IMG/VR virus record: IMGVR_UViG_3300042691_004347
Location: 1 to 31,234 of that record
Source of the DNA: a virus
DNA length: 31,234 nucleotides
Strand: one strand, 5' to 3'
Part shown: positions 1 to 31,234 of the stretch, piece after piece
Layout: each line of letters opens with the position of its first letter
Position numbering within the stretch: the stretch's first letter is position 1
Made by a program: the position numbers and the translations under genes
Notes under the pieces: model-generated
The model's input: the letters and a program-made list of their open reading frames with translations, nothing else
The model's database searches: none
What the model was told of the DNA's origin: nothing

Positions 1-692
1 AGGCGGAATACGCGCCACGTTTTGCTGCCCTGAACGCGCAGATTGCTCGGCAGCTTGCTCCTGAGATCACCGCGATCTATGGGCAGATGGCCCCGGAGCT
101 TGCCAAGACCGAGGCGCAGGCCCGTGGCATCTCGCGTGAGGGTGACATCGGTGACATCGAGAAGCTGGGTCCTCGTGCCCGTGCAGCCATACAACAGTCC
201 TCCCCGCAGGCTGCAGCGTTGGCGGACATGCTGGCGTCTCAGGCCCAGTCCAATCTGGCGGCTGGCTCTAGGCTGACTCCGGAGCAGCAGCGCATGGCCC
301 AGCAACAGACTCGGGCTGCCTTTGCGGCTCGTGGGCTGGCTGAGAGTCCTCGTGGTGCTGTCGAGGAAGCGGTGCGGTCTCAACTCATGGGTGCTGGATT
401 GCAGCAGCAACGTCAGCAGCAGGCCATGCAGGGCATCGGGGCGCAGCAGGCGGTCTACGGCGACGTCTTCCAGCAGGTGCTTGGACGTCCTTCGCAGGCG
501 TTCGGCATGACCCAAGGTGCCTTTGGTCAGGCTCAGGGCATGGCTCCGGGAATGTTGTTCAACCCGGAAAGCCAGTACGCTGCGGACATCTATGGTGGAA
601 ACGCTCAACAGCAGCTTGCGGCTCGGACGGCCAGCGCGGCTAACACCACGGCTCTCATCGGTGCGGGCATCGGTGCTGCAGGATCACTATGA
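1..692 (+). CDS. Ala/Gln-rich virion-associated protein (5' partial)
   Basis: The frame is open through the left edge; the first complete codon is at base 3, so the true start is outside the window. At least 229 residues are visible. The protein is rich in Ala, Gln and Gly, with a strongly helical, low-complexity centre (QQQ-type runs around bases 400-450) and a Gly/Ala-rich hydrophobic C-terminus (GAGIGAAGS). I do not recognise a catalytic domain. Low-complexity Ala/Gln proteins next to large internal virion proteins are usual in podovirus ejection or tail clusters, so a structural role is inferred. Its stop overlaps the next start (ATGA), which indicates translational coupling. Confidence 0.8.
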   Translation, partial: AEYAPRFAALNAQIARQLAPEITAIYGQMAPELAKTEAQARGISREGDIGDIEKLGPRARAAIQQSSPQAAALADMLASQAQSNLAAGSRLTPEQQRMAQQQTRAAFAARGLAESPRGAVEEAVRSQLMGAGLQQQRQQQAMQGIGAQQAVYGDVFQQVLGRPSQAFGMTQGAFGQAQGMAPGMLFNPESQYAADIYGGNAQQQLAARTASAANTTALIGAGIGAAGSL

Positions 693-1030
693 ACTACGGC
701 TACTCACAGCAAGTCGGAGGTGGATTTGGTCGGTACGGCATGAGTCAGCCATACCAAGCGCCCAGCATGCCCATGTCTCAAGGACCTTCCGGGCTGCAAC
801 GGTACGCTCAGGGTCTGGACCAGCAGTACGGTCAGATCCAGTTCCTCAAAGAGCAGGGATACTCTGACGAAGAGATCAAGAAGCTCGGAATGGATCCCAA
901 CATGGGGCGCGGCATCATGGGAGAGTATGGCGGCCTTCTGAACCAACGTGACGAGATGAAGAGTCAGCTCAAGCAGGACATCATCGGAGGCATTGAGTCT
1001 GGTGCGAAGTACCTTGGCAAAAGCCTGTGA
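689..1030 (+). CDS. Small hypothetical virion protein
   Basis: 113 residues, starting in an ATGA overlap with the upstream gene. The N-terminal 45 residues are rich in Tyr, Gly, Gln, Ser and Met and look disordered (it begins MNYGYSQQ). The second half is charged and helical and includes a short acidic helix (YSDEEIKKLG). There are no membrane segments or catalytic motifs. The YGYS near the start recurs at the start of the larger protein at 1781. The family is not recognised; a structural or assembly role is inferred only from its neighbours. Confidence 0.75.
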   Translation: MNYGYSQQVGGGFGRYGMSQPYQAPSMPMSQGPSGLQRYAQGLDQQYGQIQFLKEQGYSDEEIKKLGMDPNMGRGIMGEYGGLLNQRDEMKSQLKQDIIGGIESGAKYLGKSL

Positions 1031-1356
1031 TCGTAAGGTTCCAGCGATGCGTAGGAATCAAACTGTTTCGGTTGTTCAACTGGCAGTTGGAGGTCTGGTT
1101 CTGCCCTAAAGGAGAGATCATACCGCTCCACACACACGAGCAGTGCGACTCACGCATCACGCACTGGCTGGGAAACGTCGAGTGGATGATGGGCAACAAG
1201 CGGAGGACGCTCTGCACGAGGAACCTAGGATGGACCAGACACGTTCCTGCTGGGGCTGTGCATGGGGCCAAGGTTCACAGCTTCTCGATCTTCTCAAACC
1301 TTGAGATCTGGCGTGGCAAGCCTAGCAGTGCGGCTACAGACTTCGTCCCGGCATGA
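1027..1356 (+). CDS. Cupin-like beta-barrel protein
   Basis: 109 residues, GTG start overlapping the previous stop (GTGA). The centre fits a small single-domain cupin: PLHTHEQ (an H-x-H-x-E type metal motif) followed about 40 residues later by VPAGAVHGA, the typical second cupin motif with the last His ligand. A metal-binding role is therefore plausible; substrate and reaction are unknown. Sitting among virion genes is unusual for an enzyme, so it may be a structural cupin or a passenger gene. It is coupled to the next gene by ATGA. Cupin assignment by motif is fairly good; function is open. Confidence 0.75.
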   Translation: MIVRFQRCVGIKLFRLFNWQLEVWFCPKGEIIPLHTHEQCDSRITHWLGNVEWMMGNKRRTLCTRNLGWTRHVPAGAVHGAKVHSFSIFSNLEIWRGKPSSAATDFVPA

Positions 1357-1778
1357 AGGAGATTGTCGCCATCTATCAAGAGGTTTGCCACGGGCATCCG
1401 GACGCCTTGGCCTTTGTGGTGTCTTTCCATGCCTACTGCCATCAGATCGACGATCTCATCGACGGGGACACGGCCTACAACCCGGAGAACCTGCTGCGGG
1501 TACTGATGTCGGCGAACGCCCTGTACTCGACGCCGTTCTACCTGCAACACGCTTGGAGGCTTCAGCCGGTCATTGCGTCGATCACCAACACCTACGCGGA
1601 CTCTGTGGCTTGGGAGACGTCTGACGAGCCTTGGAAGCAGCGAGTGGCTGACGTCATCCGGCAGTGCGGCAACGACATGATCCTAACCGTGGCGTGGATC
1701 GTGGGCGGTTGGTCGCTTATGCGGGCAATTTCATTGAGACTTCGCGAGGCAGCATACCACGATCAGCACGAGGACTAG
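1353..1778 (+). CDS. Conserved small helical phage protein with a DDLID motif
   Basis: 141 residues, ATGA-coupled to the cupin gene. It appears wholly alpha-helical. The conserved-looking features are HQIDDLIDGD near residue 30, NTYADSVAWE near residue 80 and GNDMILTVAWIVGG near residue 105. I believe this is a widespread phage family (usual forms carry ID-D-I-V/I-D, TYADS and GNEM blocks), but I know no function for it. The DDxxD block followed by an N-D/E block about 75 residues later is reminiscent of all-helical isoprenoid synthases, although 141 residues is far too short for a complete one. No signal peptide; the hydrophobic segment at 110-122 is probably a buried helix. Confidence 0.8.
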   Translation: MKEIVAIYQEVCHGHPDALAFVVSFHAYCHQIDDLIDGDTAYNPENLLRVLMSANALYSTPFYLQHAWRLQPVIASITNTYADSVAWETSDEPWKQRVADVIRQCGNDMILTVAWIVGGWSLMRAISLRLREAAYHDQHED

Positions 1779-1780
1779 TT

Positions 1781-3211
1781 ATGGCCACCTACGGATATTC
1801 GACACCTTACACCGGAATGCGACAGCCGGTACTTCCGCCCGGTTACATGGAGGCTGCCACCGCTCCGGGACGTAACCTAGCGGCAGGCATCGCGCAGCTT
1901 GGTGCTGGTATCGGTCAGGCCATCCAGCGGTATCAGGACAACAAGGCGCAGAACGAGGCTGCCATCCAAACTGGAGAGACGCTCTTCGGCATGGCACAGC
2001 AGGCATTGGCGAGTGATCCTAGCTATCAGGCACTTCAGAACTACTACGAGACTGGCCAGTTGCCTCCCGGTGTAAGCGAGGCGGATCTCAATCGGTTTAC
2101 GCAGAAGGTTCAGGCCGATCGCTCGATGCTCAACCGCATGGTGGCTATCGGTGACAAGTTCGGAGACATGAGCCTTGCGAAGAAAAAGGCAGCCATTGGT
2201 GACGTCGCGATGTTGCTCCAGCAGTATCAGCAGCGTGGAGAACAAGATCTTCAACAACAGCTCAAACGGCAGCAGATTGCGTTGGGTAATCTCCAACTTT
2301 CAGAAGCGGATCGTCTGGCCAAGCAACGTGAAGCCGAGCGCAATGCGGTTATTGGTCTTGGTCAAATCCCCACTGAGATGCCCCAGTTCCAACCCTTGCC
2401 GGTTCAGGGCGCTGGTGAGCCTTCTGCGATGCAGGACGTCCAACGGCTTCCGCCGGTTAAACGCACCCCGGAACAGATCCGGTCTGATGCGATTGCCATG
2501 TTCAGCAGCATGGGTGTGCCGGTGCAGAGTCTTGAGTCTCTGGACAAGGCCCTTATCGCTGCTGGAAAGCTGCCTCAGGTTTCAACCGAAGAGGTTCCCG
2601 GTGTTGGAACTGTTGTCTCGATGGGCGGCGAGAGGAAGCTGGTTGAGCAGAAGACGCCAACCCAATCAGACATTGCTAGGCAACGTGCTTTGACGATCGA
2701 CTTCCCAGAATACAAGGGAATCGCTCCTACAGACAAGGAGGCTTCTGACTTCCGAGAGCAGTACGCCAACGTTTTGGACAGTAAGACTACGATTCAAAGG
2801 CTGATCGAGATTGCAAACATGGGGGCAATGCAGCAGCAGAACCCTCAAGTTAAAGCTGAAGCGGCACAGCTCGTAAATGCAGCAAAGGCAAAGCTGCGGC
2901 CTGAAATCATAGGCCAAGGAGTGGTTTCAGATAAAGATCAGGCAATTCTTGATTCAATCGTCAGAAACCCGACTGAGCTGTTTTCGCTTAAGGAGTCTAA
3001 CATAACAGCGTTAAACTCTATTCTTAATCGAGCTGAGTCTGGTCTTAAGTTGAAAGCCAAAGCTATTGGCCTGAAATCTACTCAGCCAGAAACTACGGCA
3101 GAGCAATCGCAACTCGCATCCGACCCTCGTGTGGCGTCGATCAGGGCTAGGTTCCAGTCTGGATCAATTACTCGTCAGCAAGCAGAACAAGAACTCCGCG
3201 CTCTCCAATGA
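1781..3211 (+). CDS. Helical internal virion protein
   Basis: 476 residues. The ATG at 1781 is chosen because GAGGA lies 7 nt upstream and it starts just after the previous stop; an upstream in-frame ATG at 1664 would overlap the preceding gene by 115 nt. The N-terminus (MATYGYSTPY) resembles that of the 689 gene. Then come a Gly/Ala amphipathic helix (AAGIAQLGAGIGQAI) and long Gln-rich coiled coil (about residues 130-190), a Pro-rich linker, and a charged helical C-terminal half. Ending with the stop overlapped by the start of the giant polyvalent gene suggests co-production. Probably a tail or ejection protein (inference); no enzyme motif seen. Bases after about 2640 are AT-richer than those before. 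Confidence 0.85.
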   Translation: MATYGYSTPYTGMRQPVLPPGYMEAATAPGRNLAAGIAQLGAGIGQAIQRYQDNKAQNEAAIQTGETLFGMAQQALASDPSYQALQNYYETGQLPPGVSEADLNRFTQKVQADRSMLNRMVAIGDKFGDMSLAKKKAAIGDVAMLLQQYQQRGEQDLQQQLKRQQIALGNLQLSEADRLAKQREAERNAVIGLGQIPTEMPQFQPLPVQGAGEPSAMQDVQRLPPVKRTPEQIRSDAIAMFSSMGVPVQSLESLDKALIAAGKLPQVSTEEVPGVGTVVSMGGERKLVEQKTPTQSDIARQRALTIDFPEYKGIAPTDKEASDFREQYANVLDSKTTIQRLIEIANMGAMQQQNPQVKAEAAQLVNAAKAKLRPEIIGQGVVSDKDQAILDSIVRNPTELFSLKESNITALNSILNRAESGLKLKAKAIGLKSTQPETTAEQSQLASDPRVASIRARFQSGSITRQQAEQELRALQ

Positions 3212-6200
3212 CACTATCTCAGGCTGACATCGACTCGTTGCTAGGACCACAATCGGCAGGGAGCGTTGAAAGCCTGCTGGATACTAAGTTGTCCGGTGAG
3301 GACATTGCCAACGCTCTTCAGGATCCAAACTTCACGCCTACGCAGGAGCAGTATCAGCTCTTCGAGGATTACAACAAGACGCGACAGACTGACTGGCTAC
3401 AAAGCCTGCTGACCGCTGCCGATACGGTAGTCCAGACCGCTGGAGCTGCTGGTAAGGCTGCACTGACTACTGGAGCGGCGTTCAATCCCAAGAACTATGT
3501 TGAAGGCTTGGCTCAGGGCACCGCTCAGTTGTACGGGCTGGTCGCTCAGTCTCAAGATCCAGACTCAGCACTGTTTAAGCTGAACAACCTCATCAGCGGA
3601 ACCGGAACGCTTGAGAACCGATACGGTCAGTTCCTTGAGGCTCGTCAATTCAACAAGGATCTCGATGCGTATGCTAAGGGCGACATGTCGATCATGTTCA
3701 AGCCTGAGGATCTAAACCCTGAGTTCGTGCAGGGTGTGGCCATGGTTGCTGATCCGACCATGTTCGTCCCGGGTGTTGGTCAGCTTCTGGGAGCCGAGAA
3801 GGTGGCTGCCAAGGCTCTTGGAAAAGCTGTTGGAGTCGCTGGCAAGGGTGTCCAAGCTATATCAAAGCCCGTGGAGCGTCTTTCTGCTGCTACCGGAAGG
3901 TTTGTCACAGAAGCCACTGGAATCTCTCCAGAGGCCCTGCGCGGCGCGGCAACCACGTCTGGCGTTCTGGCGGCTACAGGTGTTGGCCCTGCAATCGGAG
4001 CGGTTGGAGCGGTGCCGTTCATTGCAGAAGCTGCCACCGACGTTGGACGCGCTCTGGAATCTGCCGGTGCTCAGATGGGCATGACACCGACCCGTATTGG
4101 GGCCTTGGAGGCTGTTGGAGCTATCCCAGAGGCCAACATGCGGCAAAGGATCATCGGAACCATTGGACGTTATGGTGGAGACGCTGCACTACGCACTGCA
4201 CTTGCAGGAACTGCTGGAACGCTGGAAGGCGCTGCTCTTGGTGGTGCTCTTGGTTATCTTTCTGGCGGAGAGGAAGGAGCTGCTTCCGGAATTGGATCCG
4301 GAGGTGTGGCTGGTGCTCTTGGTTCTCTTGGCGCTCGTGGTCTGCAGACACTGACCGGTAGCGAGGCAAAGGCGGCACGACTCAACGACCTGAACACCTA
4401 CGTTGACACGCTGGCACCGGAGAAGAAGGCGGCCTATCAGTCGGTCCAAGAGCGGTTCGGAACTGACACTGCGGCCAACCTGATGGATCTGGAAAGCCTC
4501 ATCAAAGGCACTCGCGGAGACATTGGTGTAGAGATCCTGCGAGGTGACGAGTTCAAGAAGCGTGCTGGTGTCACGGCTCGCGGTGTTGTCCCTGACGAGA
4601 ATGCGGCCACTCCGCGCATCCTCATCAACGTGGACGCGATGCCCAAGGTGAAGGGTGACAGCCCGATCTACACGCTGGGCCACGAGCTGCTGCACGCACT
4701 GGCAAAGACCAAGCAGTTCCAAGGCGACGTCACCGGATTTGTCGAGACCCTTACCGGAGCCTATGTGCCCAACCCGGACGGCACGGTGCGGCTGGTTAGC
4801 GAGGGGCAATACTCACCAGCCAAGGTCGAGCAGCTCTTCAACGACTACGTCAAACAATTGCCGGAGGACGCACGCGCCAACGTCATATCGGCCAACCCGA
4901 CGGCTTCTGACCGTGCGGTCTATGTTGGTGAGGAACTGGCGGCAGAGCAGGTGGGCCGGATCCTGTCGTCTCAGAAGCCAGACGCATTCCTGCGCGGGTT
5001 CGGATCTACGCGGCAGAACTTCACAGACATGCTGCTTCTTCAGGAGGCAAGCCGTGTTGGGTCAAAGATCGGTCAACTCATCGAGCGCACGTTTGGCATC
5101 ACACCAACGGACTCGGTGCTGTTCCCAGAGATCAAGAACGCCTCCCCAGCTATTGACGCTGCCCTGCGAAGGCTTCTGAAGGCCCGTGAAAACATCGACG
5201 AGGCTCTGCTAAACGCTGACTACCAGAAGTCCTTCAAGATCGACCAGAAGGCCATTAGCGATCCAGTGGCGGCGGATTACGCGGTCCGTGGTGGATTCGC
5301 TGAGCGTCTGCCTACCGGGGAGGTGCGTCTGCTGACCAATGGCGAGCTGTTGCAGCGTGAGACCCGAGACGTCACGGCGCTCAAGCAGATCATCGACGGC
5401 CTGCCCGGTGCCAAAATCGACATCAATGGCGAGGTGGTCGGCGATCTCAGCCCGGAGCAGTTGGACGCCATCAAGGGTTCTTCGGTGTCGTCTCAGATGC
5501 AGCAGCGGTTGGAGATGACCAATCGCAGCATCAACGAAGGACGGTCGCTGTTTGTTGAGTACTACCCGGCCACCGAGAAGGTTCAGGATCCCACATCAAA
5601 GCGTTGGCGCACTAAGTACGCATCAAGGCGAGTGACGTTCCGCGAGGTGCTTCCGTATAACCTGCTGCTGTCAAAGGAGAACAACTCCTACGTCAGAGCA
5701 ATCGACCTGACTCAGGTTAGGAAATCGTTGCAACGATCCATCCGTCCTGACGGCTCCGTTGGCGGCCTATGGAGCAACGTTGGTGAGTTCCTTGGTGAAC
5801 TGAACGCCTATCTGTCGAACCTCGACCGCAAAGAGAACGCAATACCTAGCCGCAAGATCTTCGGTCCGGACAAGGCTGAGTTCTTTGGGAATTTCATGAA
5901 CTCACTGGAGAAAGGTGGCTCCGAGTTCATTCACAGCTTCCGACTGGATCGCATGGGTCAGATGGATCCGTCTGATTTCAGGGCCAAGTTCTCCGAGAGC
6001 GCATACCGCAAGATGAAGGATCGCTTCATGCCTGCGGGATCCGTGGGCGAGGAGCAGGCGTGGAAGTCTGGTGCAGGCTTCACGATCCTGACCAGTGGCA
6101 ACAAGTTTCGGTTGTATGGTCCTGAAGGAAAACTCCTCGGTATCTACGACTCCGCAGAACAAGCACAAAGGAAATCAAATGCCACTAAAACAAGGCTACA

Positions 6201-8628
6201 GCCAGAAAACGATCAGCTCCAATATCCGGCGCGAAATGAAGTCGGGCAAACCGCAGAAGCAGGCAATCGCAATCGCGCTCTCGACCGCACGCAAGGCGGC
6301 CAAGAAGGCGGGCAAGCCAACCGGCAGGTTCGACAAGAGGGGGATGTAAGGTTCATGCCGGACGTCGATCCGGATCTCATTGCACTGCACAATACCAGTG
6401 AAGAAGGTATTCGCGCAGCCTTGAGTCTTGGAGGCATTCCTGTTCCAAGCATTGGGATCACCAAGAAAAACACGGCGTTCACAGGGTATGGAGACATCAC
6501 TCTAATAGCAGACAGATCCACGATTGATCCTCAGTTGGACCCTAGAAACAAGGTGTTCAGCTCTGATGTTTACTCACCGAGACAGCCAAGACCTCACCAA
6601 TCGGTTAAACGTGGAGCAGGTGACAAGGTTTATAAGAAGATGCAATCGCTGATTCCTGAAGGATTTACTAGCTGGAGCGAGATTGCCACCGGTGAAAAAG
6701 CGCACGAACTAATTGTTGACAAAGGCCCAGACAACGTTGCCAAAACGATAGACAAACTTAGCAGATCTTCTGATGTGATGGCTGCGTTCTTGTCTGAGCA
6801 AGGAGTTGCTGTTCCAAGAATAACGCAGGAGCCAAGTCTTAGGAATAGACTTCTTAGTAATGAAACAATCAAAGATCCTAGATTGAATGTTTTAAGGCAG
6901 CACAAAGATGATTTGAGTTCTTTTATAAACACACCTGAAGGAATAGCGATTGGAGACATTGTTAGAGATATTGCTTTGGATCCATACTCCTCTGATCCAA
7001 ACATGATGGAAAGGGCGAGACGAAATCTTGTCAGTAGAGTTGGAGAATACGGGACTGAGCTTCCGTTTTCAGAAGCTGCATACCTCCAATCAGACTTGGA
7101 AACAGTTGCATCTGCGAAAAAGGAAATCGACAGGTACGCAATCAAGGACTGGTTGACGGAGCAAGTTGCAAACAAAAAACCTGAGTTTGATAAATGGATC
7201 ACAAACTTGGTTGCTGATGTTTTTGACCCTCAACAGTTTATTGTTTCAGGAAAAACCAAGAAGCCTTACACGCTTGAGAACTTAGTCGGTCAAATGACCC
7301 GTAAAGTGCTGGCGCAAGAAGGTGGCATGACTTATTCACTTGGAAAAGCTAGGGCAAGCTCTGCATCTACTCTTCCAACGGTTGAGGCAATGAGATCGGC
7401 AAGTGGTTCTTTGACCGACTCATCAAAGATGAAGGAGTTTAAGGATTCACTTAGTAAGGAGTTTTCAGATATTGCCGAAACGATGTCGACGTATGATGTC
7501 TTTTCTAGTGTGTTTGATAGGATGGATAGGTTGTCTGAAGCTGTTGGTAAAATCGCAAAACGTCCAACAAGTGCTTCATCTGTTTTGTCTAGGGCTGATT
7601 TCAAAGATGTTCCTGTTGATGTTGTAAAACGAGTTCAGGCTTTTGCAGAGAAACTTAACAAAGCCCCAACTGAATACTTTGAAGCAAAGCCTCAGAGAGC
7701 TGTTGGTATCAATGAGTTCAAAGCTGCAGTTGTTCCTGAATCTACATCTCCTGAAGTTGTTAATGCTTTGAAGCAGTCAGGGTTGACCGTTGAAACATAC
7801 AAAGGTTCAGAAGATAGAGTGGCTACGGTGGAGCGTGTTTCTGGAGAAAGAAACCTTCGCTTCATGCCTTCGGACTCCGAGTACCTGTCAGCGGTACAAG
7901 CTGGGGATACGGCGAAGGCGCAGGAACTCGTGGATCAGGCGGCGAAGGCTGCTGGATATACGGTGGGGCCGGTGTATCATGGAACAAGCGCAGAGTTCAC
8001 AGAGTTCAAGCGCGGTGATCTAGGGATCCATTTCGGAACTAAAGAGCAAGCATCTGGTCGAGGTGGAACTCGTGAAATACGGGCCTTCTTGAAGGCGAAA
8101 CCAATCCGTATTGACGACGATCCCGGGTTTTGGATGGGCCGAAAGATCGTTAATTTGCTGTCGGATCAAGGAGTAAACAAAACAGAGTTAACAAAACTAT
8201 TTAACAAAGCAGCGAGCGAAGGTGGATCCTCTGGGGAGCCTAACAGTAGCGCCGACATTCTAGCTCGCGGCCTAATTGAACTAGGAATCGACTCGATTCA
8301 ATATCCAAACAAGTTTGAGGGAGTTGGTGATAGCGTTGTTGTTTTAGATCCATCCCAGATCAAATCCGCCGACCCCATCACCCGCGACGATGCCGGGAAT
8401 GTGATACCCCTGAGCCAACGATTCCAGCAAAGCAGCGCGGACATCCGGTACATGCCCGCCCCGGTTCCCGACCCATCCATACCCGGTGCCTACTCCATGT
8501 CTGGCTACCGCATCCTTCCGGGCAAGACTAAGAGCAAGCTGCGGGTCTACTCTCCAGATGGCTCATTGGCTGGCGTAGTCGGTTCCGTGGATGACGCGCA
8601 GCGGATGATCCAAAAGAAGCTCCAGTAA
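3208..8628 (+). CDS. Giant polyvalent virion protein: metallopeptidase, uncharacterised modules and ADP-ribosyltransferase-like module
   Basis: 1806 residues, ATGA-coupled to the preceding gene. Layout: residues 1-170 helical; 175-420 several Gly/Ala-rich hydrophobic stretches of the type seen in ejected membrane-active proteins; 430-600 a zinc metallopeptidase-like module with H492-E493-x-x-H496 ([10 protein letters not shown]) and candidate third ligand E575/E576; 620-935 helical, charged; 955-990 a small beta module; 991-1047 Gln/Arg-rich linker that overlaps another gene; 1048-1550 an AT-rich module opening with an ALHNTSE...GGIPVPSI...GDITLI block that I recognise from large phage and conjugative-element polyvalent proteins; 1555-1746 an ADP-ribosyltransferase-like module (Y1590-H-G-T, G1606-x-H-F-G, and [16 protein letters not shown] near its end); 1764-1806 a second copy of the small beta module. 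Four R-F/Y-M-P motifs (939, 1048, 1551, 1747) separate the modules. Polyvalent proteins are thought to act against host defences after delivery with phage DNA; delivery here is inferred from position. Confidence 0.9.
6179..6349 (+). CDS. Nested small conserved phage protein ([11 protein letters not shown] family, DUF6496-like)
   Basis: 56 residues, wholly inside the giant gene in its +1 frame. It starts [16 protein letters not shown] and contains [17 protein letters not shown], a pattern I recognise from many small basic phage proteins (usual form MPL-x-K-G-x-S-K-K-T-I, then KPxKQAxAIALSxARK), so this is very unlikely to be a chance frame. AAGGA at 6168-6172 lies 6 nt before the ATG, an excellent ribosome binding site. 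The longer in-frame ATG at 6095 is rejected because family members start at MPL. In the giant frame the same bases encode a low-complexity Gln/Arg/Asn linker. The TAA stop (6347-6349) touches the Arg codon of the second RFMP motif. Function unknown; the many Lys/Arg suggest nucleic-acid binding. Confidence 0.7.
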
Positions 8629-8629
8629 C

Positions 8630-9226
8630 ATGGCCTACGATCCCAAGACATCCAACGCGCTCATCAACAAGCTACGGTCCGACGTTGACGGGCTGCTGGT
8701 GCGTAATGCGGTGCTCACGATGGAGCTGCCCACCGGCGAGGATGGTGGGTCGGCTACGATGGCCATCACGGCGGACATGACCACCATTACTGGTGACCAG
8801 ACGTCGTACACTGCGGACCAGACGGTGGTGGATTGGACTCCTCGGGCTATCAACGAAGTCACCTACGATCAGGGCGAGACCGTGGAGAGGCTGGCTGGCA
8901 ACACGTTCACGCTCCTGCCGGGCAAGTATAAGATCAAGGCGACCTTCGTCTTCCATCACACGCTGAACACGCGGCTGGCGCTGTGGAATGGAACGGATCA
9001 GACCACCGAGGCTTGGAGCATCAACGGTCACTTTGCTGGCAACGTCATGGGTGTCATCACGCTCGACGCACTGGTGACGCCAAAGAAGGAAACCAGCTAC
9101 CAGATCCGGTATCAGGTGCAGCGTGAGCAGTCCGGTGATGGATTGGGCATCGCCACGGACTTTGCTGGTGTGCCGGAGCAGTACGGTGCGCTGGAGATCA
9201 CGCGCATCAATCAGCTCAAGCCGTAG
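8630..9226 (+). CDS. Beta-rich virion protein (decoration or fibre-associated)
   Basis: 198 residues starting 1 nt after the stop of the giant gene. After a helical N-terminal 25 residues (SNALINKLRSDVDGLLVRNA), the rest is predicted beta-strand, with alternating polar/hydrophobic stretches such as NTFTLLPGKYKIKATFVFHH and ETSYQIRYQVQRE. This is the pattern of a jelly-roll (C1q/TNF-like) capsid-decoration or receptor-binding domain. No catalytic motif. It is the last gene before an intergenic region, so it closes the virion operon. A structural role is inferred; exact location in the particle is not determinable. Confidence 0.75.
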   Translation: MAYDPKTSNALINKLRSDVDGLLVRNAVLTMELPTGEDGGSATMAITADMTTITGDQTSYTADQTVVDWTPRAINEVTYDQGETVERLAGNTFTLLPGKYKIKATFVFHHTLNTRLALWNGTDQTTEAWSINGHFAGNVMGVITLDALVTPKKETSYQIRYQVQREQSGDGLGIATDFAGVPEQYGALEITRINQLKP

Positions 9227-9278
9227 ATTTCTGTAGAAAAGTGTTGTGCGGTGATCGCTAGGTGGTATCTACTCACCC
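9226..9278 (+). promoter_or_regulatory. Leader of the recombination operon with a TTTCTGTA-type motif
   Basis: This 52-nt gap between the virion operon and the recombination operon holds GATTTCTGTA (9226-9235), a 10-mer found again at 12211-12220. Its core also forms a small inverted repeat (TTTC TGTA GAAA). A very weak sigma70-like pair (TTGTGC at 9244, TATCTA at 9266, 16 nt apart) is present. A promoter/operator role is inferred from position and from the shared motif. Confidence 0.3.
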
Positions 9279-9431
9279 GTGACAGCTAAACCGCGCAGGC
9301 CGGTCGCGCTCAAGACCGTGCAGATCGACGCCAACCTTCACCGCAAGCTCGTGGCGTATGCCCGGGAAGGCGGCTTCAAGGTCAAGGCGTTGGTCGAGAA
9401 GGCAGTGCAACAAACCTATATACTACGATGA
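9279..9431 (+). CDS. Small ribbon-helix-helix-like protein
   Basis: 50 residues, GTG start, ending in an ATGA overlap with the RecT-like gene. The sequence (ALKTVQIDANLHRKLVAYAR, then EGGFKVKALVEKAVQQ) has the order short basic N-terminus, one beta-strand, two helices that fits an Arc/MetJ-type ribbon-helix-helix DNA-binding protein. It is the first gene of the recombination operon, so it could autoregulate that operon (inference). It has no strong Shine-Dalgarno sequence; an alternative is that the operon begins directly at 9428, but the high coding quality and exact ATGA coupling favour a real gene. Confidence 0.65.
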   Translation: MTAKPRRPVALKTVQIDANLHRKLVAYAREGGFKVKALVEKAVQQTYILR

Positions 9432-10255
9432 GTAACCTACCTGCAGTAACCACACAGAACACCGTGCACACCTACGACAAGGTGGCAGACCCGATGGCAG
9501 CCGCTACCCAGTTGGGTGAGTGGATCTGCCGCTCTGGAATGTTCGGAGCAGACCGTCCCGAGCAGGGCAACCTCCTCGCCCTCCAATGCATCGTGGAGCG
9601 CAAGCCACCGCTGGAACTCGCCAAGCACTACCACGTCATCCAAGGCCGCTTGAGCCTCCGTGCAGACGCTATGCTGGCCTTGTACCGAGAGCGTGGTGGC
9701 AAGGTGATCTGGAAGCAGTTCGACGCTGCTGGGGCTCGTGCCCAGTGGATCTACGACGGCAACGACATCGAGCTGGCTTACACCGCTGACGACGCCAAGG
9801 CTGCCGGGTTCCTCCCTGCACGTGGTGGCTCTGGCTGGGCTAAGTTCCCGGCTGAGATGATGCGTGCGAGGCTCATTAGCAAGGCCGTTCGCATGCTCTG
9901 CCCAGAGGTCGTGACTGGCACCTATACCCCGGAGGAGATCGCCGACTTCGCGCAGCCATCCCCGGTGCAGGTGCTCGCTACCCAACCGCAGGCTAAGGCT
10001 GTGGACGTCGAGGTGGTGCCTACCGCGGTCACGGCGGACGAGCCTAAGCTGACGTTGCAGGCTCAGGTGGTTGAGCTGCTGGCTAAAGCTGACCTGCTCG
10101 CTGCTGGCCGGGAGTTCCTCATCGCTAAGGGCTGGATCACCGCTGCGGAGACCATCAAGGACCTGTCCGAATCCCGGGCTGCGAAGATCCTCGCCAAGCC
10201 TGAGGCATTCACTATGGCGGTGGCAGCACACAAGGTGACCACGGAGGCCGCATGA
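9428..10255 (+). CDS. RecT-like single-strand annealing protein
   Basis: 275 residues. The core (about residues 25-175) carries hallmarks of the RecT/Bet-type annealase group found next to phage exonucleases: an N-terminal helix, a HYHVIQGRLSLRADAMLAL strand-helix, then W137 to the block PAEMMRARLISKAVRMLCPE followed by GTYTPEEI at 164-171. After residue 175 comes a Pro/Ala/Val linker and a helical C-terminal tail. It anneals complementary single strands made by the adjacent exonuclease in phage recombination or replication. It is ATGA-coupled on both sides, consistent with a stoichiometric exonuclease/annealase pair. The identification rests on motifs and the neighbouring exonuclease. Confidence 0.8.
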   Translation: MSNLPAVTTQNTVHTYDKVADPMAAATQLGEWICRSGMFGADRPEQGNLLALQCIVERKPPLELAKHYHVIQGRLSLRADAMLALYRERGGKVIWKQFDAAGARAQWIYDGNDIELAYTADDAKAAGFLPARGGSGWAKFPAEMMRARLISKAVRMLCPEVVTGTYTPEEIADFAQPSPVQVLATQPQAKAVDVEVVPTAVTADEPKLTLQAQVVELLAKADLLAAGREFLIAKGWITAAETIKDLSESRAAKILAKPEAFTMAVAAHKVTTEAA

Positions 10256-11259
10256 TCTTCACGGCACGTCCTTCTGCCTTACCGGCGCTGGCGAAGTCGC
10301 CCCGGTATGAACCCGGTCCTCCCACGGCTGCTGCCGAGGCTGGTACTGATCGGCATCTGGCGCTGTCCGAGATGTTCGCAGGGAAGACCGCACTGGTCTC
10401 AATGCTACCCGACGTGGAGCGAGAGGCTGTAGAGTGGGCCTATGCCTATGTCCATGCGAGGATCATTACGGGCTCACAGATTCAGTCCGAGCTGCCAGTG
10501 GACATCCTGCGTGACGGCAAGGTTGTCCTCCAAGGCACTGCGGACGTCGTGGTTGGCAACCAGCTCTTCGACTTGAAATGGGTCGAGCGTAACTACGCGG
10601 AGCAGATGGCAGCCTATGCGCTAGGGTTAATTCAGGCGCATGGGTTCGGAGAAATTGTGGTTCACCTAATGTTCGGTGAAAAGCGCATTGCCAGCCGTTA
10701 CACTATCACCCGGGAGCAGGCCGAGGCTATCGTCTACCCGATCCTCGACGCCGTAAACGATCCGACCACCAAGTGCCGGATCTCGGACTACTGCGGATGG
10801 TGCAAGCACTCGACCTACTGCAAGGTCAGGCTGGCCGAGATCAACAAGGTGGCTGACGGCTACGAGATGGTTCAGGTGGACGATCTGTCAGTGGCATCGC
10901 CTGAGTCGCTGGCCAAGGCCCTTAACCTCGCCACGGTAGCTGCCAAATGGGCCGAGGAGGTCAAAGAGTACTGCACGCTGGCCGTGAAGGAAGGCGTGGA
11001 CATCCCGGGCTACTCACTCAAGAGCAGGGCAGGATCACGCGAGATCGCTCCGGAGCAGATCAACGAGGCGTTCGGGCGCTCAGGGCTGTCCTCTGAGGCG
11101 TTCATCGGTGCCTGCAAGCTGTCGATACCCAAGCTAATCGAGGCAATGCAGGCGCAAGGGCTGACCCGCAAGGACGCAGAGAACCGCATCGACGAGCGTC
11201 TGGCTGGCCTTATACGGCATCGCCCGGCGTCCTCCTACCTAGCCAAGGATCGCTCGTGA
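10252..11259 (+). CDS. PD-(D/E)XK exonuclease with four-cysteine cluster (Cas4/DUF2800-like)
   Basis: 335 residues. The nuclease core is clear: G31-T-x-x-H35 at the N-terminus, E80, D98 in GTADVV, D107-L-K109 in LFDLKW, and the Q118-x-x-x-Y122 motif. Cysteines C175, C181, C184 and C190 (YCGWCKHSTYC) match the Fe-S-binding clusters of Cas4/AddB-like and DUF2800 phage exonucleases, although the fourth canonical position far upstream is not used. It should resect DNA ends to give single strands for the upstream RecT-like protein. The C-terminal 120 residues are helical, probably for DNA or partner binding. ATGA-coupled upstream and GTGA-coupled downstream. Confidence 0.88.
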   Translation: MIFTARPSALPALAKSPRYEPGPPTAAAEAGTDRHLALSEMFAGKTALVSMLPDVEREAVEWAYAYVHARIITGSQIQSELPVDILRDGKVVLQGTADVVVGNQLFDLKWVERNYAEQMAAYALGLIQAHGFGEIVVHLMFGEKRIASRYTITREQAEAIVYPILDAVNDPTTKCRISDYCGWCKHSTYCKVRLAEINKVADGYEMVQVDDLSVASPESLAKALNLATVAAKWAEEVKEYCTLAVKEGVDIPGYSLKSRAGSREIAPEQINEAFGRSGLSSEAFIGACKLSIPKLIEAMQAQGLTRKDAENRIDERLAGLIRHRPASSYLAKDRS

Positions 11260-11711
11260 AAACGCTCGTGGCGGTCGATCCCGGCGCTTCTGGGGGCCTT
11301 GCTATACGTGACTGCGGAGGATCTATCTGGCTGCAGCCTATGCCGGACAGCTTGCCCGCACTAGTGGGGTTGCTTAGGACCTACAAGACTGCGGACGCGG
11401 AACTCTGGATCGAGGAGGTCCCGAAGTTCACCGGCAAGAACATCCCCAGCAGCACTACTGCAGTCCTGTTCCAGAACGTTGGCAGGGTCGAGGGTGCGGC
11501 AGTGGCTCTTGGCTACTCCCTGCACCGGGTGCCCCCCAAGGTCTGGCAGGAGCCACTTGGGTTGGGTGGCCGCAAGTCGGTCGATACGCAGGCCGCTTGG
11601 AAGCGGAAGCTACGCGGAAAGGCCGAGGAGCTGTACCCGACGCTTGACATCACGCTGGCCACGGCTGATGCAGTTCTTGTCCTCCATTACGTTCTAGGTG
11701 GGGGACGCTAG
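11256..11711 (+). CDS. RuvC-like Holliday junction resolvase
   Basis: 151 residues, GTG start overlapping the exonuclease stop. RNase H-fold RuvC features are visible: VAVDPGASGG with D8 at the N-terminus, an acidic residue in WIEEVP (E53/E54), and a C-terminal acidic helix ATADAVLVLHY (D138). The length is typical for phage RuvC-like resolvases. It would cut branched recombination or replication intermediates before packaging and completes the RecT-exonuclease-resolvase set. Last gene of this operon; a stem with a following T-rich stretch lies about 130 nt downstream. Confidence 0.85.
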   Translation: MKTLVAVDPGASGGLAIRDCGGSIWLQPMPDSLPALVGLLRTYKTADAELWIEEVPKFTGKNIPSSTTAVLFQNVGRVEGAAVALGYSLHRVPPKVWQEPLGLGGRKSVDTQAAWKRKLRGKAEELYPTLDITLATADAVLVLHYVLGGGR

Positions 11712-11763
11712 TAGGTTGGTTGCATAGGTGGGCCGCGCATACCAGACCACGCGGATCAATTTA

Positions 11764-11780
11764 GCGTACCGTGTGGTACG
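11764..11780 (+). repeat. Short palindrome (CGTACC/GGTACG)
   Basis: CGTACC (11765-11770) and GGTACG (11775-11780) form a perfect 6-bp inverted repeat around GTGT. It lies in a 160-nt gap after the resolvase gene, upstream of the larger stem at 11783. It could be an operator or an RNA hairpin. Nothing else in bases 11712-11762 is recognisable. Confidence 0.4.
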
Positions 11781-11782
11781 TG

Positions 11783-11856
11783 ACCCCGGCATGGTTTCTC
11801 CCCTCCTAGGTGGACCTTAAAGCAGTTTTAACGGGCTGGTGCCGGGGTGTTTCTTT
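11783..11856 (+). terminator. Possible long-loop terminator after the recombination operon
   Basis: ACCCCGGCA (11783-11791) pairs perfectly with TGCCGGGGT (11840-11848), a GC-rich 9-bp stem followed by GTTTCTTT. The 48-nt loop holds a smaller AT hairpin (TTAAA at 11817 with TTTAA at 11827). The loop is longer than in a textbook terminator and the T-tract is interrupted, so either termination or a structured leader for the gene at 11872 is possible. Confidence 0.45.
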
Positions 11857-11871
11857 CCCTTACAGTGAGGT

Positions 11872-12129
11872 ATGGACGCTGCCTCTCGGATCACGGAACT
11901 GACCGCAATGGTCACAATTCTGGCATCCGAAAACGAGCGACTCAAAGACACGATCGGATTCCTGCTGGATAAACTCGATGAAAACGAAGAACGACTTCTG
12001 GGCGTGCAAGACCAAGCCAAGCACCGTGGTGGACGTGTGGGGCGAGGCGGAGCTGCGAGTGGGCGAGATGAAGGAGAAGGCCACGGTGTACGAGCGAAAC
12101 GGAAAGCTGTTCATCCGAAGGACGGCTGA
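11872..12129 (+). CDS. Small coiled-coil hypothetical protein
   Basis: 85 residues with GAGGT immediately upstream as ribosome binding site. The first 45 residues form a convincing heptad-like helix (RITELTAMVTILASENERLK). From about base 11995 the residues become Arg/Gly-rich (HRGGRVGRGGAASGR) and look like an out-of-frame reading of the gene at 11978, which overlaps by 152 nt in another frame. Either the two genes really overlap, or a frameshift (biological or sequencing) joins the coiled coil to the downstream frame. Function unknown. Confidence 0.55.
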   Translation: MDAASRITELTAMVTILASENERLKDTIGFLLDKLDENEERLLGVQDQAKHRGGRVGRGGAASGRDEGEGHGVRAKRKAVHPKDG

Positions 12130-12166
12130 GTTCCAAGCGAAGTTCCGCAAGGTGCCGCAGTCCTGA
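11978..12166 (+). CDS. Small hypothetical protein overlapping the coiled-coil gene
   Basis: 62 residues; the third codon positions are mostly G/C, as in the neighbouring real genes, which supports this frame over the one it overlaps. Sequence begins MKTKNDFWACKTKPSTVVDV and ends in a short beta-rich, basic part (ATVYERNGKLFIRRTAEFQ). There is no clear ribosome binding site, so it may be translated by coupling, or be the C-terminal part of the 11872 gene after a +1 shift. Family not recognised. Confidence 0.6.
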   Translation: MKTKNDFWACKTKPSTVVDVWGEAELRVGEMKEKATVYERNGKLFIRRTAEFQAKFRKVPQS

Positions 12167-12174
12167 CACGCACG

Positions 12175-12249
12175 ACAGGCCCGTAAACATTGGTCAGAAC
12201 TGTGCTGAAAGATTTCTGTACTTTTCTGTAGACGACACGATGGGCCTGT
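12175..12249 (+). promoter_or_regulatory. Inverted-repeat-flanked leader with tandem TTTCTGTA motifs
   Basis: ACAGGCCC (12175-12182) and GGGCCTGT (12242-12249) are perfect 8-bp arms. The 59 nt between them hold TCAGAACTGT (12194-12203, repeated at 16821-16830), and TTTCTGTA twice, 10 bp apart (12213 and 12223), the first as GATTTCTGTA shared with 9226. The tandem 10-bp spacing equals about one helical turn, which suggests a protein-binding site or phage promoter (inference). The gap continues to 12301 as an A-rich leader. Confidence 0.4.
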
Positions 12250-12301
12250 GGTTAACTGTTCCCCGTAGCAAGCAACCAACAACAAGTAACTTAACAAGAA
12301 C

Positions 12302-12628
12302 ATGACCACCGCAACCGCAGCAAAGACCGCAACCTACACCAAGCTCAACAATGGAGACTGGGGCATCCGAGTCTCTGGCGACATCACCACCGGAGCCAGC
12401 GTGACCGTGACTAAGCGAGACGGCAGCACCAAGACCGAGATAGTCGGCAAGGTGGTCTGGACCGGAAAAGACAAGTACTCCAACGCTGATGTGTCCATCT
12501 GCACAGTGCAGCAGGTCCAGCGCGTATCGTGCCGCCCGGCCTACCGTGGTGGACGCAGGGAGTGCGGCGAATGTGGGGACTATGTGACCGCTGGAACCCG
12601 CTGCTGGGAGACCGGCATGATGCACTGA
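12302..12628 (+). CDS. Small beta-domain protein with C-terminal zinc-binding cysteines
   Basis: 108 residues. The first 60 form a compact beta-rich domain (NGDWGIRVSGDITTGASVTV) that resembles small domains placed before zinc knuckles in phage and actinobacterial hypothetical proteins. The C-terminus has C88-x2-C91 and C101 (CGECGDYVTAGTRC), with C77 a possible fourth ligand, so a zinc ribbon is likely. The start follows an A-rich leader with no Shine-Dalgarno sequence (TAACTTAACAAGAAC). Nucleic-acid binding is a reasonable guess; nothing more can be supported. Confidence 0.75.
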   Translation: MTTATAAKTATYTKLNNGDWGIRVSGDITTGASVTVTKRDGSTKTEIVGKVVWTGKDKYSNADVSICTVQQVQRVSCRPAYRGGRRECGECGDYVTAGTRCWETGMMH

Positions 12629-12667
12629 TGCCAACGATCCACATACTTAACTTAACCAGTATCTCGT

Positions 12668-13006
12668 ATGTATCTTACCAAGTATCTCGTCCTGTTCGTC
12701 GTCCTCGCCTCTAACGCTCTTGCTCTCGACGCCAACCGCATCGCTGACGCCATCTATCGTGTCGAAGGTGGTGCCAAGGCAAAGTCCCCCTACGGCATCC
12801 TGTCGGTCAAAGTCAAAGACGCCACCGAGGCTCGCAAGGTCTGCTTGAACACCATCCGCAACAATCACCGCCGCTGGGAAGCCGCTGGCAAGCCCGGCAA
12901 GTTCCTCGACTTCCTCGCTGACCGCTACTGCCCCAAGAGCGCGGATCCCGTTGGCAACCGCAACTGGAAGAAAAACGTCAAGTCTATCAGCGGCTTGGAC
13001 TTCTGA
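12668..13006 (+). CDS. Secreted lysozyme-like endolysin
   Basis: 112 residues. Residues 1-20 (YLTKYLVLFVVLASNALAL) are a signal peptide or signal-arrest segment. The remaining domain starts NRIADAIYRVEGGAKAKSPY and ends with NRNWKKNVKS. I recognise the pattern AIYxxEGG...PYGI...CLNTI...FLxxRY.P...N..W..NV from small lysozyme/transglycosylase-like proteins; the Glu in VEGG is the likely catalytic acid. It would cut peptidoglycan for host lysis, reaching the periplasm through the host Sec system. No typical holin is adjacent; the 29-residue membrane peptide at 13619 is the closest candidate. No Shine-Dalgarno sequence. Confidence 0.7.
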   Translation: MYLTKYLVLFVVLASNALALDANRIADAIYRVEGGAKAKSPYGILSVKVKDATEARKVCLNTIRNNHRRWEAAGKPGKFLDFLADRYCPKSADPVGNRNWKKNVKSISGLDF

Positions 13007-13038
13007 GGGGTGGACATCACCTGCAAACTTTGCATCCC

Positions 13039-13416
13039 ATGCACTATTTCAGAAAAGTATTAGGATCCAACGATGGGAAGGTTGGATCATCGGAGAACGG
13101 TCCATACGTCCGCAACGGCGTGGAGGTTGTCGATCTGTACTGGCGTGATGGTGGAGAACAGCCACGGACTCCGATGCATATGGTTGAGCCGGTCAGCGTT
13201 GCAGAGTGGTCCAAGATGGATGCCGATGACCAACTAGCACTTGATAGCGATAGAGATGAATTGATCGCTCAATGCAAACTAGAAATAGAGAACGCTAACA
13301 GGATCATCGAAGCCTATGAGGCTGGAAAACAAACCAACAGATCTGACTGGTGCAATGCGGTCATGACAATCCGCCGCAGAACAACAATTCTACACAACAT
13401 CGAATCAGCAAAATGA
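13039..13416 (+). CDS. Hypothetical protein with a helical C-terminus
   Basis: 125 residues from ATG 13039; a TTG at 13030 could add three. The N-terminal half is basic and beta-like (VGSSENGPYVRNGVEVVDLYW); the C-terminal half is helical and charged (DELIAQCKLEIENANRIIEA). No known motif. The first codons contain TATTTCAGAA, a 10-mer shared with the intergenic region at 16817, so the true start might lie elsewhere. It starts the ATGA-coupled series running to 15446. Confidence 0.65.
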   Translation: MHYFRKVLGSNDGKVGSSENGPYVRNGVEVVDLYWRDGGEQPRTPMHMVEPVSVAEWSKMDADDQLALDSDRDELIAQCKLEIENANRIIEAYEAGKQTNRSDWCNAVMTIRRRTTILHNIESAK

Positions 13417-13622
13417 GACAACGACCACCATCCATGCAGATCACGGACTCCCTACCTGCGGAGCCGATGATCTCTCAAGAGTACATGAACGCGAAGTACA
13501 AGGCTTGGCTCCAGAGGCGCGGCCTGACAGACCCAGCCTTTGCCGAGGAACTCAAAGCCTTCGAGCACCGCAGCAAGCTGTCCTTCAAACGCAACAAGAA
13601 CACCCGTGGGAAAAAGCCATGA
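13413..13622 (+). CDS. Small basic hypothetical protein
   Basis: 69 residues, ATG at 13413 chosen for the ATGA overlap with the upstream stop; a longer in-frame start at 13350 would overlap the upstream gene. Sequence includes ISQEYMNAKYKAWLQRRGLT and a very basic tail (FKRNKNTRGKKP). Probably helical and nucleic-acid-associated, but the family is not recognised. ATGA-coupled to the tiny membrane gene downstream. Confidence 0.65.
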   Translation: MRQRPPSMQITDSLPAEPMISQEYMNAKYKAWLQRRGLTDPAFAEELKAFEHRSKLSFKRNKNTRGKKP

Positions 13623-13708
13623 ACCAAAACCTGAAGATGGCCCTGATACTCTGGGGAGTAGTGGCCCTGATGACACTGGGATACGTACTCGGGAGGATGG
13701 GAGCATGA
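13619..13708 (+). CDS. 29-residue single-span membrane peptide
   Basis: A tiny gene coupled on both sides by ATGA overlaps. After six residues it has one hydrophobic span (MALILWGVVALMTLGYVLG) that ends with a GxxxG-type face and RMGA. Exact coupling at both ends is strong evidence that it is translated. Such peptides can be minimal holins, membrane regulators or superinfection-exclusion factors; the secreted endolysin 600 nt upstream makes a lysis role plausible but unproven. Confidence 0.65.
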   Translation: MNQNLKMALILWGVVALMTLGYVLGRMGA

Positions 13709-13983
13709 GCACACCACGCACAGACAACCACACCTTCAGGCTGCTGGGCCGAGAGCTGCCGATGCCGTCCCTGATCGCCGAGGCGCGTCGCATGGAGCAG
13801 GAGCTGGCCGAGTTGCGTAACCCGGTTGGCTACAGGCCCAGCAAGATAGGTAGGCCAAGCATTGCCAAACATATCGCGGACAAGATCCGGGCACTACCTC
13901 GCGAGGTTACAGTTGCGGCTGCGGCTCAGGCGCTTGGTGTCTCCGAGACCACCGTGGCTCGCTACAGGAGGGGCACCAAATGA
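13705..13983 (+). CDS. Small helix-turn-helix DNA-binding protein
   Basis: 92 residues, ATGA-coupled both sides. The middle is basic (RPSKIGRPSIAKHIADKIRA) and the C-terminus is a clear HTH: REVTVAAAAQALGVSETTVA followed by RYRRG, similar to Hin/resolvase-type and phage regulatory HTH segments. A DNA-binding regulator or recombination accessory is likely. The target is unknown. An in-frame upstream start at 13540 is rejected because it would run through two other genes. Confidence 0.75.
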   Translation: MSTPRTDNHTFRLLGRELPMPSLIAEARRMEQELAELRNPVGYRPSKIGRPSIAKHIADKIRALPREVTVAAAAQALGVSETTVARYRRGTK

Positions 13984-14189
13984 GCGAACGAGTAACCGTC
14001 AGGGAGTATCAGACGCGCCCGGGAGTCTGGGTGGTGGACGCGGACTTTGCGCACAAACTGGCTGAAGAACTAGACCAAGCGAAGGAGCGAATCGAACAGC
14101 TCGAAGGTTTGCTGGCCGGGGAAAAGTGGATCTCAGAAGACCGCAAGGCGCTGGGTGAGGTGCTGCGAATCGTGGAGGCCAAGCCATGA
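13980..14189 (+). CDS. Small coiled-coil hypothetical protein
   Basis: 69 residues, ATGA-coupled both sides. A beta-like N-terminus (SERVTVREYQTRPGVWVVDA) precedes a heptad helix (KLAEELDQAKERIEQLEGLL). The final GGAGG serves as ribosome binding site of the next gene and is part of a 16-bp repeat seen again one gene later. Function unknown. Confidence 0.7.
   Translation: MSERVTVREYQTRPGVWVVDADFAHKLAEELDQAKERIEQLEGLLAGEKWISEDRKALGEVLRIVEAKP
14174..14189 (+). repeat. 16-bp gene-junction direct repeat, copy 1
   Basis: GGAGGCCAAGCCATGA covers the Shine-Dalgarno sequence, the last codons of one gene and the start of the next. A perfect second copy is at 14449-14464. The two copies bracket exactly one gene (275 bp apart), a layout that could let that gene be gained or lost by recombination without disturbing translation. 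Confidence 0.8.
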
Positions 14190-14464
14190 GCGATCATATC
14201 GGTGAGCCCAACAAAATGATCTGCCCATACTGCGGTCTACCTGCGGATCGCCAGCAGAACGGTATCCAAGGCTATCGCTGCGGTTCGTCCTACTGCGAGA
14301 CGTTCCGGCCTCAATGGGCACGTTCGATGACGTGTCTGGAGCTACAGAACGGACAGCTACAAGAGCGCATTAGGCGGCTGGAGGAGGCTGGGGATGCGAT
14401 GGCGAACGACCACAATCCATTCACTTACATGGACTGGCAACGAGCCAAGGAGGCCAAGCCATGA
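14186..14464 (+). CDS. Zinc-ribbon plus coiled-coil protein
   Basis: 92 residues, ATGA-coupled both sides. MICPYCGLPADRQQ starts a zinc ribbon with C-P-x-C, followed by C at YRCGSSYC, giving the four cysteines needed for one zinc ion. The second half is a coiled coil (NGQLQERIRRLEEAGDAM). The C-terminal residues (KEAKP) match the end of the previous gene product (VEAKP) because both lie in the 16-bp junction repeat. A nucleic-acid or protein adaptor role is a guess. Confidence 0.72.
   Translation: MSDHIGEPNKMICPYCGLPADRQQNGIQGYRCGSSYCETFRPQWARSMTCLELQNGQLQERIRRLEEAGDAMANDHNPFTYMDWQRAKEAKP
14449..14464 (+). repeat. 16-bp gene-junction direct repeat, copy 2
   Basis: Identical to 14174-14189, again spanning the Shine-Dalgarno sequence, final codons and the overlapping ATGA. 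See copy 1. Confidence 0.8.
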
Positions 14465-14988
14465 AACAAACACTGACCAGTTTTTGTTACATGAACCTCC
14501 TAGGATTACTCGTCAGTTGCGTTGCCCTCTCCGCATCGGCTCAGATCGCGCTGGAGAACCTGCCGTTGCGTCTAGAGGCACCGCACACCGCTGAGGACTA
14601 CCAGTGGTCTCTGGGTGGGCAGACAATCCCGGGAGCTACCAACCGCGTCCTTGAGATCCCAGCCGCACAAGAGGCCGACGCTGGCACATACAAAGTCGAG
14701 AGTAGCAGTGGTCACTCTGCTCTGTTCAAGGTCAGGTTCCAACGCAACGTCCGAGTCAGCATCAATGGACGAGACGTAATTGGTGATCGTATCAGCGTGA
14801 GACTTCCAGCGACGCTCAGGTTGTCGTCACCTATTGGTGCAGTTCCAATCAGATACACGCTAGACGGAAGCGAGCCTCTGGCCACGTCTGCGCTCTACGA
14901 GAAGCCAATCCTGTTGACCAATCATTGCGTCATCAGAGCTGCAATAGTGATTCCAGAAGGAGATTCAGTAATGGTTACAAAACAATGA
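14461..14988 (+). CDS. Secreted Ig-like protein with a chitobiase C-terminal-like domain
   Basis: 175 residues. Signal peptide at 1-28 (hydrophobic LLGLLVSCVALSASAQ, cleavage likely after ASA). Then an Ig-like beta domain about 30-95 with the DAGTYKVESS end-strand motif, lacking the usual Cys. Residues 110-170 match the chitobiase/hexosaminidase C-terminal-like repeat (IRYTLDGSEPLATSALYEKP). Both domain types are abundant in secreted proteins of Verrucomicrobiota and Planctomycetes, so the gene may have been taken from the host. A role at the cell surface (adhesion, exclusion of other phages, lysis) is inferred. ATGA-coupled both sides. Confidence 0.78.
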   Translation: MKQTLTSFCYMNLLGLLVSCVALSASAQIALENLPLRLEAPHTAEDYQWSLGGQTIPGATNRVLEIPAAQEADAGTYKVESSSGHSALFKVRFQRNVRVSINGRDVIGDRISVRLPATLRLSSPIGAVPIRYTLDGSEPLATSALYEKPILLTNHCVIRAAIVIPEGDSVMVTKQ

Positions 14989-15446
14989 GAAATACAAACA
15001 AACAAGTGATGGTGATTGAGTTTATGAAGTCCTTTGGGCAAAAGACTCCACCGTATCAAGTGCTTCCAGACGCTGAGACAATCAAACTGCGTGTGGACCT
15101 GATACTCGAAGAAGCTAAAGAGCTAGCTGCGTCTGACAATCTGACAGACTACTTGGATGCAGTTTCAGACCTACTGTATGTCGTCTATGGGGCAGCAGTG
15201 TCCGCAGGTTTTCATCCGTTAGATATAGAGAATGCATTCATTGAGGTGCATAACTCGAACATGTCCAAGTTCTGGACTGACGGTGAAAAACTAACACACG
15301 AGAAGTACGTTGGAGATCTAACGTTCACCAAATCAGGAGACAAGTGGATTGCTCGAAATAATGCAGGCAAGGTCATCAAATCACCATCGTATCACCCAGC
15401 AAGACTATCCCAATTCATTAGAAGCGAAACATGCAAGCAACCCTGA
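14985..15446 (+). CDS. MazG-like NTP pyrophosphohydrolase
   Basis: 153 residues, ATG at 14985 chosen for the ATGA overlap (a longer in-frame start at 14925 would overlap the previous gene). The all-alpha MazG/dUTPase-2-type motifs are visible: LEEAKEL (E42, E43, E46) and YLDAVSDLLYVVYG (D58, D62), followed by FIEVHNSNMSKFW. Such phage enzymes hydrolyse NTPs or alarmones to monophosphates and pyrophosphate, altering host nucleotide signalling or pools. The C-terminal 45 residues form a small added beta part. Confidence 0.85.
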   Translation: MRNTNKQVMVIEFMKSFGQKTPPYQVLPDAETIKLRVDLILEEAKELAASDNLTDYLDAVSDLLYVVYGAAVSAGFHPLDIENAFIEVHNSNMSKFWTDGEKLTHEKYVGDLTFTKSGDKWIARNNAGKVIKSPSYHPARLSQFIRSETCKQP

Positions 15447-15649
15447 AGTTCAACCTTCCAGATGAGGATTCATTCCACTACGACGCGATCCACGCCACGG
15501 AGTACAGGATGGCACTGGATGAGATCCGAGAGATGCTACGGTCCAGGGTGAAGTACGGACACAACTATGAAAGTACGGAGCAGGCCCTGATGGAGGTATA
15601 TGCGATGGTCTGCGCCACTATTCAAGAGTGCTACGGTTTCCCTGAATAA
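15431..15649 (+). CDS. Small conserved phage protein
   Basis: 72 residues, overlapping the MazG gene by 16 nt. Sequence contains FNLPDEDSFHYDAIHATEYR, then LRSRVKYGHNYESTEQALME, which resembles a common family of 70-80-residue phage proteins (LPED...W.LDQ-LRSRIKYG pattern) of unknown function. Wholly helical, acidic, soluble. Confidence in it being a gene is good; no function can be given. Confidence 0.78.
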   Translation: MQATLKFNLPDEDSFHYDAIHATEYRMALDEIREMLRSRVKYGHNYESTEQALMEVYAMVCATIQECYGFPE

Positions 15650-15687
15650 GCTTGGAAATTGCTTGCCAATCTTGAATAAGACTGCTC

Positions 15688-16437
15688 GTGAACATCAGCA
15701 AGGCCCGCAAACGGGTGATGGCCATCGGCTGTTCCCACGGTTCGCGAGCCAATCCAAAAGCTCTGGAAGCAGTCCTTCGTTTCCGTGAGCGTTACAAGCC
15801 GCATGAGGTAATCCATCTTGGCGATGCTTACGATCTGGCCGCACTCCGGGCAGGATCTCTAGGCAACCCCAACCAAGCCGATGCTGCCGACGACTACCTC
15901 GACGACATCGGTGAAGGTGCAAAGTTCCTCAACGCACTCAAGCCCACTGTGTTCACCATCGGGAACCATGACGAGCGTGCACGACAATACCTCAACCACC
16001 ACAACGCGGTCATCCGTGGCTTCGCTGAGGCAGTCTGGGAGAAGATGATGGCACCGATCGAGAAGCATTGCCGGGTCAAGATCCTGAAGTATGGAGTCCT
16101 ACCAGACTGTTGGTTCAGCCTCGGAGGCTACAAGTGGGGTCACGGGGTGCTCTACGGAGAGAACTATCTCAGAGACTCCGCCGAGACCTTCGGAAACTGC
16201 GTCGTCGCACACGCTCATCGAGCTGGCATCGCGTACGGGAGGCGCTCAGACAACCCGGTGGCATTCAGCCCGGGTACGCTCGCTGACCTGCCTGCTATGG
16301 AGTATGCCCACCGAAGACGGTCCACGTTGGCGTGGAGCCACGGCATCGTATTCGGAGAGTACACTGACACAACCGCGCAACTGTATCTCCACCAGTGGCC
16401 ACAGAACGAGCAGCAATGGACTCTGCCAAGCTTCTGA
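15688..16437 (+). CDS. Calcineurin-like metallophosphoesterase
   Basis: 249 residues, GTG start at 15688; ATG at 15718 is an alternative starting at MAIGCSHG. Metal-binding motifs are in order: GCSHG (15-18), HLGDAYD (D46), GNHDER (N93, H94, D95), WGHG (H152) and VVAHAHR (H175, H177). The first motif normally reads D-x-H; here the Asp is Cys15, so one ligand is replaced. The family cuts phosphodiesters of nucleotides or nucleic acid ends. Located in the accessory region, it may process cyclic nucleotides or DNA ends during infection (inference). Confidence 0.85.
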   Translation: MNISKARKRVMAIGCSHGSRANPKALEAVLRFRERYKPHEVIHLGDAYDLAALRAGSLGNPNQADAADDYLDDIGEGAKFLNALKPTVFTIGNHDERARQYLNHHNAVIRGFAEAVWEKMMAPIEKHCRVKILKYGVLPDCWFSLGGYKWGHGVLYGENYLRDSAETFGNCVVAHAHRAGIAYGRRSDNPVAFSPGTLADLPAMEYAHRRRSTLAWSHGIVFGEYTDTTAQLYLHQWPQNEQQWTLPSF

Positions 16438-16700
16438 AATCGTTGCGGGATGCGGTCAGCAATCGCTCCGAGCCTGTGCCTCCGGGCTGGATGCTCGCAG
16501 ATGAATACGCCAGAGTGTGGGGACTGTCCCGGACGCAGGCCAATCGACTCCTCAACCGAGGCGTGCATGCCGGGCTGATCGCAGCAAAACAGTTTAGAAT
16601 CAAGACACCGAAGCGAGGGGTTTACCCAACATGGCATTACATAGCAAAAAGCGAGGAAACGAAGTCCAAGGCGACCCGAAGCTCTCAGACTCGGAAGTAA
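16416..16700 (+). CDS. Winged-helix-like small DNA-binding protein
   Basis: 94 residues, ATG 16416, overlapping the phosphoesterase by 22 nt; a GTG at 16395 is less likely. The central part GWMLADEYARVWGLSRTQAN, RLLNRGVHAGLI and a beta-wing-like ending with aromatic YPTWHY fit a winged HTH. The lysine-rich tail ends in the overlap with the next gene. Probably a regulator; nothing shows its target. Confidence 0.72.
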   Translation: MDSAKLLKSLRDAVSNRSEPVPPGWMLADEYARVWGLSRTQANRLLNRGVHAGLIAAKQFRIKTPKRGVYPTWHYIAKSEETKSKATRSSQTRK

Positions 16701-16816
16701 GGGAGCTGCTGGACGACGCTCCTAGACTGGTCGAGAGGGCTATTCTCAAGGGCTGGATCCAACCGCCCAAGTACAAGCTCACGGACGCCCAGATTGACAA
16801 CCTGATGAGGAGGTAA
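16631..16816 (+). CDS. Small hypothetical protein upstream of the structured leader
   Basis: 61 residues, overlapping the winged-HTH gene by 70 nt in a different frame. After a basic start (ALHSKKRGNEVQ) it has two helices (SDSEVRELLDDAPRLVERAI and LTDAQIDNLMRR). It ends at a GAGGAGGTAA-rich sequence followed by the structured non-coding leader. Family not recognised. Confidence 0.65.
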   Translation: MALHSKKRGNEVQGDPKLSDSEVRELLDDAPRLVERAILKGWIQPPKYKLTDAQIDNLMRR

Positions 16817-16977
16817 TATTTCAGAACTGTTCCGATTGGAACCGGGATTCGCACCCCGAGCACCATGACACACAAAGCCCCCAGTCCAGCCAGCAACGAA
16901 GGTATGTGGTTCCCAATGGGTTCCACGGTGCACCTGTGCGAACGTTGTTGGTTGGACTGGGGTTTTTGTTTCATACC
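16817..16977 (+). ncRNA. Structured leader/attenuator before the replication genes
   Basis: 161 nt without a gene. The dominant feature is a perfect 20-bp stem (16879-16898 with 16943-16962, two G-U pairs) whose base is CCCC/GGGG, followed by TTTTTGTTT (16963-16971), a classic intrinsic-terminator layout. Its 44-nt loop carries a hairpin (GTGG 16906 with CCAC 16923; CCC 16912 with GGG 16918). An upstream segment ATTGGAACC (16835-16843) can instead pair with GGTTCCCAAT (16908-16917) inside that loop, so the two structures compete or form a pseudoknot. TATTTCAGAA and TCAGAACTGT motifs sit at 16817-16830. The ATG 15 nt after the stem has no Shine-Dalgarno sequence. This is more likely an attenuator or RNA regulatory element than simple noise. 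Confidence 0.6.
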
Positions 16978-17724
16978 ATGAGCGAGAAGAAGAGATCCCC
17001 AGCGTTCCAGTTCTATGCGGACGACTTCCTGTCCGGGACGATGACGATGACCAACGAGGAGCGAGGAGCTTACATTGCTCTTCTCTGCGTCCAATGGTCT
17101 AAAGGTTACGTAAGCCAAACAGACTTCGACCGCATGACTCTGGCAATGCCACCGCATTCCCAAGCCATATGCCAAGAGAAGTTCGAGAAGGATGCCGAAG
17201 GATGCATGAGGAACGCTAGGCTTGAGAAAGAAAGGCAGAAACAGGCGTCATACAGGAAGAAACAGACAGAAAACGCCAATTTGCGATGGCATGGCAGTGC
17301 CAACCCAGATGCCAAAGAGATGCCACCGCATATGCCAGAAGCATGCTCTCCGTCTCCGTCTCCTAGTAATACTCTAAACCATACGGGCTCGGATGAAGAT
17401 CCAGAGGTTGAGACTCTCAGGCTACGCATCGGATCTTGGTTCAAGCGTCGGCCCACGACCAAGTGGAGCGAGAAGGAAATCCGGGCGCTGAAGTCTGTCC
17501 TGAAGCTCAACACTCCGCCCGAGGACATCGACGCTCTGGAGCGATGGTATCTGTCGGGTGATCCATACCTTCGCCGAGATCCGTTCACCCTACTGAACAA
17601 CTGGAACGGCGAGATCGACAAGGCACGTGGCAAAGCAAGCGCACCACAGCTCTTCCAACGCCATGCACCGGACACCAGCAAGTACACGGCGGAGCAGATT
17701 GCTCTCATGGAGGCCATGGGATGA
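16978..17724 (+). CDS. YdaU/DUF1376-like replication protein
   Basis: 248 residues. The ATG at 16978 is chosen because an upstream in-frame start at 16906 would read through the hairpin. The N-terminus (PAFQFYADDFLSGTMTMTNE then ERGAYIALLCVQWS) is the typical DUF1376/YdaU domain found just upstream of DnaB-type helicase or DnaC genes in phages. The centre is Pro/Ser-rich and disordered, and the C-terminal part has a helical domain (TTKWSEKEIRALKSVLKL) ending in ALMEAMG. An origin-recognition or helicase-loading role is inferred from family and neighbour. ATGA-coupled to the helicase. Confidence 0.82.
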   Translation: MSEKKRSPAFQFYADDFLSGTMTMTNEERGAYIALLCVQWSKGYVSQTDFDRMTLAMPPHSQAICQEKFEKDAEGCMRNARLEKERQKQASYRKKQTENANLRWHGSANPDAKEMPPHMPEACSPSPSPSNTLNHTGSDEDPEVETLRLRIGSWFKRRPTTKWSEKEIRALKSVLKLNTPPEDIDALERWYLSGDPYLRRDPFTLLNNWNGEIDKARGKASAPQLFQRHAPDTSKYTAEQIALMEAMG

Positions 17725-19025
17725 ACTCGGACGCCTACTTCGCGCCCAAGGATGAGCTGGGAATCCTCGGGGCATGTCTTTCGGGAGACACGGACGTGGC
17801 ATCTGAGGTGGTCTCCTTGGTTCAGCCGGAGATGCTGGTCAACGAGGACGTCAGGTTCACTCTGGAGCTTATAGCCGGACTGGTGCGCCAGAACCAACCG
17901 GCGTCCGTGGAGAGGCTAACCAAGGAGTGGAACAAAGCCCACGGTTCATTGGAGATCCCGATGGCTACTTGGGCGGAGGCCATGTCCGCATGTCCATCAG
18001 CCAGCATGGTCAGCTACTTCGCGGACGGCATACGCGAGGCGCACCTACGTCGTAAGCTGAGGGAACTCGGATCCAAGATCATTGAAGGCTCCGGCAACTC
18101 AGCGGTCAGCATCGACGAGGTGCTCAAACAGGTGGAATCCGGCATGGTCCTAGACTCGGCACCACAGACCGACTCCTGCAGTGCCAAGGATGCCATCGTC
18201 AGCTTCATCGAAGCCACACAGGAACGTTGGAAGCGCAATGGCGAACTGAGCGGCGTGCCGACTGGCATACCCAAGCTCGACTCTATGCTCGATGGCCTGC
18301 AATACCGCGAGCTTACCCTAGTCGCCGCACGTCCCAGCATCGGAAAGACAGCCATGGGAACCTCCATCGTGGCCAATGCTACGGTCATCCACAAAGTGCC
18401 GACCCTGTTCGTCTCTTGCGAGATGTCCACCAATGCCATCACCAGACGCCTCGTCTCGTGCATCTCCGGGGTATCCATGCAGTCGATCAAGACGGGTCAG
18501 CTCAAGGACAACGACATGGCCCGGATCCAAGCGGCCAACATCAAGGTCAAGAACTCCCCGATCCACTTCCTAGACCTATCCGCCGGGGCTAAGATCGGAA
18601 CGGTAACCTCAGCCATCCGACGAGCTGTCCGGAAGCATGGCATCAAGCTGGTCATCGTGGACTACCTCCAGAAGATCGGCGCAAGCGGACGCTACGAGAA
18701 ACGAACCTACGAGGTGGCCGAGGTATCCGGAACGCTGAAGGCTTGTGCAGCTTCGACCGGAGTGGCTATGCTAGCCCTCGCACAGCTCAACCGTGAATCG
18801 GAAAAGGAGAAGGGACGTAAACCACGACTCAGTGACCTAGCAGACTCTGGTCAAATCGAACGAGATGCCGACACAGTCCTCCTCCTAGATCGCAACCGAG
18901 TAGAACCAAGAGGTGAGGCAACCATATCAATCGCTAAACAACGAGACGGCGAGTGTGGACTGGTGACCTGCCACTACGAAGGTGCTTATTGTAGATTTGA
19001 ACCTGCGCTATTGCAGGATTCGTAA
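17721..19025 (+). CDS. dnaB: DnaB-type replicative helicase
   Basis: 434 residues. N-terminal helical domain 1-110, linker, then RecA-fold ATPase: Walker A ARPSIGKTA (203-211), catalytic Glu in VSCEM (E234), Walker B VIVDYLQ (D314), AQLNRESE (355-361) and DLADSGQIERDAD (372-384), then the Arg-containing KQRDGECG. It matches bacterial DnaB order and length. It unwinds DNA at the fork as a hexamer; with no phage polymerase or primase here it must recruit host enzymes. ATGA-coupled to the YdaU-like gene. Confidence 0.93.
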   Translation: MNSDAYFAPKDELGILGACLSGDTDVASEVVSLVQPEMLVNEDVRFTLELIAGLVRQNQPASVERLTKEWNKAHGSLEIPMATWAEAMSACPSASMVSYFADGIREAHLRRKLRELGSKIIEGSGNSAVSIDEVLKQVESGMVLDSAPQTDSCSAKDAIVSFIEATQERWKRNGELSGVPTGIPKLDSMLDGLQYRELTLVAARPSIGKTAMGTSIVANATVIHKVPTLFVSCEMSTNAITRRLVSCISGVSMQSIKTGQLKDNDMARIQAANIKVKNSPIHFLDLSAGAKIGTVTSAIRRAVRKHGIKLVIVDYLQKIGASGRYEKRTYEVAEVSGTLKACAASTGVAMLALAQLNRESEKEKGRKPRLSDLADSGQIERDADTVLLLDRNRVEPRGEATISIAKQRDGECGLVTCHYEGAYCRFEPALLQDS

Positions 19026-19045
19026 ACAACACAACATAACATAAC

Positions 19046-19309
19046 ATGATCAGATGCAACATTAACGTCAGCAAAGTAGATAAACAGTATCTGTATGAGG
19101 GTAAGACCGGTAAGTTCCTTGAAGTAACTCTTCTGGAATCCAAAGGTGGACCCGACAAGTACGGCAACGATGGATTCATCGTCCAAGGCGTCTCCAAGGA
19201 AGCCCGTGATCGAGGTGAACGTGGACCGATCATCGGCTCGTGGAAGCACTCGACCAAGGCCCCCCGTCCTGCAGCTACCCAAACCCCGATAGACGACAAC
19301 CTATTCTAA
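19046..19309 (+). CDS. SSB-like single-strand DNA-binding protein
   Basis: 87 residues. The beta-rich core (INVSKVDKQYLYEGKTGKFL, VTLLESKGGPDKYG, then IVQGVSKEARDRGERGPI) matches a small phage OB-like family placed near helicases. The tail is Pro/Ala-rich and ends IDDNLF, close to the DDDIPF tip by which SSB proteins bind replication partners. No strong ribosome binding site; the leader is A-rich. Good match by pattern and position. Confidence 0.7.
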   Translation: MIRCNINVSKVDKQYLYEGKTGKFLEVTLLESKGGPDKYGNDGFIVQGVSKEARDRGERGPIIGSWKHSTKAPRPAATQTPIDDNLF

Positions 19310-19408
19310 GACTCTACAGGCCCCTAGGAGATGCGCTGCGCTATGGTGACCCTCGCCAGAGAACAAAACGCCTCCTAGGGGCATTACCGCTCCAAGAAAC
19401 AGCATCAC
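19310..19408 (+). repeat. Intergenic 11-bp inverted repeat with internal hairpins
   Basis: GCCCCTAGGAG (19320-19330) and CTCCTAGGGGC (19372-19382) pair perfectly. The 41-nt spacer can form GCG-CTG-CGC (19333-19341) and GGTGA-CCC-TCGCC (19345-19357), so the whole looks like a three-way junction. There is no T-tract, which argues against a simple terminator. It lies 27 nt upstream of the next ATG. Confidence 0.55.
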
Positions 19409-19630
19409 ATGGAAGAGCTAGAGTACGCACTGCGCATGATACCACCCTCCTACCGGGATTGGGTAGTCCGTAGCGTTAGATCTGGTAGTGCTACGCCACA
19501 ACAGGTAGCCGCTAGGTTCTCCATGTCAGACAGTGACCCATCCTATCAGCCGATGATCCGAGGATTCGAGAGGATCAAGATAGTGCCGGAAGCCTATCTG
19601 CATAGAATGATGGAGAAGGTAATGAACTAA
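19409..19630 (+). CDS. Small hypothetical protein
   Basis: 73 residues, no overlap with neighbours and no clear Shine-Dalgarno sequence. Mostly helical: ELEYALRMIPPSYRDWVVRS, then SATPQQVAARFSMSDSDPSY which may be a weak HTH, and a C-terminal Met-rich helix. Preceded by the 11-bp inverted repeat. Family not recognised; possibly a small DNA-binding or regulatory protein. Confidence 0.6.
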   Translation: MEELEYALRMIPPSYRDWVVRSVRSGSATPQQVAARFSMSDSDPSYQPMIRGFERIKIVPEAYLHRMMEKVMN

Positions 19631-19652
19631 GTATAGTTATACTCTAAGTATA
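19628..19652 (+). promoter_or_regulatory. AT-rich palindrome with TATACT, possible promoter
   Basis: AGTATA-GT-TATACT (19630-19643) is a perfect inverted repeat and TAAGTATA occurs twice, 17 bp apart (19628, 19645). TATACT is close to a -10 box, but no -35 box is visible and the following ATG is only 11 nt away. It may be an operator; low certainty. Confidence 0.3.
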
Positions 19653-19653
19653 T

Positions 19654-20370
19654 ATGTCTAATAAGATCAAATCAGTGGATATAATCGAGAAACTACCGTC
19701 GGTACATGTCACCTGTTATGCATATGGTGATATGCACTCTGCGGTACTCACCTCTTGGATAGATCTCGCTAATTACTTTGCGCAACGTACTCGCTACGCT
19801 GCTTTGCGTACTATCAGAGAGGATGCGCTAATCTCTCGCTCTAGGTGTAGAGCCACCAAGTTCTTCTTGGATGACGACAAGGACGTCTGGATCCAGTTAG
19901 ACCACGACATCCAGTTCGGCACTGCGGATCTGATGATCATGGCAGATTTAGCGCACAAGCACCAATCTGCAGTGTGCATGCCCTACTCCTGCAGGGCACT
20001 ACCTCCCCGGCCAGCCTATCGCCCCAAGCCCGAGGCTACTCCATTGGAGTATGAGCCCAGCCTCACACCCATCCTGTTCTTCGCCTCTGGTGCCGTAGCC
20101 ATACCTCGCAAGGCCCTAGAGCAATCCCTAGAGATACTAGCCACTGATGCCGTGCCACACCCCTATCGCATAGACTGGGCTAACGACGAGATGTCCGGCA
20201 TGTTCCCGACCTTGTGGCTCCCGTTCTTATTGGAGTGTGACAAGGGCAAGGACTACCTCTCCGAGGACTACGCTGCCTCAGCCCGTCTCACACTTGCTGG
20301 GGTCAAACAGTACATGTATACCCCGATCGAGAAACTCAGACACTGGGGTGACTTCAACTTCACGCTGTAA
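19654..20370 (+). CDS. GT-A fold glycosyltransferase
   Basis: 238 residues. It has the GT2-like order: an N-terminal beta-alpha part, SRSRCRATKFFLDDDKDVWI then LDHD (D83-H84-D85, the DxD-type metal motif), ASGAVAIPRKA, and YLSEDY (E204-D205, likely catalytic-base region) with a late His-Trp-Gly (H230-W-G) typical of this family. It would transfer a sugar from a nucleotide sugar to DNA bases, capsid or host surface; the acceptor is not visible. The first 200 nt are AT-richer than the rest, which hints at transfer. It overlaps the next gene by one base (TAATG). Confidence 0.78.
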   Translation: MSNKIKSVDIIEKLPSVHVTCYAYGDMHSAVLTSWIDLANYFAQRTRYAALRTIREDALISRSRCRATKFFLDDDKDVWIQLDHDIQFGTADLMIMADLAHKHQSAVCMPYSCRALPPRPAYRPKPEATPLEYEPSLTPILFFASGAVAIPRKALEQSLEILATDAVPHPYRIDWANDEMSGMFPTLWLPFLLECDKGKDYLSEDYAASARLTLAGVKQYMYTPIEKLRHWGDFNFTL

Positions 20371-20999
20371 TGGGTAAGCCCACCAAGGCAGTCTCGCAGG
20401 TCACCCTAGCCAAGCTGGCCAACACGGACCGGAACATGGTTTCTTGGGCCCTGCGTGACGATCCACGCTGTCCGAAGGCCCTAGCGGATAAGATCAAGGC
20501 CCTAGCCGAAGAACACGACTACAAGGTCACCAATCACCCCGGACAGCATCACAACTCCAAGCTCACCCAAGACATCGCAGACACCGTCGTGGAAGGTGTT
20601 CTGACCAACAAGTCACTCGCCAAGATCTCGGACGAGACCGGCCTATGCCAAGGCACCGCGTTCAAGCTGGTTAGAGGCGTCAAGGTGCCACAGGACTACC
20701 CAGACAACGAAGAGGCTTGGCGGACAGACGTCACAGGGTTCCTCGAGGTGGCCATCTGGAAAGGGACCAGAAGACTAGCGGATACGGCGATAGAGGAGAT
20801 TGATAGTAGGACTTTACCCATATCGCTGGCTGTGGCCATTGATAAGTTAAACACATTAAAGGGCCAACCCACCAGTATACACGCTTCTTTATCGTTAACG
20901 GCGAGTCACCGGGACCTGATGAAGGAGCTGGGCACCAAGAACCAAGCCGACGTTGTCGAGGTCGAGACCAACGCCGAGGTGCTTCCCGAAGGCTCCTGA
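20370..20999 (+). CDS. Probable small terminase subunit with LacI-type HTH
   Basis: 209 residues. Residues 8-52 read as a LacI-family HTH (VTLAKLANTDRNMVSWALRD followed by CPKALADKIKALAEEHDY), and 70-120 hold a second HTH-like segment (NKSLAKISDETGLCQGTAFK). The C-terminal half is helical with acidic residues. Location directly before the large terminase suggests that it recognises DNA for packaging. No ligand-binding LacI domain is present, so a repressor role is less likely. Small-terminase assignment is inference by position. Confidence 0.6.
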   Translation: MGKPTKAVSQVTLAKLANTDRNMVSWALRDDPRCPKALADKIKALAEEHDYKVTNHPGQHHNSKLTQDIADTVVEGVLTNKSLAKISDETGLCQGTAFKLVRGVKVPQDYPDNEEAWRTDVTGFLEVAIWKGTRRLADTAIEEIDSRTLPISLAVAIDKLNTLKGQPTSIHASLSLTASHRDLMKELGTKNQADVVEVETNAEVLPEGS

Positions 21000-21041
21000 C
21001 AGCCACTCACAATAGGTATTATATTCAATTGAGAGGATCTG
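20996..21041 (+). promoter_or_regulatory. Probable promoter and ribosome binding site of the packaging/head operon
   Basis: CTGACA (20996-21001) and TATATT (21020-21025) are near-consensus sigma70-type boxes with an 18-nt spacer. GAGAGG follows about 6-11 nt before the terminase ATG and is a strong Shine-Dalgarno sequence. The gap is AT-rich compared with surrounding coding DNA. Start-site mapping was not possible here. Confidence 0.45.
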
Positions 21042-22871
21042 ATGCCAAGCATAAGCGAGTATCATCGTGAAGAATCCGAGTCGGTCATACCAGATGCGTC
21101 AGGCATAGGGGGGGAGGGGGTCGAGCATTCGGCTGGGCGCTCAACGGTGACGCATTCCCCAATCGGAAAAAACTTTGCAAACCGCCCTGCTCGCAAGTGC
21201 CTGACCTGCTCCAAGTCGTTCATCCCTGACAAGGAGACCAACCGCTTCTGCCGGGAGAAGTGCAACATCGCGTGGTGGAACGAGCAGCCGCAGCATCCTG
21301 TGATCCCCAAGGTCCGTGCGGACCATCCAAGAGCCTTGGAGCTACGTGAGCAGCGGACACAACTGTGCCTGCTGGAGAAGGCGGATCCCTTCACCTACGG
21401 CTTCGTTCCGGACCACTGGGAGCTGGCGAACAAGGTGTGGGCTGAGTGCTCTGAGCTGCTGATCTCTGGTGGCAACCGGGCTGGGAAGACCCTGTGGGCC
21501 GCTAGGCGGGTGGTGGAGACGCTACTCTCGAAGGAGAACTGCAACGTGCTCTGCTGCCACACCAGCAATGCGACGTCGGTGACGGTACAGCAGCCTGCGA
21601 TCTATCAGTACCTGCCGGTGGCTTTGAAGGCTACCAAGAAGGGGAAGATCCACTACCTGAACTACAGCCGGAAGAACGGCTTCACCGACGGCTCCTTCAT
21701 CCTGCCTAACGGTAGCCGCTGTGACTTCCTGAACTACACGCAGTCGGAGAACACGATTGAGGGTCGGGAGGCGGACCTGATCTGGTGCGACGAGCTGGTG
21801 CCGCAGAGCTGGGTAGATACGCTGAGGTACCGTTTGGTTACACGTAGGGGTAAGCTGCTGGTGACGCAGACTCCGCTCGAGGGTGTGGCGAGCGTGTACA
21901 AGGAGTTCACTGGGGGTGCGGCGATTACCGAGTGGCATGGCGGGCAGATGCTGGCTGGGAAGCAGGGATTGCCCACATGGCCTGTAGGGAAGGCCCCTAG
22001 GGTGATGCGGCTGGAGAAGCAGAATCGGTCCACGGTGTTCTTCTTCTCCGAGGACAACCCGTACAACCCGTGGGACGAGATGAAATCCAAGCTGGTTGGT
22101 GCGCCGATGGGACAGATCCTGACGCGTGCCTATGGTTGGGCGAGCGACAACATCGGCAAGGCGTTTGCGCGGTTCAGGCCAGAGACTCACTGCATCCCTA
22201 GAAGCAAGATTCCGGATGGAGGTACGCTGTACATGGTCTGCGACCCGGCTGGATCTAGGAACTGGTACTGCCTGTGGATGCTGGTCTACGAGGATGGGCG
22301 CAAGGTTGTGGTTCGCGAGTTCCCGGACTTTACCGGATACGGCGAGTGGGCGTTGCCGAGCGAGAAAGCGGACGGGAAGCCGGGTCCAGCGCAGACGTTG
22401 GAGGCGGGAAGGAGTGTGATCGAGTACCGGCAGTTGTTCCGGACCATCGAGGAAGAGATTGGCCGTGGGGAGCCGGTCATGCGGCTGATTGACCCTAGAG
22501 CGGGTGGCAGCCCGGCACTCAGCGAGCAGGGCGGTACAACATTGATTGACCTACTGGCCGAGCCTAGCGATCAGGATGATGGCATGGCGTTCATTCCAGC
22601 GCCGGGTGTGCCTGTGGATCAGCGGACTGCGGCGATCAACTCGGACCTGAGTTATGACGTCACAAAGCCACTGACGTCCTTGAACGAGCCGAGGCTGTAT
22701 GTGGTGGACGACCTGCACAATCTGATCTGGTGCATGAGCGAGCATACTGGTCGGGATGGGCAGAAGGGTGCATCGAAGGATCCGATCGACTGCTTGGGCA
22801 TGCTACTCATCTCCAAGATCGAGCATGTGGGTGCCGGTGGGCTGGATAGCTACGGCGGAGGGGGGTATTAG
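21042..22871 (+). CDS. terL: Large terminase subunit (ATPase and nuclease) with N-terminal zinc finger
   Basis: 609 residues. Disordered 1-48, then a zinc finger C53-x2-C56-x13-C70-x3-C74, unusual for TerL. The packaging ATPase has Walker A GGNRAGKT (143-150), Walker B DLIWCDE (245-251) and the TPLEG motif III (278-281). The nuclease half carries D401 (MVCDPAG), D484 (RLIDPRAGG) and D580/D583. It cuts and pumps concatemeric DNA into the prohead with the portal. A strong Shine-Dalgarno sequence supports the start at 21042, keeping the zinc finger in the protein. It is the first gene of the head operon after its own promoter. Confidence 0.93.
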   Translation: MPSISEYHREESESVIPDASGIGGEGVEHSAGRSTVTHSPIGKNFANRPARKCLTCSKSFIPDKETNRFCREKCNIAWWNEQPQHPVIPKVRADHPRALELREQRTQLCLLEKADPFTYGFVPDHWELANKVWAECSELLISGGNRAGKTLWAARRVVETLLSKENCNVLCCHTSNATSVTVQQPAIYQYLPVALKATKKGKIHYLNYSRKNGFTDGSFILPNGSRCDFLNYTQSENTIEGREADLIWCDELVPQSWVDTLRYRLVTRRGKLLVTQTPLEGVASVYKEFTGGAAITEWHGGQMLAGKQGLPTWPVGKAPRVMRLEKQNRSTVFFFSEDNPYNPWDEMKSKLVGAPMGQILTRAYGWASDNIGKAFARFRPETHCIPRSKIPDGGTLYMVCDPAGSRNWYCLWMLVYEDGRKVVVREFPDFTGYGEWALPSEKADGKPGPAQTLEAGRSVIEYRQLFRTIEEEIGRGEPVMRLIDPRAGGSPALSEQGGTTLIDLLAEPSDQDDGMAFIPAPGVPVDQRTAAINSDLSYDVTKPLTSLNEPRLYVVDDLHNLIWCMSEHTGRDGQKGASKDPIDCLGMLLISKIEHVGAGGLDSYGGGGY

Positions 22872-22909
22872 CGTTGCTTTTTAGGCAAAAAGAGACCAAA
22901 GGGCTGCAG

Positions 22910-25018
22910 ATGCAATACGCGACGAGCTATAAGACGAGTGGTGATGCAATGGCGCACGTGGGTGACGCGCCGGACGTGGGTGCGCTGAACGAGGAGCTGC
23001 GTCGTGCGGCAACCGACTTTGGTCTGGGTACTCGGGTTGGTCAGGCTGAGAACACCCGGTACTGCCGCTGGGACGGTCAGAGCGGTGACGGCAAGAAGTG
23101 GAACGACAACCAGCCCAACGGGAAGATGGCTTTCCCTTGGGACGGTGCGTCCGATACGCGGATCCCGCTGGCTGACGAGGTGGTGAACGGACTGGTGGAT
23201 GTGTGTTCCACGGCCTTTTGGCGCTCGATGCTGCGCGTGGCTCCGACCAACGTGCGGAATCTGGACACCGCGGTGACGGCACACTCGTTGATGGACTGGG
23301 TGATGAACCAGAAGCTCTACACGGACATGACCCGTGAGGTGGAGCTTCTCAGTCAGTACCTGTGGACCTATGGCTGGGCGGGCGTGCATGTCTCGTGGCA
23401 GCAGGAGATCGGGCAGAAGGAGCAGTACGTCACGGTCGAGCAGCTCATGCAGATCGCGGCGCAGAGCCCTCAAGGCAGCGTGCTGGCGGATCTGCCGAAC
23501 CTTCTAGCGAATCCGGATGCCACCGACCAGTTGGCCGAGCTGCTGATGGCTGCGTTTCCGAATCTCAAGAAGCGCAAGGCTCTGGAGTGCGTGAAGGACC
23601 TGCGTGAGGAAGGCGAGTGCGAGATCTACGTGCCGACGCTTGTGAAGAACTCTCCGAGCGTTGCGGCATTGGCTCCCTACGATGAGTTGGCTTTCCCTCC
23701 GGAGACGACCGACATCCAGAGTGCGCGTGTGGTTTTTCGTCGCTGCTACATGACCGAGATTGAGGTGATGCAGCATGTCGAGACAGACGAGTGGGATGAG
23801 GAGTGGGCCAAGCAGGCGATTGCCACTCGCGGACGGTTCAGCAACTTCAGCGACTACACTTACACGATTGGGCTGACCAATAATGCGGTGCTGGACCGTG
23901 AGAACCTGATCGAGGTGGTGTACGCCTACCAGAAGGCGCTCGATGAGGACGGTGTTCCGGGCGTCTACTGTACAGTATTCTGTCCACAAGTGGGTGATTC
24001 GTGGGGTAAGTTCGAGCTGATTGACTACGAGCACGGCCAGTACCCGTTCATCGTGTGGCGCAGCGAGGTGATCCACCGAAAGATCGTCGAGAGCCGAGGC
24101 GTGCCGGAGATCTGCGCGACGTGGCAGAACGAAATCAAGGCCCAGCGCGACTCGATCTTCGATTACACGAGCCTAAACACGATTCCGCCGATTCAAGTTC
24201 CGAAGACGAGGGGCGGAAACCTGCGTCTTGGGCCTGCGGTGCAGATTCCGGTGCTGCGTCCGGGCGAGATCTCGTTCATGCAGCCGCCTGCGCGTGAGCC
24301 AAGCGTTGCGTTCAACCTAATCGCAGCCATCGAGACTCAGGTGGACCGGTACTTTGGACGTCCTACCGAGAAGGTTCCGCCTGCGCTCACCCAGATGCGG
24401 CAGCAGAGGCTCGTGAACAACTGGCTGCATGGCTGGACCGAGGCGTTCCGACAGGTTCTGAGCCTCACGCTGCAGTACGTTGGTCCAGAGGAAGTGGCTC
24501 GTATCACCGGAAGCAACGTTCCTTTGAGCACCAACGTTCAGGAGTTCGACGTTTCGCTGAAGTTCGACGTGCGCGAGCTTCAGACCGACCTTGTGACCGA
24601 GAAGCTCAAGGCGCTTTCGAGCCTAGTGCTACCGCTGGACAGCGTTGGCGTTGTGGATCGCACCAAGTTGGTGGGTCTGGCGCTGCGTGCGATTGATCCG
24701 ACGCTGGCTAACGAGCTTATCATGCAGGCTGGACCGGCCTCGCAGAAGATGTTCGACGAGACCAACGACGAACTCGGCCTCATGTCGCTCGGGAACCCGC
24801 CCAAGCTGCGTGAGAACGATCCTACGGCGCAGGCTCGGTTGAACTTCGCGCAGCAGATCCTGCAGGCGAACCCGAAATACCAGCAGCAGGCGCAACAGGA
24901 TCCGTTGTTCCAAGCCAATCTGCAGAAATACGTGGAGAACCTGCAATTCAGCGTGCAACAGCAGCAGAACGCGGTCACTGGACGTCTTGGCGTGCAACCC
25001 GGAGCGGCTCCCCAATGA
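22910..25018 (+). CDS. Portal (head-tail connector) protein
   Basis: 702 residues from ATG 22910 (AAAGGG 6 nt upstream); an in-frame TTG at 22874 with GGAGG about 11 nt upstream is an alternative adding 12. Size and order (after TerL, before scaffold and capsid) and blocks such as WDGASDTRIPLADEVV, YDELAFPPETTDIQ and WQNEIKAQRDSIFDY fit the large portal family used by SU10-like and N4/P22-like podoviruses. The C-terminal 80 residues are Gln-rich and helical (the barrel/crown region). It forms the dodecameric DNA entry ring. ATGA-coupled to the next gene. Confidence 0.88.
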   Translation: MQYATSYKTSGDAMAHVGDAPDVGALNEELRRAATDFGLGTRVGQAENTRYCRWDGQSGDGKKWNDNQPNGKMAFPWDGASDTRIPLADEVVNGLVDVCSTAFWRSMLRVAPTNVRNLDTAVTAHSLMDWVMNQKLYTDMTREVELLSQYLWTYGWAGVHVSWQQEIGQKEQYVTVEQLMQIAAQSPQGSVLADLPNLLANPDATDQLAELLMAAFPNLKKRKALECVKDLREEGECEIYVPTLVKNSPSVAALAPYDELAFPPETTDIQSARVVFRRCYMTEIEVMQHVETDEWDEEWAKQAIATRGRFSNFSDYTYTIGLTNNAVLDRENLIEVVYAYQKALDEDGVPGVYCTVFCPQVGDSWGKFELIDYEHGQYPFIVWRSEVIHRKIVESRGVPEICATWQNEIKAQRDSIFDYTSLNTIPPIQVPKTRGGNLRLGPAVQIPVLRPGEISFMQPPAREPSVAFNLIAAIETQVDRYFGRPTEKVPPALTQMRQQRLVNNWLHGWTEAFRQVLSLTLQYVGPEEVARITGSNVPLSTNVQEFDVSLKFDVRELQTDLVTEKLKALSSLVLPLDSVGVVDRTKLVGLALRAIDPTLANELIMQAGPASQKMFDETNDELGLMSLGNPPKLRENDPTAQARLNFAQQILQANPKYQQQAQQDPLFQANLQKYVENLQFSVQQQQNAVTGRLGVQPGAAPQ

Positions 25019-25254
25019 GAATGACTGACGAACAGCTTAAGATGGCGCTGGGTGGCGTGGGTGAACATGAGCCGGTGCTGCGTGCATTGCGGCAGGTGCT
25101 GAGTGAATTGATTGCTGACGAGGTCTCCGCAGCAATTAATTCGGCACTGACTCCAGAGGCGAGGGCGTACAACTGCGGACGGGCGGCTGCTCTATCGGAT
25201 GCGCGGTCGTTCCTCGTGGAGATGGGTCTGAAGCTGGAAGCTCCCCAAGAATAA
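25015..25254 (+). CDS. Small helical head-region protein
   Basis: 79 residues coupled to the portal by ATGA. Entirely helical: MTDEQLKMALGGVGEHEPVL, then ALRQVLSELIADEVSAAINS and a C-terminal helix. This resembles small proteins commonly found between portal and scaffold genes, function unknown; it may assist assembly. No membrane segment or motif. Confidence 0.75.
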   Translation: MRMTDEQLKMALGGVGEHEPVLRALRQVLSELIADEVSAAINSALTPEARAYNCGRAAALSDARSFLVEMGLKLEAPQE

Positions 25255-25261
25255 TTGGTTG

Positions 25262-25319
25262 ACGTTATCGGTAACGTAGTCCATGAGGGCTTCAGCTTTC
25301 TGGGTTTAGCGTTAAACCC
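25262..25319 (+). repeat. Two perfect hairpins before the scaffold gene
   Basis: ACGTTA-TCGG-TAACGT (25262-25277) and GGGTTTA-GCGT-TAAACCC (25302-25319) are perfect stems of 6 and 7 bp, both with 4-nt loops, in the 74-nt gap upstream of the scaffold. There is no T-tract, so operators or translation-control hairpins are more likely than terminators. Confidence 0.45.
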
Positions 25320-25328
25320 TGTCGTAGT

Positions 25329-26372
25329 ATGCCCGACTTGCAGGGCTTAAAAAGCATGGAAGCAACAAATACCGGGGAAGCGACACCCTCCCAAAACACG
25401 GCACAACCGCTCAACCCGCTCCCGCTCGACACGGTGGCGTTGGCGAAACTGTTGGAGACTCGGTTTTCTGAGACTCCGAAAGCTGTCGAGGAACCGGAAC
25501 CAGCCGCTGCGAGTGCAGATGAGCCGGTCGCCGAGGAGTCAGCGTCCGAGACTGCTGAGACCGGGGAGGCGACACCCGTGGAGGATCCCGCTGAAGAGGA
25601 AACCTCTCAGCAGACTGAAGACGCTACCGAGGACGAACCGGCTGGAGTCCAGAAGCGCATCAACAAGCTCGTAGCTCAGAAGAAGGAAGCCGCAGCAAAA
25701 GCGGAAGCCTTGGAGCGGGAGCTGAATGAGGCGCGGACGAAGCTGGAAGCTCTTGAGCAGCAGGCGGCAGTACCGCAGGCGGCAGCGACGACCGACAATC
25801 CGTTCTCTGACATCTGGGACGAGGCGAAACTCAGCGATGAGTACCGCAAGGCCCGGGAGTTGAAGCGATGGTGCGAGGACAACGCTGACGGATGCGAAGT
25901 GGGCGGGAAAGAGTACAGCGCGGATGAGATCAAGGCGATTCGGCGACGAGTCGAGGATGCCTTGGATGTTCACATCCCAACGCGGCACCAGTTCCTGAAC
26001 ACTTACAAGCAAGTCCGTCCAGTTGCGGAGAGTGCGTACCCTTGGTGGAAGGACCGTAGCAATCCGACGTATTCGGAAGCGCAGCAGGTGTTGCGGCAAA
26101 TGCCACAGCTTGCGTCGTTCCCTGATTATCAGATTGCCATCGGTGACTTCCTAGAAGGTCGAAAGGCTCGAATGGAACGCGAGAAGAGTGCGAAGGCTCC
26201 TGTTAAAGCCCCTGTGAAGGTGGCTCCGAAACAGCCTGCGGCACCCAAGGCGAGTCCGGTCAAGTCTGACAAGGCCAACGATGCGGCAAGGTCTGCCAAG
26301 AAGGCGTTCAACCAAAGTGGGAGCACTGCCGATCTGTCGCGGTTGCTTCAACACACACTTCTAAAAACCTAA
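25329..26372 (+). CDS. Scaffolding protein
   Basis: 347 residues; ATG 25329, with MEATNT at 25356 an alternative start (neither has a strong Shine-Dalgarno sequence). Residues 45-105 are highly acidic and disordered (Glu, Ala, Pro, Thr), 105-150 a coiled coil (INKLVAQKKEAAAKAEALER), then a mixed domain, and a basic Ala/Lys/Pro tail (PVKAPVKVAPKQPAAPKA) ending in a helix. This is the classic scaffold arrangement, with the basic C-terminus likely binding capsid. Position directly before the capsid gene agrees. Confidence 0.85.
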   Translation: MPDLQGLKSMEATNTGEATPSQNTAQPLNPLPLDTVALAKLLETRFSETPKAVEEPEPAAASADEPVAEESASETAETGEATPVEDPAEEETSQQTEDATEDEPAGVQKRINKLVAQKKEAAAKAEALERELNEARTKLEALEQQAAVPQAAATTDNPFSDIWDEAKLSDEYRKARELKRWCEDNADGCEVGGKEYSADEIKAIRRRVEDALDVHIPTRHQFLNTYKQVRPVAESAYPWWKDRSNPTYSEAQQVLRQMPQLASFPDYQIAIGDFLEGRKARMEREKSAKAPVKAPVKVAPKQPAAPKASPVKSDKANDAARSAKKAFNQSGSTADLSRLLQHTLLKT

Positions 26373-26376
26373 TACT

Positions 26377-27435
26377 ATGGCATATCTTGGTGTAAACAAT
26401 CAGGTCGGCGTCCGCGAGGAACTTGCCGACTACATCGCAAACGTTGACGCGAAGAGCACTCCCTTCGTGTCCATGGCCCCCAAGGGCAAGGACCTCGGGA
26501 ACGTCATCATGAGCTGGCAGGTGGACGACTACTCCGCCCCGCAGCTCGGTGGCGTGATCGACGGTACCGACGTCACCAGCTACGTGAACGAGTCGGCCAA
26601 TCGTCTGCGCGTCACCAACTACGCTCAGGCGTTCCGCCGCAACAGCCGGGTCGGCTTCATCGCCGAGACCCAGAACGTTGCTGGTGCTGCCTCTGAGGTC
26701 GCCTACAACGTCGCCAAGCTCCTCGTCGAGATTAAGCGCGACATGGAGTCCACGTTCCTCTGCACCAATCAGGCTGCGCAGCAGGACAACGGTTCCTCCA
26801 CTGCCTACCAGACCGGTTCCCTCGGTAACTGGCTCCTTGGCACCAACAGCTCCAACATTGGTGCTCTTGCCTCCGGTTCCGCCTTCGCTCCTGCTGGCGG
26901 CGTGACCCCGGGCACTGCGGCTACCAATGCCATCAGCTCCGTCACCTCGGCGAACTTCGCTGAGTCCACCGTGCAGAACGTCCTTACCGCCATCTACTCC
27001 AAGACCGGCGTGTATCGTGACTACGACTGCATCCTCGGCACGACCCTCAAGCGTGCGTTCACCAACCTGACGTCCGGCAAGTCCTCGGACAACTCGACCA
27101 CGAACTCGTTCAGCCAGACCGCTGTTCGCACGTTCAATCAGGAGCTGTCCAGCTCGACGTTTGCGTCCTCCATCGACGTGTTCGAGGGTGACTTCGGTCG
27201 TCTGATCCTGCACCCCACCACCTTCATCGGTGGCAAGAGCACCACCACGCTGGCCGCTGAGGCTTACCGTGGTTACGTCATCCCGATGGACATGGTTGAG
27301 ATCCGGTACTGCAAGCTGCCAGAGGTCAAGGATCTCCCTGACGCTGGCGGCGGCCCGATCCGCTTGGTGCAGGCGATCAGTGGACTTGTGGTAAAAAACC
27401 CGGGCGGCTTCGGCATGTTCGCTGGCGCGTCGTAA
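26377..27435 (+). CDS. Major capsid protein (SU10/DUF5309-like, HK97 fold)
   Basis: 352 residues beginning 4 nt after the scaffold stop, with no Shine-Dalgarno sequence, so probably translated by coupling. Blocks match the DUF5309 family: VREELADYIANVDAKSTPFV, SWQVDDYSAP, RLRVTNYAQAFRRNSRVG, EVAYNVAKLLVEIKRDME and the C-terminal LVVKNPGGFGMFAG. Base composition (many C-ending codons such as GCC, ACC, TCC) is typical for a very highly expressed gene. It forms the icosahedral shell. A strong terminator follows. Confidence 0.92.
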   Translation: MAYLGVNNQVGVREELADYIANVDAKSTPFVSMAPKGKDLGNVIMSWQVDDYSAPQLGGVIDGTDVTSYVNESANRLRVTNYAQAFRRNSRVGFIAETQNVAGAASEVAYNVAKLLVEIKRDMESTFLCTNQAAQQDNGSSTAYQTGSLGNWLLGTNSSNIGALASGSAFAPAGGVTPGTAATNAISSVTSANFAESTVQNVLTAIYSKTGVYRDYDCILGTTLKRAFTNLTSGKSSDNSTTNSFSQTAVRTFNQELSSSTFASSIDVFEGDFGRLILHPTTFIGGKSTTTLAAEAYRGYVIPMDMVEIRYCKLPEVKDLPDAGGGPIRLVQAISGLVVKNPGGFGMFAGAS

Positions 27436-27448
27436 TCAATCACTCAAC

Positions 27449-27487
27449 GGGGAGCATCTGCCATATCGGTGGGTGCTCCCCTTTTTT
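27449..27487 (+). terminator. Intrinsic terminator after the capsid gene
   Basis: GGGGAGCA (27449-27456) pairs perfectly with TGCTCCCC (27474-27481), followed by six T (27482-27487). The start of the next gene is only 6 nt beyond the T-run, so downstream genes rely on read-through or a cleaved transcript. Likely sets capsid mRNA above the later genes. Confidence 0.85.
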
Positions 27488-27492
27488 ATACC

Positions 27493-27858
27493 ATGCAATC
27501 ACCCATACTAGACAACGTACTCGAAGGACTCCCGGCGCAACTGCGTCAGGATGTGGTTAAGGAACTGGCTACCGGTTATCACGCGGATCTGGTGAATGCC
27601 GAGGTGCATCAGAAGCGAATCGCCAAGGACAGCCAGCAGGATCTCCGCAGCATCGACGGCATTGGCCGGTTGCGGATGCGCATCGACCCAACGCTCTATC
27701 ATCACTGGGGAGCGAAACTAGGCTACGAGTGTTGGAAAGACTCCCAGTTCCTTCGCGAGGTGGAGCGGGACAACCCAGAGGTGCGCGTGAAATGCGGGGG
27801 AACCAAGTTGCAGGTCGGCTTCTCACCGACAAACACTAAGTTCAGCAAGAAATACTGA
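27493..27858 (+). CDS. Head-completion or tail-connector type hypothetical protein
   Basis: 121 residues, ATG 27493; an upstream in-frame GTG inside the terminator stem is rejected. No Shine-Dalgarno sequence. Sequence: helical N-terminus (DNVLEGLPAQLRQDVVKELA), central SIDGIGRLRMRIDPTLYHHW, and a Trp/Lys-rich end. It sits between capsid and fibre, where connector or head-closure proteins are usual; that role is inferred from position. I know similar proteins only as hypotheticals near SU10-like capsids. Confidence 0.75.
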   Translation: MQSPILDNVLEGLPAQLRQDVVKELATGYHADLVNAEVHQKRIAKDSQQDLRSIDGIGRLRMRIDPTLYHHWGAKLGYECWKDSQFLREVERDNPEVRVKCGGTKLQVGFSPTNTKFSKKY

Positions 27859-27861
27859 GGT

Positions 27862-28473
27862 ATGGCACAGCAGCCAATCGACGTCGGGACAGTACCCAAT
27901 GATGGAACGGGAGATCCGTTGCGTGATGCCTTCATCAAGTGCAACGACAACTTCTCGGATTTGTACAACCTCGTCTCGGCTGCTGGTGCTCCTGTAAACG
28001 CGGAGTATTTGGTCAAGTCTGCCAACGGAACGTTGACGCTGGAGCGGGTGGTTGGTAACTCGACCACAGTTGTAGCCAACTGGTCTACTGCTGGGCAGGT
28101 CTCATTCGAGCGTGCGGCTCTTACCGGAGACGTCGCGGCTTCTGCCAACAGCAACTCGACCACGATCCAAGCCGGTGTGGTCAACACGACCAAGCTGGGT
28201 GGAGACATCACTCCGCAGGGCAAGGCCATCCTCGACGACGCCACGGCTACACAGCAGCGCAGCACCATCGGGGCTACTACCTACACGCACACGCAGTCTG
28301 TGGCGGCCAACCCTTGGGTGATTAACCACAACCTCAACGCCTATCCGACGGTCTGGGTGATAGATCAGATCCTCAACCGCGCTGGTTGGGCTGAGGTCGA
28401 ATATCCGTCCGCAAACACTGTAAACGTCCACTTCCCCGGTGCTTGTACCGGAATCGCTTACCTCAACTTCTAA
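27862..28473 (+). CDS. Short tail fibre-like protein
   Basis: 203 residues with GAGGT just before the ATG. The N-terminus (PNDGTGDPLRDAFIKCNDNF) resembles particle-attachment ends of phage fibres. A Ser/Thr/Ala/Val-rich central part follows (the adsorption-linker type), and residues 140-203 are a compact beta domain (HNLNAYPTVWVIDQILN, then VNVHFPGACTGIAYLN) found at the tips of several phage fibres. A receptor-binding or baseplate role is inferred. Confidence 0.78.
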   Translation: MAQQPIDVGTVPNDGTGDPLRDAFIKCNDNFSDLYNLVSAAGAPVNAEYLVKSANGTLTLERVVGNSTTVVANWSTAGQVSFERAALTGDVAASANSNSTTIQAGVVNTTKLGGDITPQGKAILDDATATQQRSTIGATTYTHTQSVAANPWVINHNLNAYPTVWVIDQILNRAGWAEVEYPSANTVNVHFPGACTGIAYLNF

Positions 28474-28479
28474 GACACT

Positions 28480-31234
28480 ATGGCAGTTCCGTTTCTAAAC
28501 TCCATCACGCTCAACAAGAACGAGGTTCAAGACTTCAAGGTCTATAACATCGGCACCGGGAACCCGACGTTGTCGTCTGGTGGCGACATCGGATACTTCT
28601 GGACCGACACGACTGGTTCAGCCTCTGCCCGAGTTCTCAAGTGGTGGGATGGATCCAATGTCCGCACCCTCCTCGACAGTTCCTCCACGACGGTTGTCGC
28701 TGCGGATCTTTCCGGTGGCGCTGCTGGCAGTCTGCCGTATCAGGTTGGGGCTGGTGACACAGACTTCCTCGGTATCGGAACTGCTAATCAGGTCCTGACG
28801 GTTAAAACCGATCTATCCGGTCCTCAGTGGACCAGCCAGAGCAACCTGTCGGTCGGCACTGCGACATTCCTTGCTGGTGGTGCTCAGGGTAGCATTCCGG
28901 TTCAGTCTGCGGCTGGCACTACCGGATTCCTTACCATTGGAGCTGCCGGTCGTATCCTGACATCGGACGGCAGCACCCCTGTCTGGTCCGCCACGATTCC
29001 TTCGAGTTCTGTCTCCGGTCTTGCTGCGTCTGCTACGACTGACACGACGAACGCCGCAAACATCACAAGCGGTCTGCTTCCTCTGGCTCGGTTGGCTCTG
29101 GCTACGGGACAATTCTATCTTGGAGATGCCTCAAACAACCCAGTTGCGACTGCTAAGACTTCGATTCCTCTTAGCGGATTCGGCGCTGCTGGGGCGGATG
29201 TCGCAATGGGCGGATTCAAGATCACTGGCCTCGCGGATCCGGTGGATGCCACCGATGCTGCCAACCGCAAGTACGTTGACGAGGTGGCGCAGGGTCTGGA
29301 CGTCAAGGCAAGCTGTCTCACCGCTACCACCGCAAACATCGACCTAAGTGCTCCGACTTCATCCATCGGTGGAGTGACCATATCCACGGTTGGAAGTCGT
29401 GTTCTGGTCAAGGATCAGACTAACAAGACTCAGAACGGCATCTATCTGTGGCAGGGCGCTTCGTCGGCAATGACCCGCTCGCTGGATGCGGACACCGTGG
29501 CCAAGCTGGTTGGCGCATTCACCTTCGTCGAGCAGGGCACCAACGCGGATTCCGGATGGGTCTGTCAGGTGGACAGCGGAACCATTGGTTCGGTTGACAT
29601 TGAGTGGACCAAGTTCTCCCAAGCCGGTTCCTACACCGCAGGCAACGGCATGGTGCTGTCGGGTGGGGTGTTCCACTTCGCGCAGTCGAGTGCTTACACC
29701 GCTGGTCAGATTCCTTACGCCTCCTCCACGACGGCCATCGGGTTCAAGGCTGTCACCGGAACCGGCGATGTTGTGCTGGCTACCAGCCCGACGCTCGTCA
29801 CTCCTGCTCTTGGAACGCCTACCAGCGGTAACCTGTCGAGCTGCACCGGCCTCTCACTGACCACCGGCGTCAGCGGAACACTGCCTGTCGGCAACGGCGG
29901 CACCGGAGCCACGACGTTCACCGCTGGGCAGGTGCTGTTCGGTAACGGCACGTCGGCGATCAACAGCTCGTCGAACCTGTTCTGGGACAACTCGAACAGC
30001 CGCCTTGGCATCGGGACGGCGACGCCTGCTGCCATATTGAACGTCGAAGGCGCTGCGGCGCAGGCTCGATTCTCGACAGCGGCTGCCTCCGATGCGCGGC
30101 ACGAATACTACCGGAACGGAGTGCGCGAGGCTTACATCAACTGGGACTTAGACACGTTCCAGATCTACGGAACCAAATCCACCGGTTCGCTGATTCTTGG
30201 AACAAACAGTCAGCCTAGAGTTACAATCGACTCCTCCGGCAACCTTGGGTTGGGGGTGACGCCTAAGGCTTGGAATTCTTCGATTCGAGCATTTCAAATC
30301 GGCTCGTACTCATCCATCGCTGATTTTTTGGGTTACAGTCAGTTCGCAAACAACTTTTACAACGACGGCTCGGACAAGTTCATCAATGCCGCTGCGGCCA
30401 CTAGATATTTTCAAGTAGCTGGAACGCACAACTGGCAGCGATCGACAAATGCGAGCCCAACCGCTGGAGGTGCCGCAACGATGGAGACATCGATGACCCT
30501 CGACGCCTCGGGCCGACTGGGCGTCGGAGTCACGAGTCCGACTCAGAAGATCCACACCAATGGGAACATTCTGCTGTCTGGAGGAAATGGCACTGCACTG
30601 ACATGGGACAACGGACTCGGAAGCCAGTACCTCAAGTACGAGACCGCCATCGACGGGTTGTCACTGGCCGGATGGAACAACCTCACGTTTTACACGCAGG
30701 GAACGGAGCGAATGCGGTTGAACTCCTCCGGCAACCTTGGGTTGGGAGTGACGCCTGCATACCGATTCCACGTCTATTCTTTGGTCAACAACGAGACGCG
30801 ATTCCAGACAGCGTCAACCACTGCTGGTCACACGAATCGGTTGAGTTTCAGCGTTCCGACCGGCACCGCTGACTCAAGGAGCGGCGTGATCGAGTGGTAC
30901 GATCTCAACACCTTCAAGGGTGACATGAGATTCCTAAAGGCGGGAGGAATCCAGATTCGCAACAGCGCGGATTCTCCGACGGTGACCCTCGACGACTCGG
31001 GGAATCTGTCAAATGTTGGATATCACAAGGCAGGATTATTCACTGTTTCGGCTGGTGGACTTTCAGCATTCGACGCGGCAAGTGGTGGGTTGTACAACTA
31101 CTATTCAAGTGGCGGTGTCATAGCTGCGTATTCTGACAACTCTGGCACTCTTGCATCATTAACACTGGACGCTTCGTCTTTCGTATTTCGCACAGCAGGA
31201 ACAACGAAACTGACTTTAAATAACTCTGGAGTCC
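28480..31234 (+). CDS. Long tail fibre or tailspike (3' partial)
   Basis: Open from ATG 28480 to the right edge, at least 918 residues. The N-terminal part is Gly/Ser/Thr-rich with LPYQVG, IPVQSAAG and GFLTIG turns; residues about 250-340 contain DATDAANRKYVDEVAQGLD and RVLVKDQTNKTQNGIYLWQG, a pattern common to phage fibres and depolymerases. From about 500 there are repeats of the type DxSGNLGLGVTP (29995, 30232, 30508, 30724), which usually precede a peptidase S74 intramolecular chaperone domain; that would be beyond the window. Near-identical 34-nt copies at 30231 and 30723 lie 492 nt apart. It recognises or degrades host surface polysaccharide (inference). No Shine-Dalgarno sequence. Confidence 0.85.
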   Translation, partial: MAVPFLNSITLNKNEVQDFKVYNIGTGNPTLSSGGDIGYFWTDTTGSASARVLKWWDGSNVRTLLDSSSTTVVAADLSGGAAGSLPYQVGAGDTDFLGIGTANQVLTVKTDLSGPQWTSQSNLSVGTATFLAGGAQGSIPVQSAAGTTGFLTIGAAGRILTSDGSTPVWSATIPSSSVSGLAASATTDTTNAANITSGLLPLARLALATGQFYLGDASNNPVATAKTSIPLSGFGAAGADVAMGGFKITGLADPVDATDAANRKYVDEVAQGLDVKASCLTATTANIDLSAPTSSIGGVTISTVGSRVLVKDQTNKTQNGIYLWQGASSAMTRSLDADTVAKLVGAFTFVEQGTNADSGWVCQVDSGTIGSVDIEWTKFSQAGSYTAGNGMVLSGGVFHFAQSSAYTAGQIPYASSTTAIGFKAVTGTGDVVLATSPTLVTPALGTPTSGNLSSCTGLSLTTGVSGTLPVGNGGTGATTFTAGQVLFGNGTSAINSSSNLFWDNSNSRLGIGTATPAAILNVEGAAAQARFSTAAASDARHEYYRNGVREAYINWDLDTFQIYGTKSTGSLILGTNSQPRVTIDSSGNLGLGVTPKAWNSSIRAFQIGSYSSIADFLGYSQFANNFYNDGSDKFINAAAATRYFQVAGTHNWQRSTNASPTAGGAATMETSMTLDASGRLGVGVTSPTQKIHTNGNILLSGGNGTALTWDNGLGSQYLKYETAIDGLSLAGWNNLTFYTQGTERMRLNSSGNLGLGVTPAYRFHVYSLVNNETRFQTASTTAGHTNRLSFSVPTGTADSRSGVIEWYDLNTFKGDMRFLKAGGIQIRNSADSPTVTLDDSGNLSNVGYHKAGLFTVSAGGLSAFDAASGGLYNYYSSGGVIAAYSDNSGTLASLTLDASSFVFRTAGTTKLTLNNSGV

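Follow-up and report, generated by a model that had tools for sequence, protein, structure and literature searches.

Among phages, a nested out-of-frame gene is exemplified by Rz1, which lies inside Rz of lambda, and embedded genes are usually taken as the younger, overprinted ones. In ssRNA phages, the embedded lysis genes are small genes placed inside a larger one, or largely overlapping it, and read in another frame (PMC7693330). The window analysed here, a viral stretch of 31,234 nucleotides (IMG/VR record IMGVR_UViG_3300042691_004347), carries a small gene, here called KQ, inside a giant gene for a polyvalent protein (Table 1). KQ is nested and conserved in this position in the related loci, is under selection in its own frame and is present in a single copy per record, and sister phages carry it as a free gene.

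Table 1. Features of the giant gene and of the gene nested in it (positions in the window)
Feature	Position	Strand	Remarks
Giant polyvalent gene, contains KQ	3208..8628	+	1806 aa
C1, internal copy of the giant's C-terminal domain, ends where KQ begins	6052..6180	+	
AAAGGA, putative ribosome-binding site	6167..6172	+	6 nt 5' of ATG 6179; group A loci, 47/66
KQ, nested gene	6179..6349	+	56 aa, PHROG 2423 family, +1 frame relative to the giant ORF
Overlap in the giant frame, low-complexity Gln/Arg/Asn linker	6181..6348	+	amino-acid constraint undetectable over KQ codons 1-44
Second RFMP motif, exchange joint for downstream cassettes	6349..6360	+	
PBECR5 nuclease-like cassette of the giant	6373..6825	+	above Pfam cut-off
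ART-PolyVal-like cassette of the giant	7972..8373	+	below Pfam cut-off here, above in L086 and L088
C2, terminal copy of the giant's C-terminal domain	8482..8625	+	

The nested gene, its family and its conservation

The initial annotation described KQ as a conserved small gene, and homologues of its product ([56 protein letters not shown]) were indeed found. The PHROG 2423 profile matches KQ with E=1.2e-19 (residues 1-44 against positions 1-44 of the 52 in the profile), and relatives are present in 140 records of named phages. These relatives begin with the same MPLK. Pfam DUF6496 is a weak relative, scoring 18.6 bits against KQ, below the curated gathering cut-off of 24, and no paper mentioning DUF6496 was found in the literature searched. 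The AlphaFold2 model of KQ, built from a 40-row alignment, is a hairpin of two helices (residues 9-21 and 26-43) with a mean pLDDT of 83. The fold search with this model gave no PDB match at E below 3, a profile search against PDB sequences returned nothing, and the best viral fold matches belong to the same family by sequence identity.

Concerning its role, the usual neighbours of KQ in other phages are major head, head morphogenesis and terminase genes. In Enterobacter phage phiEap-2 the KQ relative is located a few genes after the head morphogenesis protein, and in Pseudomonas phage PB1 it follows a putative head protein. In IMG/VR it is often placed after an apparent major head protein, and the two neighbours tested match PHROG 283. 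Moreover, in an Obolenskvirus (L254:3001-4353) the PHROG 2423 domain is the N-terminus of the head maturation protease. These neighbours and the protease fusion suggest that KQ likely has a job in prohead assembly or maturation.

A scan with the KQ-bearing stretch of the giant returned 66 loci, including contigs from earlier searches and a few identical pairs; together with the window, they provide 58 distinct KQ ORF sequences. KQ is nested in all 66, always from the same ATG and at the same offset, and no stop interrupts the giant frame along it (the L130 contig ends inside the ORF). Where the contig end does not cut it, the giant reads 234-1385 residues beyond KQ. The nested gene is the sole copy of the PHROG 2423 family in the window and in 27/27 of the nested-clade records scanned (35-44 kb). 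Two further loci with nested KQ are L198 and L227, the latter being a contig of 4.3 kb binned with a Verrucomicrobiota MAG and the only genome-collection match to this part of the giant; its bin gives a weak hint of the host, too little to name one. No named phage in the collection searched carries the KQ-bearing part of the giant. KQ nesting is a fixed trait of one uncultivated phage lineage. A chance ORF was also considered and rejected: the giant-equivalent frame is open in just 6/75 free-standing KQ homologues and, when the KQ peptide is recoded synonymously, in 3.7% of the resulting sequences, against the 66/66 loci observed.

Regarding the start of the gene, the coordinates, codon number and frame offset reported initially are all exact, and so are the distance of the ribosome-binding site from the ATG and the end of the TAA, which shares its final base (6349) with the beginning of the Arg codon in the second RFMP. 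The AAAGGA sequence is present in the group A loci, and the other 19/66 loci (group B) present a weaker sequence at this position; pairing to the anti-Shine-Dalgarno at the KQ start is -5.6 kcal/mol in group A and -1.9 kcal/mol in group B. In the window the Shine-Dalgarno match is unremarkable alone, its score being equalled by 12% of the out-of-frame ATGs in the giant; what counts is its conservation in 47 loci. It should be noted that no Shine-Dalgarno match precedes several main genes of the window phage, one of them being the SU10-type major capsid gene (gene start at 26357-26376).

The frame on which selection acts

The changes inferred among the 58 distinct sequences fall on KQ codon positions 1:2:3 as 66:29:164. 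Within the ORF, the ratio of nonsynonymous to synonymous changes against expectation (tree-classified) is 0.17 in group A and 0.24 in group B for the KQ frame, and 3.37 and 3.24, respectively, for the giant frame; since this short ORF itself provided the tree, these counts compare frames and are not calibrated rates. The giant-frame ratio above 1 mirrors the constraint on the KQ frame and should not be taken as a sign of positive selection. Had the giant frame alone been conserved across the overlap, this would have spoken against a nested gene; the reverse was seen. Directly upstream of KQ, over 45 giant codons, the giant frame shows ratios of 0.28 (group A) and 0.42 (group B), and the ratio in the KQ offset is about 2. 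The KQ ATG and the next two codons are invariant. Selection changes frame at this ATG, acting on the giant frame upstream and on the KQ frame inside. At the other end, the last eight KQ codons give low ratios in both frames (0.17 and 0.35), which would mean constraint on each, on 28 changes only.

The giant frame is nevertheless kept free of stops. Changes creating a giant-frame stop inside KQ were 0 of 222, with 4.0 expected. T occurs in 0/701 at risk positions versus 28/1363 elsewhere, which is suggestive, relatedness being uncorrected, and the parsimony count of the same avoidance is weak (0/16 changes versus 7/93 elsewhere). Since the KQ frame is constrained and the giant frame is unconstrained yet stop-free, KQ is the gene under selection and the Gln/Arg-rich stretch of the giant a passive linker. 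The comparison of both frames thus supports the initial proposal that the low-complexity linker is dictated by the nested gene.

The giant gene, its sisters and the origin of the nesting

The giant ORF presents several effector-type domains, as expected for a polyvalent protein, although of the two cassettes named in Table 1 only PBECR5 exceeds the cut-off in the window. A HELLH motif in its N-part (4681-4695) suggests a metallopeptidase, a domain common among polyvalent proteins, that might process the giant protein; no Pfam match was obtained in the N-part. In addition, RFMP/RYMP motifs at 6349-6360, 7858-7869 and 8446-8457 mark the joints between the cassettes of the giant and could be protease processing sites as well.

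Among locus pairs sharing more than 93% identity in the 400 nt that precede KQ, 49/68 are unrelated from 10 nt past the KQ stop, and the domains downstream of KQ vary by locus (PBECR5, ART-PolyVal, GNAT-like or none recognised). KQ is therefore the last conserved block before the cassette-exchange point at RFMP. It is conceivable, though rather doubtful, that the nesting is useful in itself, with the sole copy of a needed head gene between C1 and C2, at the swap junction, acting as a genetic lock on the effector array. If so, any C1-C2 deletion of the array would be lethal to the phage.

Sister relatives, found from L036, have giants of 1348-2113 residues. In L231, L232, L233, L235, L257-L261 and L263 the giant is one uninterrupted ORF with nothing nested, and KQ is a free gene 1-10 nt past the giant stop. 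The giants of L231, L232, L233 and L235 are arranged as N-part, C1, RFxP cassettes and a second domain copy (both copies were scored), and C1 is followed by a short linker in which KQ is not encoded; in L235 the giant continues beyond the second copy before KQ. The free KQ of the sisters lacks a Shine-Dalgarno match (5/5 tested), as in translational coupling. L264, whose giant C-terminus is like that of L263, has no recognisable KQ within the 14 kb examined. The combined alignment of nested and sister sequences was too divergent to serve as a search query.

At the junction, several sister C1 copies end in GAT TAT GCC or GCG (Asp-Tyr-Ala). Most group B loci read GAT/GAC TAT GCC, and the KQ start codon is formed by the same TATGCC. 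In group A the Asp-Tyr-Ala codons are absent at the junction and AAAGGA is present. The simplest reading would be an insertion or relocation of KQ led by microhomology between the TATGCC of C1 and the ATGCC of the KQ start, and from the comparison of groups A and B it is plausible that the start was improved after nesting. In the KQ tree, the nested copies do not lie beside the KQ of the sisters, and the nearest sequences are free genes of other phages (L065, L043 and L033); with a support of 0.05 at the nested node, the tree points to neither a donor nor a direction of movement.

Taken together, the data are best explained by the move of a head-module gene into the giant, and this reading is held to be probable. 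A normally free-standing PHROG 2423 gene would have moved into the linker directly behind C1 and been kept there wholly nested, so that a single mRNA would be read in two frames. Ribosomes in the giant frame would pass through KQ and produce a spacer that is rich in Gln and Arg, lacks features and connects C1 with the effector cassettes; that this frame is translated through the overlap is indicated indirectly, by its openness. Other ribosomes would initiate internally at ATG 6179, helped by AAAGGA, and make a 56-aa two-helix basic protein. The weak Shine-Dalgarno match of group B counts against internal initiation in those 19 loci. The selected product of the overlap DNA would be the small protein, and the giant frame would need only to stay open.

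A different history was proposed initially, in which KQ lay between two neighbouring virion genes that were joined into one frame by the loss of a stop, KQ surviving inside. The C1 copy before KQ does resemble a true C-terminus of the giant, and the free KQ of the sisters follows such a C-terminus. However, in the sisters the giant is already continuous from C1 to C2, with the RFxP cassettes but not KQ in this interval, and their KQ comes after C2, so that the nesting does not call for a fusion of two genes. In addition, no locus with two separate genes flanking KQ, nor any relative with KQ free-standing between two polyvalent genes, appeared among the loci found. This fusion is considered unlikely, and relocation or insertion of KQ beside C1 would fit better.

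Two other readings concern the way in which the overlap is translated. KQ could be reached by +1 ribosomal frameshifting from the giant, giving an N-part-KQ fusion instead of a free 56-aa protein; it lies in the +1 frame, which in the window is open upstream of the ATG from 6095, and elsewhere KQ is a domain of larger proteins. This is disfavoured because the 45 codons before the ATG are constrained in the giant frame only and the start is invariant; the MPLK start shared by the relatives and the ribosome-binding site of most loci also argue against it, making frameshifting highly improbable. Alternatively, the overlap could split two proteins, the part after KQ being initiated at the ATG within RFMP once KQ has terminated and the giant ORF being mostly a by-product. 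The lack of amino-acid constraint on the giant-frame linker and the presence of this ATG beside the KQ stop in 35/47 loci would agree with it. However, the giant frame is stop-free in every locus, so upstream ribosomes would always read through (openness by chance would be about 4-8% per independent sequence), the distance to RFMP varies, and the sister giants are uninterrupted without KQ. Such a split is very unlikely.

KQ and the giant among known systems

KQ is like the PHROG 2423 proteins in sequence family, length, MPLK start and [12 protein letters not shown] core. These proteins are elsewhere free-standing or the N-terminus of a head maturation protease, whereas KQ is wholly nested and has a private GRFDKRGM tail. 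In turn, the giant is like the phage polyvalent proteins of Iyer et al. (2017, PMC5512222), being multidomain with PBECR5 and ART-PolyVal cassettes, but it differs from them in that one of its interdomain linkers holds a further gene; a word search for overlapping genes in that article returned no mention. Polyvalent interdomain linkers can thus host whole genes, and gene callers that drop nested ORFs would miss them. In this lineage the hosted gene also marks the joint where effector cassettes are exchanged.

As in the embedded lysis genes of ssRNA phages (PMC7693330), a small gene lies in another frame of a larger one. The usual roles of the two frames are exchanged here, since the nested gene is the widespread one and the new sequence, a linker, comes from the outer frame. 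Along the DNA one can follow how the constraint passes from one frame to the other, and the sister phages show the un-nested state. KQ seems to be a clean natural example of reversed overprinting, in which a functional and widespread gene forces an arbitrary linker on the outer protein.

Follow-up and report, generated by a model that had tools for sequence, protein, structure and literature searches.

A covarying pseudoknot with a short, probably coupled leader ORF precedes replication genes in uncultured phages

The DNA analyzed here, hereafter the window, is a 31,234-nt contig from a poorly known phage group (IMG/VR record IMGVR_UViG_3300042691_004347, positions 1 to 31,234). A leader RNA element of about 150 nt lies in this 31-kb contig downstream of a small ORF and upstream of a gene encoding a DUF1376/primosomal protein (gene 1), that is, immediately 5′ of the first gene of a DNA-replication cassette. 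The product of gene 1 matches PF07120 (E-value 2.8e-6, slightly below the curated cut-off) and phrog_9327 (E-value 1.5e-10). Searches of the window for tRNA and tmRNA genes found none, and a scan for sigma-70-like promoters, the only type scanned, found none on either strand between positions 14000 and 20000. A strong Shine-Dalgarno-like sequence, GAGGAGGT, is present at 16807-16814, where the small upstream ORF ends; it has no ATG, GTG, or TTG at suitable spacing and is absent from loci L003 and L006. Elsewhere in the window, positions 3208-8628 encode an 1806-aa protein that matches only PHROGs of unknown function, and positions 21042-22871 encode the large terminase, for which the best match among deposited phages (Phage C75C1) is 30% identical. 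The features of the locus are listed below; types A and B are the two main sequence types of the element, and the window carries type A.

16829..16842, plus strand: P0 hairpin GTTCC-gatt-GGAAC, type A only, predicted in every type-A relative
16843..16858, plus strand: P1 hairpin CGGG/CCCG, with the PK1 5′ strand as its loop; GGG/CCC in 22 of 22 type-A elements
16848..16854, plus strand: PK1 5′ strand TTCGCAC, pairing with 16936-16942; covariation in types A and B
16860..16864, plus strand: PK2 5′ strand GCACC, adjoining the start codon of the short leader ORF (uORF) and pairing with 16927-16931; covariation
16865..16981, plus strand: uORF of 38 codons, its TGA overlapping the gene 1 ATG (ATGA); starts and stops compared in 99 elements
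16879..16898, plus strand: 5′ arm of the 20-bp stem P2; in type A, 99.3% of cells paired and six doubly changed pairs
16900..16903, plus strand: P2b 5′ strand AGGT, forming a small inner helix with ACCT at 16932-16935; weaker evidence
16906..16926, plus strand: P3 hairpin in the P2 loop; predicted in type-A relatives, with unrelated sequences
16927..16931, plus strand: PK2 3′ strand GGTGC; covariation in types A and B
16936..16942, plus strand: PK1 3′ strand GTGCGAA, abutting P2; covariation in types A and B
16943..16962, plus strand: 3′ arm of P2, same stem and same type-A covariation
16963..16977, plus strand: U-rich spacer separating P2 from gene 1, supported by the T counts after P2
16978..17724, plus strand: gene 1, DUF1376/primosomal protein (PF07120, phrog_9327), without a Shine-Dalgarno sequence
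17721..19025, plus strand: gene 2, DnaB-type replicative helicase (PF03796, E-value 4.5e-69)

The dominant structure of the leader is P2, in which CCCCAGTCCAGCCAGCAACG (16879-16898) and CGTTGTTGGTTGGACTGGGG (16943-16962) form 20 uninterrupted pairs with a duplex energy of −39.2 kcal/mol, followed directly on the 3′ side by TTTTTGTTTC. The perfect 20-bp stem with a U-tract described in the sequence-only reading is thus present, with the correction that two of the pairs are G-U rather than Watson-Crick. The predicted fold of the entire leader reaches −71.6 kcal/mol, compared to −48.5 ± 4.3 kcal/mol for shuffled sequences (z = −5.4). As covariation shows, the loop of P2 pairs back with the sequence 5′ of P2 through two helices, PK1 and PK2, so that the element is an H-type pseudoknot that is compatible with P2. 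In the 5′ to 3′ direction, the elements of both types consist of P1 with the PK1 5′ strand in its loop, the PK2 5′ strand, an ATG, 12–18 nt, the P2 5′ arm, P3, the PK2 3′ strand, the PK1 3′ strand, the P2 3′ arm, the U-rich spacer, and the start of gene 1; in type B, the PK2 3′ strand sits inside the P3 loop. P3 bears out the earlier observation that the loop of the stem contains a hairpin of its own. For the small helix P2b, the relatives present AGGC/GCCT and GGGC/GCCC vs AGGT/ACCT in the window, which is weaker evidence.

A search of IMG/VR with the DUF1376 protein produced 237 relatives, of which 80 were kept, and scans of IMG/VR for the stem pattern added further elements, resulting in at least about 100 distinct relatives of the element, all in contigs of uncultured phages. 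The two main sequence types have one and the same architecture; type B is the more common one and has divergent relatives. A model of type B produced no type-A match, and the type-A model scored type B at noise level at most; thus, the two types share a design but not a recognizable sequence. In each of 26 contigs of 23–66 kb, the element occurs once, additional minus-strand hits being the same site read in reverse. One candidate, L085, was rejected as a chance match of the stem pattern to an unrelated repetitive sequence. Comparison of the window with the Rfam 15 covariance models yielded no matches at the gathering score, and eight loci representing both types gave no matches at E ≤ 1; the suggestion that the element follows the logic of riboswitches or phage antitermination RNAs accordingly finds no counterpart among the known riboswitch or phage RNA families in this collection. 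At the DNA level, no similarity to cultured phages was detected for the type-A or type-B element together with gene 1, and a query from L142 that comprised the element and a methylase gene matched cultured phages in the methylase part only. In bacteria, DUF1376 relatives turned up in one Parabacteroides and in two Verrucomicrobiota MAGs, none of them with a clear element. In one Verrucomicrobiota MAG (L224), about 430 nt 5′ of a DUF1376 relative, we observed a hairpin, GGGAATTCGCACCTTCCC, with a loop like that of type-A P1, and GTGCGAA further downstream; this locus was not scored by the type-A model, which found nothing in the L224 genome, and 388 genomes of the same phylum contained no match to the type-B model.

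The evidence for the pseudoknot comes from covariation. The type-B alignment comprises six helices with 40 pairs, compared over 69 distinct sequences; 97.5% of the cells are paired, 17 pairs have changed at both positions, and the covariation score is 0.263. The respective means for shuffled alignments are 89.9%, 12, and 0.130, and none of the 500 shuffles reached the observed values, whereas a single measure out of five, the count of additional pair types, was not above the shuffles. When the partners were slid by 1–3 columns, about 40% of the cells were paired. PK1 of type B is paired in 100% of the cells, with three doubly changed pairs, and PK2 in 97.7%, with four such pairs; the type-B counterparts of P1 (an 8-pair helix) and P3 contain five and three doubly changed pairs, respectively. 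In type A, PK1 is a perfect 7-bp complement in all 22 elements (two of these scored with the register offset by two) and is realized by eight helices that differ in sequence: the window has TTCGCAC/GTGCGAA, and the others are TTCACAC, GTAGCGT, GTAGCAC, GTCGCAT, TTTGCAC, GTGAGAA, and CTGAGAA with their complements. Additional PK1 sequences are TTGACAC/GTGTCAA in L082 and, in type B and its relatives, GTAGGAA, CTAGGAA, and GTAGGAG; the L057/L060 subgroup seems to contain a bulge in PK1. Altogether, complementarity is kept across about a dozen different PK1 sequences, which would be hard to explain by descent alone, even though the counts of covarying pairs do not represent independent events because the sequences are related. 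Both sides of type-A PK2 change together as well, although this helix is short (4–8 bp) in some elements, and concerted change of PK1 and PK2 extends to the divergent relatives. The case for PK1 rests on these comparative data because the window taken alone is unconvincing, with a 7-bp complement found in 9.6% of the shuffles. P2 of type A includes one invariant G-U pair, and P2 of type B, which is interrupted by an internal loop, has G-U in 29 cells and A-C in none; together, these features point to an RNA of the plus strand rather than the minus strand or DNA.

The G+C-rich base is the most invariant part of P2, and at least five T occur within the first 8 nt past the stem in 97 of the 106 elements, so that the G+C-rich stem and the ensuing U-tract together resemble an intrinsic terminator in these 97. 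One type-A sub-lineage (L033, L096, L098, L100, and L104) has lost the U-tract, with only 2–3 T in its place. The spacer between P2 and gene 1 is mostly 14–15 nt long (range, 12–19).

The uORF starts 0–3 nt past the PK2 5′ strand in all subtypes, with ATG in 96 of the 99 distinct elements and GTG in the remaining 3, and its frame is open through P2 in 98. A stop at the start of gene 1, a feature of IncI- and IncFII-type leaders, is found in 87 of the 99 elements (within −8 to +2 of the gene 1 ATG), compared to 43 and 12 in the two alternative frames; these counts come from related sequences that are not independent, and the +1 and +2 frames are often open too. In type A, the distance from the uORF start to gene 1 is 113, 116, or 119 nt, all of which fit the ATGA overlap; in L033, it is 112 nt. 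In 11 of the 99 elements, the uORF extends into gene 1 further than expected. Typically, the uORF lacks a Shine-Dalgarno sequence (match of at most 3 nt in 86 of 99). The codons that precede P2 vary mostly in a non-synonymous manner, and the C-terminal part is read in different frames among the subtypes, which suggests that it is translation rather than the peptide that is conserved and selected; for the same reasons, we dropped the possibility that the uORF encodes a conserved small protein. The only element in which the uORF stops inside P2 is the type-B element L197, where GGTGGGG is changed to GAGTGGGG, a change that also restores a U-A pair; this early stop provides a natural test of whether it matters that the uORF reaches gene 1. 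As a separate observation, an A follows the gene 1 ATG in all 99 elements (16981 in the window), so that every gene 1 begins with ATGA, including those for which the uORF already ends at −6.

The start codon of gene 1, at 16978, is located 15 nt past the stem and, as noted previously from the window, lacks a Shine-Dalgarno sequence; this turned out to be general among the related elements, where the longest match is at most 3 nt in 88 of 95 cases, compared to at least 4 nt in 59 of 87 for gene 2. Where a DUF1376 gene does not follow the element directly, it may possess a Shine-Dalgarno sequence, for example, in L012 and L032. The identity of gene 1 is not constant: the families found behind the element are DUF1376, replication initiation proteins, a 70-aa protein, HNH endonucleases, and a C5 methylase, the last of which retains GGAG. 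In L038, L134, L107, L035, L142, and L082, an HNH endonuclease or a C5 methylase takes the place of DUF1376, and the exchange point lies only a few nucleotides past P2. Thus, the element stays in place while the downstream gene is exchanged, behaving as a portable expression gate. Autoregulation by gene 1 was dropped from consideration given that this gene varies between phages.

From the structure defined by covariation, we infer a mechanism that we favor with little more than even confidence: the knot masks the uORF start, and a ribosome that manages to bind there unwinds the stem and then reinitiates at gene 1. With PK2 ending 0–3 nt before the uORF start and P2 beginning, in the window, about 14 nt after it, a canonically bound 30S subunit and the knot should exclude each other. 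In the folded state, there would be no single-stranded landing site for the 30S subunit at the uORF start, and both the uORF and gene 1 would remain untranslated. A ribosome could load before the 3′ strands are transcribed and paired, or once something opens the pseudoknot; it would then translate the uORF, unwind P2, terminate at the start codon of gene 1, and reinitiate there. Synthesis of the replication protein would be limited in this manner to nascent transcripts or to some signal. ATGA overlaps commonly couple translation by reinitiation, for which a Shine-Dalgarno sequence is helpful but not always needed (PMC6728339), and the combination of a coupled uORF with a gene 1 start that lacks such a sequence points to translation rather than transcription as the gated step. 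Several facts run against translational gating by the knot. The uORF itself has no Shine-Dalgarno sequence that would let ribosomes load once the knot is open; some gene 1 families, such as the C5 methylase, keep GGAG; the U-tract fits a terminator equally well; and the overlong overlap with gene 1 in 11 of the 99 uORFs and the early stop in L197 depart from the expected arrangement.

The main rival, which we consider rather unlikely, is that the same gate acts on transcription, P2 and the U-tract being an intrinsic terminator, as the resemblance in 97 of the 106 elements allows: a ribosome on the uORF would block P2 and let the polymerase read through, with the knot gating the uORF. The invariance of the G+C-rich base of P2 is consistent with this possibility, which has transcription attenuation in common with the sequence-only reading; however, the sub-lineage with only 2–3 T keeps both the knot and the uORF, the loss of the Shine-Dalgarno sequence at gene 1 is left unexplained, and a simple terminator scan, limited to short loops, does not list P2, so that attenuation is not the best explanation of the data. 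Alternatively, the pseudoknot could be the ON state that, similarly to an IRES, brings ribosomes to the uORF start. This explanation is improbable, and we know of no natural bacterial precedent for such fold-driven entry. It would account for the missing Shine-Dalgarno sequence of the uORF in phages in which gene 2 usually has one, as well as for the pseudoknot helix that ends next to the start codon in all subtypes, and if true, it would mean that a throw-away uORF supplies ribosomes to replication genes whose own ribosome-binding site has been lost. Yet, there is no space for canonical initiation between a helix at −1 and a P2 stem starting at about +14, and the intergenic region (IGR) IRES functions in E. 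coli without its fold, via S1 and an AG-rich element (PMC9458429).

More improbable still is a site for a regulatory protein or a small molecule (an autogenous operator or a riboswitch) that stabilizes the pseudoknot. H-type pseudoknots over the start site are employed in the T4 gene 32 leader as well as in the SAM-II and preQ1 riboswitches; however, the free exchange of gene 1 speaks against autoregulation by its product, inspection by eye reveals no evident conserved unpaired nucleotides common to types A and B besides the start codon, and there is no match in Rfam. A long double-stranded stem that is located between genes and adjoins replication genes might also be an RNase III processing site or a DNA-level element, such as an origin or a cruciform, but this is very doubtful: neither requires PK1 and PK2 or the uORF, the type-B P2 is broken by its internal loop, and the 29:0 ratio of G-U to A-C together with the invariant G-U is indicative of plus-strand RNA. 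The least credible of the alternatives is the switch proposed in the sequence-only reading, in which ATTGGAACC (16835-16843) pairs with GGTTCCCAAT (16908-16917) in competition with the stem. Both sequences are present at these positions, and a duplex of −8.8 to −10.3 kcal/mol can form in the window, where full-length pairing requires a bulged C, but the pairing fails the conservation test: close relatives have a weaker version with an invariant 3′ side, the other type-A relatives, which are the majority, do not keep it, no compensatory change was seen, and no counterpart was seen in type B. In all type-A relatives, the 5′ segment of the proposed pairing belongs to the local hairpin P0, the sequence of which varies (GTCCC/GGGAC, GTCCTC/GAGGAC, and TCACC/GGTGG). 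Strict mutual exclusion of the two structures finds no support either, given that the conserved PK1 and PK2 can coexist with P2. The covariation that had been proposed as a check is found in PK1, PK2, and P2 and is missing in the ATTGGAACC/GGTTCCCAAT pairing, and what survives of the original proposal is its broader part, a structured cis-acting RNA with strongly covarying cross-pairing between leader and loop that probably gates the replication genes.

Among the known systems, those nearest to the element in its proposed function are repB/repA of IncB, repY/repZ of ColIb-P9, and tap/repA of IncFII R1, which likewise place a leader ORF and a pseudoknot before a replication gene. In the I-complex plasmid leaders, the pseudoknot is described as the switch; it forms after translation of the leader, activates expression, and is controlled by an antisense RNA. 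Unlike in the plasmid leaders, the phage PK strand abuts the start of the leader ORF itself, and no antisense RNA is indicated. In the I-complex plasmids, translation of the leader peptide is needed for expression of the replication gene (PMC10286972). No sequence relation to the I-complex or IncFII plasmid leaders was found. The phage element would work like a coupled-leader switch, as an analog rather than a proven member of the plasmid leader families. Gene 32 of phage T4, a replication gene, likewise has a pseudoknotted leader, and gp32 binds this leader of its own gene; unlike in that case, the gene downstream of the element is not constant, and a coupled uORF is present. With the dicistrovirus IGR IRES, the element shares nested pseudoknot helices beside a start codon without a Shine-Dalgarno sequence, but the start codon marks the end of the IGR IRES, whereas that of the phage uORF is enclosed by the fold and followed by a long stem. 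Finally, STAXI, manA, wcaG, and further candidate RNAs from phages or metagenomes are similar in being motifs from comparative genomics, some of them pseudoknotted, that are located near phage or DNA-processing genes (PMC2864571); unlike STAXI, which is described as tandem pseudoknots, the phage element is single in each contig and produced no covariance-model match.

In the open-access literature, a scope outside which most subscription journals lie, we found no description of this element, and as far as searched, the RNA family is previously undescribed. It would add a widespread, strongly covarying family to the few known cis-regulatory RNAs of phage replication genes, one that joins a two-helix pseudoknot with a start codon at its edge and a sequence-neutral ORF that would deliver ribosomes to a gene lacking a Shine-Dalgarno sequence.
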